The position numbers were made by a program, and so were the translations under genes. A stretch of DNA of 64,000 bases from the NCBI RefSeq assembly GCF_036924525.1, contig NZ_JAZHRU010000001.1, forward strand, positions 1,579,001 through 1,643,000. The letters are read 5' to 3'. Of this stretch, positions 1-64,000 are shown in pieces (the stretch's first letter is position 1; each line of letters starts with the position of its first letter). The stretch is from Bradyrhizobium sp. AZCC 1719. Lineage in GTDB: Bacteria > Pseudomonadota > Alphaproteobacteria > Rhizobiales > Xanthobacteraceae. Below the pieces are notes generated by a model, which saw only the letters and a program-made list of their open reading frames with translations, was not told where the DNA came from and did no database searches.

Positions 1-335
1 AATTCCCCGAGCCCCAGCGCCCGGCCGCGTCCCTCGCCGCCGATCCATCCGAGGTAAAATCCGACCATCTGCCACATCGCGTCCAGGCCAAGGCAGCCCG
101 GCATGACCGGGTCGTTCTTGAAATGGCAGCCGAAAAACCACAGGTCCGGCTTCACATCGAGTTCGGCGCGGATCAGGCCCTTGCCGAACTCGCCGCCCTT
201 GTCGGTGATCTCGGTGATGCGGTCGAACATCAACATCGGCGGCAGCGGTAGCTGCGCATTTCCGGGGCCGAACATCTCGCCGCGGCCGCAAGCGAGCAAA
301 TCCTCGTATTCATAACCGCTGCGCCGATCCAGCAT
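1..335 (-). CDS. fabA: 3-hydroxydecanoyl-ACP dehydratase/isomerase FabA (C-terminus beyond window)
   Basis: Cytoplasmic FabA dehydrates 3-hydroxyacyl-ACP and isomerises the C10 intermediate, the branch point of anaerobic unsaturated fatty acid synthesis. About 111 N-terminal codons are visible, read from the ATG at 335 ([20 protein letters not shown]). The family signature [19 protein letters not shown] is present and contains the active-site histidine; the stretch [10 protein letters not shown] follows just before the window edge. The gene is divergent from irr, a pairing I recall from Bradyrhizobium; fabB would be expected next, outside the window. Identification is firm; only the 3' part is missing. 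Confidence 0.95.
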
Positions 336-669
336 CGTATTCAGCCTCACCTTAGATGTCCCGATGGAGCGCTTTGAGTGAACCGGACCCGTTTCCCCAC
401 GGGAGAACGTTTGTTTCCCGCAATTTGGCGCTACTTAGGGTGCTATCGGCATTAGTCTCTGCCGAAATCGCATATGTGGTCCGCGCGCTCTGTAACATAG
501 GCATTAGGGCCCGGCAAAGCACTGGAACGGGCTAAAACGCCCCATAGTCACGCTGGTTCCTCTTAACCTTGGGCCGGTTCTAGTTGCGAAAAACTTGCAT
601 CTACCTGATTTCCTTTTATATTGGGCAAGATTATTGCCCAAGTTAGCGCGTGTGGTATCCGAAGTGGAC
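336..669. promoter_or_regulatory. Divergent fabA/irr intergenic region
   Basis: These 334 bp hold no supported gene. On the plus strand a plausible irr promoter is TTGCAT (595-600), a 16-bp spacer and TATATT (617-622), giving a start near 629. A perfect inverted repeat at 621-641 lies over the end of that -10 element and the start site (separate entry). I did not find a clear promoter for fabA. Confidence 0.45.
621..641. promoter_or_regulatory. Perfect inverted repeat over predicted irr start site (candidate operator)
   Basis: Two 8-bp arms, TTGGGCAA (621-628) and TTGCCCAA (634-641), flank the 5-bp spacer GATTA. The element overlaps the predicted -10 box and transcription start and lies 28 bp before the irr ATG, a classic repressor position. 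Irr of Bradyrhizobium is known to be transcriptionally controlled by iron through Fur at a non-canonical site; whether this palindrome is that site cannot be told from sequence. It could also fold as a short hairpin in the leader. Confidence 0.5.
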
Positions 670-1161
670 ATGAACGACCAAGCCTCGCCCCTGAACGACG
701 ACGGTATCGATCCGGCTGCCCGCGCCGCTGGACACCAGCCGGCGTTGACCGGCTGTCCTTGGCACGACGTCAACGAAATGCTGCAGGCCGCAGGTCTGCG
801 GCCCACCCGCCAGCGCATGGCGCTGGGCTGGCTCCTGTTCGGCAAGGGCGCCCGCCATCTCACCGCGGAAATGCTTTACGAGGAGGCGACGCTCGCCAAG
901 GTTCCGGTGTCGCTGGCCACCGTCTACAACACGCTTAATCAGCTCACCGACGCCGGCCTGTTGCGCCAGGTCTCGGTCGATGGCACCAAGACCTATTTCG
1001 ACACCAACGTCACCGCGCACCACCACTTCTATCTCGAGAACAATCACGAGCTGGTCGACATTCCCGATCCGCATCTGGTGCTGTCGAAGATGCCCGACGT
1101 GCCCGAGGGCTACGAGATCGCCCGCGTCGACATGGTCGTGCGGCTGCGCAAGAAGCGCTGA
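670..1161 (+). CDS. irr: Iron response regulator Irr (Fur family)
   Basis: Irr is the haem-sensing Fur-family regulator that controls iron and haem genes in Rhizobiales and is degraded when haem binds. The 163-residue protein from the ATG at 670 carries the haem regulatory motif GCPWHD at residues 28-33 (Cys29-Pro30), a winged-helix DNA-binding region around residues 40-105 (GLRPTRQRMALGWLL), and the histidine cluster HHH at 117-119 that forms the second haem/metal site. Upstream in-frame starts back to 595 exist, but they would extend the protein through the predicted promoter and palindrome, so 670 is preferred. It is divergent from fabA. Confidence 0.95.
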   Translation: MNDQASPLNDDGIDPAARAAGHQPALTGCPWHDVNEMLQAAGLRPTRQRMALGWLLFGKGARHLTAEMLYEEATLAKVPVSLATVYNTLNQLTDAGLLRQVSVDGTKTYFDTNVTAHHHFYLENNHELVDIPDPHLVLSKMPDVPEGYEIARVDMVVRLRKKR

Positions 1162-1181
1162 TCTTCTCCGAACTATTGGCT

Positions 1182-1281
1182 GTCATTCCGGGGCAATGCG
1201 TCAGCATCGAACCCGGAATCTCGAGATTCTCAGGTGCGCAATTGCGCACCATAGTTCACGCTTCGCGTGCCCCGGAATGAC
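1182..1281. repeat. Palindromic intergenic repeat, family A copy 1
   Basis: The element starts with GTCATTCCGGGGC and ends with its reverse complement GCCCCGGAATGAC. Inside are two shorter palindromes, AATCTCGAGATTCTC-like and GCGCAATTGCGCA. A second copy sits at 48133-48256. It lies between irr and the convergent SH3-domain gene, where it could also serve as a transcription barrier. Such elements are common between Bradyrhizobium genes. Confidence 0.8.
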
Positions 1282-1289
1282 GCTGCGCG

Positions 1290-1817
1290 TCAATCCACCC
1301 TCTCGTCCGCATACACGCCCCAGAGGCGCTGCTGCTCGATCCAGCCGTCAAAGCCATTGCCGACGACGCGGCACCAGCCATTGGCGCACTTCTTGACTTG
1401 CGCGACGACGCCGGCCTGCAGACGGGCGGCGACCGCGCTGGTTGGATCGGGACTATCGTACAGCGACGCCAACTCGTCCTTGCTCTTCATGGTGACGACC
1501 GCAGTGCGGCGGCCGGACAGCAGCGAATGATAGACCCAGCCCTCGGCGCCTTCGGAATCGCGCACGCGCCGCCAGTTCTCGAACTCGGCGGTGATTTCGA
1601 CCGGCAGACCCGAGCGGGTATAGACCCAGGCGACGTCGTTGTCCTTGGTAGGACCGGCCCGCACATTCACATGATCGGATTTGAGGCTGACATATCGTGG
1701 CACCGGCAGGCCGCTCGTGGTGGTGGCCGAATCCTTGGCCGAAAACCCTGTGCTGACGGAAGCGACAAGCCAGCACGCCGCCAGCACCGCCACCGAACAG
1801 AAACGCCCCAATGCCAT
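1290..1817 (-). CDS. Exported SH3-domain protein (two bacterial SH3 repeats)
   Basis: The 175-residue protein has an N-terminal hydrophobic signal sequence (about residues 1-27) and two SH3_3-like modules. The first, about residues 43-100, shows VNVRAGP, NWRRVRD and EGWVYHSLL; the second, about 104-168, shows a W-C-RV and DGWI pattern. Proteins of this type (DUF1058 family) are periplasmic and thought to bind cell-wall material; no catalytic residues are visible. The ATG at 1817 is used; one codon upstream is a TTG. Its upstream neighbour diverges, so it is probably a single-gene unit. Exact function is unknown. Confidence 0.8.
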   Translation of the reverse strand: MALGRFCSVAVLAACWLVASVSTGFSAKDSATTTSGLPVPRYVSLKSDHVNVRAGPTKDNDVAWVYTRSGLPVEITAEFENWRRVRDSEGAEGWVYHSLLSGRRTAVVTMKSKDELASLYDSPDPTSAVAARLQAGVVAQVKKCANGWCRVVGNGFDGWIEQQRLWGVYADERVD

Positions 1818-2161
1818 CAACCCGTCTCCTGCCGGGCCACGCCCAACTCGAATTCTCCGAGTTGAAACCGCCCGCTAACGCCCGAAACCCCAGACCCCGT
1901 GCCCCGCTTTGGCCGCACCCGGCTTGCGGCGACCGAGGGTTCTTGTCTTGGCCCGGTCTTCTGATAGAGAGGACGGAACGCCTAGAACCAGAACGCCCGG
2001 ATTTTCTGCCGAAAATCCGAGGCAAGTATTGGGGAACCCAAGGGACTTAACCTCAGCAAACAGCCGGATACCGAGACCGCGTGGCCACCGCAGTGTCGAA
2101 CAACCGGGTTAATGAGGTCTGAACGGTGCGCCTTCGCGCACCTCCCTCATGAGAGCAGGAC
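1818..2161. other. Intergenic region upstream of the 2-hydroxyacid dehydrogenase
   Basis: These 344 bp between divergent genes hold no gene I can support. The only structure is a stem-loop at 2112-2150, directly before the dehydrogenase gene (separate entry). Confidence 0.4.
2112..2150 (+). promoter_or_regulatory. Stem-loop in the leader of the hydroxyacid dehydrogenase gene
   Basis: The inner stem GGTGCG (2125-2130) pairs with CGCACC (2137-2142), with a further C-G pair and a CTTC loop. An outer arm ATGAGG (2112-2117) pairs with CCTCAT (2145-2150). The Shine-Dalgarno AGCAGGA follows at about 2153-2159, just outside the stem. It could affect translation, but there is no T-run, so it is not a terminator. 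I recognise no riboswitch class. Confidence 0.35.
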
Positions 2162-3163
2162 ATGTCGGTCAAGAAAAAACCTCTCGTCGTCGTCACTCGC
2201 AAATTGCCGGACTCGATCGAGACCCGGATGCGCGAGCTGTTCGACGCGAGGTTGAATCTCGACGATACGCCGATGACGCCGCAGCAGATTGCCGAAGCCA
2301 GCCGCTCGGCCGACGTGCTGGTGCCGACCGTCACCGACATGATCAGCGAGGAGATGCTCAAGCACCCTGACTGCAAGCTGCGCATGATCGCCAATTTCGG
2401 CAACGGCGTCGACAATATCGACGTCACGGCGGCACATGCGCGCGGCATCACGGTGACCAACACGCCGAAAGTCCTGACCGAAGACACCGCCGACATGACC
2501 ATGGCGTTGATTCTTGCCGTGCCGCGGCGCCTGATCGAAGGCGCAACGATCCTCCCCGACGGCAAGAACTGGCCCGGCTGGTCGCCGACCTGGATGCTCG
2601 GCCATCGCATCGGCGGCAAGCGCCTCGGCATCATCGGCATGGGCCGCATCGGCCAGGCGGTGGCTCGCCGTGCGCGCGCCTTCGGCCTGCAGATCCACTA
2701 TCACAACCGCCGTCCGGTGGCGCCTGTCATTGCAGAGGAACTCGGCGCGACCTATTGGGAAAGCCTCGACCAGATGCTGGCGCGGATGGACATCATCTCG
2801 GTGAACTGTCCGCATACGCCGGCGACCTATCACCTCTTGTCGGCCCGGCGGCTCAAGCTGATCCGCAAAGACGCCTACATCGTCAACACCGCACGCGGCG
2901 GCGTGATCGACGAAGACACGCTGGTCAAGCTGCTCGAAGCCGGTGACGTCGGCGGCGCCGGGCTCGACGTCTACGAGCACGAGCCCGCGGTCAATCCGAA
3001 ACTGGTGCGGCTCGCCAAAGCCGGCAAGGTGACGCTGCTGCCGCATATGGGCTCCGCCACCATCGAAGGCCGCGTCGAGATGGGCGAGAAGGTGATCATC
3101 AACATCCGGACCTTCCTCGACAACCACAAGCCGCCGGATCGCGTGCTGCCCAGCATGCTGTAA
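2162..3163 (+). CDS. D-2-hydroxyacid dehydrogenase (glyoxylate/hydroxypyruvate reductase type)
   Basis: An NAD(P)-dependent reductase of 333 residues that interconverts 2-oxoacids and D-2-hydroxyacids; glyoxylate or hydroxypyruvate is the likely substrate from its overall similarity to the GyaR group. The nucleotide fold has the GMGRIG glycine motif at 159-164. The catalytic triad of the family is visible: Arg245 in NTARGG, Glu274 in YEHEP and His295 in LPHMG. The substrate domain is formed by residues 1-120 and the C-terminal end. It stands alone between divergent upstream DNA and a repeat. The exact substrate is inferred only. Confidence 0.88.
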   Translation: MSVKKKPLVVVTRKLPDSIETRMRELFDARLNLDDTPMTPQQIAEASRSADVLVPTVTDMISEEMLKHPDCKLRMIANFGNGVDNIDVTAAHARGITVTNTPKVLTEDTADMTMALILAVPRRLIEGATILPDGKNWPGWSPTWMLGHRIGGKRLGIIGMGRIGQAVARRARAFGLQIHYHNRRPVAPVIAEELGATYWESLDQMLARMDIISVNCPHTPATYHLLSARRLKLIRKDAYIVNTARGGVIDEDTLVKLLEAGDVGGAGLDVYEHEPAVNPKLVRLAKAGKVTLLPHMGSATIEGRVEMGEKVIINIRTFLDNHKPPDRVLPSML

Positions 3164-3182
3164 GCCGGATTGGCCCGATATT

Positions 3183-3344
3183 ACCCTCCCCTGGAGGGGG
3201 AGGGTCGGCTCACATTGAGCAAAGCGAAATGTGAGGCGGGGTGGGGTGATCTCTCCTCACGGGGCACTGTTAGACGTGGAGGGACCGTCACCCCACCCCG
3301 CCGCTCATTGCATGAGCGTCGACCCTCCCCCTCCAGGGGAGGGT
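3183..3344. repeat. Palindromic intergenic repeat, family B
   Basis: About 160 bp bounded by near-perfect inverted ends: CCCTCCCCTGGAGGGGGAGG at the left and its complement, CCCTCCCCCTCCAGGGGAGG, at the right. The interior is GC-rich with a second pair of complementary blocks (GGCGGGGTGGGGTGA and TCACCCCACCCCGCCG). It lies between the convergent dehydrogenase and LysR genes and may fold as one long hairpin on either strand. A related shorter hairpin is at 43653-43701. Confidence 0.8.
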
Positions 3345-3349
3345 GACAG

Positions 3350-4267
3350 CTACGTCTTGCTCTTCCGCCTCTCCCGCTTCCGCCATTCCGCGACAAAAGC
3401 CACGAACGCGGCAAGCGCCGGCGGCGGCTGGCGACGGCTCGGATAATACAGAAACGGTCCCGGAAACGGCGGGCACCAGTCGTCGAGCACGCTGACCAGC
3501 GCGCCCGACTTGATGCCGTAGCGTACATAACCCTCGAACGTCAGCCAGAAGCCCACCCCGTCATGGACAGCGCGCAACGCCAGCCCCAGATAGGTCGCGA
3601 CCAGTTTGGCCGGCGGTGAAACCTTTACGACGCGGCCCGCTTTCTCGAACTCCCAATCCAGCATCGCGCCGCTGCCGAAGCGGGTGCGGATACAGGCATG
3701 GTCGAGCAGATCCTTCGGCGCTTCCGGTCGACCATGCTGAGCAACATATTCCTTCGACGCCACCACCGCGTAACGCTGTGGCGCCCCGAGCGAGACCGCG
3801 ATCATGTCCTGCGCCAGATGTTCGCCATAGCGCACGCCGGCGTCGAACCCGCCGGCGACGATATCGACAAACGCACTCTCGCCGACGATCTCCAGCTCGA
3901 TCTTGGGATGCTTCTCGAGAAACGGCGCGACCATCGGCGCCAGCACCAGGTCGATTGCCGGCGCCGGCGCATTGATGCGCAGACGCCCCGACGGCACGGC
4001 CCGCAGGCCGCGCACCTGATCGAGCGCCGCACCGACATCCGATAGCGCCGGGCCGACGCGCCCCAGCAACAACTCGCCGGCTTCGGTGAGGGCTACGCTG
4101 CGCGTGGTGCGATTCATCAGGCGCACGCCGAGCCGCTCCTCCATGTCGCGCAGCCGCTGGCTGAGGCTCGAGACGGAGACGCCTTGCTCGACCGCGGCAC
4201 GCCGGAAATTCCGGGTGCGCGCCACGGCAACAAAAGCATCGAGGTCGCGGAGGTCGAGATCCTTCAT
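3350..4267 (-). CDS. LysR-family transcriptional regulator
   Basis: A 305-residue LTTR: winged helix-turn-helix at about residues 1-62 (LDAFVAVARTRNFRRAA, then LSQRLRDMEERLGVRLMNRTTRSVALTEAG) and a LysR substrate-binding domain from about 90 to 295 of the CrgA-like group. It is divergent from the aldo-keto reductase gene, the usual arrangement in which the regulator controls its neighbour. A palindrome at 4267-4286 begins at its start codon. A possible minus-strand promoter (TGGACA at 4304-4299, an 18-20 bp spacer, CTATAT/TATATC near 4279-4273) would put the transcription start at or next to the ATG, so the mRNA could be leaderless. The effector is unknown. Confidence 0.88.
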   Translation of the reverse strand: MKDLDLRDLDAFVAVARTRNFRRAAVEQGVSVSSLSQRLRDMEERLGVRLMNRTTRSVALTEAGELLLGRVGPALSDVGAALDQVRGLRAVPSGRLRINAPAPAIDLVLAPMVAPFLEKHPKIELEIVGESAFVDIVAGGFDAGVRYGEHLAQDMIAVSLGAPQRYAVVASKEYVAQHGRPEAPKDLLDHACIRTRFGSGAMLDWEFEKAGRVVKVSPPAKLVATYLGLALRAVHDGVGFWLTFEGYVRYGIKSGALVSVLDDWCPPFPGPFLYYPSRRQPPPALAAFVAFVAEWRKRERRKSKT

Positions 4268-4286
4268 TGTTCGATATAGTGAACAA
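4267..4286. promoter_or_regulatory. Palindrome between lysR and aldo-keto reductase genes (candidate LTTR site)
   Basis: TTGTTC (4267-4272) and GAACAA (4281-4286) form a perfect inverted repeat around GATATAGT. The element touches the regulator's start codon and covers its predicted -10 region, which fits autorepression. It is not an exact T-N11-A box. It lies 99 bp upstream of the reductase gene. Confidence 0.5.
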
Positions 4287-4385
4287 GCTATTTGAAATTG
4301 TCCACCTTACCGGTTCAGTCGAGAAGGTTCATATCAACCGCGTCATCACGGCGCAGATCCGGCGCCGACTACGAGGAGAACCGCC

Positions 4386-5387
4386 ATGGAAACACGCAAA
4401 CTCGGCTCTACCGGCCCAACCGTTTCTGCCATCGGCCTCGGCTGCATGGGCATGTCAGACTTCTACGGCCCGGCCGACCGCAGCGAGAGCATCGCCACCA
4501 TCCACGCCGCGCTCGATGCCGGCATCACCCTGCTCGACACCGGCGACTTCTACGGCATGGGTCACAATGAAATGCTGATCGGCGAAGCGCTTGCCGCGCG
4601 CGGTCGCGATAAGGTCCAGATCAGCGTCAAGTTCGGCGCGCTGCGCGATCCCGCAAAGAACTGGTCCGGCTATGACAGCCGCCCGGCGGCGATCAAGAAT
4701 TTCCTCGCTTATTCGCTGCAGCGGCTGCGCGTCGAGACCATCGACATCTATCGGCCGGCTCGGCTCGATCCGGACGTGCCGATCGAGGAGACGGTCGGTG
4801 CGATGGCCGACATGGTGAAGGCCGGCTGGATCAGGCATATCGGCCTGTCGGAGGTCGGCGCGGAGACCATCCGCCGCGCCCATGCGGTGCACCCGATCCG
4901 CGACCTGCAGATCGAATACTCGCTGATCTCGCGCGGCATCGAGGACGACATCCTGCCGACCTGCCGCGAACTCGGCATCGGCATCACGGCCTATGGCGTG
5001 CTGTCGCGCGGACTGATCAGCGGACACTGGACGGCCGACCGCGGGACCAAGGATTTTCGTGCCATGAGCCCGCGTTTCCAGGGAAGCAATCTCGACGCCA
5101 ATCTGGCGCTGGTGGACTCATTGCGTGCGATTGCAACCGAGCTTGGCGCCTCCCCCGCACAGGTCGCGATTGCATGGGTCGCGGCGCTGGGCAACGACAT
5201 CGTGCCGCTGGTCGGCGCCCGTCGCCGTGACCGTCTCGCCGAGGCGCTCGGCGCGCTCGATGTCAAACTGACGCGGGCTCACTTGTCCGCGCTGGCCGAG
5301 GCGTTTCCGCCGGGCGTGGCGGCCGGCGCACGCTATCCCGAGGCGCAGCTTGCGCATATGGACAGCGAGAAGCGCGTCGGTGCGTGA
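4386..5387 (+). CDS. Aldo/keto reductase
   Basis: A 333-residue NADPH-dependent oxidoreductase of the AKR superfamily (YajO/AKR11-13-like). The family tetrad is only partly kept: Asp51, Tyr56 in DTGDFYG and Lys82 in SVKFG are in place, but the usual histidine in the QHR-type motif is absent; the segment reads IYRPARLDP (122-130). A subset of AKRs from soil bacteria has this form, so it need not be inactive. The cofactor region [12 protein letters not shown] and [12 protein letters not shown] is present. A strong Shine-Dalgarno (GAGGAGAA) precedes the ATG. It probably responds to the divergent LysR. The substrate is unknown. Confidence 0.85.
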
Positions 5388-5393
5388 GTGGAT

Positions 5394-5417
5394 CGGGCAC
5401 GCTACGCCGCGTGCCCG
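5394..5417. terminator. Hairpin between convergent aldo-keto reductase and moeB genes
   Basis: Nine perfect base pairs, CGGGCACGC (5394-5402) and GCGTGCCCG (5409-5417), enclose a 6-base loop. The 14-bp convergent gap is part of the stem and the moeB stop codon lies within it. There is no T-run on either side, so it may be a weak, bidirectional terminator. Confidence 0.5.
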
Positions 5418-6205
5418 CTCAAATCGGTGATCGTGGGCGTATCGCCGTTGAGCGGGTTTTGCGGATCGCGCGCGTAACGCAGGGTTTCGAACCGCATCGC
5501 GCGTGCATCGACCATCACCAGTCGGCCAACTAGGCTCTCGCCGAAGCCGACGATCTCGCGGATCGCTTCCAGCGCCATCATCGAGCCCAGCATGCCCGCC
5601 AGCGCACCCATGACGCCGGCCTCGGCGCAGGCCGGAATGGTGCCGGGCGGCGGCGGTTCGGGAAACAGGCAGCGATAGGTCGGATTGAAGTGGCCGTCGG
5701 CGTCCCGTTCATGCGCCCGGATCGTGGTCAGCGATCCGTCGAACATCCCGAGCGCCGCCGTGATCAGCGGCTTGCCGGCAAAGAAGCAGGCATCGGAAAC
5801 CAGATAGCGGGTCTCGAAATTGTCGGAGCCGTCAAGCACGAGATCGTAGTCGTCGATCAGCGACATCACGTTCCCCGCCGCGAGACGCACTCCATGCGCC
5901 TCGAAACGAATATGGGGATTGAGCGCGTGAACGGTCTCCGCGGCGCTATCGACCTTGCGCCGCCCGATGTCCGGCGTGGTGTGGATGATCTGCCGCTGCA
6001 GATTGGACAGCGAGACGACGTCGTCATCGACAGCGCCGAGCCTGCCGACACCGGCCGCCGCCAGATACATCAGGACGGGCGCGCCGAGACCGCCGGCGCC
6101 GATCACCAGCACGGACGCCGCTTTCAAGGCGGCCTGCCCGGGACCGCCGACTTCGCGCAGCACGATATGGCGGGCATAGCGTTCGAGTTCGTCGGCGCTC
6201 AGCAT
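5402..6205 (-). CDS. moeB: MoeB/ThiF-family adenylyltransferase
   Basis: An E1-like enzyme of 267 residues that adenylates the C-terminal glycine of a sulfur-carrier protein (MoaD or ThiS). The ATP-binding motif GAGGLG is at 36-41, the arginine finger region NLQRQ at 69-73, the DGSDNFETRY segment at 125-134, and the conserved CAEAGV cysteine at 193. Of the four zinc cysteines of E. coli MoeB only Cys179 has an obvious counterpart; the C-terminal CxxC is missing. The ATG at 6205 is chosen (MLSADELERYARHIVLREVG matches the family start); an upstream TTG at 6235 is weaker. MoaD versus ThiS as the partner cannot be decided. Confidence 0.85.
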   Translation of the reverse strand: MLSADELERYARHIVLREVGGPGQAALKAASVLVIGAGGLGAPVLMYLAAAGVGRLGAVDDDVVSLSNLQRQIIHTTPDIGRRKVDSAAETVHALNPHIRFEAHGVRLAAGNVMSLIDDYDLVLDGSDNFETRYLVSDACFFAGKPLITAALGMFDGSLTTIRAHERDADGHFNPTYRCLFPEPPPPGTIPACAEAGVMGALAGMLGSMMALEAIREIVGFGESLVGRLVMVDARAMRFETLRYARDPQNPLNGDTPTITDLSGHAA

Positions 6206-6351
6206 GGTGGTGTGCTGTCCTTCCTTCGCTGGCAAACCCTCATGGTGAGGGGATCCCCCTGAACCGGGGCGCGGTTGTTGCCGACTAAGCAGATGTGCTT
6301 AATTGGCCGGGCGTCAATGATCGCACTCTCCTTATTCTGCCGGGATTTGTC

Positions 6352-7731
6352 ATGAGATTGGTGCTTTCAGCAACATTGATGATCGCAGCCTCGGTTTTTG
6401 TGATCTCCGGGGCCGCCGCGCAGACGCAAATGACGCCACCTTCCACGGCGGGCGCCAAGCCGAAGCAAGTCACGACGGTGCCGATCCGTCCCGCGCTGCA
6501 GAAGCCGGAAGACACGGCGAAGGCCTTAGGCCAGGCCGAACGGCTGGCGCTGCAGTCGGACCTCGCCTGGGTCGGGCAATATAACGGCGCGATCACCGGC
6601 GACGTCAGCGAGCGCATGGTCAATGCGATCAAGGAATTCCAGAAGTCGCGCGGGGCTAAGCCAACCGGCGTGCTCAATCCGCAGGAGCGCGGCCTCCTCG
6701 CCGATACTGCCAGGAAAAAGCAGGAGAGCGTCGGCTGGAAAATCGTCATCGATCCCGGCACCAGCGCGCGGCTCGGCATTCCCGCCAAGCTGGTACCGCA
6801 GCAGGCCAGCGACGCCAACGGCACCAAATGGACGTCACCAACCGGCACGATCCAGATCCAGCTTTCGCGGCGCAAGGAAGCCAATCCGACCACGGCGAAA
6901 CTCGCCGAGCGCGAGAAGAAGGAGCCGGGCCGCAACATCGATTACACCGTGGTCAAGCCGGATTTCTTCGTGCTGTCCGGCCTGCAGGGCCTGAAGAAGT
7001 TTTATATGCGCGGCACCTTCAAAGGCGACGAGGTCCGCATCCTCACCATCATGTACGACCAGGCAACCGAGAACACCGTCGAGCCCGTGGTGATCGCGAT
7101 GTCGAGCGCGTTCAACGCATTTCCGGCGCCTGCGCAGACGGCGGGGCCTCCCCCGCGCAAGAGCGTGGAATACGGCACCGGTGTCGTCGTCGGCGACGAT
7201 GGCGCGATTCTGGCCGACCGCCAGATCACCGACGGCTGCCTCACGGTCGCGATCGCGGGGTTCGGCAATGCCGATCGTGTCGCCGAGGACAAGGAGCACG
7301 ATCTGGCGCTCTTGCGCATCTATGGCGTGCGCGGGCTGAAGGCGCTCAATCTCGCCAATGCTGCCACCAAACCGGCGCTCGACCTCACCGGCATTGCCGA
7401 TCCGCAGAACCAGGGCGGCGGCGCGGCGGTGACCAGCACCAAGGCCACGGTAGCCCAGCTAGGCGGCAGCAGCGACATCACGCTGACGCCCGCGCCGGCG
7501 CTCGGCTTCTCCGGCGCGCCCGCGCAGGACGGCGACGGCAAATTCGCCGGCATCGCGCTGTTGAAGCCGGTTCAAGTGGCGGGACCTACCAATGGCGTGC
7601 CGGCGGCGCAAGCGATGCTGGTGACCGCCGAAACGGTACGCGACTTCCTCAAGGCCAACGGCATCAACGCGGCTGACGGATCGACGGACGCCAAGGCGTC
7701 GGTGGTCCGCGTGATCTGCGTGCGGAAATAG
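6352..7731 (+). CDS. Exported peptidoglycan-binding-like protein with degenerate trypsin-like domain
   Basis: 459 residues from the ATG at 6352, where a clean signal peptide begins (residues 1-23, ending GAAAQ). Residues 55-122 look like a PG_binding_1 module (LQSDLAWVGQYNGAITG, ending FQKSRGAKPTGVLNPQERGLLADTA). Residues 270-445 resemble a HtrA/trypsin fold: GTGVVV at 275-280, the Asp of HDLALLRI at 317 and GFSGAP with Ser387. The catalytic histidine position holds Gln291 (DRQITDG instead of NNHVVDG), so proteolysis is unlikely. A periplasmic structural or binding role at the cell wall is inferred. Starts upstream of 6352 would bury the signal peptide. Confidence 0.75.
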   Translation: MRLVLSATLMIAASVFVISGAAAQTQMTPPSTAGAKPKQVTTVPIRPALQKPEDTAKALGQAERLALQSDLAWVGQYNGAITGDVSERMVNAIKEFQKSRGAKPTGVLNPQERGLLADTARKKQESVGWKIVIDPGTSARLGIPAKLVPQQASDANGTKWTSPTGTIQIQLSRRKEANPTTAKLAEREKKEPGRNIDYTVVKPDFFVLSGLQGLKKFYMRGTFKGDEVRILTIMYDQATENTVEPVVIAMSSAFNAFPAPAQTAGPPPRKSVEYGTGVVVGDDGAILADRQITDGCLTVAIAGFGNADRVAEDKEHDLALLRIYGVRGLKALNLANAATKPALDLTGIADPQNQGGGAAVTSTKATVAQLGGSSDITLTPAPALGFSGAPAQDGDGKFAGIALLKPVQVAGPTNGVPAAQAMLVTAETVRDFLKANGINAADGSTDAKASVVRVICVRK

Positions 7732-7736
7732 TGCTC

Positions 7737-7817
7737 GTGTCCCGGACGCGGTGCAGCGTGTAGCGCTGCTCCGCAGAGCCGGGACCTATGCCGCGAAACG
7801 ATAGGCCCCGGCTCTGC
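7737..7817. repeat. Dispersed GC-rich palindromic repeat, family C
   Basis: GTGTCCCGGACGCGGTGCAG opens the element. Inside, GTGCAGCG/CGCTGC-type arms and the pair CCGGGACCTATG / CGATAGGCCCCGG give stem-loops. I know this type from Bradyrhizobium intergenic regions. Boundaries are approximate and there is no second copy in this window. Confidence 0.5.
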
Positions 7818-7915
7818 CGCGCATCGTCTCGGACTGCTTCGACAACTCGCTCGACGCCTGCAGCATCTGATGGGCGGCGGCGCCGGTATCGCGCCAATGA
7901 CCCGTCATGCTGTTT
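7815..7915 (-). pseudogene. Remnant of a methyl-accepting chemotaxis protein C-terminus
   Basis: The minus strand encodes about 35 residues with the tail signature of rhizobial chemoreceptors: DTGAAAHQMLQASSELSKQS followed by ETMRGRA. It compares with [20 protein letters not shown] near the end of the intact receptor at 49377-51065, but is too different to be a direct copy of it. Upstream signalling-domain sequence is lost and the frame runs into the family C repeat. I read it as a decayed fragment; no start codon or Shine-Dalgarno supports expression. Confidence 0.6.
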
Positions 7916-8152
7916 CCCGCTTCTGCTGTCGTTTTCATCAGGACAAATGCGCCGCACGGCAGTATTTGCCCGGATGACCACATTTCCATAATCGGGCATC
8001 ATTGCAAACTGACTGATTCGGACTACCGCGATCCCCTGACCTTTGGATCGGGCTGGGCACGTCTGAACGAGCGTGTAACTCGGCGCCGCAGAATGCGGCG
8101 CAGCTCGTGTGCCGTAACCAAGATGCCTTGAAAGCCATCCAAAGGATCTGAA

Positions 8153-8929
8153 ATGCAGACGATCGTATTGGCCACCCAGAAGGGTGGCTCCGGCAAAAGC
8201 ACGCTCGCCATCAGCCTTGCGCTTGCCGCCATCCGGGCCGGGCACAATGTCCGCCTGATCGAGACGGACTCACAGGGCACCCTTTCGAACTGGAAGCGCC
8301 GCCGCCCCTATGCCGCGCCGCTCGTCGAGCCGATCTATGCTGCCCGGGAGGTGGAACAGCGCCTGCAATCACTCGCGCGCGAGGGCGTGACCGTGACGAT
8401 CGTGGATACCGCCGGCGGTATTACCGCCGCGACCACTTCAGCGATTCGCTATGCCGATTTCTGTCTGATTCCGACCCGTCCGAGCATTGCCGACATCGAG
8501 GCAACCGCCCCGACGCTTAGCTGTATCAGGGCGTGGAGAAAGCCGTTCGCCTATGTCCTGAACCAAGCCCCAATCCGGGGCGCGGCGCGCCTCGCCGGCG
8601 CGGAAAACTTGCTGAGCGACGAGGCCGCGCTGGATATCGACGATATAGTTGCCCGCCCCATCATCATGATGCGGAACGATCACCAAGATGCGCTGACGGC
8701 CGGCCTTGCGGTCTGCGAATACGCGCCAGGCAGCAAATCCGCCGAGGAAATCCGCGATCTCTGGCAGTGGATCGAAACGCGGCTGGGCAACGTCGCGGCC
8801 GCCAGCGACGAACCGATCATCGAGAAGTTCGTGGAAATGGAAAGGCGCACGAGACTTCCGACAGTGGCTGCGCTTACCTCCATCGTGAACGACACGGCGC
8901 TGTTCCTGAGGGTGCAGGCCCGAAACTGA
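8153..8929 (+). CDS. Orphan ParA-family ATPase
   Basis: A 258-residue member of the ParA/Soj deviant Walker A group: KGGSGKST at 10-17, a Walker A' region reading LIETDSQGT (34-42) and a Walker B-like VTIVDTAGG near 82-90. It lacks the N-terminal DNA-binding extension of plasmid ParA proteins and there is no parB or parS next to it, so it is not a replicon partition system. Similar single ParA proteins position cargoes such as chemoreceptor clusters, flagella or conjugation complexes; which applies here is unknown. Shine-Dalgarno AAGGA lies 7 bases before the ATG. Its C-terminal 60 residues match nothing I recognise. Confidence 0.8.
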   Translation: MQTIVLATQKGGSGKSTLAISLALAAIRAGHNVRLIETDSQGTLSNWKRRRPYAAPLVEPIYAAREVEQRLQSLAREGVTVTIVDTAGGITAATTSAIRYADFCLIPTRPSIADIEATAPTLSCIRAWRKPFAYVLNQAPIRGAARLAGAENLLSDEAALDIDDIVARPIIMMRNDHQDALTAGLAVCEYAPGSKSAEEIRDLWQWIETRLGNVAAASDEPIIEKFVEMERRTRLPTVAALTSIVNDTALFLRVQARN

Positions 8930-9036
8930 CAACCCTTCCCCGCGACGCGGGGAGCGAGCGACTTGTCCGCCATAGCTTGAAGAGCAAAGACGAAAGCAAT
9001 CCAGCCGACCAGCCCCGCTGGATTGCTTCGCTCCGC

Positions 9037-9603
9037 CTACCTGTTCCGGCGCAGCCATTGTTCCCGCGTCACACGCCATCGTTCCGCCAGCGTCTGACCG
9101 TTGTGATGGGCAAGCTCGGTGTAGCCGACCAATTCGGCGCCGGTCTTTTGCTTGACCCGGCGCGATGCCTCATTGGTTACCGCGTTACAGACGTAGAAAA
9201 CCTCGAGACCCAGTACGCCGAAGACGAAATTGTTCACCTCCGCGACGGCTTCACTCATCAGGCCTTGATTCCAATAGCGCTCCGCGAGCCAGAAGCCCCG
9301 GTTGCCCTTCGCATTGTCCGACCTCGGGCGAAAGCGAATATTCCCGATCGCCTCGCCATCACCGCCGCGCAGCACCAGCATCCAATTATAGATCTCTTCC
9401 CCCGCGGCGACCCTCTCCAACTCCCTCGTGATGAAAGTCGTCGCGCCGTCCTCCGGATATGGCCAGGGGACAACCGATGCGAGATGCTGGATGATATTCC
9501 AGTTGTTGAAATGGCGCTGGATCGCCGGCGCATCGGACAGCGCGAGCGGCCGCAAGATCAGTCGCTTCGTTTCAAGCGTCGGCGTGTTGGTTATTTCTGA
9601 CAT
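9037..9603 (-). CDS. GNAT-family N-acetyltransferase (RimJ-like)
   Basis: 188 residues with the GNAT fold of the RimJ/RimL group: [18 protein letters not shown] at the start, the strand [10 protein letters not shown], and the acetyl-CoA region [19 protein letters not shown], followed by [17 protein letters not shown]. These enzymes acetylate N-termini of ribosomal proteins, amino acids or antibiotics; the substrate is not predictable. The start ATG at 9603 overlaps the last 13 bases of mutM; a GTG three codons upstream is also possible. The overlap suggests translational coupling to mutM. Confidence 0.85.
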
Positions 9604-10472
9604 TTCGGGCACCAGAAGGTTGAACGGCCGTTCTGTACGAAGCGTCGCACGACGCCGCCGCAGCCTTTAGTTTGGCACTTCTCGCCCTCGCGGTCATAGA
9701 CCTGGAACGAGTGCTGGAAATAGCCGAGCTCGCCCGAGGTCAGCCGGTGATCGCTGATCGAGGAGCCGCCGGCCTTGATCGCCTGATTGAGCACTGTGTG
9801 AATTGCATTCACCAGCCGCCCGGCGTGATCGGTCGGCTCGCCCTTCTTCGTTGCCAGCGTCGCCGCCAACCGCCGCGGCGAGAGATGCGAGCGGTACAGC
9901 GCCTCACAGACATAGATATTGCCGAGACCGGCGACCACGCGCTGGTCGAGCAGCGCGGCCTTCAGGCTGGTCTTCTTGTTGAAACACGAGCGCGCCAGCA
10001 TCCCGGCGTCGAATTCGTTGCCGAGCGGCTCCGGACCGAGCCCCTTCAATAGCGGTTCATCCTCCAGCACGTTGCGGGCAATAATCTTCATGTAACCGAA
10101 GCGGCGCGGATCATTGAACACGACGGATCTGCCCGACGACATGTGAAACACCACGTGATCATGAGCGCGGTCCTCGCTGCGCGGATGGTGGAATTGGCCG
10201 GGCGTATTGTTAGTGCCGCCATCGAGCACCCGGAACGAGCCGGACATACCCAGATGCATCAGCAGCACATCGCCGGAGGTAAGATCCGCCATCAGGTATT
10301 TGGCGCGGCGGCCAAGGCCGGTCACGGTCTGGCCCTCCAGCCGAGCGATAAAGTCTTTTTGAAAGGGAAACCGCAAATCCTTGCGCCGGGCTTCCGCCTT
10401 GAGGATTTTCGACCCCTCCATGGCGGGTTGCAGGCCGCGGCGGACGGTCTCAACTTCGGGCAATTCAGGCAT
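9591..10472 (-). CDS. mutM: Formamidopyrimidine-DNA glycosylase MutM (Fpg)
   Basis: A bifunctional glycosylase/AP lyase that removes 8-oxoguanine. The 293-residue protein starts exactly at [10 protein letters not shown], where Pro2 becomes the catalytic N-terminus and Glu3 is essential; this fixes the ATG at 10472 over upstream starts. Further family marks are the conserved lysine in [21 protein letters not shown] of the helix-two-turn-helix, and the C-terminal zinc finger with cysteines in CQTKGC and CPKC. It is divergent from ubiE and followed by an overlapping acetyltransferase gene. Confidence 0.96.
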
Positions 10473-10551
10473 GAAGGCATTCACCTTATGGAGGTGACGT
10501 GATAGCGCCATTGCGACGGGCGCGCTATGGTCCGCTAGTGGAGTACATCTA

Positions 10552-11313
10552 ATGGTTCGGCCGGATCAAACCACCCATTTTGGCTTCAGGGACGTGCCCT
10601 TAGGGGACAAGCAGACGCTGGTGAACGACGTGTTTCACAGCGTGGCAAGACGCTATGACCTGATGAACGACCTGATGTCGGCGGGCCTGCACCGGGTCTG
10701 GAAAGACATCATGATCACGGCGCTCAACCCGCCGAAAAGTGATGCGCCGTTTGCGCTGCTCGACGTCGCCGGCGGCACCGGCGATATCGCCTTCCGCGCG
10801 GCCAAGGCCGCAGGCTTTGGCTTCCGCGCCACCGTCTGCGACATCAATGCGGATATGCTCGAGGTCGGCCACAACCGCGCGCTGGCGCAGCATCTCGACC
10901 ATCAGGTGTCTTTCGTCGAAGGCAATGCCGAGGCGCTGACTTTCCCGGATCGCTCCTTCGACGCCTACACCATCGCCTTCGGCATTCGCAACGTGCCGCG
11001 GATCGATGTGGCGCTGCGCGAGGCCTATCGCGTGCTGCGGCCGGGCAGCCGATTCCTGTGTCTGGAATTCTCCACCGTCGACGTTCCCGGACTGGACTGG
11101 CTGTACGACCAGTTCTCGTTCAGGGTGATCCCGCCGCTCGGCCGCGCCGTGACCGGCGATGCCGAATCCTATCAGTATCTCGTCGAATCGATCCGGAAAT
11201 TTCCCCGGCCCAATGTATTTGCCGAGATGATCCGCGGCGCCGGCTTTGCGCGGGTGAAGTGGGAAAGCCTCTCCGGCGGGATCGTGGCGCTGCATTCGGG
11301 CTGGCGCTTGTGA
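10552..11313 (+). CDS. ubiE: Ubiquinone/menaquinone C-methyltransferase UbiE
   Basis: A SAM-dependent methyltransferase of 253 residues that methylates the quinone ring in ubiquinone synthesis. N-terminal signature [23 protein letters not shown] motif [25 protein letters not shown], and the C-terminal [29 protein letters not shown] region are all present. It is first in a tight run with ubiB, whose GTG start overlaps the ubiE stop. It is divergent from mutM across a 79-bp gap. Confidence 0.96.
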
Positions 11314-12884
11314 TTTCTGCGGCGACCCACATCGCGCGGCTTGTCCGCGCCGCTTACGTGTTCGCGCGCGAGGGCGTGTTCGGCGTCGTCGATCCGAGCC
11401 TGGTGCCGGCGCCCGGGCAGCTCGCGCTGCGACTGGCGCGATTGATCGAACGACCCGGCGCCAAATCCGGCCCGCGACTATCCCGCGCGCTGACGCGGCT
11501 GGGACCGGCGTACCTCAAGCTCGGGCAGTTTCTGGCGACCCGCCCCGACGTGGTCGGGGTTGCCATGGCGCGCGACCTGGAAAGCCTGCAGGATCGGCTG
11601 CCGCCGTTTTCGCAAAGCGAAGCGGAAGCGGTGATCGCACTGTCGCTGGAACGCTCTGTGGCCAAGGCCTTTGTCAGCCTCGGCCCGGCGGTCGCCGCCG
11701 CGTCCATCGCGCAGGTGCATCGCGGCGAGATCGAGCGCAATGGCGTGCGCCAGCCGGTCGCCGTAAAGGTACTCCGGCCCAACGTCGCCTCGCGTTTTCG
11801 CCGCGACCTCTCCGACTTCTTCTTTGTCGCACACAACGCGGAGGCGCATTCGGCCGAAGCGCGGCGGCTGCGGCTGATCGAGGTCATCAACACGATGTCG
11901 CGCACGGTCGCGATGGAGATGGACCTGCGGCTCGAGGCTGCCGCTCTTTCCGAGATGGCGGAGAACACCCGCGACGATCCGGATTTCCGCGTGCCGGCGG
12001 TCGACTGGGACCGCACCACCCATAACGTGCTGACGATGGAGTGGATTGACGGCATCGCACTGAACGACCATGCGCGCCTCGAAGCAGCGCAAGTCGATTT
12101 GCCCGACCTTGGGCGCAAGGTGATCCAGAGCTTCCTGCGCCACGCGCTGCGCGACGGCTTCTTTCATGCCGATATGCATCCCGGCAATCTGTTTCTCGAC
12201 GACACCGGACGGCTTGTGGCGGTCGATTTCGGCATCATGGGCCGGCTCGGCGTGAAGGAGCGGCGTTTCCTCGCCGAAATTCTCTTGGGCTTCATCACGC
12301 GCGACTACCGCCGCGTTGCGGAAGTCCATTTCGAGGCCGGCTACGTGCCGGGGCATCATTCGGTGGAAAATTTCGCGCAAGCCATCCGCGCCATCGGCGA
12401 GCCGATCCACAACCGCACCGCCGAAGAAATCTCGATGGCGAAGCTGTTGACCCTGCTGCTCGAGGTCACCGGCCTGTTTGACATGCAGACCCGGCCCGAA
12501 CTGATCCTGCTGCAGAAGACCATGGTGGTGGTCGAAGGGGTAGCCCGGGGATTCGACCCCAAGCTCGATATCTGGAAGGTCGCCGATCCCGTGGTGCGCG
12601 AATGGATCGAGCGCAATCTCGGCCCGCTCGGGCGGGTTCAGGGGGCCATGACCGGCGCTGGCGAACTCGGCCGCGTGATGACGGGCCTGCCGGCGATCGC
12701 CTCGCGGGCGGTTGCCGTGATCGAGAACATGGAAAAGATGACCCGCGAAGGCCTGACGCTGTCGCCGGAGACTATTGCGGCCCTGGGCCGGGCCGAAGGC
12801 CGCAAGAGCCGCTGGCGCACGGTGGCGCTGTGGATCATCGCAGCGACCTTTATCGGAATTCTGTTTGCGATCCTGCAGTTGTGA
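11310..12884 (+). CDS. ubiB: UbiB-family kinase-like protein (ubiquinone biosynthesis)
   Basis: A 524-residue atypical kinase/ATPase needed for ubiquinone biosynthesis. Family features: the KxGQ motif ([14 protein letters not shown]), the alanine-rich loop [12 protein letters not shown], the lysine in VAVKVLRPN, the catalytic-loop-like [15 protein letters not shown] and VAVDFGIMG, and two C-terminal membrane helices, one near the end ([20 protein letters not shown]). The start is the GTG at 11310 ([18 protein letters not shown]), which overlaps the ubiE TGA; the longer frame from 11058 only reads through ubiE. Its stop lies 3 bp before the palindrome in front of coaBC. Confidence 0.94.
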
Positions 12885-12887
12885 TTG

Positions 12888-12914
12888 CAATGCTAGCATA
12901 GCGTGCTAGCATTG
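12888..12914. promoter_or_regulatory. Perfect inverted repeat with two TGCTAGCA octamers before coaBC (candidate RHH operator)
   Basis: CAATGCTAGCA (12888-12898) and TGCTAGCATTG (12904-12914) are perfect inverted repeats around TAGCG. Each contains the self-complementary octamer TGCTAGCA, spaced 13 bp centre to centre, which suits two adjacent ribbon-helix-helix dimers. The well-known FitA operator uses the related TGCTATCA/TGATAGCA pair. A possible promoter, TTGCAA (12885-12890) and TAGCAT (12907-12912), would be covered by the element. It lies 28 bp upstream of the coaBC start. Confidence 0.65.
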
Positions 12915-12942
12915 ACGGCATAGTTTTGCCGGAGGCCGTCCT

Positions 12943-14382
12943 ATGGCCAGCCTGACCATCCGAAAACTCGATGAAACCGTCAAAGCCTATCTGCGGCTCC
13001 GGTCGGCGGGAAACGGCCGCTCCGTCGAGGAGGAAGTCCGGGTCATCCTGGGAGAACTCGTCCAAGGGCGCCCCGAACTATCAGGCGCCAGCACGTCACC
13101 ACCATCCGCAGAGGCCAACGCACAGGCAGTGCCGGTCAGCGCCTCCAGCGAACGGAGTGTCACCCTGATCATCGGCGGCGGAATCGCCGCTTTCAAGTCG
13201 CTGGAGCTGATCCGGCGGCTGAAGGAGCGACACGTTCACGTCCGCTGCGTGCTGACCAAGGCAGCCCAGCAATTCGTCACGCCGCTTTCCGCCAGCGCGT
13301 TGTCGCATGAGCGCGTCTATACGGACCTGTTCAATCCCGAGAGCGAATTCGACGCCGGACACATCCGGCTGGCGCGCGAATGCGATCTGATCATCGTGGC
13401 GCCGGCGACCGCCGACCTGATGGCGAAGATGGCGCACGGCCATGCCGACGATCTCGCTACCGCCATCCTGCTGGCAGCCAACCGGCCAATCCTGCTGGCG
13501 CCTGCGATGAACCCCCTGATGTGGAACAACGCCGCCACCCGCCGCAACGTGATGCAGCTTCGCCGCGACGGCGTTCACATGATCGGCCCCAACGCCGGGG
13601 AAATGGCCGAGTCCAATGAGGCCGGCATCGGGCGGATGTCGGAGGCGGTCGAGATTGCCGCCGCCGCCGTCGACATCCTGCGCCCGCCGCGGCCGCGTCC
13701 GCTCGCGGGCAAGCGTGTGCTGATTACGGCAGGGCCGACGCATGAGGCGATCGATCCCGTGCGCTATATCGCCAACCGCTCGTCCGGCAAGCAGGGTTAT
13801 GCCATCGCCGCCGCGGCACAGGCCGCGGGCGCGGACGTCACGCTGGTGTCCGGTCCGGTCGACTTGCGCGATCCCCCCGGCGTCACGGTGATCCGGGTCG
13901 AATCGGCGCGTGACATGCTGCATCGGGTGGAAGCCGCCTTGCCGGCGGACATCGCGATCTTCGCCGCCGCCGTTGCCGACTGGCGCGTTGCCAATGAAGG
14001 CGAGCAGAAACTGAAAAAGACGTCCGCCGGCATGCCGCAGCTCGCACTGGTGGAAAATCCCGACATTCTGGCGACGATCTCGAAACTGAAGGAGAAGCGT
14101 CCGCCGCTGGTGATCGGCTTTGCCGCCGAGACCGAACATCTGATCGACAACGCAAAAGCCAAGATCGCGCGCAAGGGCTGCGACTGGATCGTCGCCAACG
14201 ACGTTTCGCCTTCAACCGGCGTGATGGGCGGCGACCGCAACACCGTTCACCTGCTGACGCGCGATGGCGAGGAGATCAACGTCAACAGCATTAAAGTGGA
14301 ATCTTGGCCGGTGATGACCAAGGAACAGGTCGCAGCCGAACTGGTGGCGAAGATTGCGCAGACCATGGAGAAGAATTCGTGA
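12943..14382 (+). CDS. coaBC: RHH antitoxin-like domain fused to CoaBC (PPC decarboxylase / PPC synthetase)
   Basis: CoaBC converts 4'-phosphopantothenate plus cysteine to 4'-phosphopantetheine for coenzyme A. Of 479 residues, CoaC spans about 71-250 ([13 protein letters not shown], active-site His140 in [12 protein letters not shown] ending at Asn190, substrate flap ending GIGRM at 228-232) and CoaB about 255-475 ([26 protein letters not shown]). Residues 1-42 are an extra ribbon-helix-helix module of FitA/VapB type ([20 protein letters not shown], then [12 protein letters not shown]), joined by a Ser/Ala/Pro linker 43-70. The Shine-Dalgarno GGAGG (12931) is 7 bases before this ATG, so the domain belongs to the protein. 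The ACGD cysteine of E. coli CoaC is replaced here ([11 protein letters not shown]), a form I believe is usual in alphaproteobacteria. The gene overlaps dut. Confidence 0.93.
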
Positions 14383-14837
14383 GCGTGACGGTGAAGGTCG
14401 ACGTCTGCCAATTGCCACATGGCGAAGGTCTCGCACTGCCGGCCTACCAGAGCGCCGATGCCGCCGGGCTTGATCTGCTGGCGGCGGTGCCTGCGGATAC
14501 GCCGCTGATCCTCCCGCCCGGAAAATTCGCGATGGTGCCGACCGCACTCACGATCGCGTTGCCTTCCGGATATGAGGCGCAGGTGCGGCCGCGCTCCGGC
14601 CTTGCCGCCAAACACGGCGTCACGGTGCTGAACTCGCCCGGCACGGTGGATGCGGACTACCGCGGCGAGATCAACGTGCTCCTGATCAACCACGGTGATA
14701 CGCCCTTTCCGATCAAGCGCGGCGAGCGCATCGCGCAGATGGTGATTGCGCCTGTGGTGCAGGCGAAATTGGTTCCCGTCACTTCGCTGGCGGCAACCGG
14801 CCGTGGCAGTGGCGGTTTTGGCTCGACCGGACGCTGA
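14379..14837 (+). CDS. dut: Deoxyuridine 5'-triphosphate nucleotidohydrolase
   Basis: Trimeric dUTPase of 152 residues that keeps uracil out of DNA and supplies dUMP for thymidylate. All five motifs are present: SADAAGLDL (1), [10 protein letters not shown] (2), [19 protein letters not shown] (3), GERIAQMVI (4) and the C-terminal arm [11 protein letters not shown] (5). The start is the GTG at 14379, which overlaps the coaBC TGA, so the two are translationally coupled; coaBC-dut adjacency is common in bacteria. Confidence 0.96.
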
Positions 14838-14960
14838 ATCGTTCGGTTTGAACGGTTCTGAACGATGCCGCCTTGATTTTTTCACAGGCAGTTTTGCGTT
14901 CACGGTCTGGACTCTTACCGGTCGACTTCCGAAGGGGATACTCTCGACCCGATTCGTGTA

Positions 14961-15008
14961 GAGCGCGACCAGCAAAAGTGGGGTCCGGTTTTGTGTCCGG
15001 GCGCGCTC
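14961..15008. repeat. REP-like hairpin, family D copy 1
   Basis: GAGCGCG (14961-14967) and CGCGCTC (15002-15008) enclose AGCAAAAGTGGGGTCCGGTT. The core, AAAAGYGGG..CCGG followed by a T-rich CCGGTTTT block, recurs at 38000-38043, 49329-49377 and 52523-52569 in diverged form. Confidence 0.55.
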
Positions 15009-15020
15009 AATCCTTAGTCG

Positions 15021-15067
15021 GCGCATAATCTCAACGCAAACCGCTCACATTTTGGCGGATTATGCGC
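15021..15067. promoter_or_regulatory. Inverted repeat upstream of divL
   Basis: GCGCATAATC (15021-15030) and GATTATGCGC (15058-15067) are perfect 10-bp arms 27 bp apart, ending 40 bp before the divL start. They may be a binding site pair in the promoter or a leader hairpin. I could not match them to a CtrA box. Confidence 0.4.
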
Positions 15068-15107
15068 TGGGGGTGGTGCCAGCAGTCATGCGTTCTTGGG
15101 GCAAATA

Positions 15108-17627
15108 ATGTCGGGCGTAGTCGCTGCGATGCGTCGAACCCTGCTGTCGTGCACCTCACTGGCGCGCCACGGCGTGATTGCGCTCGCCACCGCCCTCTCC
15201 GCGCTGCCGGAGCCCGCGTTGGCCGACGAATTGACGATCACGCAGGCGATTTCCGCCTTGTTCGACCTCAATCACCAGGAGTTCGCGGCGCTGACCACGG
15301 CGCTATCGCTGCTCGGTTTTACCGTGGTGGCCGCGATCCTGCTGATGCGCACGCGGATTCGGGCCACCCGGATGGAACTCGACCTGCGCTCCGACATCGC
15401 CGACCTGCAGGTACAAGCCGACCGGCTGCGCGCGCTGTTGTTCGCCGAGCCCCAGATCCTGATCGCCTGGGCCGCGGGGGACAACCGGCCCCAGATCAGC
15501 GGCGACACTTCGCTTCTGATCTCGCAGGACGCACTGTCGAATTCGCCGCAACGCATTCTCGCCTTTGGAACCTGGCTGCCGCCGGAACCGGCGCTGCAGA
15601 TGGACCATGCGGTCGACGCGCTGCGCGAGGCCGGCGAAGGCTTTCTGCTCAACCTCTCCACCTCGAATGGCCGCGCCATCGAAGCGATGGGCCGCGCCAT
15701 TGGGGGGCAAGCCATTGTGCGGATTCGCGAACTTGGCGGCTTGCGCCGTGAGCTCGCCGAATCCAATCTCCGCTACAGGACGCTTTTGGAGGAGACCGAT
15801 TTGCTGCGCGACTTCGCCGCCGCGGCGCCCTGGCCGATCTGGGCCAAGAGCGCCGAGGGCAATCTGCGTTACGCGAACACCGCCTATGTGCGGGCCACCG
15901 AAGGCGCAAGCGTCGCGGACACGATCTACCGCAACCTCGAGCTGCTGGAGAACGACCAGCGTTCCGAGATGGGCCGGGTGCTGAACGACAATTCCACCTA
16001 CGCCGCGCGGCTGCCGATCGTGGTCGGCGGCGAGCGGCGCATCTATGACGTACAGGCGCTCAAGCTCGGCGGCGGCAGCGCCGGCATCGCCATCGACGCC
16101 AGCGAGGCGACCCAGTTACGCGACGCCATGGAGCGGATGGCGGAAGCCCATCGCCGCACCCTCGACCAGTTGTCATCGGGGGTTGCCGTATTCGACGGCC
16201 AGCGGCGGCTTGCCTTCTACAACGAATCCTACCGGCGGCTGTGGGGCCTCGATCAAGCCTTCCTCGATTCCAACCCCGACGATTCAAGCGTGCTCGATCG
16301 GCTCCGCGCGGCGCGCAAACTGCCCGAGCAACCGGATTTCCGCGCCTGGAAGGCCAAGCTCCACGAAGCCTACCGCGCCGTCGAGCCGGAGAACTACACC
16401 TGGTTTCTGCCCGACGGCCGCGCCGTCAGCGTCGTCACCACGCCGAACCTCGAAGGCGGCGTCACCTATCTGTTCGACAATGTCACCGAAAGCTTGGATC
16501 TCGCACGCCGCTATGACCGGCTGACCCGGGTCCAGCATGAAACGCTCGACAATCTGGCTGAAGCGGTCGCGGTGTTCGGCAGCAACGGCCGCGTGGAACT
16601 GTTCAATCCCGCTTTCCTGAAAATGTGGAAGCTCTCGGCGGAAGCGCTCAAAGAACAGCCCCACATCGAAACCGTGGAAGCTTGGTGCAAGCCGCTGTTC
16701 GACGATGCGTTGACTTGGCGGACGCTGCGCGAGGCGATCACCGCGATCGAGAACCGGGCGCAGGTGGCGCAGAAACTCGAACGCAAGGACGGCAGCGTGC
16801 TGGATTGCATGACCATGCCGCTGCCCGACGGCGCGACTCTTTTGACATTCCAGGACATCACCGATACCGAAAATGTCGAGCGCGCGCTGCGCGAGCGCAA
16901 CGAGGCGCTGGAAGCCGCCGACCAGATGAAGGTGGATTTCGTCCACCACGTGTCCTACGAGCTGCGCGCACCGCTGACCACCATCATCGGCTTCGCACAT
17001 TTCCTCAGCGATCCCTCGACCGGCCCGCTGACGCCAAAGCAGGCCGAGTATCTCGACTACGTCACCAAGTCGACCAACGCGCTGCTCGCGCTCACCAACA
17101 ACATCCTCGATCTCGCCACCATCGATGCCGGCGCCATGAAGCTCGAGCTCGGCCCGGTCAATATCGAAGGAGCCATTCAGGCCGCCGCCGAAGGCATCCA
17201 GGACCGGCTGGCGACCGACCGCATCGAGCTCAAGGTCGATATCGATCCTGAGATCGGCAACTTCACCGGCGACGAGCGGCGCGTGGTGCAAGTGCTCTAT
17301 AACCTGCTCGCCAACGCGGTCGGGTTCTCGCCGCACGATGCCGCGGTCACGATCAGCGCGCGGCGAACCGAGCATCGCGTGATCTTCACCGTCTCCGATT
17401 CCGGCCCCGGCATTCCCGCCGAAGTGAAAGACAGGGTATTCGACTGGTTTGAGAGCCACTCCCACGGCTCGCGCCACCGCGGCGCCGGCCTCGGCCTGTC
17501 GCTGGTACGCTCGTTCGTCGAACTGCATGGCGGCAAGGTGCGCGTCGACTCGGTCGTCGGCAGAGGCACGACCGTCACCTGCGATTTTCCGATCGACCAG
17601 AACGCCCACCGTAACGCCGCCGAATGA
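15108..17627 (+). CDS. divL: DivL-type PAS sensor kinase with tyrosine at the phospho-acceptor position
   Basis: 839 residues: an N-terminal membrane segment (about 63-83), a coiled linker, three PAS-like regions (about 225-330, 345-470 and 475-590), a HisKA dimerisation domain (about 605-680) and an HATPase_c domain (NLLANAVGFSP, DSGPGIP, GAGLGLSLV). The H-box reads HHVSYELRAPL: the usual S-H-E-L-R has Tyr617. This is the hallmark of DivL, the essential Caulobacter protein that stimulates CckA and so controls CtrA. The neighbourhood with tsaE, amgK and murU also matches divL loci. The ATG at 15108 is taken; a TTG lies four codons upstream. It localises to the inner membrane, probably at a pole by analogy. 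Confidence 0.85.
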   Translation: MSGVVAAMRRTLLSCTSLARHGVIALATALSALPEPALADELTITQAISALFDLNHQEFAALTTALSLLGFTVVAAILLMRTRIRATRMELDLRSDIADLQVQADRLRALLFAEPQILIAWAAGDNRPQISGDTSLLISQDALSNSPQRILAFGTWLPPEPALQMDHAVDALREAGEGFLLNLSTSNGRAIEAMGRAIGGQAIVRIRELGGLRRELAESNLRYRTLLEETDLLRDFAAAAPWPIWAKSAEGNLRYANTAYVRATEGASVADTIYRNLELLENDQRSEMGRVLNDNSTYAARLPIVVGGERRIYDVQALKLGGGSAGIAIDASEATQLRDAMERMAEAHRRTLDQLSSGVAVFDGQRRLAFYNESYRRLWGLDQAFLDSNPDDSSVLDRLRAARKLPEQPDFRAWKAKLHEAYRAVEPENYTWFLPDGRAVSVVTTPNLEGGVTYLFDNVTESLDLARRYDRLTRVQHETLDNLAEAVAVFGSNGRVELFNPAFLKMWKLSAEALKEQPHIETVEAWCKPLFDDALTWRTLREAITAIENRAQVAQKLERKDGSVLDCMTMPLPDGATLLTFQDITDTENVERALRERNEALEAADQMKVDFVHHVSYELRAPLTTIIGFAHFLSDPSTGPLTPKQAEYLDYVTKSTNALLALTNNILDLATIDAGAMKLELGPVNIEGAIQAAAEGIQDRLATDRIELKVDIDPEIGNFTGDERRVVQVLYNLLANAVGFSPHDAAVTISARRTEHRVIFTVSDSGPGIPAEVKDRVFDWFESHSHGSRHRGAGLGLSLVRSFVELHGGKVRVDSVVGRGTTVTCDFPIDQNAHRNAAE

Positions 17628-19144
17628 CCGCGCCTGCGACATTTACAGTGGCGTTGGCGAACGAGGCGGCAACGGCGCATCTGATGGCCGACCTCGCGCT
17701 GCTGATCGGCCCCGGCGACGTCATTACGCTGTCGGGCGATCTCGGCGCGGGAAAGACCGCGGCGGCGCGCGCCATGATCCGCTATCTCGCCGACGATCCC
17801 GCGCTCGAAGTGCCGAGCCCGACATTCACGCTGGCGCAGAGCTACGAGCTGCCGTTTCCGATTGTCCACGCCGATCTCTACCGCATCAACGATTCGAGCG
17901 AGCTGGAGGAAATCGGCTTGTCGCCACTGCCGGAGGGCACGCTGGCGCTGATCGAATGGCCGGAGCGCGCACCCGACGCACTGCCCGAAGATCGCATCGA
18001 CATCGCCTTCAGCCACCGTCCCGCGCTCGGATCGAGCGCGCGGGCCGCCGAAATCACCGGCTATGGCAAGGCGGCGGCGCAGGTGGCGCGACTCAGCAGC
18101 TTGCGCAAATTTCTCACTGAAGCCGGCTTCCTCGATGCAGCGCGCGAGCGCATGCCCGGCGACGCCTCGACGCGCTCCTACGCGCGCCTGATCGGCGACG
18201 ACGGCACATCCATCCTGATGAATTCGCCGCGCCGTCCCGACGGACCGGCGATCTATGACGGAAAGTCCTACAGCGCGGCCGTTCATCTCGCCGAGGACGT
18301 CAAGCCGTTCGTCGCCATCGACAATGGCCTGCGCGCACACGGTTTCTCGGCGCCCGCGATCCGCCACGCCGATCTCGATTCCGGTTTTCTGATCACCGAG
18401 GATTTCGGCAGCGCCGGCATCGTCGAAGGCGACCCGCCGCGACCGATCGCCGAGCGCTATGAGGCGGCAACCGACATGCTCGCGGCGTTACACCGCGAAA
18501 CCCTGCCCGAAACGGCGCCGCTCGGGCCGCAGGGCTCTTACGAAATTCCGGTCTACGATATCGATGCATGGCTGGTCGAGATCGGGCTGATGCTCGAATG
18601 GTATCTGCCGGTTCACGGCGCTGAAGTCAGTCCGCAACAACGCGACGAATTCGTCGCGATGTGGCGAACACTACTCGAAAAGCCGGCGGCTGCGCCGCGA
18701 ACCTGGGTGCTGCGTGATTTTCATTCGCCCAACATCATCTGGCTCGACGACCGCACCGGGATTTTACGTGTCGGCATCATCGACTTCCAGGACGCCGCGT
18801 TGGGCCCTGCCGCCTACGATTTGGTATCCCTGTTGCAGGACGCGCGGATCGACGTCCCCGAACCGCTCGAGTTGTCGCTCTTGACCCGCTACATCAAGGC
18901 GCGCCGCGCGGCAGATGGCCAGTTCGATCCGGCCAGCTTTGCCGAGCTCTACGCCATCATGTCGGCGCAGCGGAATACGCGCCTGCTCGGTACCTTCGCC
19001 CGGCTCAACGGGCGCGACGGCAAGCCGCAATATCTGCGCCATCAGCCCCGGATCTGGACCTACCTGAACCGCTCGCTGGCGCACCCCGCCCTGGCGGCGT
19101 TTCGCGAATGGTACGCCGCCAACGTGCCGCCGCCGCTGGCCTGA
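17624..19144 (+). CDS. Fusion of TsaE (t6A complex ATPase) and AmgK-like sugar kinase
   Basis: A 506-residue two-domain protein. Residues 1-150 are TsaE, the ATPase of the tRNA threonylcarbamoyl-adenosine complex: P-loop GDLGAGKT at 38-45, the S-P-T-F-T-L segment at 65-70, HADLYRI and LIEWPER. Residues 160-506 are an aminoglycoside phosphotransferase-like kinase of the AmgK group: catalytic loop LRDFHSPN (Asp365) and metal site IDFQDA (386-391). AmgK phosphorylates the anomeric position of N-acetylmuramate, and murU follows downstream, so a peptidoglycan-recycling role is likely. The start overlaps the divL stop (ATGA). This fusion is known in Rhizobiales annotations. How the two activities relate is unclear. 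Confidence 0.88.
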   Translation: MTAPATFTVALANEAATAHLMADLALLIGPGDVITLSGDLGAGKTAAARAMIRYLADDPALEVPSPTFTLAQSYELPFPIVHADLYRINDSSELEEIGLSPLPEGTLALIEWPERAPDALPEDRIDIAFSHRPALGSSARAAEITGYGKAAAQVARLSSLRKFLTEAGFLDAARERMPGDASTRSYARLIGDDGTSILMNSPRRPDGPAIYDGKSYSAAVHLAEDVKPFVAIDNGLRAHGFSAPAIRHADLDSGFLITEDFGSAGIVEGDPPRPIAERYEAATDMLAALHRETLPETAPLGPQGSYEIPVYDIDAWLVEIGLMLEWYLPVHGAEVSPQQRDEFVAMWRTLLEKPAAAPRTWVLRDFHSPNIIWLDDRTGILRVGIIDFQDAALGPAAYDLVSLLQDARIDVPEPLELSLLTRYIKARRAADGQFDPASFAELYAIMSAQRNTRLLGTFARLNGRDGKPQYLRHQPRIWTYLNRSLAHPALAAFREWYAANVPPPLA

Positions 19145-19233
19145 TTTACCTCCTGTTAGCCACCGCGCATTTAATCTGGAACCGGCACGCTGCGCAGGCG
19201 TGGACCAGCATTTTTTGAAACGGAAGGACGGCC

Positions 19234-19557
19234 ATGGCGGCGGCGGAACGGCGCAAGGGAGATCGAGTCGTATTCGAGCGCGGCTTTGCGGCGCACATGA
19301 TGGGAATCGACGGCACCTGGCGGCGTGATTGCGTGATGGAAGACGTCTCCGAGACCGGCGCCAAGCTGACGGTCGAAGGCTCAGTCGAGGGCCTGCATCT
19401 GAAGGAATTCTTCCTGCTATTGTCGTCGACGGGACTGGCCTATCGGCGCTGCGAGCTGGCCTGGGTCAATGGCGATCAGATCGGCGTCAATTTCCTGAAG
19501 CAGGGCGACAAGAAGAAGAAAATGGCCAAGCGCGGGGCCGAGGACGCCGAGGCCTGA
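19234..19557 (+). CDS. PilZ-domain protein
   Basis: A 107-residue single-domain protein with the PilZ c-di-GMP motifs: RRKGDR (6-11), which resembles RxxxR with the first arginine shifted, and DVSETGAKL, matching (D/N)xSxxG. The tail is basic then acidic (KKKKMAKRGAEDAEA). PilZ proteins of this size bind c-di-GMP and pass the signal to partners by contact. It lies between the tsaE-amgK fusion and murU with gaps of about 90 and 130 bp. A good Shine-Dalgarno (GGAAGGA) precedes the ATG. The partner is unknown. Confidence 0.82.
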   Translation: MAAAERRKGDRVVFERGFAAHMMGIDGTWRRDCVMEDVSETGAKLTVEGSVEGLHLKEFFLLLSSTGLAYRRCELAWVNGDQIGVNFLKQGDKKKKMAKRGAEDAEA

Positions 19558-19685
19558 AGTTGGCAAGCACCGCGGCCGTCGTACGGCCGTCATGTGCGGC
19601 CACTAAGGCCTCATGGTTGCTGGGTTCAAGCGAATCGCCGTGGTATGATCCATGGCGCAATTTGAAGGTTCGAGAAACTCCAAGA

Positions 19686-20408
19686 ATGTCCGTTACGCCC
19701 ACCAAAGCCATGGTCCTTGCCGCCGGTCTCGGTTTGCGCATGCGCCCGCTGACCGACCACATGCCGAAGCCGCTGGTGAGCGTGGCCGGCCAGCCGTTGC
19801 TCGATCACGTGCTCGACAAGCTCGCCGGCGCCGGCGTCGGCGAGGCCGTGGTCAATGTGCATTACCTGCCTGACCAGATCATCCAGCACACCGCCAACCG
19901 TACCCTGCCCCGCATCATCATTTCCGACGAACGCGACCAGGTGCTCGGCACCGGCGGCGCGGTGGTGAAGGCGCTGCCGCTGCTCGGCAAGGAGCCGTTC
20001 TTCCACGTCAACGCCGATACGATGTGGATCGATGGCGTACGGCCCAATCTGACGCGTCTTGCCGAAACCTTCGACGCGGATCGCATGGACATCCTGCTCC
20101 TGATGGCGCCGACCACGAACAGCATCGGCTATGCCGGCCGCGGCGACTACGCCATGCTGCCGGATGGCGCGCTGCGCAAGCGGCGCGAGCACCAGGTGGT
20201 GCCGTTCGTCTACGCGGGAGCCGCAATCATGTCGCCCTCGCTGTTTGCCGACGCGCCGGCAGGCGAGTTTTCGCTGACCAAAATGTTCGACCGCGCCAAC
20301 GAGCAGGAACGATTGTTTGGCCTCAGGCTCGATGGCGTCTGGATGCATGTCGGAACGCCCGACGCGGTACAGGCGGCGGAAGAGGCGTTTTTGGAAAGCG
20401 TGGCGTAG
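19686..20408 (+). CDS. murU: N-acetylmuramate-1-phosphate uridylyltransferase MurU-like nucleotidyltransferase
   Basis: 240 residues of the NTP_transferase fold with the signature AMVLAAGLGLRMRPLTDHMP and the conserved lysine in PKPL. Later motifs are VLGTGGAVVKALPLLG, the metal-binding FHVNADTMW and WMHVGTPDAV. MurU makes UDP-MurNAc from MurNAc-1-phosphate in the fosfomycin-resistant recycling pathway, directly after AmgK, whose homologue lies just upstream. Other sugar nucleotidyltransferases share the fold, so the name rests partly on context. Confidence 0.85.
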   Translation: MSVTPTKAMVLAAGLGLRMRPLTDHMPKPLVSVAGQPLLDHVLDKLAGAGVGEAVVNVHYLPDQIIQHTANRTLPRIIISDERDQVLGTGGAVVKALPLLGKEPFFHVNADTMWIDGVRPNLTRLAETFDADRMDILLLMAPTTNSIGYAGRGDYAMLPDGALRKRREHQVVPFVYAGAAIMSPSLFADAPAGEFSLTKMFDRANEQERLFGLRLDGVWMHVGTPDAVQAAEEAFLESVA

Positions 20409-20748
20409 CCCCGCCCACAGCCGTCATGCCCCGCCACCGGGTCGCGCGAATGCGCGCCCGATGACAGGCTCCGGCGGGGCATCCAGTACGCCGCGGCCTC
20501 TCGATTTGATCACGGCCGTCTCTGGGATACTGGATCACCCGCCTTCGCGGGTGATGACAGATTCGTATGGTGGGCACGCTTTCGCTTTGCCACCCTACCG
20601 CTCAGACAAAAATCTCGAAAACAACCCCATGCAAAGTAGAGTGGGCGCGGACTGCTTTGACAGTGAGTAGCGGGGACGCCGCCCTCACCCGCATGACCTC
20701 CCCCTCATTCCTCCCTATATTGGCCGCTGATCTCGAATCAGGAAGCCC
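20409..20748. repeat. Intergenic repeat cluster between murU and addB
   Basis: 340 bp without a gene. The first part (about 20423-20560) is a palindromic repeat with GTCATGCCCCGCC / GGCGGGGCATCCAGTA blocks and a hairpin GATCACCCGC / GCGGGTGATGACA. Around 20566-20600 is a partial copy of the family E repeat (GGTGGGCACGCTTTCGCTTT, then GCCACCCTAC). The last 150 bp before addB shows no recognisable signal apart from the addB Shine-Dalgarno (GGAAG). Confidence 0.6.
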
Positions 20749-23700
20749 ATGCGCGTTTTCAGCGTTCCCGTCTCCGCACCGTTCCTGCGCACCGTCATCG
20801 CGGCGCTGGTCGACGGCCGGCTGGTCGAGGGATTCGAGGCGCGAAGGGATCCGCTCAATCTCGCAACGGCAACGCTCTATCTGCCGACCCGGCGCGCCGG
20901 GCGGCTGGCGCGGGAGATTTTTCTTGATGAGCTGAAGACCGATGCCGCGATCCTGCCGCGCATCGTAGCCCTCGGCGACATCGACGAGGACGAGCTGGCA
21001 TTTGCGGAAGGTTCCGAACAATTCAGCGGCGTCTCGCCGCTCGACATTCCGCCACGGCTCGGCGAACTGGAGCGCCGCCTGACGCTGGCGCATCTGGTTG
21101 CGGCATGGGCAAAGAGCCCGGTGTCGGCGCCGCTCGTGGTCGGCGGCCCGGCCTCGACGCTGGCGCTGGCCGGCGACCTGGCGCGGCTGATGGACGACAT
21201 GGTGACGCGCGGCGTCGCCTGGGAAGCGCTCGACAGGCTGGTGCCCGACCAGTTCGACAAATATTGGCAGCACTCGCTGGAATTCCTGCGCATCGCGCGC
21301 AAGGCATGGCCGGAACACTTGAAGGAAATCGGAAGAATCGAACCTGCCGAGCGGCGCGACCGCCTGATCGAGGCGGAAGCCGCGCGCCTGACTGCGCACC
21401 ACGAGGGACCGGTGGTCGCGGCCGGCTCGACCGGCTCGATGCCGGCAACCGCGAAATTCCTCAATGCCGTGGCCCGCCTGAAGCAGGGTGCGGTGGTGCT
21501 GCCAGGGCTCGACACCGATCTCGACGAGGAAGCCTGGCAGACGATTGGCGGCGTCAGGGACGCTCAGGGCAAATTCACTACGCAGCCCTCCTCGAACCAC
21601 CCGCAATTCGCGATGCATGGATTGCTGGATCGCTTTGGCATCAAGCGAAGCGACGTCGAAATTCTCGGCACGCCGGCCCGGCAGAGCCGGGAAGTACTGG
21701 TATCGGAGACGATGCGCCCATCGACGGCGACCGAGCAATGGCACGAGCGGCTGGCGCAGCCGGAAGTGTCTGCGAGGATCGCGGCCGGCATGGCAAATCT
21801 TGCCGTCGTCGAGGCGCCCAACTCGGAGATGGAAGCGCTGGCGATTGCGGTGGCGATGCGCGAGGCGCGGCATCTGAACAAATCAGCCGCGCTGGTGACG
21901 CCGGACCGCGCGCTGGCGCGTCGGGTGATGGCGGCGCTGAGGCGCTGGAATCTCGAATTCGACGATTCCGGTGGCGACGCGCTGATGGATACGCCAAGCG
22001 GCATCTTTGCCCGCCTCGCCGCAGAAGCCGCCGCCAAGGGGCTGGAGCCCCCGACGCTGCTGGCGCTGCTAAAGCATCCGCTGTTTCGGCTTGGTGGCGC
22101 ATCCGGCGCCTTCAAACATGCCATCGAGACCCTCGAATTGGCGCTGCTGCGCGGCACCCGGCCGCAGGCAGGAACGGCCGGCTTGGCGCGCGACTTCGAT
22201 CGTTTCCGCGTCGAGCTCGGAAAACTCAGGCGCAAGGAAACCTCCTCGCTTCATGCTTCGGAGCCACGGGCGAAACTAAGGGATGACGAACTCGATCAGG
22301 CCCAGGCGCTGATCGCGGCGTTGCAGAAGGCGCTGTCGCCGCTGGAAATCATGGGCTCATCAAAGCCGTACGATTTCGCCGAGCTGGCGTTCCGCCATCG
22401 CGAAACGCTGATCGCGCTGTCCTCGGATCACAACGGCGTTGCGGTCGTGTTCGAGGAAGCCCAAGGCTCGGCCCTGTCAGCGGCGTTCGACGACCTGCTT
22501 GCCGAGCAAAAGCCGAGCGGCCTGATGGTCCAGCTCGGCGATTACCCCGATGTGTTCCAGACCGCCTATGCCGACCGCACCGTGCGGCGTCCGGAATCCG
22601 CAAATGCACAACTCCAAATCTACGGCCAACTCGAAGCGCGGCTGACCGAATCCGACCGCGTCATCCTTGGCGGGCTGGTCGAAGGCGTGTGGCCGCCGGC
22701 GCCGCGAGTTGATCCGTGGCTGAGCCGGCCGATGCGCCATGAACTCGGCCTCGATCTGCCGGAGCGGCGCATCGGCCTCTCCGCGCACGACTTCGCGCAA
22801 TTGCTGGGCACGCCAGATGTGATTCTCACCCATGCGGCGAAAGTCGGCGGCGCGCCGGCGGTCGCCTCGCGCTTCCTGCACCGCCTGGAGGCGGTGGCCG
22901 GTGAACCGCGCTGGGAGGAAGCCAAACGTGCCGGAGAATGTTACGTCCGCTTCGCCGCCGAACTGGATCAACCCGACGAGGTCAAGCCGATCGAGCAGCC
23001 CGCGCCGAAGCCACCGGTCGAGACGCGGCCACTCAAGCTATCGGTCACGGCGATCGAGGATTGGCTGCGCGATCCCTATACGATCTACGCAAAATATATT
23101 CTGCGGCTTGATCCGCTCGACCCCGTCGACATGCCATTGTCGGCGGCCGACCGCGGCTCGGCGATCCATGACGCGCTCGGTGAATTCACGCAAGTATTCG
23201 CCGACGCCCTTCCGCCAGAGCCCGCGCTGGCGCTGCGCGGCATCGGCGAGAAATATTTCGCGCCGTTGATGGAGCGGCCGGAGGCACGCGCCCTGTGGTG
23301 GCCGCGGTTTCAGCGCATCGCCGCCTGGTTTGCGGAATGGGAAAAGGCGCGACGCGACGACATCGAGAAGATTACCGCCGAGATCAGGGGCGAGATCAAG
23401 ATTCCGCTCGACAATGAGCGCATCTTCACGCTGTCCGCGCGCGCCGACCGGATCGAGCAGCGCCACGACGGTAGTTTTGCGATTCTCGATTACAAGACCG
23501 GACAGCCGCCGACCGGCAAGCAGGTGCGGATGGGCCTGTCGCCGCAACTGACGCTGGAGGCCGCGATCCTGCGCGAAGGCGGGTTTGACAATATCCACGC
23601 CGGCTCATCTGTCGGCGAACTCGTCTATGTCAGGCTTAGCGGCAACAATCCGCCCGGCGAGCAGCGCTCGCTGGAACTGAAAATCAGGAACAACGATACG

Positions 23701-23895
23701 CCGCAGCGGCCGGACGAGGCGGCCGACTACGCGCGCGAACAGCTCGAGGCGCTGATCCGCAAATTCGAGAACGTGGAGACCGCCTATACCTCGCTGAACC
23801 TGTCGATGTGGTCGAACCGCTACGGCGCTTATGACGACCTCGCCCGGATCAAGGAATGGTCGGCGGCCGGCGGGCTGGGGATCGAGGAATGGTGA
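20749..23895 (+). CDS. addB: AddB subunit of the AddAB helicase-nuclease
   Basis: AddB pairs with AddA to resect double-strand breaks for RecA. The 1048-residue protein is of the alphaproteobacterial type: the N-terminal helicase-like half has no Walker A lysine (YLPTRRAGRLAREIF stands there), and the C-terminal nuclease domain shows GSAIHDALGEF, the AILDYKTGQPPTGKQ catalytic lysine motif and a QLTLEAAIL segment. I find only one cysteine in the whole chain (AGECYVRF), so the iron-sulfur cluster of Bacillus AddB cannot be present. It overlaps addA by 7 bases. Confidence 0.93.
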   Translation: MRVFSVPVSAPFLRTVIAALVDGRLVEGFEARRDPLNLATATLYLPTRRAGRLAREIFLDELKTDAAILPRIVALGDIDEDELAFAEGSEQFSGVSPLDIPPRLGELERRLTLAHLVAAWAKSPVSAPLVVGGPASTLALAGDLARLMDDMVTRGVAWEALDRLVPDQFDKYWQHSLEFLRIARKAWPEHLKEIGRIEPAERRDRLIEAEAARLTAHHEGPVVAAGSTGSMPATAKFLNAVARLKQGAVVLPGLDTDLDEEAWQTIGGVRDAQGKFTTQPSSNHPQFAMHGLLDRFGIKRSDVEILGTPARQSREVLVSETMRPSTATEQWHERLAQPEVSARIAAGMANLAVVEAPNSEMEALAIAVAMREARHLNKSAALVTPDRALARRVMAALRRWNLEFDDSGGDALMDTPSGIFARLAAEAAAKGLEPPTLLALLKHPLFRLGGASGAFKHAIETLELALLRGTRPQAGTAGLARDFDRFRVELGKLRRKETSSLHASEPRAKLRDDELDQAQALIAALQKALSPLEIMGSSKPYDFAELAFRHRETLIALSSDHNGVAVVFEEAQGSALSAAFDDLLAEQKPSGLMVQLGDYPDVFQTAYADRTVRRPESANAQLQIYGQLEARLTESDRVILGGLVEGVWPPAPRVDPWLSRPMRHELGLDLPERRIGLSAHDFAQLLGTPDVILTHAAKVGGAPAVASRFLHRLEAVAGEPRWEEAKRAGECYVRFAAELDQPDEVKPIEQPAPKPPVETRPLKLSVTAIEDWLRDPYTIYAKYILRLDPLDPVDMPLSAADRGSAIHDALGEFTQVFADALPPEPALALRGIGEKYFAPLMERPEARALWWPRFQRIAAWFAEWEKARRDDIEKITAEIRGEIKIPLDNERIFTLSARADRIEQRHDGSFAILDYKTGQPPTGKQVRMGLSPQLTLEAAILREGGFDNIHAGSSVGELVYVRLSGNNPPGEQRSLELKIRNNDTPQRPDEAADYAREQLEALIRKFENVETAYTSLNLSMWSNRYGAYDDLARIKEWSAAGGLGIEEW

Positions 23896-26800
23896 AGGCC
23901 CGGCGCATCATCCCCGACGCCGTCCGCGCGACGCAGGCGCGTGCGTCCGATCCGGCGGCGTCCGCCTTCGTCTCGGCGAATGCGGGCTCGGGCAAGACGC
24001 ATGTGCTGGTGCAGCGGGTGATCCGGCTGTTGCTCGACGGCGTGGCGCCGGAGAAAATTCTCTGCATCACCTTCACCAAAGCTGCCGCCGCCAACATGGC
24101 GGAGCGCGTGTTCACCACACTCGGCCATTGGGTGACGCTCGACGACGACGCGCTGGACGCGGCGATCCGCGAGGCCGGCATTCCCAATCCCAGCGCACGC
24201 CTGCGCAGATCGGCGCGCAAACTGTTCGCCTGCGCGCTGGAGACACCGGGCGGGCTGAAGGTGCAGACCATCCACGCGCTGTGCACGCGGCTGCTGCAGC
24301 AATTCCCGTTCGAAGCCAACGTGCCGGCGCGGTTCGCCGTGCTCGACGAGCGCGACCAGAACGAGATGATGGAGCGCGCCAATCTGGCCGTTTTCCTCGA
24401 GGCGTCGCGCAACCCTGACAGCGCCACCGGGCGAGCGCTGATGACGGCGATGGCGAGCGCCGCCGACGTCACCTTCAAGGACGTCGTGCGCGAGGCCTGT
24501 CTCAGCCGCGATCATTTCATGGCCTGGACGGATGCCGCCGGCAGCGCGCAGGCGGCCGCCGCGCAGATTTCAGCCGCACTCGGCGTCAGTGCCGATGATC
24601 GCATTGAAGATGTCGAGCGCGAGATCGTTGAAGGACCCAACCTGCCGCGATCGCAATGGCAGGAAATCGCCTTGGTTCTGGATACCAGCAGTAAAGCCGA
24701 CCAGAAACAGGCCGATCGGCTTCGAGAGGCGCTGGCGTTTACCGGGGCTGCCCAAGTTGACGCGTATCTCGGATTATTTCTCACAGATGAACGCACACCA
24801 CGAGCAACGGTCGTCACCAACAGCTTTGTCAAAAAGAATCTTGCGGTTGGTCGATTGTTCGATTCGGAAATCAGCCGCCTCGCTCCCCTGATCGAACGCC
24901 GCCGCGCGGTCGTCGCACGCGACCGCACCGAGGCGCTGCTATATATCGCAACCGCCGCAGCGGCGAACTATCGCCGCGAGAAGCAGGAGCGCGGCCTGCT
25001 CGACTATGACGATCTGATCGACAAGACGCTGGAAATGCTCGACCGCGTCTCCTCGGGCTGGGTGCATTACAAGCTCGATCGCGGCGTCGACCATGTGCTG
25101 ATCGACGAGGCGCAGGACACCAGCCCGCGGCAATGGGACATCGTCGCGCACATCATCTCCGAATTTACTTCAGGCGCCGGCGCGCGCGACGGCGTGGTGC
25201 GAACGGTGTTCGCGGTCGGCGACGAGAAGCAGTCGATCTTTTCGTTCCAGGGCGCGGCTCCGCGCGAATTCGACCTGCGCCGCCGGGCCTTGCAGCGGAA
25301 GTTCGAGGGCGCCGGACTGAAGTTCGATCCGGTTTCCTTCACCTATTCGTTCCGCTCCGGACCGGAGATCCTTCACGCGGTCGACCAGGTGTTTCGCGAG
25401 CAGGATATCTATCGCAGCATTCACGCGGTCGATATCGGCAACCCGATCCATCACGCGCTGGCCGATGCAGGTCCCGGCCAGATCGATCTCTGGGAGCTGG
25501 CGGAAGCCGATGACCGGCAGGATATCGAGGGCTGGCGCGCGCCGTTCGACGGCGTGTCCGCAACCAGCCCCGAAGTGAAGCTGGCCCGGCGCATCCAGGC
25601 AGAGATCAGGGCGCTGGTCGGTAGCGGCGCGATGACGGGAAGCAAGAACGATCGCCGCCCGCTGCGCTATGGCGACATGCTGGTCCTGGTGCGGCGACGC
25701 GGCAACGCGTTCGACGCCGTGATCCAGGCGCTGAAGCATGCCGGTATCCCGGTCGCGGGCGCCGATCGCCTCAAGCTGACCGAGCACATCGCGATCATCG
25801 ACCTGATGAACCTGGCCGACGCGCTGCTGCTGCCGCAGGACGATCTGGCGCTGGCAGTCGCGCTGAAGAGCCCGCTGTTCGGGCTCGACGATGACGACCT
25901 GTTCAAGATCGCCTGGCAGCGCAAGGGATCGTTGCGCGCCGCATTGACCGCGCGCGCCTCAACCGACGGCCGCTTGCGGGATGCGCTTTGGCGGCTCGAG
26001 CAGTGCGAGCGCCGCTTTGCCAGCGAAACGCCGTTTGCGTTCTATGCCTGGCTGCTCGGCGGCGATGGCGGCCGCGCGCGAATCCTGCGGCGGCTTGGGC
26101 ACGAGGCGAACGACGCGCTGGATGAGTTTCTGGAGCTGGCGCTGAGCTATGAACGCAAGGCGCCGGCTTCGCTACAGGGCTTCATGGCCTGGCTGCGCAC
26201 CGCCGATCTCGAAGTAAAGCGCGACATGGAAATCTCGCGCGACGAGGTCCGCGTCATGACCGTGCATGGCGCCAAGGGCCTGGAAGCGTCCGTCGTGTTC
26301 CTGGTGGACACCACGACCTCACCCTCGGATACGCAGCGGCTGAAGCTCATCAACCTGCCGCTGGGCAATGCCGATCCGCATGCGCCCGGTGTCGTGGTGT
26401 GGGCCGGCCGCAAGGCCGAGGATCCGCCCGCGGTCGTCGCGGCCCGCGCGGCGATGATCGGCGATACCGAGGATGAATACCGCCGCCTGCTCTATGTCGC
26501 GATGACGCGCGCAGCGGACCGCCTGATCGTCGGTGGCTGCATGCCCGGCAACATGAAAAGTGTCCGGCCTCAGTCCTGGTACGATCTGATCACCAAGGGG
26601 CTCGCCGGCTCCGCCTTGCAGCTTCAGGAGATCGAGACCGCCATCGGCCGGGTAAAGCGCTATACGCGGCCCGAGGAATCCGCCCCCTCGGCCGCTCCGC
26701 CTGCTGCGTCATCGCCGGCGGCGCCGATCGTGCTACCCACCTGGCTGCTGACGCCGGCGCAGCCCGAAATTTCCCCGGAAAGTCTGTTGCGGCCTTCGGA

Positions 26801-27383
26801 CCCCGCTGACAGCGACAGCCACCCGGTACGTACGGCGGAGTCGCTCACGAAGCGTGCCCGCGCCCTGCAGCGCGGCACATTGGTGCACCGGCTTCTGCAG
26901 TCGCTGCCCGATATCGCCGCCGAGCGGCGCCGCGAGGCCGCGCTGGCCTATCTGGCCCGCAATGCCGATGGCTGGACCGAGGAGGAGCGGCAGGTGCTGG
27001 CCGAAAGCACGCTCGCTTTGATCGCTGATGCGCGGTTTGCGCACGCTTTCGCACCGGGCAGCCGCGCCGAAGTCTCGATCGTCGGGCGGCTGGAGCGACC
27101 GGGCGGACGGCCGGCGCTCGTGTCCGGGCAAATCGACCGCCTCGTAGTGACCGAGCGCGAAGTTCTGATCGTCGATTTCAAGACCAACCATGCCCCGCCG
27201 GGCCGGCCCGAGGAGGCGCCGAGGGGCTATGTCCGCCAGCTCGCGCTGTACCGGGCGGTGCTCGGCAAGCTTTATCCCCAGCGCCCGGTGCGGGCGGCGC
27301 TGCTTTGGACCGAAACCTCTGAATTGATGGAGATTTCCGCTTCCGCGCTGGAGGCCGAGCTGGCATCCATCATCTCGGCGTGA
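23889..27383 (+). CDS. addA: AddA helicase-nuclease subunit
   Basis: An 1164-residue UvrD-like superfamily 1 helicase with a C-terminal RecB-type nuclease. Walker A is ANAGSGKTHVL near residues 40-50; further helicase motifs are CITFTKAAAANMAERV, HVLIDEAQDTSPRQWDI, VGDEKQSIFSFQGA, SFTYSFRSGPEI, MTVHGAKGLEASVVF and LYVAMTRAADRLIVGG. The nuclease motif is GQIDRLVV...VLIVDFKTNHAPP near residues 1080-1108. The ATG at 23889 overlaps the addB stop, which indicates coupled translation of the two subunits; longer frames upstream lie inside addB. Confidence 0.95.
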   Translation: MVKARRIIPDAVRATQARASDPAASAFVSANAGSGKTHVLVQRVIRLLLDGVAPEKILCITFTKAAAANMAERVFTTLGHWVTLDDDALDAAIREAGIPNPSARLRRSARKLFACALETPGGLKVQTIHALCTRLLQQFPFEANVPARFAVLDERDQNEMMERANLAVFLEASRNPDSATGRALMTAMASAADVTFKDVVREACLSRDHFMAWTDAAGSAQAAAAQISAALGVSADDRIEDVEREIVEGPNLPRSQWQEIALVLDTSSKADQKQADRLREALAFTGAAQVDAYLGLFLTDERTPRATVVTNSFVKKNLAVGRLFDSEISRLAPLIERRRAVVARDRTEALLYIATAAAANYRREKQERGLLDYDDLIDKTLEMLDRVSSGWVHYKLDRGVDHVLIDEAQDTSPRQWDIVAHIISEFTSGAGARDGVVRTVFAVGDEKQSIFSFQGAAPREFDLRRRALQRKFEGAGLKFDPVSFTYSFRSGPEILHAVDQVFREQDIYRSIHAVDIGNPIHHALADAGPGQIDLWELAEADDRQDIEGWRAPFDGVSATSPEVKLARRIQAEIRALVGSGAMTGSKNDRRPLRYGDMLVLVRRRGNAFDAVIQALKHAGIPVAGADRLKLTEHIAIIDLMNLADALLLPQDDLALAVALKSPLFGLDDDDLFKIAWQRKGSLRAALTARASTDGRLRDALWRLEQCERRFASETPFAFYAWLLGGDGGRARILRRLGHEANDALDEFLELALSYERKAPASLQGFMAWLRTADLEVKRDMEISRDEVRVMTVHGAKGLEASVVFLVDTTTSPSDTQRLKLINLPLGNADPHAPGVVVWAGRKAEDPPAVVAARAAMIGDTEDEYRRLLYVAMTRAADRLIVGGCMPGNMKSVRPQSWYDLITKGLAGSALQLQEIETAIGRVKRYTRPEESAPSAAPPAASSPAAPIVLPTWLLTPAQPEISPESLLRPSDPADSDSHPVRTAESLTKRARALQRGTLVHRLLQSLPDIAAERRREAALAYLARNADGWTEEERQVLAESTLALIADARFAHAFAPGSRAEVSIVGRLERPGGRPALVSGQIDRLVVTEREVLIVDFKTNHAPPGRPEEAPRGYVRQLALYRAVLGKLYPQRPVRAALLWTETSELMEISASALEAELASIISA

Positions 27384-27484
27384 CCGCGCTTGACCCGGCG
27401 GGATCGCGTTCATAGGTTTGCCACATCATCCCAGGGCGCGATTCTTGACCGCGCCCCTTAATTTCTAACCGAGAGGTAATTCCG

Positions 27485-27805
27485 ATGGCCGTTGGCAAGG
27501 TTTCTGACGCCGATTTCGAAGCCGAAGTGCTCAAGGCGACCGGGCCGGTGGTCGTCGATTTCTGGGCCGAATGGTGCGGCCCCTGCCGCATGATCGCGCC
27601 TGCGCTCGACGAGATTTCCGGCGCCATGGGCGACAAGGTCAAGATCGTGAAGCTGAACGTCGACGAGAGCCCGAAGACGGCCTCCAAATACGGCGTGATG
27701 TCGATCCCGACCCTGATGATCTTCAAGGGCGGCGAGATGGCCTCCCGCCAGGTCGGCGCCGCGCCGAAGGCGAAGCTGCAGCAGTGGATCACGGCGGCGG
27801 TCTGA
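27485..27805 (+). CDS. trxA: Thioredoxin
   Basis: 106-residue cytoplasmic disulfide reductase with the classic active site WCGPCR (Cys31 and Cys34), the buried Asp in VVVDFWAEW, and the cis-proline loop MSIPTLMIFKGG. The Shine-Dalgarno GAGAGG precedes the ATG by several bases. It follows addA by 101 bp and ends in a strong terminator, so it can be transcribed on its own; addA-trxA adjacency is common in Rhizobiales. Confidence 0.97.
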   Translation: MAVGKVSDADFEAEVLKATGPVVVDFWAEWCGPCRMIAPALDEISGAMGDKVKIVKLNVDESPKTASKYGVMSIPTLMIFKGGEMASRQVGAAPKAKLQQWITAAV

Positions 27806-27828
27806 TCGGTTTCGATTTTCTGATTTTG

Positions 27829-27860
27829 AAACGGCCGGCGAATAGCCGGCCGTTTTGCTT
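27829..27860 (+). terminator. Rho-independent terminator of trxA
   Basis: AACGGCCGGC (27830-27839) pairs with GCCGGCCGTT (27845-27854) around GAATA, followed by TTGCTTTTG. It lies 24 bp after the trxA stop and faces the convergent phosphoesterase gene. Confidence 0.85.
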
Positions 27861-27888
27861 TTGTGGCGGATGATCTCGTAGTCCGGGA

Positions 27889-28629
27889 CTATCTGATCCA
27901 CCCCGTCGCCAGCGCGTCCGCCAGTTCGGCTTGGCCGTTTTGCCGCGCCAGCGCCGCCATCGCCTCGTGATCATATGGCACATGCCGAAACGTGACGCGC
28001 CAGGCGCCGTCAGCAAGTTCGAGGATCGCATAGCGCGCATCCGGCGTGCCGGCCTCAATGACATGCGGAAAGGGATGCACGTCGCGATAGCCGGGCGAGC
28101 CGACGCTGCCGGGGTTGACGATCAATCGGCCATCGCGAAGCCTGACCGCGCGGGCGAAATGGGTGTGCGCGCAGAGGATCAGGGACTGCGTGACGCCCCG
28201 CGCGCGCTCCTCGATTTCATCCAGCGATGACATTCGCACGGTGCCGTCGGGCAACACCGTTTCCAGCCAGTAGACCTCGTCATGCTCGGGCGTTGCATGG
28301 CAGAGGAAGACCCGATCGCGAAACACGGCCGTTTTCGGCACCGCGCGCAGCCAATCGAGATGGCGCTTTTCGAGCTGCGCGTGCGCCGGCCGGTCCCATG
28401 ATCCCATCTTCTCCGGCGGCCGGTCGATCAGATAGCGATCATGATTGCCGAGTACGTGAACGGCATCGAGCGCCATCAGCGCATCCATGGTCCGTCGCGC
28501 GTCGAGCGGTCCGCTCGCCATGTCGCCGAGATTGACGATTTCGCCAATGCGCAGTGCGTGGATGTCGGCCAGCACCGCTTCCAGCGCGAGATAATTTCCG
28601 TGCACGTCGGCAATGGCGGCAAAACGCAT
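27889..28629 (-). CDS. Calcineurin-like metallophosphoesterase (YfcE/MJ0936-like)
   Basis: A 246-residue phosphoesterase with the di-metal motifs ADVHGN (Asp8, His10), NLGDMASGP (Asp36), LGNHDRY (61-67), LCHATPEHDEVYW and CAHTHFARA, and then NPGSVGSPGYRD, typical of the short Metallophos_2 group that cleaves phosphodiesters. The start MRFAAIADVHG at 28629 fits the family; the upstream starts add a non-conserved tail. It follows folC on the same strand after a 250-bp gap. The physiological substrate is unknown. Confidence 0.85.
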   Translation of the reverse strand: MRFAAIADVHGNYLALEAVLADIHALRIGEIVNLGDMASGPLDARRTMDALMALDAVHVLGNHDRYLIDRPPEKMGSWDRPAHAQLEKRHLDWLRAVPKTAVFRDRVFLCHATPEHDEVYWLETVLPDGTVRMSSLDEIEERARGVTQSLILCAHTHFARAVRLRDGRLIVNPGSVGSPGYRDVHPFPHVIEAGTPDARYAILELADGAWRVTFRHVPYDHEAMAALARQNGQAELADALATGWIR

Positions 28630-28839
28630 GGGGATTCCAGCTTTGATGATTGTCGCACGGCCCTGCAAGAACGATGCTGCGCCATCTACCTCATTTGGGT
28701 GAAGCCAGCCCGCAACATTATCCTTACTTCCTATTGCGGAACGAAGGTTCCGACTCGCAGCTCTCAGGCGTCTTGGCTAGTCTTTGCAAAGACCGGGGCT
28801 GGCTAGTTTCATAAGCAATCGATATTTTTTCCCGGGCGG

Positions 28840-28861
28840 CCGCTGGAAGCGATTCCAGCGG
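28840..28861. other. Perfect stem-loop downstream of folC
   Basis: CCGCTGGAA (28840-28848) pairs with TTCCAGCGG (28853-28861) around GCGA, 21 bp beyond the folC stop. On the folC strand it is followed by A's rather than T's, so it is not an intrinsic terminator; it may protect the folC mRNA end. The remaining sequence to the phosphoesterase gene is somewhat AT-rich and shows no gene. Confidence 0.45.
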
Positions 28862-28881
28862 TCATTTAATTTTGGGGCATA

Positions 28882-30222
28882 CTATGTCGGCGGCGTGCCG
28901 TTGATGGCAAGCACGTGGCCGACGAGATAGAGCGAGCCGGTGACCAGAATCCGCGGCGGCACTTCGTAGGCGAGACGCGAGAGCGCGTGCAGCGCGGCTT
29001 CGACGCTTGCAGCATTTTCCACGCGCATGCCGAGCGCGCGCGCCGCATCCGCCAGCCGGTCCGGCGGCATCGCATTGTCGCGCCCGGGGATCGGCACCGC
29101 CACGATGTGCCGCGTCAGTCCTGCGAAATTGGCGAGAAACGCGCCGGCATCCTTGTTCGCCATCATGCCCGCGATCACCACCAGGGGCCGCGACACCCGC
29201 TCTTCGAGATCGCCGAGCGCGGCCGCAGCGACGCGGCCGCCTTCCGCATTGTGTCCGCCATCGAGCCAGATCTCGCAGCCCTTCGGCCCCTGATCGACCA
29301 GTGCGCCCGAGACCAGCCGCTGCATGCGCGCCGGCCATTCTGCGCCAACGATGCCGGCCTCGAACGCCGCCATTCCGATCCTGAACGCCTCGATCGCGCG
29401 CAGCGTGGCGATGGCAAGGCCGGCATTGTCGAATTGATGCCGCCCGAACAGCTTTGGCGCCGCAAGATCCATCAGGCCGCGCTCGTCCTGATAGACCAGC
29501 CGCCCGCGCTCGACACCGACATGCCATTGCTGCCCGGCAGCATGCAACGGCGCGCGCATGCGGTTGGCCTGCGCCTCGATCATCGCCATCGCCTCCGGCG
29601 CCTGCTCCGCGCAGATCACCGGCGCACCGCGCTTGAGGATGGCGGCCTTCTCGCCGGCGATCGCGGTCAGCGTGTTACCGAGAAATTCCGTATGGTCCAT
29701 ACTGACTGGCGTGATCACGGTCGCGACCGGCCGGTCGATGACGTTGGTGGCGTCGAGTCTTCCGCCGAGACCGGCTTCCAGCAGCACGACATCGGCGTCA
29801 TGCTCCGCGAACAAGCAGAACGCCGCCACGGTCTCCATCTCGAAAATCGTGATCGGATCGCCCGCGTTGACCTGCTCGCAATGCTCTAGCACCCGGCGCA
29901 ACTCGGCATCATCAGCCAGCCGTCCGCCGCCCTTCTCGCCCAGCCGGAAACATTCGTTGATCCTGACCAGATAGGGCGAGGTGTAGACGTGCACGCGCAG
30001 GCCTGCAGCCTCCAGGATCGCGCGCAGATAAGCGATGGTGGAGCCCTTGCCATTGGTGCCGGCGACATGGATCACCGGCGGCAACAGCCGCTCCGGATGA
30101 TCGAGCCGCGCCAGCAGGCGGTGCATCCGATCAAGGTTGAGATCGATCCGCTTCGGATGCAAGGCAGAAAGCCGCGCGATCAATTCACCGAGCGGCTGGG
30201 ATCTGGCGGCAGGCAGGCTCAC
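28882..30222 (-). CDS. folC: Bifunctional folylpolyglutamate synthase / dihydrofolate synthase
   Basis: FolC adds glutamate to dihydropteroate and to reduced folates. 446 residues of the Mur-ligase type: P-loop [10 protein letters not shown] (53-62), [43 protein letters not shown], and the C-terminal DGGHNAEG. The GTG start at 30222 overlaps the accD stop by 4 bases, so the gene is coupled to accD, an arrangement also seen in E. coli. Confidence 0.95.
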
Positions 30223-31160
30223 GCGTGGGGCGCAGCCGGCACCGCTTCCGGGGCCGAGACGATCTGGGCCGGGTCTGTGACCACAGGCAAAGGCTTTGAG
30301 GCGACGTCAAGCGGCGGCGATTTGGTCAGGAGCCGGCACAGCCGCGCCAGCGTCGAACGCATCTCGTGGCGGTGCACGACCATGTCGATCATGCCGTGGT
30401 CGAGCAGATATTCGGCGCGCTGGAACCCTTCCGGCAATTTTTCACGGATGGTCTGCTCGATCACGCGCGCGCCGGCAAAGCCGATCAGCGCGCCGGGTTC
30501 GGCGATCTGCACGTCGCCCAGCATGGCGTAGGATGCAGTCACGCCGCCGGTGGTCGGATTGGTCAGCACCACGATGTAGGGCAGCTTTGCTTCCCGCAGC
30601 ATCTGCACGCCGACGGTGGTGCGCGGCATCTGCATCAGCGACAGGATGCCTTCCTGCATGCGTGCGCCGCCCGAGGCCGCGAACACGATGAACGGCGACT
30701 TCTTCTCCACCGCAAGCTCGAGCCCGCGCACGATCGCTTCGCCCGCGGCCATGCCGAGCGAGCCGCCCATGAAATCGAAATCCTGCACCGCGATCACGAC
30801 GCCGGCGCCTTCGAGCTTGCCGTAGCCGACCTTGATGGCGTCGTTCAGCCCGGTCTTGGCGCGGGCGTCCTTGATGCGATCGGCGTATTTGCGTTCATCG
30901 CGGAACTTCAGCGGATCGGCCGCCACTTCGGGCAGCGCGATGTCGTACCAGGTCTCGTTGTCGAAGATCGACTTCAGCCGCGCCACCGCGCCCATGCGCA
31001 TGTGGTAGTTCGAGCCGGGAATGACGAACTGGTTGGCCTCGACGTCCTTGTAAAACACGAGCTGCCCGGAATCCGGGCACTTGATCCACAAATTCTCCGG
31101 CGTCTCGCGGCGCAGGATGTTGCGGATTTTGGGCCGGACGACATTGGTGAGCCAATTCAT
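30219..31160 (-). CDS. accD: Acetyl-CoA carboxylase carboxyltransferase subunit beta
   Basis: With AccA, AccD transfers CO2 from biotin to acetyl-CoA to make malonyl-CoA. The 313-residue protein has the crotonase-type core ([64 protein letters not shown]). In E. coli the N-terminus has a four-cysteine zinc ribbon; here only Cys28 remains ([15 protein letters not shown], then [14 protein letters not shown]). The same loss is found in Rhizobiales generally, so it is a lineage trait and not decay. The 40-residue C-terminal tail is rich in Pro/Ala. It lies downstream of trpFBA, a layout known in proteobacteria. Confidence 0.96.
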
Positions 31161-31260
31161 GGTTCGCTCCGAATGCGGTTGGACGCATTGACTGGATATA
31201 TGGCGGCCGGCTCCAAGGCCGGCAAGCCGCTGTTAACGCCTATTTCCACGCAATTGTGGC

Positions 31261-32093
31261 TTATTCCGCAGCCTGCTTCGCGCCCCGGACGCCCTGCGCC
31301 AGCGACGCCACGACGTCAGCCACCGCGGCCACGGTCTTGGCGGTCGCGTGCCCCTGGGTGTCGAGGCTGTCGCGCAACGCATCGACCAAGGCGGTGCCGA
31401 CTACGGCGCCATCGGCCTTCTCGGCAATCGCGCGCGCCGCCTGCGGGGTGCGGATGCCGAAGCCGACGCACACCGGCAGCTTGGTGTGGCGCTTGATACG
31501 GGCCACCGCATCGCCGACCACCTTCGAATCGGCCGCCGCAGCGCCGGTGATGCCGGTGATCGAGACGTAGTAGACAAAGCCGGAGGTGTTCGCGAGCACG
31601 GCGGGCAGGCGTTTGTCGTCCGTCGTCGGAGTCGCCAGGCGGATGAAGTTGAGCCCGGCCTTCAGCGCGGGGATGCAGAGCTCATCATCCTCCTCCGGCG
31701 GCAGGTCGACGATGATGAGGCCATCGACGCCGGCGGTCTTGGCGTCGGCGAGGAACTTGTCGACCCCATAAATATAGATCGGATTGTAATAGCCCATCAG
31801 CACCAGCGGCGTGGTGTTGTCTTCCTCGCGGAAGCCGCGCACCATCTCAAGCGTCTTCCTCAGGGTCATGCCGCCCTTGAGCGCGCGCAGACCCGCGGCC
31901 TGGATCGACGGTCCGTCCGCCATCGGATCGGTGAAAGGCATGCCGATTTCGATGATATCGGCGCCCGCCTTGGGCAGCGCCTTGATGATGTCGAGCGAAG
32001 TCGCGGGATCGGGATCGCCGGCCATCAGGAAGGTGACAAACGCCGAGCGGCCTTCTTTTGCGAGCTCGGCAAAGCGTGCGTCGATGCGGGTGG

Positions 32094-32097
<4 letters not shown>
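31261..32097 (-). CDS. trpA: Tryptophan synthase alpha chain
   Basis: 278-residue TIM-barrel subunit that cleaves indole-3-glycerol phosphate and channels indole to TrpB. Catalytic Glu50 (IIEIGMPF) and Asp61 (DPMADGP) are in place, as are [19 protein letters not shown] and [10 protein letters not shown]. The start is a GTG at 32097 that overlaps the trpB TGA, so translation is coupled. Third gene of trpFBA. Confidence 0.97.
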
Positions 32098-33307
<1,210 letters not shown>

Positions 33308-33311
<4 letters not shown>

Positions 33312-33967
33312 CGGACCATCAATTCTTCGGTGGCGCGCGCGGCGCGAATGAAATGGCGGATCAGCTCGGGATCCTTGACACCGGGCGCACTTTCCACGCC
33401 CGAGGATACGTCGACGCCGCCGGCGCGGGTAACGCGAACCGCGTCCGCGACATTGTCGGCGCTGAGCCCGCCGGAGACCATGAAGGGCAATTGGAGATCG
33501 AGCTTTTCCAAAACGTGCCAGTCGAACACGGTCCCCAACCCGCCAGGACGGGTGGCGCCCTTGGGAGCGCGAGCATCGAACAGGATGCGGTCGGCAGCGC
33601 TCGCATAGCCCGGGAGCGCGGCGAGATCGGCCGCGGTTTCAACGGCGATCACCTTCATGACCGGCAAGCCGAATTTTTGTTTGATGTCGCGCACCCGCGC
33701 GATGGTTTCCTTGCCGTGCAGTTGCAGCAGGTCCGGCTGCAGCGTCTCGGCGATATTTTCGAGCGTCGCATCGTCGGCATCTACGGTCAATGCCACCTTG
33801 GCCGCGCGGCCCTTGGCCTGCCGGCCGAGTTCGCGCGCCGTCTCGAGGCTGAGATGGCGCGGCGACGGGGAGAAGAACACGAATCCCACCATGTCGGCAC
33901 CCGCCTCAAGCGCTACCTCAAGCGTCTCGCGCGTGGACAGGCCGCAAATTTTGACGAGCAGGGACAT
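33308..33967 (-). CDS. trpF: Phosphoribosylanthranilate isomerase
   Basis: 219-residue TIM barrel that performs the Amadori rearrangement in tryptophan synthesis. Catalytic Cys8 ([10 protein letters not shown]) and Asp131 ([10 protein letters not shown]) are present, with [13 protein letters not shown] and [13 protein letters not shown] as phosphate-binding loops. The ATG at 33967 (MSLLVKICG) matches the family start; longer readings upstream are not supported. First gene of the trpFBA run. Confidence 0.96.
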
Positions 33968-34028
33968 GGTCTCTCGGGCACATATTTCGCCCCGCAACCG
34001 GGTGGAACAGGGGCTGACGGGGCGGGTT

Positions 34029-34421
34029 CTACAACGTCGCGCCCTGCTTGTCTCGCCCGGCGGCCCCATAGAAGCCGTACGGGGACGGTGCCGGAAGCCG
34101 CTGCTGGTCGGCCCGGGAAACTGCCGCCGCGGCCCGTAAATCAGCCGTTTCCGCCCTTGCCCGGCGGGCATCCGCTTCATGCTGGCGCGCCGCACGGCGC
34201 CAGTGGCGTTGGCGGAACCAGGTCGCCATGCCGCCCGCCGCGACCCCCAGAATGGCCACGGTGATGATCACGGCAAACAGCGGCATGCTCACCGCGATCG
34301 CCGGATCGGTCGAATTGAAGGGATCGAACGATACCGTCACGAAATGGCGGTTGGCGACTGCGAAAATGATGAAGATCAACCCTAAGGGAATGACGACCAG
34401 CGCCGTGAAGAACTTTCGCAT
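34029..34421 (-). CDS. lapA: LapA-domain (DUF1049) inner-membrane protein
   Basis: About 130 residues with two membrane helices: about 3-23 (FFTALVVIPLGLIFIIFAVA) and about 42-62 (PLFAVIITVAILGVAAGG), joined by a short loop with the NRHFVTVSFDPF signature. A charged, Arg/Ala-rich cytoplasmic tail follows. LapA (YciS) partners with LapB in controlling LpxC and lipopolysaccharide in enterics; lapB is not nearby here. Two ATGs compete; the one at 34421 has the better spacing to GAGAG. It lies between ihfB and trpF on the same strand. Confidence 0.8.
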   Translation of the reverse strand: MRKFFTALVVIPLGLIFIIFAVANRHFVTVSFDPFNSTDPAIAVSMPLFAVIITVAILGVAAGGMATWFRQRHWRRAARQHEADARRARAETADLRAAAAVSRADQQRLPAPSPYGFYGAAGRDKQGATL

Positions 34422-34492
34422 GACCATCTCTCGCAGTGATGGAGAAAGGCGGGCACGAGGCCCGCAACACGGCTACAGATCGCAAAAATGGG

Positions 34493-34798
34493 TTACGCGC
34501 CGGCCTCGGGCGAGCCGTTGTCGCGGTTCAGCCGCTCGCGCATTTCCTTGCCCGTCTTGAAGAACGGCACGCTCTTCTGGTCGACCGGCACATGGGCGCC
34601 GGTGCGCGGATTGCGCCCTGCTCGCGCCGGGCGATGCTTGACCGAAAAAGCGCCGAAGCCGCGCAACTCGACACGGTCGCCGCGCGCCAAGGCAGCAACG
34701 ATCTCATCGAGGATCGCGTTCACAATGTTCTCCACATCCCGCTGATAGAGGTGCGGGTTGTGCTCGGCGATGCGCTGAACAAGTTCGGATTTGATCAT
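34493..34798 (-). CDS. ihfB: Integration host factor subunit beta
   Basis: 101-residue DNA-bending HU/IHF-family subunit. It starts [20 protein letters not shown] as IHF-beta does, and carries the DNA-arm motif [12 protein letters not shown] with the intercalating proline, then [17 protein letters not shown]. It lies between sppA and lapA and is the usual neighbour of rpsA in proteobacteria. IHF from this gene would also serve sigma-54 promoters; rpoN is in the same window. Confidence 0.95.
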
Positions 34799-34969
34799 CG
34801 AAGTTGGGGTCCGGGATCGTGCGGACTTCCATTTCCGTGAAAATGCCTTGCACTGTCAAGACGCTAAATCACTTTTGGGCATCGCGAAATGGCGTGACGA
34901 ACCGCCCGGAAGGGGTTTGTGACAACACCCGCAATGCGGGAGGGCGTCGCGAAAGGCAGCCCCTGCGGT

Positions 34970-35950
34970 TCAATTGGAGGCTGCGGGGCGCCACAACGCC
35001 AGCATGCCATCGAGCGCGAGCTGATCGACCGCCTGTGCGACGCCGGCCTGTTCAATCTGGCGTGCAATGGAACTCAACCCGAGCGCATCGAACGCGATGG
35101 AAGCCGCCGTTCGCAGAAACGTCAGGTCGCCAAGCTGCGGACTCAGCTTGTAATCGCGCACCGGCAGATCTTTCTTGATCTTCTTCTCGGCGACCAGCCA
35201 TGCAACGGCTGCTTTTTCGTCGCCGAGCTGATCGACCAGTTTCAGTTCGACCGCCTGGCGGCCGGTGAAGACCCGTCCGTCCGCAACTTTTTCCAGTAGC
35301 GCCTCATCCATGCCGCGCCGCTCCCTCACCAGGCCGCGGAACCAGGCATAGGAATCCTTCACCAGCGCGTCGAGCGCAGCGCGCGCTTCAGGACTGGTCG
35401 GCTCGAAGCCATTGGGCGCAGCCTTTAGCGGCGAGGATTTCACCTCCTCGACCTTGACGCCCACGGTCTTCATCAGCTCGGTAAAATTCGGAAATTGAAA
35501 CAGCACGCCGATCGAACCGACCAGCGAGCTCTGCCGGGCGACGATATGATCGGCGGCCAGCGCCGTGATGTAGCCGCCGGAGGCGGCCAGCCCCTCCACC
35601 ACCACGACCAGCGGCTTCTTGGCCTTCAGCCGCACCAGCGAGTCGTAGAGCTGCTCGGAACCGGCCGTGGTGCCGCCCGGCGAATTGATGTGCAAGATGA
35701 CCGCAGCATGGCTCGATTTCTCAAGCCGCTCCAGCGCCTCGACGCGCTGCTGGTCGCTGCGGATCAGCCCTTCGATATTGACGCGCGCGATCGATCCCGA
35801 TGGCGTCAGGGCAGCCGGCCCGCTCGTTGTCGCGATTGCACCGGCGGTGACGATCGCCGCGATCGTCACCAGGCCAGCCATGATGCGCCAGAACGTCAGC
35901 TTCCGGCGGATCCTGCGGCGATCGACGATCACGTCCGAATCGAGCGACAT
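34970..35950 (-). CDS. sppA: Signal peptide peptidase SppA
   Basis: 326-residue inner-membrane serine protease (S49) that clears cleaved signal peptides. One N-terminal membrane helix (about 21-41) follows a basic segment RRRIRRK. The Ser-Lys dyad is Ser124 in AASGGY and Lys176 in SSPLKAAPN; the family strand VILHINSPGG is at 84-93 and LVGSIGVLFQFPN follows Ser124. It is the short, 36K-type form without the duplicated N-terminal domain. It follows rpsA on the same strand after its terminator. Confidence 0.93.
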   Translation of the reverse strand: MSLDSDVIVDRRRIRRKLTFWRIMAGLVTIAAIVTAGAIATTSGPAALTPSGSIARVNIEGLIRSDQQRVEALERLEKSSHAAVILHINSPGGTTAGSEQLYDSLVRLKAKKPLVVVVEGLAASGGYITALAADHIVARQSSLVGSIGVLFQFPNFTELMKTVGVKVEEVKSSPLKAAPNGFEPTSPEARAALDALVKDSYAWFRGLVRERRGMDEALLEKVADGRVFTGRQAVELKLVDQLGDEKAAVAWLVAEKKIKKDLPVRDYKLSPQLGDLTFLRTAASIAFDALGLSSIARQIEQAGVAQAVDQLALDGMLALWRPAASN

Positions 35951-36090
35951 CGAAATTCTCCTGAAAACATCGGCCCGTTTTGCAGTCGCAGCGTGAGCGA
36001 AGCGTTACCTGATTACACCAATTGCGATGCAATATGAAGAAAGCAAGGCCCGGCTTCGTTTCCCCTCTCCCCTTGTGGGAGAAGGAAAAA

Positions 36091-36120
36091 CGAAAAGGCC
36101 CCGGTCGAAACCGGGGCCTA
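36091..36120 (-). terminator. Rho-independent terminator of rpsA
   Basis: On the minus strand AGGCCCCGGT pairs with ACCGGGGCCT around TTTCG (arms at 110-119 and 96-105 of the 36000 block) and is followed by TTTTCG. It lies 25 bp past the rpsA stop and separates it from sppA. Confidence 0.85.
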
Positions 36121-36144
36121 ATGTCGCAGCCGATAAGCGAACGC

Positions 36145-37848
36145 TTACTTCTCGCGGTTCTTGAGCGCTGTGCCGAGAATGTCGCCCAGCGTCGCGCCCG
36201 AATCGGAGGAGCCGTATTGCGCGATGGCTTCCTTTTCTTCGGCAACTTCCAGCGCCTTGATCGAGACCTGCACCTTGCGGGCCTTCTTGTCGAACTGGAT
36301 CACGCGGGCATCGACCTTCTCGCCGACGGCGAAGCGTTCGGCGCGCTGATCGTTGCGGTCACGGGCCAGTTCGGAGCGCTTGATGAAGGTGGTGAAGTCG
36401 GTGCCCGAGATCTTCACCTCGATGCCGGCCTCCTTCACTTCCAGCACTTCGCAGGTCACGACCGCGCCCTTCTTGACGTCGCCGGGTTCTGCGAAGGGGT
36501 CGCCTTCGAGCTGCTTGACGCCAAGCGAGATGCGTTCCTTCTCGACATCGACGTCGAGCACCACGGCCTTGACCATGTCGCCCTTCTTGAAGTTGTCGAT
36601 GACCTGCTCGCCGGGCAGCTTCCAGTCCAAGTCGGACAGATGGACCATGCCGTCGACGTCGCCGTCGAGGCCGAGGAACAAACCGAACTCGGTCTTGTTC
36701 TTGACCTCGCCCTCGACCACCGAACCGACCGGGAACTTCTCGACGAAGACTTCCCAGGGATTGCGCATGGTCTGCTTGAGGCCGAGCGAAATGCGGCGCT
36801 TGACGGAATCGACTTCGAGCACCTGCACTTCGACTTCCTGCGAGGTCGAAACGATCTTGCCGGGGTGCATGTTCTTTTTGGTCCACGACATTTCCGAGAC
36901 GTGAATCAGGCCTTCGATGCCCGGCTCCAGTTCGACGAACGCGCCGTAGTCGGTGATGTTGGTGACGCGGCCGGTGAAGCGCGCGTTCAGCGGGTACTTC
37001 GCCTCGATGCCCTGCCACGGGTCGTCCAGCAACTGCTTCATGCCGAGCGAAATGCGGTGGGTCTCGTGGTTGATCTTGATGATCTTGACCTTCACGGTCT
37101 GGCCGATGGTCAGCACTTCCGTCGGGTGATTGACCCGGCGCCAGGCGATATCGGTGACGTGGAGCAGGCCGTCGATGCCGCCGAGATCAACGAATGCACC
37201 GTAATCGGTGATGTTCTTGACCACGCCGTCGATCACCTGACCTTCTTCGAGGTTCTGCACCAGCTCCTGGCGCTGCTCGGCGCGGGTCTCTTCGAGAACC
37301 GTGCGGCGCGACACCACGATGTTGCCGCGGCGACGATCCATCTTGAGGATCTGGAACGGCTGCGAGTTGTTCATCAAGGGAGCGACGTCGCGGATCGGGC
37401 GGATATCGACCTGCGAGCGCGGCAGGAAGGCGACAGCGCCGTCGAGGTCGACCGTGAAGCCGCCCTTGACCTGGTTGAAGATGACGCCGTGAACCTTCTC
37501 GTTGTTGTTGAAGGCCTTCTCGAGCTTGCCCCAGCTTTCCTCGCGGCGCGCCTTGTCGCGCGACAGCACGGCTTCGCCGAGCGCATTCTCGATCCGGTCG
37601 AGGAACACCTCGACCTCGTCGCCGACCTTGAGATCGCTTTCGCGGCCGGGGCCGGCGAATTCGCGCAGCGCCACGCGGCCCTCGGTCTTCAGGCCGACGT
37701 CGATGACGGCCATATCCTTTTCAATTGCAACCACCTTGCCCTTGATGACGGAGCTTTCCTGCAGATTGCCGCCGGCAAAGGACTCGTCCAGCATCGCAGC
37801 GAAATCGTCGCGGGTCGGATTATAAGAAGCAGCAGTAGTCGAAGCCAT
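36145..37848 (-). CDS. rpsA: 30S ribosomal protein S1
   Basis: 567 residues with six S1/OB repeats at about 30-100, 115-185, 200-275, 287-362, 372-450 and 460-535. Repeats 3-5 show the classic pattern (VVKNITDYGAFVDLGGIDGL, GLIHVSEMSW, RISLGLKQ). S1 docks mRNA on the 30S subunit and represses its own translation. The C-terminus GDILGTALKNREK is typical of rhizobial S1. It follows cmk, as in most proteobacteria, but after a 428-bp gap that may hold its promoter and leader. Confidence 0.97.
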   Translation of the reverse strand: MASTTAASYNPTRDDFAAMLDESFAGGNLQESSVIKGKVVAIEKDMAVIDVGLKTEGRVALREFAGPGRESDLKVGDEVEVFLDRIENALGEAVLSRDKARREESWGKLEKAFNNNEKVHGVIFNQVKGGFTVDLDGAVAFLPRSQVDIRPIRDVAPLMNNSQPFQILKMDRRRGNIVVSRRTVLEETRAEQRQELVQNLEEGQVIDGVVKNITDYGAFVDLGGIDGLLHVTDIAWRRVNHPTEVLTIGQTVKVKIIKINHETHRISLGMKQLLDDPWQGIEAKYPLNARFTGRVTNITDYGAFVELEPGIEGLIHVSEMSWTKKNMHPGKIVSTSQEVEVQVLEVDSVKRRISLGLKQTMRNPWEVFVEKFPVGSVVEGEVKNKTEFGLFLGLDGDVDGMVHLSDLDWKLPGEQVIDNFKKGDMVKAVVLDVDVEKERISLGVKQLEGDPFAEPGDVKKGAVVTCEVLEVKEAGIEVKISGTDFTTFIKRSELARDRNDQRAERFAVGEKVDARVIQFDKKARKVQVSIKALEVAEEKEAIAQYGSSDSGATLGDILGTALKNREK

Positions 37849-38276
37849 TTGTTCTCCAATGCGGGATCTTGCCGGCCGTTCGGGTTAAAGGGCGCATCGC
37901 GCGTGAAGTGTCAGGGGTCCGCAAACCCTGACGACCGCATTTGCGGAGGGCGCAAAAGCGGGCCGGCAGCATGCCTGCACGTTCGATACGTTTGATGTCG
38001 CGCATTCCGCAAAAGCGGGTACCGGCTCAGCGGAAGGGTGCGCGTAGCGTCAGAAATCCGGAGCCTGAAACGAGCATATCGACTTCAAGAACCTGGAGCG
38101 GGCTTTCCTCCAATGACGGCGGGAGGTTCAAACCTCCGGCCGGCCCGCTCGGACAGCCCTGATCTCATCGATGGCGGCCCGGATGGGCGTGGATATAGCC
38201 CCACGGGCCATTTTCGGCAAGCCGGAAATGCCCGATTTACGAGCGGTTCGGGCCACCGCGACGGGTCAAATCCTGG
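37849..38276. other. 428-bp region between cmk and rpsA (rpsA promoter/leader)
   Basis: No gene is supported here. It contains a family D hairpin at 38000-38043 (GCGCA-TTCCGC and GCGGAA-TGCGC arms) and a perfect stem GGAGGTT/AACCTCC at 38122-38137 with a CA loop. Given S1 autoregulation in other bacteria, a long structured leader is plausible, but I cannot define it. Confidence 0.4.
38000..38043. repeat. REP-like hairpin, family D copy 2
   Basis: Arms GCGCATTCCGC (38000-38010) and GCGGAA...TGCGC (38030-38043) flank AAAAGCGGGTACCGGCTCA, which resembles the core AAAAGTGGGGTCCGG of the copy at 14961-15008. Confidence 0.5.
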
Positions 38277-38909
38277 CTATTTCCGCTGGGCGCGGACGGC
38301 CTCGACGATGGCAATTGCGGCGCGAACGCCGGCCTCGATGTCGAGATTGGAATTATCCAGGATGTGGGCGTCGTCGGCCGCTTTGAGCGGGGCGGCGGCG
38401 CGATTGCGGTCGCGCTCGTCGCGCTTGAGGATATCGGCCAGCACCAGCGCCTCATCGGCCTCCTCGCCCCGCGCGCGGGCTTCGAGCGTCCGGCGGCGGG
38501 CCCGCACCTGCGGATCGGCGACTACGAAAATCTTCACGTCGGCGTTCGGGCAGATCACGGTTCCAATGTCGCGCCCGTCGAGCACGGCGCCCGGCGGATC
38601 GGCCGCGAACTGGCGCTGAAAATTGACCAGCGCCTCGCGCACGCTGGGGATCGCCGACACCACCGAGGCGGCATCGCCGATCCGTTGTGTCTTGAGCTCG
38701 GGATGCCCGAACTTCTCGGGATCAAGCTCCATCGCGACGGCGACGGCCCGCGCCTCGTCCGTCAGATCGAAACCCTCGTCCAGCAACGCCTTCGCCACCG
38801 CGCGATAGATCACGCCGGTGTCGAGGTGGCGATAGCCGTAATGATGGGCGAGGCGTTTGCCGAGCGTACCCTTGCCGGATGCCGCCGGCCCGTCGATGGC
38901 GATGATCAT
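38277..38909 (-). CDS. cmk: Cytidylate kinase
   Basis: 210-residue kinase that phosphorylates CMP and dCMP. P-loop [19 protein letters not shown], then [12 protein letters not shown], the [18 protein letters not shown] segment and the lid arginines in [17 protein letters not shown] and [20 protein letters not shown]. Its start overlaps the aroA stop by 4 bases; aroA-cmk-rpsA is a widely conserved order. Confidence 0.96.
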
Positions 38910-40243
38910 GAAAACTCAGCTCCCAGCGAGCGCATCATCGGGATGAAATCCGGAAAGCTGGTGGCGATGAAGGCGGTATCGTCGACCTTGACCGGCTTGT
39001 CGGCCGCAAGCCCCATCACCAGCGCCGACATCGCAATACGGTGGTCCATGTGGGTGGCGACGAGACCGCCGCCGGGCACGTGGCCGCGGCCCTCGACGAT
39101 CAAATCATCGCCCGCGATCTCGACCCTGACGCCGTTGACGCGCAGCATGGCGGCGGTCGCCTCCAGCCGGTCGGACTCCTTGACGCGCAGTTCCTGCAGG
39201 CCGCGCATGATGGTGGTACCTTCGGCAAAGGAGGCTGCGACCGCGAGCACCAGATATTCGTCGATCATCGAGGGCGCGCGTTCCGGCGGCACCTCGATGC
39301 CGCGCAGTTTTGAAGCGCGCACACGCAAGCGGGCCATCGGCTCGCCGGCGTCGCCGCGAACCTCGCTTTCCTCGATGGCGGCGCCCATCTCGCGCAGCGT
39401 CGTGAGCAGGCCGGTGCGCAACGGGTTGGTCATGACGTCGGAGAAGGTCACGTCGGAGCCCGCGACGATCAGCGCCGCCACGATCGGAAATGCCGCCGAA
39501 GACGGATCGGCAGGCACCACGACCTCGGCGCCGTGCAGTTCGGGCTGGCCGGTGAGCGCGATCTTGCGGCCGTGGCTGCCTTCCCTGACTGAGACGATAT
39601 CTGCGCCGAAATGTTTCAGCATCAGCTCGGTATGATCGCGGCTGGCTTCCTGCTCGATGACGGTCGTGACGCCAGGCGCGGCAAGTCCCGCCAGCAGCAC
39701 CGCCGACTTGATCTGAGCCGAGGCCACCGGCGTGCGATACAGGATCGGCACGGGATCGCGGGCGCCATGCAGCGTCAGCGGCAGGCGGCCGCCTTCCCTG
39801 GTCTCCCCGGCCTTGGCCCCCATCAGTTCCAGGGGATCGAGGATCCGGCGCATCGGGCGGGAGCGCAGCGAGGCGTCGCCGTCGAACACGGCCGTGATCG
39901 GGCAGCCGGCCACAGCCCCCATCACCAGCCGGCACCCGGTGCCGGAATTGCCGAAATCGAGCGGGGAGGTCGGCTGGGCGAAGCCTGCCACGCCCACGCC
40001 CCTGACCTGCCAGGCAAACGGTCCGGTTCGCTCGACCCGAGCGCCCAGCGCCTGCATCGATTTGGCGGTGTTGAGGACGTCCTCGCCCTCCAGCAGGCCG
40101 GAGATCCTGGTTTCGCCGACCGAAAGCGCCCCCAGGATGAGCGCGCGGTGTGAAATCGACTTGTCGCCGGGAACGCGGACTTTCCCGGCCAAGGGACCGC
40201 TGGCGCGGGATTCCAGCGGGGTCTGGATGGTTGAATGGGTCAA
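38906..40243 (-). CDS. aroA: 3-phosphoshikimate 1-carboxyvinyltransferase (EPSP synthase)
   Basis: The sixth shikimate-pathway enzyme, condensing PEP and shikimate-3-phosphate. 445 residues from a TTG start at 40243, chosen because GAGGA lies 8 bases before it and the next residues [20 protein letters not shown] fit the family; a GTG at 40285 is the alternative. Motifs: [48 protein letters not shown]. The region [13 protein letters not shown] follows. The S-L-R-S-R-P-M-R-R run and alanine-type PEP loop suggest the class II form common in Rhizobiales; the assignment to that class needs an alignment. Confidence 0.94.
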
Positions 40244-40386
40244 GATGGTGGTCCTCTGCGGGGGCGGCAGTATCACATGGACCACACGGCGTCACGCGGC
40301 TCTCAAAAGCTTCAAAGCGCTATTGACACCGGCCCCTCAACTAGCCAAGTGAAGCACCGTTTTTCAGAATTTCCCAGGATCTACAC

Positions 40387-40812
40387 GTGGCCAAATCCGA
40401 TCTCGGAACCAAGCGTATTTGCCCGACGACGGGTAAAAAGTTCTATGACCTGAACAAGAGCCCGGTGATTTCGCCCTACACCGGCGAGGTCGTCCCGATT
40501 GCCCCGGTCGCGCCGCCGCGAGCCGCCCGTGGCGATGCCGCGCGCGCTGCAGCCGCCGCGTCGGCTACCGCTGCCGCCGATATGCCGGAGGCCGCCGAGG
40601 CCGAAGAATTGGTCTCGCTCGAGGAGGCCGATGCCGAGGAGAACACCGGCAAGGTCAAGGCCGTGGTTCCCGAATCGGAAGACGATATCGAGATCGACGA
40701 GACCATCGAGGACGATGACGACGACGATTCTACCTTCATTCCCGACGAGGAAGAGGGCGATGAGGACGTTACCGACATCATCGGCGACGTTGGAGGTGAC
40801 GAAGAGACTTGA
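40387..40812 (+). CDS. FYDLN-acid family protein (TIGR02300)
   Basis: A 141-residue protein with a conserved N-terminus (AKSDLGTKRICPTTGKKFYD, then LNKSPVISPYTGE), an Ala/Pro linker and a very acidic C-terminus with runs of Asp and Glu. This alphaproteobacterial family has no known function. The start is the GTG at 40387. It is divergent from aroA and directly upstream of tRNA-Ala, a conserved arrangement in Rhizobiales as far as I recall. The N-terminal CPxTGKKFYDLNK motif could be half of a metal- or nucleic-acid-binding knuckle; that is only a guess. Confidence 0.88.
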   Translation: MAKSDLGTKRICPTTGKKFYDLNKSPVISPYTGEVVPIAPVAPPRAARGDAARAAAAASATAAADMPEAAEAEELVSLEEADAEENTGKVKAVVPESEDDIEIDETIEDDDDDDSTFIPDEEEGDEDVTDIIGDVGGDEET

Positions 40813-40877
40813 GATCGGCCCTAAACTGTGGTTCAGGGTCATTGCCCGCACGCCGAATTGAGGCGCGCGATTCTTAC

Positions 40878-40945
<68 letters not shown>

Positions 40946-40953
<8 letters not shown>

Positions 40954-41013
40954 CGCTTCGCCCTTCGGGCCACGCGTGGCGCAGCCACGTGATGCCCGAA
41001 GAGCGAAGCGTGG
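40946..41013. repeat. Inverted repeat whose left arm includes the tRNA-Ala 3' end
   Basis: The left arm CACCACGCTTCGCCCTTCGG (from about 40949) pairs with the right arm CGAAGAGCGAAGCGTGGTG ending near 41013, with one mismatch and one offset. The first bases of the left arm are the tRNA's own CCACCA. A second pair, CCACGCGTGGC / GCCACGTG, sits in the loop. Confidence 0.65.
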
Positions 41014-41045
41014 TGCCCGGCGTAGCCCGAAGGGCGAAGACGGGC

Positions 41046-41141
41046 TGGTACTGCGCCTTTCCTGATAAGTACAAAGCGCTTGAGTTCGAGAAGTATCTAA
41101 AATCTCACTCCGGCCGCGCCTTCGCCAGGAAGCGCCTCTAG
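41046..41141 (+). pseudogene. GIY-YIG endonuclease C-terminal remnant
   Basis: Thirty-one codons ending in TAG encode WYCAFPDKYKALEFEKYLKS followed by HSGRAFARKRL. This is the typical end of short GIY-YIG (UPF0213-like) proteins, where the pattern is a FEKYLKSGSGRAFA-type tail. The catalytic GIY-YIG half is missing; the frame upstream is repeat DNA. A 49-codon reading from an ATG at 40992 exists but has no Shine-Dalgarno or catalytic residues. Confidence 0.7.
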
Positions 41142-41152
41142 CCGCCCGTGCC

Positions 41153-41611
41153 TCACTCCCCCACCACCGCATTCAACCGGTCGCGCAGCGCGACGATCTC
41201 GTTCTTCATCGCCACGAGTTCGCCGACCGAGCAGGCCGACGCCGCCAGGATCGCCTGCGGCACAGCCCGCGCTTTCTCCCGCAGTGCTTCGCCCTTTGGG
41301 GTTAATGCGATCAGCACCTGCCGCTCGTCCTCGGTGCTGCGTGTCCGCTTGATCAGTGCGGCCGTCTCCAGCCGCTTGAGCAGCGGCGTGAGCGTGCCGG
41401 AGTCCAGGTGCAGCCGCTCGCCGATGTCTTTCACCGGTACGCCGTCGCGCTCCCACAGCACCAGCATGACCAGGTATTGCGGGTACGTCAGGCCGAGCCG
41501 GTCGAGCAGCGGCTTGTAGACGCGGTTGAACGCGTGCGCGGTGGAATACACCGCAAAGCAGAGCTGATTATCGAGCTTCAGCGGCAGGTCAGCCGCATGT
41601 TTTCTGGCCAT
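41153..41611 (-). CDS. ohrR: Organic peroxide sensor OhrR (MarR family)
   Basis: 152-residue winged-helix repressor that is released from DNA when its N-terminal cysteine is oxidised. The start MARKHAADLPLKLDNQLCFA places the reactive cysteine at residue 18; a second cysteine at 127 makes it a two-cysteine OhrR like that of Xanthomonas. The tyrosine relay (VYKPLLDRLGLTYPQYLVML) and wing (RTRSTEDERQVLIALT) are conserved. A longer frame to 41683 would run into the operator. It is divergent from its target ohr. Confidence 0.93.
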   Translation of the reverse strand: MARKHAADLPLKLDNQLCFAVYSTAHAFNRVYKPLLDRLGLTYPQYLVMLVLWERDGVPVKDIGERLHLDSGTLTPLLKRLETAALIKRTRSTEDERQVLIALTPKGEALREKARAVPQAILAASACSVGELVAMKNEIVALRDRLNAVVGE

Positions 41612-41671
41612 CACAACCTCGTCAACGGGCGGCGCCCCTGCCCCGATTCGGAGCCGTAAGCGCTTGATTTC

Positions 41672-41685
41672 AATTGTATACAATT
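41672..41685. promoter_or_regulatory. OhrR operator candidate 1 (perfect palindrome)
   Basis: AATTGTATACAATT is a perfect 14-bp palindrome 61 bp upstream of the ohrR start. It is close to known OhrR boxes, which are AT-rich with TACAATT/AATTGTA halves. A near copy lies 54 bp away on the ohr side. Confidence 0.75.
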
Positions 41686-41725
41686 AAATCGCGGCCTCTG
41701 CAATAATTTTGATTGTGCAAAATCT

Positions 41726-41739
41726 AATTGTGTGCAATA
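41726..41739. promoter_or_regulatory. OhrR operator candidate 2
   Basis: AATTGTGTGCAATA matches operator 1 at 11 of 14 positions and keeps the ATTG/CAAT halves. It ends 38 bp before the ohr start, where it would overlap the ohr promoter. Confidence 0.65.
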
Positions 41740-41777
41740 CATAATCCACCAAAACGGCAAACCCAGAGGAGACCGAC

Positions 41778-42203
41778 ATGTCCGTGAACGTGCTCTACAA
41801 GACCAGCGCCAAGGCCACCGGCGGCCGCGATGGCCACGCCGCCACCCTCGACGGCGCACTCGACGTCAAGCTCGCCACCCCGAAAGAGCTCGGCGGCGGC
41901 GGTGGCGCCGGCAACAATCCCGAGCAACTGTTCGCGGCCGGTTATGCCGCCTGCTTCATCGGCGCCATGAAATTCGTGGCTTCGCAAGGCGGGCCAAAGG
42001 TGCCGGCAGATGCTTCGGTGACCTCCACCGTCGGCATCGGTCCGCGCTCGGCCGGCGGCTTTGGGCTCGATATCGAACTCGCCGTTTCGCTGCCCGGCGT
42101 TCCCAAGGCGGAAGCGGAAGCCCTCGTCGCGAAAGCCCATCAGGTGTGCCCTTACTCCAACGCCACGCGCGGCAATGTGGATGTGCGCCTGACGGTCGTC
42201 TGA
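41778..42203 (+). CDS. ohr: Organic hydroperoxide resistance protein Ohr
   Basis: 141-residue thiol peroxidase of the Ohr/OsmC fold that reduces fatty-acid hydroperoxides using lipoyl groups. The catalytic pair is Cys59 ([10 protein letters not shown]) and Cys124 ([10 protein letters not shown]), and the Ohr-specific start [18 protein letters not shown] and [15 protein letters not shown] are present. Strong Shine-Dalgarno AGAGGAG. Divergent from ohrR with shared operators; ends in a hairpin terminator. Confidence 0.96.
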
Positions 42204-42215
42204 CGGCATGATTCA

Positions 42216-42246
42216 AACGGCCCGCCGCTGATATCGGCGGGCCGTT
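42216..42246 (+). terminator. Hairpin terminator of ohr
   Basis: AACGGCCCGCCG (42216-42227) pairs perfectly with CGGCGGGCCGTT (42235-42246) around CTGATAT, 12 bp past the ohr stop. The trailing T-run is short. Confidence 0.75.
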
Positions 42247-42378
42247 CGTCCCGCGGAATTTTCGAGTTCGTGCTACGGCGGCCGCGTCATGCGCCTGTGC
42301 GCGAGACGCCATTGCCGCCGCGCCTGAAGACCGCTAGCTCAAAGCCTCCATTTCTCACCCTGAGCGAAGGTCTTCTCC

Positions 42379-43575
42379 ATGAGTTATCCCGGCGCAATGA
42401 CCGGCCTGCGCGTGATCGATCTGACGCGCGTGCTTGGCGGCCCCTATTGCACGCAAATCCTCGCCGACCACGGCGCCGACGTGATCAAGGTCGAGCCGCC
42501 GGCCGGCGATGAAGTCCGCGACTGGGGCCCTCCGTTCCACGAGGAGGACGCGGCCTATTTCGTCGGCATCAACCGCAACAAGCGCTCGATCGGCCTCGAT
42601 CTCGCGTCCGAAGACGGACGCGCGGTGCTGATGAAGCTATTGGAGACGGCCGACGTCCTGATCGAGAATTTCAAGCCGGGCACGCTCGACAAATGGGGCA
42701 TCGGCAACGACGTCTTGCGCGCGAAGTTTCCAAGACTGGTACACTGCCGGATTTCCGGGTTCGGCGCCGACGGTCCGCGCGGCGGCAATCCCGGCTATGA
42801 CGCGATCATCCAGGCCATGACCGGCATGATCGCGGCGACCGGCTCGCCCGAAAGCGGCCCGATGCGGATCGGCGTACCGCTGGTCGACATCACCACCGGG
42901 CTTTACGCGGCGATCGGCATCCTGATGGCGCTGTCGGAGCGGCAGCGTTCGGGGCTTGGCCAGTTTCTCGAAACTACGCTATATGAAACCGGCCTTGCGA
43001 TCATGCATCCGCACACCGCGAACTATTTCATGCATGGCAAGCCGCCGTCGCTCACCGGCAACGAGCACCCGAACCTCGTTCCTTACGCGATCTTCCCGAC
43101 CAAGACCGACAACATCTTCATCGGCGTCGGCAATGACGGCACCTTCCGCAAGCTCGCCAAGGAAATCGGCAAGCCCGAACTCGGCACCGATCCGCGCTTT
43201 GCCCGCAACAAGGACCGTATCGCCAACCGCGAGGCGCTGCGCGCCGAGCTCGCCGCCGTGTTCAGCCAGCACGAGGCCGAACCGCTCTGCAATCGGCTGC
43301 TGGCGGCGGGACTGCCGGCGGGCCCGGTGCAGAAGATCGACCAGGCGCTGACCAATCCGCATACGCTGCATCGCGGCGATATTATCGAAAAGGACTGGTA
43401 CAAGGGCGTCGCCTCCCCGATCCGGCTGGAGCGGACCAAGCCCAGCCTGCGCCGCACGCCGCCGAAATTCAGCCAGCACACATCGGAGGTGCTGGACGAG
43501 TTCGGCTACTCGAACGGCGAGATCGAGGCGCTGGTCGCCAAGGGCGCGGTCTGCGGCTCCGAACGCAAGCGCTAA
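42379..43575 (+). CDS. CaiB/BaiF family CoA transferase
   Basis: 398-residue class III CoA transferase that moves CoA between carboxylic acids. The N-terminal GLRVIDLTRVLGGPYCTQIL and HGADVIKVEPP, the catalytic Asp141 in NPGYDAIIQAMTGM, IGVPLVDITTG and the C-terminal GLPAGPVQKIDQAL, NPHTLHRGDIIE are characteristic. The gene stands alone between the ohr terminator and the ugp operon, so context does not reveal the acyl substrates; formyl-CoA:oxalate, carnitine and succinyl-CoA-dependent transferases are all in this family. Confidence 0.88.
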   Translation: MSYPGAMTGLRVIDLTRVLGGPYCTQILADHGADVIKVEPPAGDEVRDWGPPFHEEDAAYFVGINRNKRSIGLDLASEDGRAVLMKLLETADVLIENFKPGTLDKWGIGNDVLRAKFPRLVHCRISGFGADGPRGGNPGYDAIIQAMTGMIAATGSPESGPMRIGVPLVDITTGLYAAIGILMALSERQRSGLGQFLETTLYETGLAIMHPHTANYFMHGKPPSLTGNEHPNLVPYAIFPTKTDNIFIGVGNDGTFRKLAKEIGKPELGTDPRFARNKDRIANREALRAELAAVFSQHEAEPLCNRLLAAGLPAGPVQKIDQALTNPHTLHRGDIIEKDWYKGVASPIRLERTKPSLRRTPPKFSQHTSEVLDEFGYSNGEIEALVAKGAVCGSERKR

Positions 43576-43652
43576 GTCTTCGCGGATTAGAAGGTCGAAC
43601 TGCCGCCACGCTCGAAATCAGAGCTGCTACGGAGGCAGTCCCGATGACGCCA

Positions 43653-43701
43653 CCCCTCTCCCCAACCCTCCCCCGCAAGGGGGGAGGGTTGGGGAGAGGG
43701 G
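43653..43701. repeat. Perfect 22-bp hairpin between CoA transferase gene and ugpB
   Basis: The arms start CCCCTCTCCCCAACCCTCCC and end with the complement GGGAGGGTTGGGGAGAGGGG, with a GCAA-type loop at 43675-43679. It resembles the ends of the family B repeat at 3183-3344. Its position suggests a transcription barrier as well. Confidence 0.75.
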
Positions 43702-43830
43702 TATGCCCCGGGCGCAACCGGCAGACACATTGCCATGCTGCATCAACAATCTCTAAGCCGCCGCACGCGTCGCAGAAAAATTCCCGCTTCCCCTAAGGTT
43801 CACTTCCCCCCTACGATTGGCTCGCTTATA

Positions 43831-43848
43831 CGGTCATTTGCACGTCAT
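43831..43848 (+). promoter_or_regulatory. Possible Pho box upstream of ugpB
   Basis: CGGTCAT (43831-43837), a 4-bp spacer and ACGTCAT (43842-43848) resemble two PhoB half-sites of the CTGTCAT form with 11-bp periodicity. Several positions deviate. ugp operons are PhoB-regulated in many proteobacteria, including rhizobia, which is the main reason to list it. Confidence 0.35.
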
Positions 43849-43902
43849 CCGGCGCTGTTATCGCGCGAAACGAAGGTGACGACCCCAACCTGGAGGAATT
43901 AC

Positions 43903-45216
43903 ATGGCATTTCGACAATTCGGCCCAGCCGCGGCAGTCACTGCTGCGCTGGCGTTCGCAACACCTGCCCACGCTGTGACCGAGATCCAGTGGTGGCACGC
44001 CATGACCGGTGGCAACAACGACATCGTCAACAAGCTCGCCGAAGAGTTCAACGCCAGCCAGTCCGACTACAAGGTCGTGCCGTCCTACAAGGGCAGCTAT
44101 CCCGACACCATGAACGCCGGCATCGCGGCGTTCCGCGCCGGCAACGCGCCGCACATCATGCAAGTGTTCGAAGTCGGCACCGCCACCATGATGAGCGCCA
44201 CCGGCGCCATCAAGCCGGTCTACCAGCTCATGAAGGATGCCGGCGAGCCGTTCGACCCCAAGGCGTACCTGCCGACCATCACCGGCTACTACTCGACCTC
44301 CAAGGGAGACATGCTTTCGTTCCCCTTCAACTCCTCGTCGACGGTGATGTGGATCAACAAGGACGAATTGAAGAAGGCGGGTGTCACCGAAATCCCGAAG
44401 ACCTGGCCCGAAGTGTTCGACGCCGCCAAGAAGCTGAAAGCGGCGGGGCATGCGACCTGCGGCTTCTCCAATGCCTGGGCGAGCTGGGTGCATATCGAGC
44501 AGTTCTCGGCCTGGCACAACGTGCCGATCGGCACCAAGGCCAACGGCCTCGACGGTTTCGATACCGAGCTGAAGTTCAACTCGCCGCTGCATGTAAAACA
44601 CCTGCAGAACCTGGTCGATCTGCAGAAGGACAAGACCTACGATTATGGCGGGCGCACCAGCACCAACGAAGCTCGCTTCGGCTCCGGCGAATGCGCGATC
44701 TTCCTGACCTCGTCGGGCTATTACGCGACCGCCAAAGGCACGGCCAAATTCGACTTCACCTCGGCGCCGATGCCCTATTACCCTGACGTTGCCGGCGCCC
44801 CGCAGAACTCGATCATCGGCGGCGCGTCGCTCTGGGTGATGGGCGGCAAGAAGCCGGAAGAGTACAAGGGCGTCGCCAAGTTCTTCACCTTCCTGTCGGA
44901 CACCAACCGCCAGGCCAAGCTGCATCAGGAGTCCGGCTATCTGCCGATCACCAAGGCGGCCTACGAGAAATCGATCAAGGACGGCTTCTATGAGAAGAAC
45001 CCGACCCTGCAGACTCCCTTGAAGGAACTCACCAACAAGGAGCCGACCGAGAATTCGCGCGGCCTGCGCTTCGGCAACATGGTGCAGATGCGCGACCTCT
45101 GGTCCGAGGAGATCGAGGCGGCGCTGGGCGGCAAGAAGTCTGCGAAGGAAGCCCTCGATGCGGCCGTCTCCCGGGGCAATGCGATGTTGCGCACCTTCGA
45201 GAAGACTGCCAAGTAG
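43903..45216 (+). CDS. ugpB: sn-glycerol-3-phosphate ABC transporter substrate-binding protein
   Basis: 437-residue periplasmic binding protein. The signal peptide ends at AHA (residues 22-24). The UgpB-specific segments TEIQWWHAMTGGNNDIVNKL, YKVVPSYKGSYPDTMNAGIA and APHIMQVFEVGTATMMSA are clear, with AWASWVHIEQFSAWHN and SSGYYATAKG later. It captures glycerol-3-phosphate and its diesters as phosphorus and carbon source. First of ugpBAEC, and separated from ugpA by a stem-loop that may keep its mRNA abundant. Confidence 0.93.
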   Translation: MAFRQFGPAAAVTAALAFATPAHAVTEIQWWHAMTGGNNDIVNKLAEEFNASQSDYKVVPSYKGSYPDTMNAGIAAFRAGNAPHIMQVFEVGTATMMSATGAIKPVYQLMKDAGEPFDPKAYLPTITGYYSTSKGDMLSFPFNSSSTVMWINKDELKKAGVTEIPKTWPEVFDAAKKLKAAGHATCGFSNAWASWVHIEQFSAWHNVPIGTKANGLDGFDTELKFNSPLHVKHLQNLVDLQKDKTYDYGGRTSTNEARFGSGECAIFLTSSGYYATAKGTAKFDFTSAPMPYYPDVAGAPQNSIIGGASLWVMGGKKPEEYKGVAKFFTFLSDTNRQAKLHQESGYLPITKAAYEKSIKDGFYEKNPTLQTPLKELTNKEPTENSRGLRFGNMVQMRDLWSEEIEAALGGKKSAKEALDAAVSRGNAMLRTFEKTAK

Positions 45217-45238
45217 GCGAAGCTGAACCAGACTACCG

Positions 45239-45269
45239 GCGCTCCCTCCTGCAATGCGGGAGGGAGCGC
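45239..45269 (+). promoter_or_regulatory. Stem-loop between ugpB and ugpA
   Basis: GCGCTCCCTCC (45239-45249) pairs perfectly with GGAGGGAGCGC (45259-45269) around a 9-base loop, without a following T-run. Such hairpins after binding-protein genes often stabilise the upstream mRNA and lower expression of the membrane subunits. Confidence 0.6.
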
Positions 45270-45299
45270 TTGCATCACCGGGAAGACCGCGACGCCTGA

Positions 45300-46181
45300 A
45301 TGGAAAAGTCCACCGTCTTCAACAACCGCCTGCTGCCTTATCTGCTGCTGCTGCCGCAGCTTGTCATCACGGTTGTCTTCTTCTATTGGCCGGCAAGCCA
45401 GGCGATCTGGCAGTCCTTCCTGCGCGAGGACGCGTTCGGCCTGGTCTCCGAATTCGTCGGGCTGGAAAATTATCAGGCCCTGTTCGCTCAGCCGGAATAT
45501 TACCGATCGATGCTGACGACGGTGATCTTCTCGACGCTGGTTGCGGCGCTGTCGCTCTCGATCGCGCTGTTGTTCGCAACCCAGGCCGACAAGAATCTGA
45601 AGGCCGCGCCCGCCTACAAGACGCTGATGATCTGGCCCTACGCGGTGGCGCCCGCGGTGGCCGGCGTGCTCTGGTTCTTCATGTTCCAGCCTTCGCTCGG
45701 CATGCTGGCGCGTCCGCTGCGCGGCATGGGTCTCGACTGGAATCCGCTGCTCAACGAGAACCACGCCATGATGCTGGTGGTAATGGCGTCCGTCTGGAAG
45801 CAGATCTCCTACAATTTCCTGTTCTTCCTAGCCGGCCTGCAGGCGATCCCAAGGAGCGTGATCGAGGCCGGTGCCATCGACGGCGCCCGGCCGATGCGCC
45901 GCTTCTGGACCATCATCTTCCCGCTGCTGTCGCCGACGACGTTCTTCCTGCTGGTGGTCAACGTCGTCTACGTCTTCTTCGATACGTTTGGCATCATCGA
46001 CGCCGTCACCGGCGGGGGCCCCGCCGGCGCCACCACCACCATGGTCTACAAGGTCTATGCCGACGGCCGTCTCGGTGGCGACCTCGGCGGCTCGGCGGCG
46101 CAGTCGGTGGTGCTGATGGTCATCGTGATCGCGCTGACCGCGATCCAGTTCCGCTATGTCGAACGCAAGGTGCAGTACTGA
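45300..46181 (+). CDS. ugpA: sn-glycerol-3-phosphate ABC transporter permease UgpA
   Basis: 293-residue inner-membrane permease with six predicted helices. It starts [20 protein letters not shown] and carries the EAA loop [20 protein letters not shown] that docks with Ugp[13 protein letters not shown] and [21 protein letters not shown] are typical of the MalF/UgpA class. Its stop overlaps the ugpE start (TGATG). Confidence 0.92.
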
Positions 46182-47029
46182 TGGTCGAGCACCGCCCGCT
46201 CACCGATTTCATCGCCTACGCGATCCTGACGCTTGGCATATTCATCGTCGCTTTCCCGGTTTATCTCGCGCTGGTCGCCTCGACCCATGATGCGGCGACG
46301 GTGGTCGGCGGCCACATGCCGGCTGTGCCCGGCAGCCGCACGTTGGAGAACTATTATCGCGCCATCTTCGTCGGCGGCGCACGCACCAGCCGCGAGCCGG
46401 TGGCCAACATGCTGATCAACTCCTTCGTCTCGGCGATCGGCATTGCGGTGGGCAAGATCTTCATCTCGATCCTGTCGGCCTATGCGGTGGTCTATTTCCG
46501 ATTTCCCTTCCGCAAGACCGCGTTCTGGATCATCTTCATCACGCTGATGCTGCCGGTCGAAGTGCGCATCTACCCGACCTACAAGGTGGTCGCGGATTTG
46601 CGCCTGCTCGACACCTATGCCGGCCTGATCCTGCCGCTGATTGCATCCGCCACCGGCACGCTGCTGTTCCGCCAGTTCTTCATGACGGTGCCGGATGAAC
46701 TCCTGGAAGCCTCGCGCATCGACGGCGCCGGACCCTTCCGCTTCTTCTGGGATACGCTCTTGCCGCTGTCGGTGACGACCATGGCGGCGCTGTTCGTCAT
46801 CCAGTTCATCTATGGCTGGAATCAATATCTCTGGCCGCTTCTGATCACCACGCAGGATTCGATGCAGACCATCGTGATCGGCATCAAGAAGATGCTGGTG
46901 ACGACCGACGAGCTGGCCGAATGGCAGCTCGCAATGGCGACCGCGGTCCTCGCCATGCTGCCGCCCGTCGCCGTGGTCATATTCATGCAGCGGCTGTTCG
47001 TCCGCGGCCTGGTCCAGACGGAAAAGTGA
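46181..47029 (+). CDS. ugpE: sn-glycerol-3-phosphate ABC transporter permease UgpE
   Basis: 282-residue partner permease with six helices. The EAA motif reads [20 protein letters not shown], and [20 protein letters not shown] is typical of UgpE. The first helix is near residues 9-30. Translation is coupled to ugpA by a one-base overlap, and ugpC follows after 16 bp. Confidence 0.93.
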
Positions 47030-47045
47030 ATATGGCGAATGCTCG

Positions 47046-48128
47046 ATGGCTAATGTAACGCTCCGCAACGTCCGCAAAACCTACCTTGGTGGCTTCGAGG
47101 CCATCAAGGGCATCGACTTCGAGGTCGGCGACGGCCAGTTCTGCGTGCTGGTCGGCCCGTCCGGCTGCGGAAAATCCACGCTCTTGCGCATGGTCGCGGG
47201 GCTGGAGACCATCACCGGCGGTGAGATCGATATCGGCGGGCGCGTCGTCAACCAGATCGAGCCGGCCGACCGCGACATCGCAATGGTGTTCCAGAACTAC
47301 GCGCTCTACCCGCACATGAGCGTCTACAACAACATGGCCTATGGCCTGCGCAACCGAGGCATGGCGGAGGGCGAGATCAAGACGCGCGTCGAGGAAGCCG
47401 CCCGCATTCTCGAGCTCGGCGCAATGCTCGAACGCAAGCCGCGGCAATTGTCCGGCGGCCAGCGCCAGCGCGTCGCGATGGGCCGCGCCATCGTGCGGCA
47501 GCCAAAAGTGTTTCTGTTCGACGAGCCGCTGTCGAACCTCGATGCCAAACTGCGCATCGCCATGCGCGTCGAAATCCGCAAATTGCAGCGCCGGCTGTCC
47601 ACGACATCGATCTACGTCACCCACGACCAGCTCGAGGCGATGACGCTGGCCGACATTCTCGTGGTGATGAACGGCGGCCAGGTCGAGCAGATCGGCAATC
47701 CGCTGGAAATTTACCAGAAGCCCGCCACCACCTTCGTTGCCTCCTTCATCGGCGCCCCGCCGATGAACCTGATGCCGCTGCGCTCCGAATTGAAATCGCA
47801 ATTGGCCGGCGATGCCCGCGCTGGCGAAGCCGGCATCATCGGCATCCGGCCTGAAGACTTTGTGATCTCGAACCAGACGGTGTCCGGCGGCGTGGCGCTC
47901 GGCCTCACCGTGGAAGCGATCGAGCGCGTCGGCGCCGAAACCTTCGTCTACGGGACGAGACAGCAGGAGATGCAGGGGGTGGCCGCTACTCCGGGCGAGC
48001 TGCCGCCTGGGGAAATCATCGTGCGGATTCCCGGCGCCGTCGGTCCCGCCATTGGCGAGCGAATCAGGGCGGTTGCCGCGCCCGAAAAGCTGCATCTATT
48101 TACCGCTGATGGACGGAAGCGGGTCTGA
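47046..48128 (+). CDS. ugpC: sn-glycerol-3-phosphate ABC transporter ATP-binding protein UgpC
   Basis: 360-residue ATPase of the MalK/UgpC class. Walker [10 protein letters not shown] (37-45), Q-loop [17 protein letters not shown], signature [16 protein letters not shown], Walker [14 protein letters not shown] and H-loop [10 protein letters not shown]. The C-terminal regulatory domain from about 240 has the TOBE pattern (IGIRPEDFV). It powers UgpAE; ugpQ is not adjacent. Confidence 0.94.
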
Positions 48129-48132
48129 GTAC

Positions 48133-48256
48133 GTCATTCCGGGATGGTCCGAAGGACCAGACCTCAGATGCGCAATTGCGCATCGGGGAATCTCGAGATT
48201 CTCTGGGGCGCAAGAGCGCCCCCATAGCTCGACGCTTCGCGCCGCCCCGGAATGAC
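48133..48256. repeat. Palindromic intergenic repeat, family A copy 2
   Basis: Bounded by GTCATTCCGGG (48133-48143) and CCCGGAATGAC (48246-48256). It shares the inner blocks GCGCAATTGCGCA and AATCTCGAGATTCTC with the copy at 1182-1281. It lies between ugpC and the heat-shock promoter. Confidence 0.8.
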
Positions 48257-48293
48257 AGCTGTGGCGGCCCGATTTACGCAGCGTTCAGAGGTG

Positions 48294-48320
48294 CTTGAAC
48301 CCTCCCCAAATCACCCCCAT
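48294..48320 (+). promoter_or_regulatory. Heat-shock sigma factor (RpoH)-type promoter of hsp20
   Basis: CTTGAA (48294-48299), a 15-bp spacer and CCCCAT (48315-48320) followed by AT match the sigma-32 consensus CTTGAAA-N11-16-CCCCATNT. The predicted start near 48327-48331 would give a leader of about 80 bases, which is the ROSE-like region. Confidence 0.75.
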
Positions 48321-48329
48321 ATTCCCTCA

Positions 48330-48408
48330 TGACCGGACGGCAAGTCGGCCGGCCGGTTGAATGGGGCGCCGCAAGGGCCCCTCAAAGTCGCTTCGAGAGG
48401 ACTTTGTG
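48330..48408 (+). ncRNA. ROSE-type RNA thermometer in the hsp20 leader
   Basis: Three hairpins can be drawn: CCGG arms around ACGGCAAGTCGG (48333-48352); GGGGC-CC/GG-GCCCC at 48363-48381 with a GCAA loop; and AAAGTC (48384-48389) with GACTTT (48400-48405). In the last one TCGCT (48388-48392) faces the Shine-Dalgarno AGAGGA, exactly the U(U/C)GCU core of ROSE elements with its bulged G. At low temperature the ribosome site is paired; heat opens it. ROSE was first described in Bradyrhizobium small heat-shock genes. Confidence 0.82.
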
Positions 48409-48834
48409 ATGTCTCGTGTTCCTTCGTTATCAAGTCCGTTCCTGCTTGGGTTCGACGAAATCGAGCGTGCGCTCGATCGCGTCGTCAAAGGCGCCGACGG
48501 TTATCCTCCTTACAACATCGAGCGGTGTGACCGCGCCAACGGCCAACCCGAACGGTTGCGCATCACGCTGGCGGTGGCGGGTTTTACCCGTGACCAACTC
48601 GATGTGACCATTGAGGAAAACCAGCTCGTGATCCGGGGCCGCCAGCAGGACGACAAGGCCCGGCAATACATCCATCGCGGCATCGCCGCGCGCCACTTCC
48701 AGCGCACCTTCGTGCTGGCGGAGGGGATGCAGGTGCTGGGCGCGGATTTGAAAAACGGGCTGTTGTCGATCGACCTTGCCAGGCCGGAGCCTGAAAGGGT
48801 CGTTAAGACAATCGCTATCAATGAGCACGAATAA
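48409..48834 (+). CDS. Small heat-shock protein (Hsp20/alpha-crystallin family)
   Basis: 141-residue ATP-independent chaperone of the IbpA/class A type found in rhizobia. The start SRVPSLSSPFLLGFDEIERA and the crystallin domain (about 32-130) with YPPYNIERCD, LRITLAVAGFTRDQLDVTIE, LVIRGRQQ and the family's FQRTFVLAEGMQV, GADLKNGLLSIDL match well. The ATG at 48409 follows the thermometer's Shine-Dalgarno; an earlier ATG at 48361 lies inside the leader hairpins. Expression should be heat-induced at both transcription and translation. A DUF1150 gene follows. Confidence 0.93.
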   Translation: MSRVPSLSSPFLLGFDEIERALDRVVKGADGYPPYNIERCDRANGQPERLRITLAVAGFTRDQLDVTIEENQLVIRGRQQDDKARQYIHRGIAARHFQRTFVLAEGMQVLGADLKNGLLSIDLARPEPERVVKTIAINEHE

Positions 48835-48886
48835 TAGTGGAACAAGGAGCGGACTCGACCGCTTAGTCTCCAGAGGAGTCGAGACC

Positions 48887-49153
48887 ATGAGTGACATGAG
48901 TGTGACCTTCGAATCCGAAAAGGTTTCCGTTGAGGCGCTGGCCCATCTTGGTGAAGGCCATATCGCCTACGTGAAACAAGTCCGTTCCGAGGACGTGCCG
49001 GGACTGTTTCCGCAAGCGCCGAAAATCGCGCCAGGGCTGAAACTGTTCGCGCTGCATGCCGCCGACGGCACCCCGATCATGCTGACCGACAGCCGCGAAG
49101 CGGCGATCGCCAACGCATGGAGCAACGAGCTTCAGGCCGTCAGCGTGCACTGA
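48887..49153 (+). CDS. DUF1150 family small protein
   Basis: 88 residues with the DUF1150 pattern: VSVEALAHLGEGHIAYVKQV, LFPQAPKIAPGLKLFALHAA and DGTPIMLTDSREAAIANAW. This family is regularly encoded beside hsp20 in alphaproteobacteria and its function is unknown; a role in heat stress is inferred from position. Shine-Dalgarno AGAGGAG lies 8 bases before the ATG, 52 bp after the hsp20 stop, so it probably shares the heat-shock transcript. Confidence 0.85.
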   Translation: MSDMSVTFESEKVSVEALAHLGEGHIAYVKQVRSEDVPGLFPQAPKIAPGLKLFALHAADGTPIMLTDSREAAIANAWSNELQAVSVH

Positions 49154-49206
49154 CGCAGCGCTTGCTGCTGTCACTGACGCAGCACTGCTGCTGTCACTGA
49201 CGAAGC
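49150..49206 (+). repeat. Short tandem repeat after the DUF1150 gene
   Basis: A unit of 23-24 bp beginning CTGACGCAGC and ending TGCTGCTGTCA occurs twice (49150-49173, 49174-49196) and partially a third time (CTGACGAAGC). The first unit contains the DUF1150 stop codon. Replication slippage is the likely origin. Confidence 0.7.
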
Positions 49207-49328
49207 TTCGCCGGTATCGACTGATCTGATTCCGAGTGAATGCGAGAAGAGAGTTTCGGATACGCGGGCATCGCCCGCGTATCTTCGTTAGTAGCAAATT
49301 CCAGTCCGCCTATATCATCTCTTTGTTT

Positions 49329-49377
49329 GAGCATGATCTTTTCGGAAAACCGCTTCGCACTTTTCCGGATCATGCTC
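49329..49377. repeat. REP-like hairpin, family D copy 3
   Basis: GAGCATGATC (49329-49338) and GATCATGCTC (49368-49377) are perfect arms; the loop contains TTTTCGGAAAACCGCTTCGC and its partner CACTTTTCCG. It abuts the stop codon of the chemoreceptor gene and may end its transcript. Confidence 0.7.
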
Positions 49378-51065
49378 TAGGCCGCGCGAACGGTGGAGAG
49401 GAATTTCTCCACTTCGCCCTTGAGATGATTGCTCTGTCCCAGCAGCGAGCGGGCCAGACCATGCACATGCGTCGATGCCGCGCCGGTATCGGTCGCGCCG
49501 CGGTTGACGTCGGTGATGCTGCCCGCGACCTGCGTGGCGCCCTGCGCCGCCTGCTGCACGTTGCGCGAGATCTCCTGGGTTGTTGCGCCCTGCTCTTCCA
49601 CCGCTGCCGCGATTGCCTGCGAGATTTCCGCGATGCGGCCGATCGTGCCGCCGATTTCCTGGATCGCCGACACCGACTGATTGGTCGCCGATTGCATCTG
49701 GCTGATCTGCTCGCTGATTTCCTCGGTCGCTTTCGCGGTCTGCGCGGCAAGCGCCTTGACCTCGGAGGCGACAACCGCAAATCCGCGGCCCGCCTCACCG
49801 GCGCGCGCCGCTTCGATCGTGGCGTTCAGCGCCAGCAGGTTGGTCTGCTCGGCGACCGCGCTGATCATCTTGACCACTTCGCCGATCCGGCTGGCGGACT
49901 GCGCGAGATCGGCAATCCGCGCGTTGGTCTGCTCGATCTGGCTGACCGCCTCGCGGGATATCTTGTGCGAATCCTGGACCTGGCGGCCGATCTCAGACAC
50001 CGACGAGGCCATCTCTTCCGCGGCCGCCGCGGCGGACTGCGCGTTGGCCGACGATTGCTCCGATGCGGAGGCAACGGTTGCCGAGAGCATCTGGGTCACT
50101 TCGGCAGTCTTGGTTAGCTGTCCGGCCGATGATTCGAGTTCGGATGAGGCGGTCGATACGGTCTGAATGATCTTTCCAATCGCGGCATCGAAGCCATCGG
50201 CCATCTGCTGCATCGCGGCCTTGCGTTCGCCTTCGGCCTTCGACTTCAGACTTGCCTGCTCCGACTCCATCGACTGAACGCGCAGCGCGTTGTCCTTGAA
50301 CACCTGAACCGCGCGCGCCATGGCGCCGACTTCGTCGTCGCGGCTGAGGGCCGGGACCGAGACAAAGAGATCGCCGCCGGCAAGGCCCTTCATCACGTCG
50401 GTCATTTCGGCGATGGGGCGTATGACGCCGAATGCCACACCGAAAATGCCCGCGCCGATGACCAGAAACACCGCGGCCGAAACGCCCCACAGCACCCACG
50501 TGAACGTGCTGACGCGCCCCGTCGCCGCGACCTCCGTCGCCGCGTTCTGCTCGTTGGTCTGCTTGACGATGTCGTCGATGATGGCGCGGTGCGCGGTATA
50601 GCGTGCGGTGATCTCGGCATAGGATTTCGCCGCAGCCGTGCCGTCGCCCTTGGCGAGCGCAGGCAACAGGCCGCCCTGGATTGCGGTCCAGAAGCGGCGC
50701 ACCTCGCTGTCGGACTTCTCGACCAACTTCGTCTTCAACACCGGATCGAGATCGGATTTGGTCCAGAAATCGTGCCGCTCGTCATATTCCTTCTTGAGCT
50801 GCGCAATACGGTCGCGATGCGACGAAAGCTGCGCCGGATCGTGCAGCACGAGGGTGGCCTCGAGATAGGCCTCGATGACATATTCGGGCGGCGGCAGGAT
50901 GTCGGCAATGAGGTCGTTGCCGAGCTTGATCTGGTTGTAAAGCGGACCGCCGACCTTGAGCTGCGACAGCCCGTAAACGCTGGTGGCAATGACGGCACCG
51001 AGGCCCAATGCAGTAACCAATCCAAAAATCAATATTGCGCGCGAAATCGTCAGCCGCAGCGTCAT
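49377..51065 (-). CDS. Methyl-accepting chemotaxis protein
   Basis: 562-residue transmembrane receptor. TM1 is at about 8-30 and TM2 at about 190-212; between them is a periplasmic helical sensor of roughly 160 residues of the 4HB type. A HAMP linker ([20 protein letters not shown]) and the cytoplasmic signalling domain follow, with the hairpin tip [20 protein letters not shown] and [20 protein letters not shown]. The last residues do not form a CheR-binding pentapeptide. No che genes are adjacent, so it is an orphan receptor; the ligand is unknown. Confidence 0.92.
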
Positions 51066-51183
51066 GGCAATGTTCTCCGGGCGTTGAAAAAAATCCCAGC
51101 GACTGAAATTGCTAATATTTAGCTTAAAATTGCGTTTATCCGGTGTACTACCGGGCAGGGAATCACGATTCCGTTTGACGGAA

Positions 51184-51645
51184 TTACGCCGCGCTCGCCG
51201 GCGGCAGCGCCAGCACCGAATAGATCGCCTGGGCGTCGCGGGAGGCGCGGAGCTTCTTGGCGACGTCCTGGTCGCGCAACAGGCGCGCAATCCGCGCCAG
51301 CGCCTTCAAATGATCGGCGCCGGCGCCTTCCGGGGCCAGCAGCAGGAAGATCAGGTCGACCGGTTGGCCGTCCATCGCCTCGAAATCGATCGGGCGTTCC
51401 AGCCGGGCGAACAGCCCGAACAGCTTTTCCAGTTTCGGCAGTTTGCCGTGCGGAATGGCGACGCCATAGCCCACCGCGGTGGTGCCGAGTTTCTCCCGCT
51501 GCAGCAGCACCTCGAACACCGAGCGTTCGTTCTGGCCGGTCAGGGCGGAGGCGCGCGCGGCCAGCTCCTGCAGCGCCTGCTTCTTGCTGATGACCTTCAA
51601 AGCGGGGAGAATCGCCTCGGGTGCGACCAGATCGGTAATCGTCAT
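51184..51645 (-). CDS. ptsN: PTS IIA-like nitrogen regulatory protein PtsN (EIIA-Ntr)
   Basis: 153-residue EIIA protein of the nitrogen-related phosphotransfer system. His66 in [14 protein letters not shown] is the phosphorylated residue, and the start [20 protein letters not shown] and [20 protein letters not shown] are conserved. It relays phosphate from PtsP/NPr and controls potassium, nitrogen and stress responses. It lies downstream of hpf and rpoN on the same strand, the classical rpoN cluster. Confidence 0.95.
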
Positions 51646-51878
51646 GGGGCGTTCCGAGGTGAATTAAACCGTCAAGTTGCGAGGATAGGTTCTAGAACCG
51701 GGGCGTCAAGAAGATGAGACGGGAGGCGGGGTTAAACCCGGGGCCCGATTTGCACGGCTTCTACTCCAACGCACGCGCGGTGCCAACTCCCGAAGGGCCA
51801 GTTCCGGCACCCCATGCTTAAAGCGCGGCGGACCATAGGGAGGGCCGATGGGGGCGTCAATGCCATTGGGCATAGATC
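51646..51878. other. Intergenic region between hpf and ptsN
   Basis: 233 bp with no gene and no clear hairpin or repeat that I can support. It should hold the ptsN promoter if that gene is not read through from hpf. Confidence 0.3.
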
Positions 51879-52481
51879 TCAGGGGGTAACCGAGGGAGGG
51901 TCGATCCAGCCGACATTGCCGTCCGGCCGGCGGTAAATGATGTTCACCCGGCCGCTGGACCCGTGCTGAAACACGATACAGGCGGCCCCCGTCAGATCGA
52001 GTTCCATGACCGCCTCGCTGACCGAAAGCCGCTTCAGCGACGTGGTCGCCTCGGCGATGATAACGGGGCTATAGGATGTGACCTCCTCTTCGCCTCCCGC
52101 CGGCGCCTCGATCACATAGCTCGGCGCATCGAGCACCGGGGTATTGATCTCGGCCAGCGCTGCGGAAGCCGCATAGGCCTTGCGGGCCGAGCGGTCCTTC
52201 AGCCGGCTCTTGTAGCGGCGCAGGCGCTTCTCGATCATCAGCAGTGCCTGGTCGGCGCTGGCATAGGCATCGGGAGCATTGGAATCGGCCTCCAGCGTAA
52301 TCCCGGAGTCCAGATGCAGCGCGCAATCGGTGCGGAAGCCGAAGCCATCCTTGCTCAGCGTGATGTGGCCGGAATAATTGCCGTCGAAATATTTTCTCAA
52401 GACCTCATCGGTGCGCTCGCTGACGCGCGAACGAAGCGCCTCGCCGACACTGATGCTTTTCCCGGAGATTCGAAGGGTCAT
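51879..52481 (-). CDS. hpf: Ribosome hibernation promoting factor, long form
   Basis: 200 residues: an N-terminal S30AE/YfiA domain (about 1-110; TLRISGKSISVGEALRSRVS, basic stretch EKRLRRYKSRLKDRSARK) and a C-terminal dimerisation domain (about 140-195; SVSEAVMELDLTGAACIVFQ, then IIYRRPDGNVGWI). The long form pairs 70S ribosomes into 100S dimers directly. It sits between rpoN and ptsN, as usual. Confidence 0.94.
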   Translation of the reverse strand: MTLRISGKSISVGEALRSRVSERTDEVLRKYFDGNYSGHITLSKDGFGFRTDCALHLDSGITLEADSNAPDAYASADQALLMIEKRLRRYKSRLKDRSARKAYAASAALAEINTPVLDAPSYVIEAPAGGEEEVTSYSPVIIAEATTSLKRLSVSEAVMELDLTGAACIVFQHGSSGRVNIIYRRPDGNVGWIDPPSVTP

Positions 52482-52522
52482 TTGATGCCTCGCTTGATGC
52501 CTCGACTACTCTGGTGTTGCCG

Positions 52523-52569
52523 GAGCATGGCCCATTCGGAAAACCGGTGTCGCTTTCCGGGCCACGCTC
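52523..52569. repeat. REP-like hairpin, family D copy 4
   Basis: GAGC-TGGCCC (from 52523) pairs with GGGCCA-GCTC (to 52569). The loop has TTCGGAAAACCGGTGTCGCT followed by TTCC, close to the copy at 49329-49377. It lies between rpoN and hpf. Confidence 0.6.
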
Positions 52570-52610
52570 TGTCGGGGACCTGACACTATCGCGATCCGAC
52601 GCGAACGCAA

Positions 52611-54260
52611 TCAGGCCGGCGCCGCATCGCGGGACCGGTCGGAGGAAGTGGCGGGAGCGGAAAGGGCGTTACCGAGCATGCTCTGTTTGTCGCGGCGGCG
52701 CTGGACCGAAGAAGGAATGCGCATGGCTTCGCGGTACTTCGCGACCGTGCGGCGGGCAATATCAATGCCCGATTCGCGCAATCGTTCCACGATGGTATCG
52801 TCGGACAGGATCGCACTCGGCGCTTCCGCATCGATCAATTGCTTGATGTGGTGGCGGACCGCTTCCGCCGAATGCGCCTCGCCGCCATCGGCCGAAGCGA
52901 TCGAGGCGGTAAAGAAATATTTCAGCTCAAAACTGCCGCGATTGGTCGCCATGTATTTGTTGGCGGTGACCCGCGACACCGTGGATTCATGCATCTGGAT
53001 CGCGTCCGCCACCGCTTTCAAATTCAGCGGTCGCAGGTGCGCGACGCCATGGGTGAAGAACCCGTCCTGCTGGCGGACGATTTCGGTGGCGACCTTCAGG
53101 ATGGTGCGGGCGCGCTGATCGAGCGCGCGCACCAGCCAGGTCGCGTTCTGCAGGCAGTCGCTGAAATAGGATTTGTCGCCGTCCTTGCGGATCGTCTTCG
53201 ACAGCTCGGTGTAATAGACCTGATTGACCAGCACGCGCGGCAAGGTGTCGCTGTTGAGTTCGACATGCCATCCGCCGTCCGGGCCGGGCCGCACATAGAC
53301 GTCGGGCACCATGGTCTGCGTGCGCGCCGAGCCGAACTTGAGGCCGGGCTTCGGATCGAGACGCCGGATCTCGCCGATCATGTCGGTGATGTCTTCGTCG
53401 TCGACGCCACACAGTTTGCGCAACGACGCAATGTCGCGCCGCGCCAGCAGATCGAGATTTTCCACCAGCGCCTGCATGGCCGGGTCGTAGCGGTTGAGTT
53501 CGCGGAGCTGGATCGCGAGGCATTCGCTCAGGTTCCGCGCGCAGACGCCGGGTGGATCGAACGTCTGCAGCACCGCGAGCACGGCGTCGACATCCGCCTG
53601 CGAGGCGCCCAGGCGCTCGGCGGCCTGCCCCAGATCCGGCGGCAGATAGCCGGCGTCGTCGACCAGATCGATCAGATACTGCCCGATCATGCGCTGCGCC
53701 GGCGCACTGAAGGCGACCGCGAGCTGTTCGGCGAGGTGGCCGGATAGCGTCACCTCGGCGGCGACGAAGGCTTCCAGATTGTATTCGTCGTCATTGGAGG
53801 CGCCCCCGCCCCACTCGGTGTAGGCGGTCGGCGCCGCGTCCTGTGCGGCCCGCGCGGCGGCTTCGGCGGGCTCTTCGGAAAAGACGTTGTCGAGCGGGGT
53901 GTCGAGCGTCTGCTCGATCTCGGTTCGGCTGCCGAGGTCGCGGTTCAGCCAGTCCTCCTGGCCGGGCTCGAATGTCTCGCTCCCTGGGCCGATGCCCATA
54001 TCGGAGGCATCGCCGCCGCCATCCTCGCCATAGCTGCCGGAATCGGAGAATTCGGCGCGCTCGGATACCGGCTCGCCTGCAACCGGCGGTTCGGGGCCGT
54101 CGCTGGCCCGGTCCAGCAGCGGATTGCGCTCCAATTCCTCCTCGACGAAAGCCGAGAGGTCGAGATTCGACAGTTGCAGCAGCTTGATCGCCTGCATCAA
54201 TTGCGGCGTCATCACCAGCGACTGCGACTGCCGGAACTCTAATCTCTGCGTCAGCGCCAT
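52611..54260 (-). CDS. rpoN: RNA polymerase sigma-54 factor RpoN
   Basis: 549 residues. Region I (1-50) reads RLEFRQSQSLVMTPQLMQAI, KLLQLSNLDLSAFVEEELER, the activator-responsive part; an acidic region II follows (about 55-160); the core-binding domain is about 175-350; the C-terminal DNA-binding region ends in the RpoN box ARRTVAKYRE (502-511), with an extra 38-residue tail. In Bradyrhizobium, RpoN drives nitrogen assimilation and symbiotic genes; B. japonicum has two rpoN copies, and this one sits in the lptB-rpoN-hpf context. Confidence 0.97.
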   Translation of the reverse strand: MALTQRLEFRQSQSLVMTPQLMQAIKLLQLSNLDLSAFVEEELERNPLLDRASDGPEPPVAGEPVSERAEFSDSGSYGEDGGGDASDMGIGPGSETFEPGQEDWLNRDLGSRTEIEQTLDTPLDNVFSEEPAEAAARAAQDAAPTAYTEWGGGASNDDEYNLEAFVAAEVTLSGHLAEQLAVAFSAPAQRMIGQYLIDLVDDAGYLPPDLGQAAERLGASQADVDAVLAVLQTFDPPGVCARNLSECLAIQLRELNRYDPAMQALVENLDLLARRDIASLRKLCGVDDEDITDMIGEIRRLDPKPGLKFGSARTQTMVPDVYVRPGPDGGWHVELNSDTLPRVLVNQVYYTELSKTIRKDGDKSYFSDCLQNATWLVRALDQRARTILKVATEIVRQQDGFFTHGVAHLRPLNLKAVADAIQMHESTVSRVTANKYMATNRGSFELKYFFTASIASADGGEAHSAEAVRHHIKQLIDAEAPSAILSDDTIVERLRESGIDIARRTVAKYREAMRIPSSVQRRRDKQSMLGNALSAPATSSDRSRDAAPA

Positions 54261-54466
54261 GAGGCCAAGAACCGATCCACCAAAAGTTGGTCCGATTCTT
54301 GCTTATATTAGTCCAACGCCCTTGTACACGCCTTGACGAACGCGAAAATTGGGCTATGGCGCGATCAGCGACCGCGGGAAGCCGAGCCGCTCCCGGGCGC
54401 GCCAGAAAATCCTGGTTGAGTGCAATACCTTATGACTGAACCGCCGATACTCTGGCGGGTCGCGCG

Positions 54467-55474
54467 CTATAGTCGGAATTCCTCACCAAGGTAAAGACGG
54501 CGTACATCCGGATCGTTGACGATCTCTTCCGGACTGCCCTCGGTCAGGATCTGTCCGGCATAGACGATATAGGCGCGGTCGGTGAGGCCGAGCGTTTCAC
54601 GCACATTGTGGTCGGTGATCAGGACGCCGATGCCGCGGTTGGTGAGGTGGCGGACCAGGTCCTGAATGTCGCCGACCGCGATCGGATCGATGCCGGCAAA
54701 GGGCTCGTCGAGCAGCATGTAGTTCGGACGCGTCGCCAGCGCGCGCGCAATTTCGACGCGGCGGCGCTCGCCGCCGGAGAGCGCGATCGATGGCGATTTG
54801 CGCAAGCGCGTGATGTTGAATTCGTCGAGCAGCGAATTGAGCTCGGCCTCCCGCTTCTTGCGGTTGGGCTCGACGACTTCGAGCACGGCGCGAATATTCT
54901 GTTCGACGGTGAGGCCGCGAAAGATCGAGGCTTCCTGCGGCAGGTAGCCGATGCCGAGCCGCGCGCGCTGATACATCGGCAGTTGCGTCACGTCGTGACC
55001 GTCGAGTTCGATGGCGCCGCGATCCGCCTTGATCAGTCCGGTGATCATGTAGAACACGGTGGTCTTGCCGGCGCCGTTCGGGCCGAGCAGGCCGACCGCC
55101 TCGCCGCGGCGAACATAGATGCTGACGCCGCGCACCACTTGCCGCGTGCCAAAACTTTTTTCCACGCTGTGCACAGCGAGAAAGCCGGGCCGCTTGATCA
55201 GGCGGGGCGCTTCGCCGCCATTGGGCTTGGCGCGAGGCGCCTGTGCCCGTGAACGCGCTCTATCCTCGCGGGGTTCGACGTGGGGCTCGGGCTGCGGCAA
55301 TTGCAACCCGGGCAGCGAAGCCGAACGCGCCATTGGCGGCGCATCGCGCACCGGGCTCGCCAGCATGTCGCCGAAGGAATCGCCGAGCGCGGTAATGTCC
55401 TCGCGCGAACGCGCAAAGCCCACAGGGCCGCGTTTCGCGGGGCGTCGACGGAACATGCCGAATAAATCCACCAT
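54467..55474 (-). CDS. lptB: LPS export ABC transporter ATPase LptB with N-terminal extension
   Basis: LptB drives extraction of lipopolysaccharide by LptFGC. The ATPase core runs from about 97 to 335: Walker A GPNGAGKT (131-138), Q-loop [11 protein letters not shown], signature [16 protein letters not shown], Walker [14 protein letters not shown] and H-loop [12 protein letters not shown]. The first 95 residues are an unusual Pro/Arg-rich extension starting [16 protein letters not shown]; standard LptB is about 240 residues. No better start is seen next to the core (there is no ATG between residues 50 and 135), and related species seem to have the same extension. It follows lptA and precedes rpoN. 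Confidence 0.93.
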
Positions 55475-55668
55475 CCCGCTTCGCTTAAGCCTTTCACGGT
55501 GATTCCGCGACGCGCCCGCCGGCGAATCGCTTCGCTAGCGAACCATGAATGAATGGATGTCCCTGCCCAGCGAAACACCCCGCCGTGCGCCCTGCCCTGT
55601 AGATACAGGCTCGCGCTACCGGCTTCAACCGTGACCGCCCCAAATAATCTTTAAGGCGCTGATCTGGC

Positions 55669-56352
55669 TTATTTTTTACCAGGGATCAGCGAGGGTATCT
55701 GGACCGGAGCGGGCTTCGACCCGCCCGATCCCGACCCGCAATTCTCTCCCTGGATGAACATGCCCTGCACCTTGCCGCTGTCGGATTCGACGCGCGACAC
55801 GCCGGTCGTCATGTCGACCTTGAGCCGATCGCCCTTGAGTACGTTCTTGCACTGGGTGAGCACGACCCCGCCCACCATGGTGATGAGGTTGGCCCGCGTG
55901 TCGAAAATCGCAGTCTCGCCGGTCACGACCTGGTCCTTCTGCGTGACCACGACGGAGCCCTTGGCTTCGAGCCGGCGGATAGACGAGCTGCCGCCAGGCC
56001 CGGGGCTCGCGGACTGCATCGACGCGGATTTCGATCCCTTGGGTGCAGCGGGCGGCGCGTCCGATGCCGGACCGGAGTCGTAAAACACCACCAGCGACTT
56101 CGAGGTCATGGTGGTATCGCCCTGCACGACCTTCACGTTTCCGGAAAAGGTCGCCTCCTTTTTCTTGTCGCGCATTTCGAGCGACGCCGCCTCGATCTGA
56201 ATCGGCTGATCGCGGTTTTGCGAAAAGCCCTGCATCGCATTCGGCACGCCCGACATGGCGCCTTGCGCGAAGGCGCCATCGGAGGCGGTCAACGCGAGCA
56301 CAAGCGCTGCCGCCGCAAACCTGCGCGAGAACAACTGCATCATAGATATCAT
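55669..56352 (-). CDS. lptA: Periplasmic LPS transport protein LptA (OstA family)
   Basis: 227 residues with a signal peptide (about 1-30, ending AFAQ) and one OstA domain (about 48-200; PIQIEAASLEMRDKKKEATF, NVKVVQGDTTMTSKSLVV, ETAIFDTRANLITMVGGVVL). LptA forms the periplasmic bridge for lipopolysaccharide. A Ser/Pro-rich insert lies near residues 95-120. The ATG at 56352 overlaps the lptC stop as ATGA, which supports this start and translational coupling. Confidence 0.9.
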   Translation of the reverse strand: MISMMQLFSRRFAAAALVLALTASDGAFAQGAMSGVPNAMQGFSQNRDQPIQIEAASLEMRDKKKEATFSGNVKVVQGDTTMTSKSLVVFYDSGPASDAPPAAPKGSKSASMQSASPGPGGSSSIRRLEAKGSVVVTQKDQVVTGETAIFDTRANLITMVGGVVLTQCKNVLKGDRLKVDMTTGVSRVESDSGKVQGMFIQGENCGSGSGGSKPAPVQIPSLIPGKK

Positions 56353-57080
56353 TTCGTGTTGGCGGACTTCCCGCTGATGGACCGCGTCTTCGGCGCTGGC
56401 TGCGGCTCAGGCTCAGGAGCAGGTGCCGGAGGGCTTTCCATGATCAGATTCATCACGACATTGCCTTCGAAGCGCACGATCTCGCCGCTGTTGATGATCC
56501 TGAGCCGGTCTGCGGTGAGCGTCCCGTTCAGCAATTTGACGTCGACATGCTCGTCCGACGTCACCGTGCCCTTGTTGATGTCGACATAGGCCTGCGACAG
56601 TTTCGCCTCATAGCCGGTGGAGGATTGCAGGAAGATATCCTTGCGCAGGTCGAGCATCTGCTGCTTGCTGTCGAAAAATCCCGTGCGGGCATCCATCGTC
56701 ACCGTGCTCTTGTCCTCCATCATGACCTTGGCCCGCAGCGTCTGGAGTTCGACGTGATCGGGGTTGGCGAGATCCTGGATCGCCGCCTTGGCCCACAAAT
56801 CGTATGGGCGCTGGTCGGTGGAGAAGCCGGCAAGGTGCGGCGTTTCCATGGTGATCTTGGTGCCTGACACCACGAGATTGCCCATGTCGACCGGCAGCTT
56901 CGAGAGCCCCGTGATGCGGAACGGGTTGAAGACCGAGATCGCGACGATCCCGGCCATGGCCAGCACCACGGCTGCCGGAACCGCGACCCGCAGCACCCGC
57001 ACCATCCGGCTGTGACGGGCGGCCGCAGCGAAGCGGGCCTCCATTCCGGTGGCAAAGGCTGGGTTCTGTATCGAGTTCAC
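56349..57080 (-). CDS. lptC: LPS export protein LptC
   Basis: 243 residues, bitopic inner-membrane protein that passes lipopolysaccharide to LptA. One membrane helix at about 29-50 (VRVLRVAVPAAVVLAMAGIV), then a periplasmic LptC/OstA-like jellyroll (about 60-210) and a Pro-rich tail. The start is the GTG at 57080 (MNSIQNPAFATGMEARF) with TTGGAG six bases before it; a TTG at 57101 is the alternative. Overlaps lptA. Confidence 0.88.
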   Translation of the reverse strand: MNSIQNPAFATGMEARFAAAARHSRMVRVLRVAVPAAVVLAMAGIVAISVFNPFRITGLSKLPVDMGNLVVSGTKITMETPHLAGFSTDQRPYDLWAKAAIQDLANPDHVELQTLRAKVMMEDKSTVTMDARTGFFDSKQQMLDLRKDIFLQSSTGYEAKLSQAYVDINKGTVTSDEHVDVKLLNGTLTADRLRIINSGEIVRFEGNVVMNLIMESPPAPAPEPEPQPAPKTRSISGKSANTK

Positions 57081-57210
57081 CGCGGCTCCAAGGACGCCCA
57101 AGAGAGCGTCATCCTACCCGCAATCGCGGGATTATGCAGCCCGGACACTCGCGATGAGTGTGACCGAAACGGGGCGGAGGCGGGCAGCCCGGCGCTTCAA
57201 ATGGTCCCGG

Positions 57211-57825
57211 TCACGAATGCGCGAAGATGTCCTCGGCCTCCCATCCGCCGAGATCGAGTTTAGCCCGGGTCGGCAGGAAGTCGAAACAGGCCTGTGCCAT
57301 CGCCGTACGCCCCTCGCGGGCCAGCATGGCATCGAGCCGTTCGCGAAGGCTATGCAGATGCAGCACGTCGGAGGCGGCATAAGCGAGCTGCGCCTCGCTC
57401 AAACTCGCTGATCCCCAGTCGCTCGACTGCTGCTGCTTCGACAGATCGATGTTGAGGACTTCGCGCACCAGGTCCTTCAGGCCGTGGCGGTCGGTATAGG
57501 TGCGGCTCAGCCGCGAGGCGATCTTGGTGCAATAGACCGGCTGCGGCATCACGCCGAAGGTGTTGTAGAGCACGGCGACATCGAAGCGGGCGAAGTGGAA
57601 GATCTTCGTGATCGCCGGATTGGCGAGCAGCGCCTTCAGGTTCGGCGCGTCGGTGTGGCCCTTAGGGATCTGGATGACATCAGCGCTGCCATCGCCGTTC
57701 GACATCTGCACCACGCAGAGCCGGTCACGGTGCGGATTGAGCCCCATGGTCTCGGTATCGATCGCCACCGAATCCTTGTAGCGGGACAGATCGGGCAGGT
57801 CGCCACGATGCAGGCGGATTGTCAT
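57211..57825 (-). CDS. rnd: Ribonuclease D-type 3'-5' exonuclease (short form)
   Basis: 204 residues containing only the DEDDy exonuclease domain: motif I AIDTETMGL (Asp23, Glu25), motif II HFARFDVAVLYNTFG and motif III with LAYAASDVLHLHSL. The HRDC domains of E. coli RNase D are absent, so it is the short form common in alphaproteobacteria. It likely trims stable RNA 3' ends. First gene of the minus-strand run rnd-lptC-lptA-lptB. Confidence 0.9.
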   Translation of the reverse strand: MTIRLHRGDLPDLSRYKDSVAIDTETMGLNPHRDRLCVVQMSNGDGSADVIQIPKGHTDAPNLKALLANPAITKIFHFARFDVAVLYNTFGVMPQPVYCTKIASRLSRTYTDRHGLKDLVREVLNIDLSKQQQSSDWGSASLSEAQLAYAASDVLHLHSLRERLDAMLAREGRTAMAQACFDFLPTRAKLDLGGWEAEDIFAHS

Positions 57826-58192
57826 GAAGGGAAGCCTCGCGTCTTCGGTCGATTCGACGGAACACTAGCGCCCGAAACCGCCGGAGGCGAGCGGTTGGGC
57901 ATGGCTTATGGGACGGGAATTGCGGAGTTCGCCGTGATTTTGTCCGCCAGTCAGGCCATCGCCCGCTTCGTGCATGGCGACGTATGCTCGCTGCCCTTAG
58001 GCAGGGCCGGCTTCCGCTCTTTGGACAGCTTGCGCGGCAGCCTGACGGTCTCCGTCATGGGTTTCTCCAGCGGTAAATTACACGCTCGCCCAGACTGCGG
58101 AACAGCAGTCAACTTACTGTTTTTATTGATGTATTCTACTAACCCGGTTACTGAATCTCGCTTGAGGGAACCGAGGCCGAGGTCTGCTCGCT
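57826..58192. other. Intergenic region between rnd and the FemAB-like gene
   Basis: 367 bp; the only candidate gene is the 35-codon frame at 57951-58058. Around 58095-58150 the sequence is AT-rich for this genome (TGTTTTTATTGATGTATTCT), which may mark a promoter for that frame. Confidence 0.4.
57951..58058 (-). CDS. Possible small basic protein (35 residues)
   Basis: An ATG at 58058 with the Shine-Dalgarno GGAGAA four bases upstream starts a 35-codon frame. The product is basic and Pro/Lys-rich (MTETVRLPRKLSKERKPALP, then KGSEHTSPCTKRAMA). I recognise no family. It lies in a 367-bp gap with an AT-rich stretch upstream, and the start context is good for such a short frame. A chance frame is equally possible. 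Confidence 0.35.
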   Translation of the reverse strand: MTETVRLPRKLSKERKPALPKGSEHTSPCTKRAMA

Positions 58193-59806
58193 TCAATGGC
58201 GGCCCTGGCTGTCCTGGACAATATTGTTCCGCTGCGTGATGGCGAGATCATAGTCGGGCTTGAGCTTGATGGCCGAGTTGAAGCTGGCGAGCGCTTCCTC
58301 CCGTCGGTTCAGGTACTTCAAGGCGAGGCCGAGATTATAGTGAGCCGCGGCAATATTGGGCTGAAGGCCAATGGCCCGGCTAATCTGCCGCTCTGCCGAT
58401 TCGAACTTGCGCTGCTGCAGGAAAACCACGCCCAAGAGATATGCAGCTTCGACGTGGTTCGGGTCTGCCTTCAGAATCGCGCGATACGCATTCTCCGCCT
58501 CGGACGTTTGCCCGCGTTGATGGAATGCTTTGGCCTCGTGCAGACCGGCCGGCACTCTGCGCTGCTGTTCGGCCTCAAGCTCTTTCAGCAGGTTGGCTGT
58601 ATCGGCGTGGCGCGGGTCGACCGCCAGGATCTGGCGGCAAGCTTGCTGGGCATCGTAGAGGGCGCCTGCCGTCTTGAGCCCCTGCGCACGCGCGAAAACC
58701 ACAGGCAGGCTCAGCGGATCCAGTTGACCGCGAAGATTCTGCTGATCAAGCGTGGCCACGCGCATGCATTCGATCCTGCGTTCCAGCCCGCCAAAATCAT
58801 ACTTGTAGGCAAAATTTCCGGTCTGGAGATCGTACACGGTGAAGCCGTTCTCGATTCCCCATCGGATGCATTCAAGATGAAGAACAAAGCCGGGCGGGGG
58901 ACGCTTGACGCTGAGATCGCGTCCGTTCAACAGGCTGATCAATGTGCCGTTCTTCCGGTCGATGAGGCTGACCTGGAGCCCGATGCGCGTTTCCCCTCGC
59001 CAGAGGATGGGCATAAGAAGCACATTGTCCGCGAAACAGCACTTCAGCATGTTACGGAAATTATTCATCATGCCGTAAGGCAGTCCTGGATTGTATCGCG
59101 CCGCCAGTTTGGCCGCCCACTGATTCTCCCAGAATTTCAGCAGCGCCTCGATGTCCTCGTCGATCGTATCGGCAGTCGGGCGCGTGATCCGGTATTCACC
59201 GCCGTTTTCGACCTGCCGGAAGGCCGCCCGAACGTTCCTGCGCGTGCTCGCGCTCAATGTTTGATGGAGAAATGCATCCCAATCGGCAGGCAGGTTCACG
59301 TAGACGTAAATGTCGTGGTCGATGCCGTCGCCGTCATCAGGGCGCTGAAGTTTCTCGATCACAAACTCGGTCGGCGAAAATTCATTCAAAAAAAGCGCAA
59401 GACGATCCGGCGAAGCCAGGATGTTGTCCAGGAAAAACACGGTCCAGTTTCGCCGCTTGGCGTGCTCGGCAAATGCACGCATTAGCTCGGCCTCGTGCCG
59501 GGGATCGCAAAGGAATCCGTTGTAGCCGGCGAAATACCCGCCGCCGGTTCTCAGTTGATTCTGGAATTTCCCGTCTTTGTTTCTAACGGTGCGCAGTTGC
59601 AGCGGAAAGAAGCCGACGTAATCCGGCGAGCCAGGGTCCTGCTTCGCTGCGAGGACGATCCATTGAGACCCGAGCCGTTCGAACCAGCCTGCCATCCAGG
59701 AAAAGGACATGTAAAGCTGCGCTTGGGGGTCAGCCTGATAAACAGCTTCCCAGTTGCTCTTGAGGCGGAGCAATTTGTCGAGACTCGAAATAACATCGAC
59801 GTGCAT
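58193..59806 (-). CDS. FemAB/CelD-like acyltransferase domain fused to TPR repeats
   Basis: 537 residues, two parts. Residues 1-370 are a GNAT-like protein of the CelD/BcsL (Acetyltransf_6) group: YMSFSWMAGWFERLGSQWIV, a central LSASTRRNVRAAFRQVENGG, NGTLISLLNGRDLSVKRPPP and GIENGFTVYDLQTGNFAYKY. Residues 380-530 hold about four tetratricopeptide repeats, the last ones with NAYRAILKADPNHVEAAYLL and HYNLGLALKYLNRREEALAS. Members of the N-terminal family acylate polysaccharides or peptidoglycan precursors; the TPR tail would bind a partner. No signal peptide or membrane helix. The gene is isolated between rnd and tRNA-Leu. Function is unknown beyond this. Confidence 0.75.
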   Translation of the reverse strand: MHVDVISSLDKLLRLKSNWEAVYQADPQAQLYMSFSWMAGWFERLGSQWIVLAAKQDPGSPDYVGFFPLQLRTVRNKDGKFQNQLRTGGGYFAGYNGFLCDPRHEAELMRAFAEHAKRRNWTVFFLDNILASPDRLALFLNEFSPTEFVIEKLQRPDDGDGIDHDIYVYVNLPADWDAFLHQTLSASTRRNVRAAFRQVENGGEYRITRPTADTIDEDIEALLKFWENQWAAKLAARYNPGLPYGMMNNFRNMLKCCFADNVLLMPILWRGETRIGLQVSLIDRKNGTLISLLNGRDLSVKRPPPGFVLHLECIRWGIENGFTVYDLQTGNFAYKYDFGGLERRIECMRVATLDQQNLRGQLDPLSLPVVFARAQGLKTAGALYDAQQACRQILAVDPRHADTANLLKELEAEQQRRVPAGLHEAKAFHQRGQTSEAENAYRAILKADPNHVEAAYLLGVVFLQQRKFESAERQISRAIGLQPNIAAAHYNLGLALKYLNRREEALASFNSAIKLKPDYDLAITQRNNIVQDSQGRH

Positions 59807-60041
59807 GGCGTTGGCCTTTGCTCAAGGGAGCAGGTGGCGAACTGTGCAATGGTGGCGGCTCTGAATCCCTTGTCTTAAAAAACAACGTACAGTTCCATTT
59901 AGCCATGGAAGCCGGCTCGCTGGCAACCGGTCGGGTGGGGGATCAACTAGGGGGCTATGGCCCATGGTCGGGCGCGTCCGGCCAGCGCCTCGCCAGCCGC
60001 TCAACATGATTTGGGCATGGGTGGTACTTGGGCATGGGCAA

Positions 60042-60128
<87 letters not shown>

Positions 60129-60277
60129 CCGGGCGGGTTAGTAAGGATCAGTCACGCGCTTGTCAAATCGCTTCGATGCCATTCGAAATCCGCTGTACAG
60201 CGAAGCCGTGTTGGCGTATCGCGAATCCGCTAAATCCCACCGATATCTTCGAATTTGACCGGCAGGAATTGACCCCG

Positions 60278-61258
60278 ATGACATCGCACGCGGCAGCGAA
60301 CCTGGAAACGCTCATCACGGTGTTTGGCGGATCGGGCTTTCTGGGGCGAAACGTGGTCCGGGCGCTGGCCAAGCGCGGCTATCGGATTCGGGTGGCGGTG
60401 CGGCGGCCCGAACTGGCCGGGCACCTGCAACCGCTCGGCCGCGTCGGCCAGATCCACCCCGTGCAGGCCAATCTGCGCTACCCGGCTTCGGTGGAGGCGG
60501 TGATGCGCGGTTCCGAAACCGTGGTTAACCTGGTCGGCACCCTGGCCGAGAGCGGCGCGCAGACCTTCGATGCGGTGCAGACCAAAGGCGCCGAAACCAT
60601 CGCCAAGGCCGCCGCCGCGATCGGCGCGCAGATGGTGCATGTATCGGCGATCGGCGCCGACGAGAATTCGCCGTCGGCCTACTTCCGCTCCAAGGCTTTA
60701 GGCGAGAAGGCCGTGCTGGCGGCAGCGCCATCGGCCACGATCCTGCGGCCGTCGCTGCTGTTCGGGCCCGAGGATCAGTTCACCAACCGCTTTGCGTCGC
60801 TCGCCCGGATATCGCCGTTCCTGCCGCTGATCGGCGGCGGCGAGACGCGGGTGCAGCCGGCCTATGTCGCCGACGTCGCCAACGCGGTCGCCGATGCTGC
60901 CGAGGGCAAGACCAAGCCGGGCGCGACCTACGAGCTCGGCGGGCCTGACGTGCTGACCATGCGCGAGATCATGGAAATCATCCTCAAGATCACCGACCGC
61001 AAGCGCATGCTGATTTCGCTGCCGTGGGGACTGGCGAAGCTAAAGTCGCAGTTCCTGCAATTCGCGCCGGGTCCGTTGAAGCTGACGCCGGACCAGGTGG
61101 CGATGCTGCAAGTCGACAATGTCGTGTCGGACGAAGCGAAGGCGGCTGGTCTGACGCTGCAGGGGCTCGGCATTACGCCGGAAGCGATGGAAGCGATCGC
61201 CCCGCAATATCTCTGGCGCTTCCGCGCCGCCGGGCAGTTTCAAAGGAAGAGCGCGTAA
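60278..61258 (+). CDS. NDUFA9-like NAD(P)-binding protein (complex I-associated, SDR family)
   Basis: 326 residues with an atypical short-chain dehydrogenase fold: [20 protein letters not shown] (GGSGFLG at 17-23), [20 protein letters not shown], a [12 protein letters not shown] segment where the usual YxxxK is YFRSK, and [17 protein letters not shown]. This matches the alphaproteobacterial homologues of the mitochondrial complex I subunit NDUFA9. The ATG at 60278 follows AGGAA. It is separate from any nuo operon; whether it attaches to complex I here is inferred from the family. An epimerase role is possible but less likely. Confidence 0.85.
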
Positions 61259-61263
61259 TCTTC

Positions 61264-61352
61264 GTAGGGTGGGCAAAGGCGCTCCTGCGCCGTGCCCACC
61301 ATTCAATAACCGCGCTCGTGATGGTGGGCACGCTTCGCTTTGCCCACCCTAC
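61264..61352. repeat. Palindromic intergenic repeat, family E
   Basis: Bounded by GTAGGGTGGGCAAAG (61264-61278) and CTTTGCCCACCCTAC (61338-61352). Inner blocks GTGCCCACCAT and ATGGTGGGCAC pair too. A partial copy is at about 20566-20600. It lies between the convergent NDUFA9-like gene and uppP; a further hairpin CCCCGCG/CGCGGG near 61408-61421 follows. Confidence 0.8.
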
Positions 61353-61435
61353 ACCCTGAGCTGGAGCTCCAGCTCATTTCAACAATCAAGATTTGTGGTT
61401 ATGGGTCCCCGCGTTCGCGGGACGACGGAGAGAGC

Positions 61436-62242
61436 CTACTTCCCCAGCGCCAGCGCGATCAGGCCGAGCGCGCCGATGGCGACGCGCCACCACGCAAAGA
61501 ACGTGAATCCGTGGCGGGTGACATAGGTGAGGAACGTCTTCACCACGATCGCCGCGGTGATGAACGAGACCACGAAGCCGATCGCGATGATGCCGATGTG
61601 ATCGGTCGTCATCTCGGCGCGGTTCTTGTAGAAATCATAGGCGAACGCGCCGATCATGGTCGGGATCGCGAGAAAGAACGAAAACTCCGCGGCCGATCGC
61701 TTGTCACCGCCGAGCAGCATCGCCGCCACGATGCTGGCGCCGGAGCGCGACACGCCGGGAATCATCGCGACGCACTGCGCGATGCCGATCCACAGATACA
61801 TCAGCAGCGGATAGCGCGTGGCGTCGTGCTGTGTCGGCTTGAGATAGAGTTGATCGACCCACAACAGAATTGCGCCGCCGACGATCAGGGTGAAGCACAC
61901 CACCCACGGATTGAAGAGAAACTCCTTGATGTACTTGCCGGCAACCAGGCCGATGACCACCGCAGGCAGAAACGCCAGCAATACGCCGATCACGAAGCGC
62001 TGGTCGTCGGGGTTGCTGAACATGCCGAGCGCGACGCGCCACAATTTGACGAAATAAAGCATGACGATCGCGAGGATCGCGCCGAGCTGAATCAGCACGA
62101 CAAAGCTCTGCCAGAACGCGCCCTCGCCGAGCCCGAAGAATCGTTGCGCGACCAGCATATGGCCGGTCGATGAAACCGGCAGGAATTCCGTGACGCCCTC
62201 GATGATGCCGAGAATCACCGCCTTCACTACATCCGACATCAT
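61436..62242 (-). CDS. uppP: Undecaprenyl-diphosphatase UppP (BacA)
   Basis: 268-residue polytopic membrane enzyme that dephosphorylates undecaprenyl pyrophosphate for cell-wall lipid recycling and gives bacitracin tolerance. Both active-site motifs are present: EGVTEFLPVSSTGHM (about 15-29) and PGVSRSGASI (about 162-171). Seven or eight hydrophobic helices are visible. Two adjacent ATGs exist at 62242 and 62239. It is divergent from the glutathione S-transferase gene. Confidence 0.96.
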   Translation of the reverse strand: MMSDVVKAVILGIIEGVTEFLPVSSTGHMLVAQRFFGLGEGAFWQSFVVLIQLGAILAIVMLYFVKLWRVALGMFSNPDDQRFVIGVLLAFLPAVVIGLVAGKYIKEFLFNPWVVCFTLIVGGAILLWVDQLYLKPTQHDATRYPLLMYLWIGIAQCVAMIPGVSRSGASIVAAMLLGGDKRSAAEFSFFLAIPTMIGAFAYDFYKNRAEMTTDHIGIIAIGFVVSFITAAIVVKTFLTYVTRHGFTFFAWWRVAIGALGLIALALGK

Positions 62243-62425
62243 GATGGGGGTCCGTTTTGACTGGAAAAACCGCGTCCTTCTCGCCTATTCATCCCGATGC
62301 CGCAATCGCAAAAAAACGCCAAAGACAGTTGCCTCTTGCGTCTGCTTGGCTAGTGTCGCGATTCGCATGACGCGGCTTGACCGCTCGGGTTCCTTGAGCG
62401 TCGCCGCGAATTGTTCAAGGATTTC

Positions 62426-63118
62426 ATGTACACGCTCTATCATCATCCGTTCTGTCCGCATTCGCGCTTCATTCGCCTGGTGCTGGGCGAACACGGCCTC
62501 GACCTGCGCCTGGTGGAAGAGCGAGCCTGGGAGCGGCGTGAAGGGTTTCTCGTGCTCAATCCCGCGGGCACCACGCCGGTGTTGATGGCTGACGGCTTTC
62601 CGCCGATTCCCGGCGCAGGCGTCATCGCCGAATATCTCGACGAGACGCACGGCCTGGAGGCCGGCGAGCGGCGGCTGTTGCCGGCCTCGATGGCGGAGCG
62701 CGTCGAGGTCCGCCGGCTGATGGCGTGGTTCAACGAAAAATTCTTCGAGGAGGCCTCGAACCCGCTGGTAACCGAGCGCATCTATAAGCGTTTCATGAGC
62801 GAGGAGAATGGCGGCGGCGCGCCGGCGGCCGACGTGATCCGCGCAGCCAAGGCCAATGTGCGCTATCATCTGGCCTATATCGGCTGGCTGGCGCAGACGC
62901 GGAACTTCCTCGCCGGCGACCGGCTGAGCTACGCGGATCTCGCCGCCGCGGCGCACCTTTCGGCGATCGATTATCTGGGCGATGTCCCATGGAGCGAGGA
63001 CGAAGCGGCAAAGATGTGGTACGCGCGGGTGAAATCCCGCCCGTCGTTCCGCCCGCTCTTGAGCGAGTGGCTGGCGGGCGTGCCGGCGTCACGCACCTAC
63101 GTGGACCTCGACTTCTGA
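62426..63118 (+). CDS. Glutathione S-transferase family protein
   Basis: 230 residues. N-terminal thioredoxin-fold domain (about 1-77): [34 protein letters not shown] and a G-site region [12 protein letters not shown]-terminal helical domain (about 90-220) with [24 protein letters not shown] at 10-13 resembles a cysteine-type (beta/omega/glutaredoxin-like) active site. AAGGA precedes the ATG by 4 bases. Its stop touches the start of queG, so the two are likely cotranscribed. The substrate is unknown. Confidence 0.87.
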
Positions 63119-64000
63119 ACAAGGCCGTCAAGCTCCCCGCCAGCGATCTAAAGTCCGCGCTCGTGCGCGAAGCCGCGACACTCGGTTTCGATTGCATCGG
63201 CGTCACCGATCCCGGCGCGCTCGGCAATGCCGGAAAATATTTCCGCGAGTTCCTCGATGCCGGCGCGCATGGCGACATGGACTGGCTCGCGGCACAACCC
63301 GAACGGCGGATGGATCCGCGCGTGCTGTGGCCGGGTGTGCGCTCGATCATCATGCTCGGCTTCAACTACGGACCCGATGACAATCCGCTCGCGCTTCTCG
63401 AAAAGCGCACACGCGGCGCAATCTCTGCCTATGCCCAGGGCGACGACTATCACGACGTGATCAAGAAGCGCCTGAAGACGCTGGCGCGGTGGCTGGTCGC
63501 GGCGTCGGGCGAGGAAGTTAAAGTATTCATCGATACTGCAGCGGTGATGGAAAAGCCGCTGGCGCAGGCGGCGGGACTCGGCTGGCAGGGCAAGCACACC
63601 AATCTGGTCTCGCGCGAGTTCGGCTCATGGCTGTTTCTCGGCGCGATCTTCACCGCCGCCGAACTGCCGCGCGACACCGCCGACACCGACCATTGCGGCT
63701 CATGCAACGCCTGCCAGGAGATCTGCCCGACTGCAGCGTTCCCCGCACCTTACAAGCTCGATGCGCGGCGCTGCATTTCCTACCTGACGATCGAGAACAA
63801 GGGCCCGATCCCGCGTGAATTCCGCAAAAGCATCGGCAACCGCATCTATGGCTGCGACGATTGCCTCGCCGTGTGCCCGTGGAACAAATTCGCGCAAAAA
63901 GGCCGCGAAACCAAACTCGCTGCACGCGCGGAATTGCGCGCGCCTTCGCTAGGAGAGTTGGCGCGGCTCGACGACGCCGCATTTCGCGCGCTGTTTTCGA
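63115..64000 (+). CDS. queG: Epoxyqueuosine reductase QueG (3' end beyond window)
   Basis: QueG reduces epoxyqueuosine to queuosine in tRNA with cobalamin and two 4Fe-4S clusters. The visible 295 codons include [30 protein letters not shown], the catalytic Asp in [36 protein letters not shown], and both ferredoxin-like motifs [12 protein letters not shown] and [13 protein letters not shown]. The reading frame opens from an unusual CTG at 63115 that overlaps the upstream stop; no ATG, GTG or TTG gives a full N-terminus, and the first in-frame ATG (within GDMDWL) is too late. The exact start is therefore uncertain. Confidence 0.92.

Follow-up and report, generated by a model that had tools for sequence, protein, structure and literature searches.

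A FitA-like ribbon-helix-helix domain on the coenzyme A enzyme CoaBC travels with a row of operator-like boxes and suggests an antitoxin-derived, self-regulating enzyme

Introduction

Why does an enzyme of coenzyme A (CoA) synthesis begin with the DNA-binding domain of an antitoxin, directly behind a palindrome that looks like an operator? This question is raised by coaBC of Bradyrhizobium sp. AZCC 1719, in a window of 64,000 nucleotides (the whole stretch of DNA that was analysed; contig NZ_JAZHRU010000001.1, positions 1,579,001 to 1,643,000) taken from a genome of 7.2 Mb in one contig. A sequence-only reading of the window had proposed that an antitoxin gene was captured upstream of coaBC together with its operator. 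To our knowledge, the transcriptional control of bacterial CoA synthesis is little understood. We found no account of a CoaBC carrying a ribbon-helix-helix (RHH) domain, or of other DNA-binding CoaBC fusions, in the open-licence PMC literature; in the consulted portion of a paper on CoA synthesis in Bacillus subtilis, the helix-turn-helix is that of CymR (PMC11487621).

Results

CoaBC carries an FitA-like RHH domain that is as constrained as the enzyme

The RHH module that the sequence-only reading had placed, in frame, at the N-terminus of CoaBC was recovered by Pfam as PF22513 (FitA-like_RHH; residues 2–39), scoring 52.1 bits against a curated cut-off of 27, and gonococcal FitA (2bsq/2h1o) is a weak PDB match of the first 51 residues (E 0.004). 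A genome-wide search returned this domain as the sole PF22513 match in the 7.2-Mb genome. Like CoaBC/Dfp (TIGR00521), the protein has complete CoaC and CoaB domains: TIGR00521 matches full-length over residues 70–471 (397.8 bits; curated cut-off 219.7), the Pfam enzyme domains are Flavoprotein and DFP, and the top PDB match of the core is 6tgv, a full-length CoaBC. It differs from CoaBC/Dfp in the extra N-terminal RHH domain and the linker that follows (Table 1). Proline dehydrogenase and P5C dehydrogenase domains were absent from CoaBC in a Pfam search with E up to 1.

The RHH domain is under purifying selection, with a constraint like that of the enzyme core. Across 57 loci of the genus, dN/dS was 0.152 for the RHH region (residues 2–42) and 0.138 for the core, compared to 0.547 for the linker, and the RHH region had zero indels. 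Arg7 of the domain was invariant in 34 aligned proteins.

Table 1. Features of the coaBC locus (positions in the window).
Feature	Position	Strand	Remarks
Box 1, TGATTGCA	12882..12889	+	Overlaps ubiB stop codon TGA (12882-12884)
Possible promoter	12885..12912	+	-35 TTGCAA 12885-12890, 16-nt spacer, -10 TAGCAT 12907-12912; by eye; boxes overlap
Box 2, TGCTAGCA	12891..12898	+	9 bp after box 1
Box 3, TGCTAGCA	12904..12911	+	13 bp after box 2; holds most of possible -10 TAGCAT
Box 4, degenerate TGACGGCA	12913..12920	+	9 bp after box 3; by eye
Shine-Dalgarno GGAGG	12931..12935	+	7 nt before coaBC ATG
coaBC	12943-14382	+	479 aa plus stop
FitA-like RHH domain, CoaBC residues 2-39	12946..13059	+	PF22513, Pfam
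Variable linker, CoaBC residues 43-70	13069..13152	+	dN/dS 0.547, with insertions and deletions
CoaC-CoaB enzyme core, residues 71-471	13153..14355	+	TIGR00521, PF02441, PF04127
dut (presumed dUTPase)	14379..14837	+	GTG start; overlaps coaBC stop by 4 nt (GTGA, 14379-14382)

A row of 8-bp boxes lies over a possible promoter upstream of coaBC

The gap between the ubiB stop codon (12882–12884) and the coaBC ATG (12943) is 58 bp long and holds the perfect 11-bp inverted repeat that had been claimed for it: positions 12888–12898 pair exactly with 12904–12914, and a repeat of this length did not arise in any of 300 dinucleotide shuffles of the 62 bp upstream. The two TGCTAGCA octamers that had been pointed out are indeed present, at 12891 and 12904, within a longer row. 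Upon comparing the upstream sequences of relatives, we found that these octamers belong to a class of 8-bp boxes, TGMWWKCA, whose members include TGATTGCA, TGCAATCA, TGATAGCA, TGATATCA and TGCTAGCA; boxes start in the window at 12882, 12891, 12904 and, in degenerate form, 12913, where the sequence-only reading had described the repeat and two octamers only. Some relatives (L036, L056) have an exact box at the position of the degenerate fourth one. In 91 loci of the window's family (f1) whose CoaBC is fused to an RHH domain, boxes were spaced by 9 bp 81 times, by 13–14 bp 41 times and by 22–23 bp 65 times. The 8-bp boxes of MetJ each take one RHH dimer and, by analogy, each TGMWWKCA box may do the same.

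The possible promoter that had been noted under the palindrome is weak: it stands as a possible -35/-10 pair placed by eye, and the promoter-prediction tool scored none in the window at its threshold; the support for it is comparative only and comes from the box-pair promoters at other loci described below. A leaderless transcript is suggested in five relatives (L076, L078, L079, L081, L084), where just 5–6 nt separate the end of a -10-like hexamer from the coaBC ATG. Downstream, coaBC overlaps a reading frame that we take, from its sequence, to be dut; because of this GTGA overlap, translational coupling of dut to coaBC is probable.

The locus lacks a toxin gene, as the sequence-only reading had stated: the 58-bp gap contains no toxin-like ORF, the RHH shares one continuous frame with CoaBC, and the overlap with dut leaves no space behind coaBC. 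Since PF22513 is a family of antitoxin domains, RHH-CoaBC could in principle have remained the antitoxin of a PIN toxin encoded elsewhere. We consider this scarcely credible, given that the gap is free of a toxin-like ORF and that the C-terminal tail seen in several free FitA proteins (ending in PPRFD and the like) is, by inspection, replaced in CoaBC by the weakly constrained linker.

Scanning the 7.2-Mb genome for further TGCTAGCA pairs, as had been suggested, turned up no second pair; a control pattern read backwards likewise occurred once, so that this count proves nothing alone and the comparison among families decides. Pairs of TGMWWKCA boxes spaced by 9 bp occur at two places in the genome (reversed control: 0), and the second place is inside a long reading frame that is BamA-like by eye only. 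A multi-gene regulon with 9-bp-spaced box pairs was rejected on account of that position, for this spacing only.

Boxes accompany the RHH domain in two families

In the window's family we examined 391 genomes and then 54 genomes of 45 other genera. RHH-CoaBC was present in 27 of these genera (in g33 split by a frameshift), CoaBC lacked the domain in 17, and g17 was unclassifiable. At least two boxes were found within 120 bp upstream of 90 of 98 RHH-CoaBC loci (91 from f1, six from f24 and one from f16) compared to none of 104 other CoaBC loci (Fisher 1.4e-48, a value inflated by the relatedness of the loci). For this comparison the duplicates L157 and L185 were left out of the non-fused set, which includes the XRE-type fusions described below; L171 was counted as fused, and L001 was left out as the same gene as L002. 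When one locus per genus was taken, 24 of the 27 fused f1 genera other than the window's had at least two boxes. Not even a single box occurred within 120 bp upstream of the f1 loci without RHH (0/49), and the 91 fused f1 loci carried 2.63 boxes on average, compared to 0.11 in shuffles. Across the entire ubiB-coaBC gap, at least two boxes were present in 93 of 97 fused and in one of 106 non-fused loci (at least one box: 10/106). The sole non-fused locus with two boxes is L115, where they precede a free FitA antitoxin.

A second family, f24, gave the same pattern, with at least two boxes within 120 bp in 36 of 42 fused loci and in none of 28 others; this comparison re-counts three genomes (L318, L319 and L324 are the genes of L166, L168 and L171), and its non-fused set includes L381. 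By hand count, at least 36 of the matches among 199 f24 genomes are fused, and further RHH loci were found later; in each family, order and class sample, the fraction of genomes with a fusion is a minimum estimate. On a tree, five RHH-CoaBCs of f24 cluster with four RHH-less CoaBCs of the same family (100/99), apart from f1, and a fifth RHH-less one (L180) clusters with f16. Where the descent of CoaBC is concerned, f24 therefore serves as a separate replicate. In an order sample of 397 genomes, RHH fusions beyond f1 appeared, among the matches listed, in f24 and in one genome of f16; in a class sample of 289 genomes, 221 of them with CoaBC, the window's own was, among the matches listed, the only one to begin at the RHH domain. 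The fusion is widespread, which the sequence-only reading had not seen. The domain is not essential to CoaBC, as many lineages do without it.

The co-occurrence that the sequence-only reading had anticipated is thus seen in two families, with exceptions on the fused side, where 8 of 98 loci and, in f24, 6 of 42 fall short of two exact boxes in 120 bp; boxes without the domain, which it had named as counter-evidence, were not found in this interval in either comparison (0/104 and 0/28). Over the entire gap, the fused exceptions are L075 with no exact box and L052, L067 and L169 with one each. The fusion of Rhodopseudomonas palustris (L270) has look-alikes only and no exact box in 500 bp. In L058, L070, L071 and L090 the boxes are retained, yet inserted sequence separates them from coaBC; by eye, the insert between boxes and start codon is repeat-like in these four loci and in L007. 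We ruled out a chance palindrome on the strength of the shuffles (0/300) and of the co-occurrence of boxes and RHH in f1 and f24.

One might suppose that the RHH domain is merely an oligomerisation or folding appendage left by a fusion, its DNA binding lost. Many relatives have a CoaBC without the domain, and CoaBC elsewhere is oligomeric without it (excerpt of PMC7794376). However, boxes are kept where the domain is present and absent where it is not, and Arg7 is invariant in the 34 proteins, so we regard an appendage as very improbable.

Free FitA antitoxins have the same boxes at the same promoter position

Scanning named genomes with the RHH domain gave at least 556 relatives, and we analyzed the best 80 of these, among which the closest named relatives are Bradyrhizobium. 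These 80 comprise 52 RHH-CoaBC fusions and 28 other loci; in 23 of the 28, a PIN-like start follows a short RHH frame. Two or more exact boxes lay within 90 bp in 43 of the 52 fusions and 10 of the 28 free loci, and four of the 28 had no box. The nine fusions with fewer than two include one with displaced boxes (L218) and one at a contig end (L233). One of the 28, from an Afipia MAG (L232), is a CoaBC locus in which a 53-aa RHH frame stops before the core, possibly through a frameshift or a split gene.

Free FitA antitoxins of other phyla have the same boxes in the same position of the promoter. Among 56 distinct box pairs of the type TTGATTGC-N-YGCAATCR, the motif TANNNT follows the -35-like hexamer by exactly 17 nt in 22, compared to 0–2 at each of the spacers 13–16 and 18–20 and 6 at spacer 12; a second peak at spacer 21 (20/56) arises because the third box of Bradyrhizobium contains TANNNT. 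Spacer 17 was found in 10 of 14 pairs labelled as free, or 10 of 15 when L115 is included (our own count). From the shared boxes and this promoter spacing, it seems that the box pair, the promoter and the RHH domain belong together as an old cassette of this antitoxin family.

Binding at the boxes might instead mainly block or shape read-through from ubiB, or activate rather than repress. In the window, box 1 and the ubiB stop codon share bases, and in L318, L319 and L348 (f24) a box ends one base before the coaBC start as placed, both of which would suit such a role. Nevertheless, in 22 of the 56 pairs the boxes fill the spacer between the -35-like and -10-like hexamers, the classical place for repression of initiation, and we hold the read-through or activator role to be unlikely.

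FitA-PIN modules occupy the ubiB-coaBC gap in relatives

FitA-PIN modules are found between ubiB and coaBC itself, in f1 at L115 (g22) and at L108, L133 and L136 (g56), and in f24 at L180, L325, L328 and L377. L201 (f35) has a gap module whose toxin, at 20.8 bits, falls just below the Pfam cut-off, and the gap of L330 (f24) probably houses a FitA-PIN pair as well. L095 (g22) retains the antitoxin RHH and has a toxin reduced to its two ends; in L184 (f16), a PIN toxin in the gap is preceded by an ORF without a Pfam RHH. Exact boxes precede some of the 11 gap antitoxins: two or more in L115 and L330, one in L133, L201, L328 and L377, and none in L095, L108, L136, L180 and L325. The clean TGATTGCA-A-TGCAATCA pair occurs at L115 only. 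Since the clean pair is mostly missing, most of the present gap modules are not plausible donors.

As judged from these sequences, the proposal that the DNA-binding domain of an antitoxin was captured together with its operator is strongly supported: it agrees with the co-occurrence of domain and boxes, with the boxes of free FitA antitoxins and with the modules in the gap, whereas no particular module is supported as the donor. The RHH label changes four times on one tree and nine times on another, with at least three changes forced on each; with their poor resolution at the base, these trees do not settle the number and order of RHH gains and losses. A viral source was also considered and rejected: six stretches of viral contigs matched the pattern, and none encodes a relative.

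Other ORFs in the gap include HicA with a HicB-like ORF just under the cut-off (L099), HigB (L185), DUF4258 (L130), a possible addiction-module antidote below the cut-off (L101) and ORFs that are acetyltransferase-like by eye (L104, L109, L129). The ubiB-coaBC gap seems to be a hotspot for toxin-antitoxin-like ORFs.

CoaBC is fused to other DNA-binding domains in further lineages

In family f32, genus g157, CoaBC carries an XRE-type HTH_3 domain in place of the RHH (39 bits, cut-off 23; Pfam run on L186 only). The match starts at residue 1 in seven of eight g157 genomes, the eighth having no CoaBC match, and also in one g142 genome and a g404 fragment; matches in g78, g152 and g405 begin at residue 70 or later, and one g78 fragment is silent. 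The XRE-type CoaBC loci of f32 are L186–L190, L292, L294, L295 and L315. A TTACAT-ATGTAA motif stands just before the start codon in five of these nine, exact in L186, L187 and L190 and with one mismatch in L189 and L315; it is not whole in L188, L292, L294 and L295. A different HTH_3 (29 bits) begins the CoaBC of L162 (f16), right before whose start lies a perfect 11-bp inverted repeat. Two GGATATATCC palindromes are seen directly upstream of that start. The N-termini of L172 and L381 are HTH-like by eye, had no Pfam match and were not counted as fusions; in L381, a 7-bp inverted repeat lies a short way upstream of the start.

When the repeats of 12 XRE-type or HTH-like loci were compared with shuffles, L162 was clear (0/300), L189, L381 and L186 were marginal (p 0.04–0.05), and the remaining eight were no better than shuffles. 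An operator for these fusions is partly supported by their upstream sequences.

We lean slightly toward the ubiB-coaBC junction of Hyphomicrobiales being a landing site for toxin-antitoxin modules that has repeatedly, and convergently, supplied CoaBC with DNA-binding domains, each capture being self-regulating. The captures would be of RHH in f1, f24 and one f16 genome, and of XRE-type HTH in f32 and a different genome of f16. Our confidence is lowered by the fact that most present gap modules lack the clean box pair.

Discussion

RHH-CoaBC is real, neither a product of chance nor an ordinary CoaBC, and its antitoxin origin appears readable from the DNA. That it regulates itself by binding DNA is, on the evidence of domain, boxes and their joint distribution, very probable.

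We infer DNA binding, repression, the order of events and the role of the dodecamer as follows. RHH-CoaBC would be both an enzyme of CoA biosynthesis and an autogenous transcriptional regulator, whose N-terminal RHH dimers bind the row of 8-bp boxes overlapping the promoter upstream of coaBC-dut, so that transcription of both genes would fall as CoaBC accumulates. RHH, boxes and promoter may have arrived as one cassette, when a FitA-PIN module inserted between ubiB and coaBC, and deletion of the toxin would later have fused the antitoxin RHH to CoaBC; if such a deletion cut through a module resembling the one at L115, a fusion of the window's type would result. FitA binds operator DNA through its RHH domain, with the toxin tethering FitA dimers (PMC3920265, in the part consulted), and the CoaBC of mycobacteria forms a dodecamer that CoA thioesters inhibit (PMC7794376, in excerpt). 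Taken together, these two systems make it conceivable that a CoaBC particle clamps several boxes. The dodecamer would probably replace the toxin in this role by holding several RHH dimers together so that they bind strongly, and with as many as twelve RHH copies per particle it could clamp boxes across the promoter, repressing coaBC and dut.

The closest parallel in logic is PutA, a flavoenzyme of metabolism that likewise has an RHH domain at its N-terminus and that represses its own genes; a PutA chimaera given an RHH domain gained DNA binding (excerpt of PMC5293562). RHH-CoaBC differs in enzyme and pathway and in that its RHH is FitA-like (PF22513) and, unlike in PutA, shares its boxes and promoter position with toxin-antitoxin modules. 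A self-regulating enzyme of PutA-like logic is our best reading of the sequences. With FitAB/VapBC, RHH-CoaBC has in common the RHH family, the 8-bp boxes and their placement in the promoter, and the FitA-FitB pair attaches to its own operator in multimeric form (PMC3920265, same part). In contrast to those systems, the gap has no PIN toxin, the RHH forms one protein with a housekeeping enzyme, and a toxin-binding tail is, by inspection only, not seen where the linker lies.

Besides autoregulation, CoA thioesters, CTP or phosphopantothenate might switch the DNA binding of CoaBC and make it a CoA sensor. CoA and acyl-CoAs inhibit mycobacterial CoaBC in competition with CTP and phosphopantothenate (excerpt of PMC7794376), and PutA switches function with proline (excerpt of PMC5293562). 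On the other hand, we see no sign of coupling in the sequence, and the unconserved linker argues against a rigid allosteric link. A sensor is therefore a tentative addition to autoregulation, and on balance a doubtful one.

RHH-CoaBC would extend the RHH trigger enzymes of the PutA kind to a CoA enzyme with an antitoxin-derived RHH. It offers a specific, testable case of self-regulation by a CoA enzyme, in a large group of bacteria that live in soil or with plants. Stages of domestication are visible side by side, from a complete module beside the gene, through a module with a decayed toxin, to an antitoxin domain fused with its operator kept. If the junction is indeed a landing site, operators of CoaBC would be either inherited or new, and the conversion of selfish modules into regulators of housekeeping enzymes may be a general route. 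That CoaBC has been fused repeatedly, and to more than one kind of domain, suggests that its level is worth controlling; the fusions also provide natural replicates in which this can be studied.
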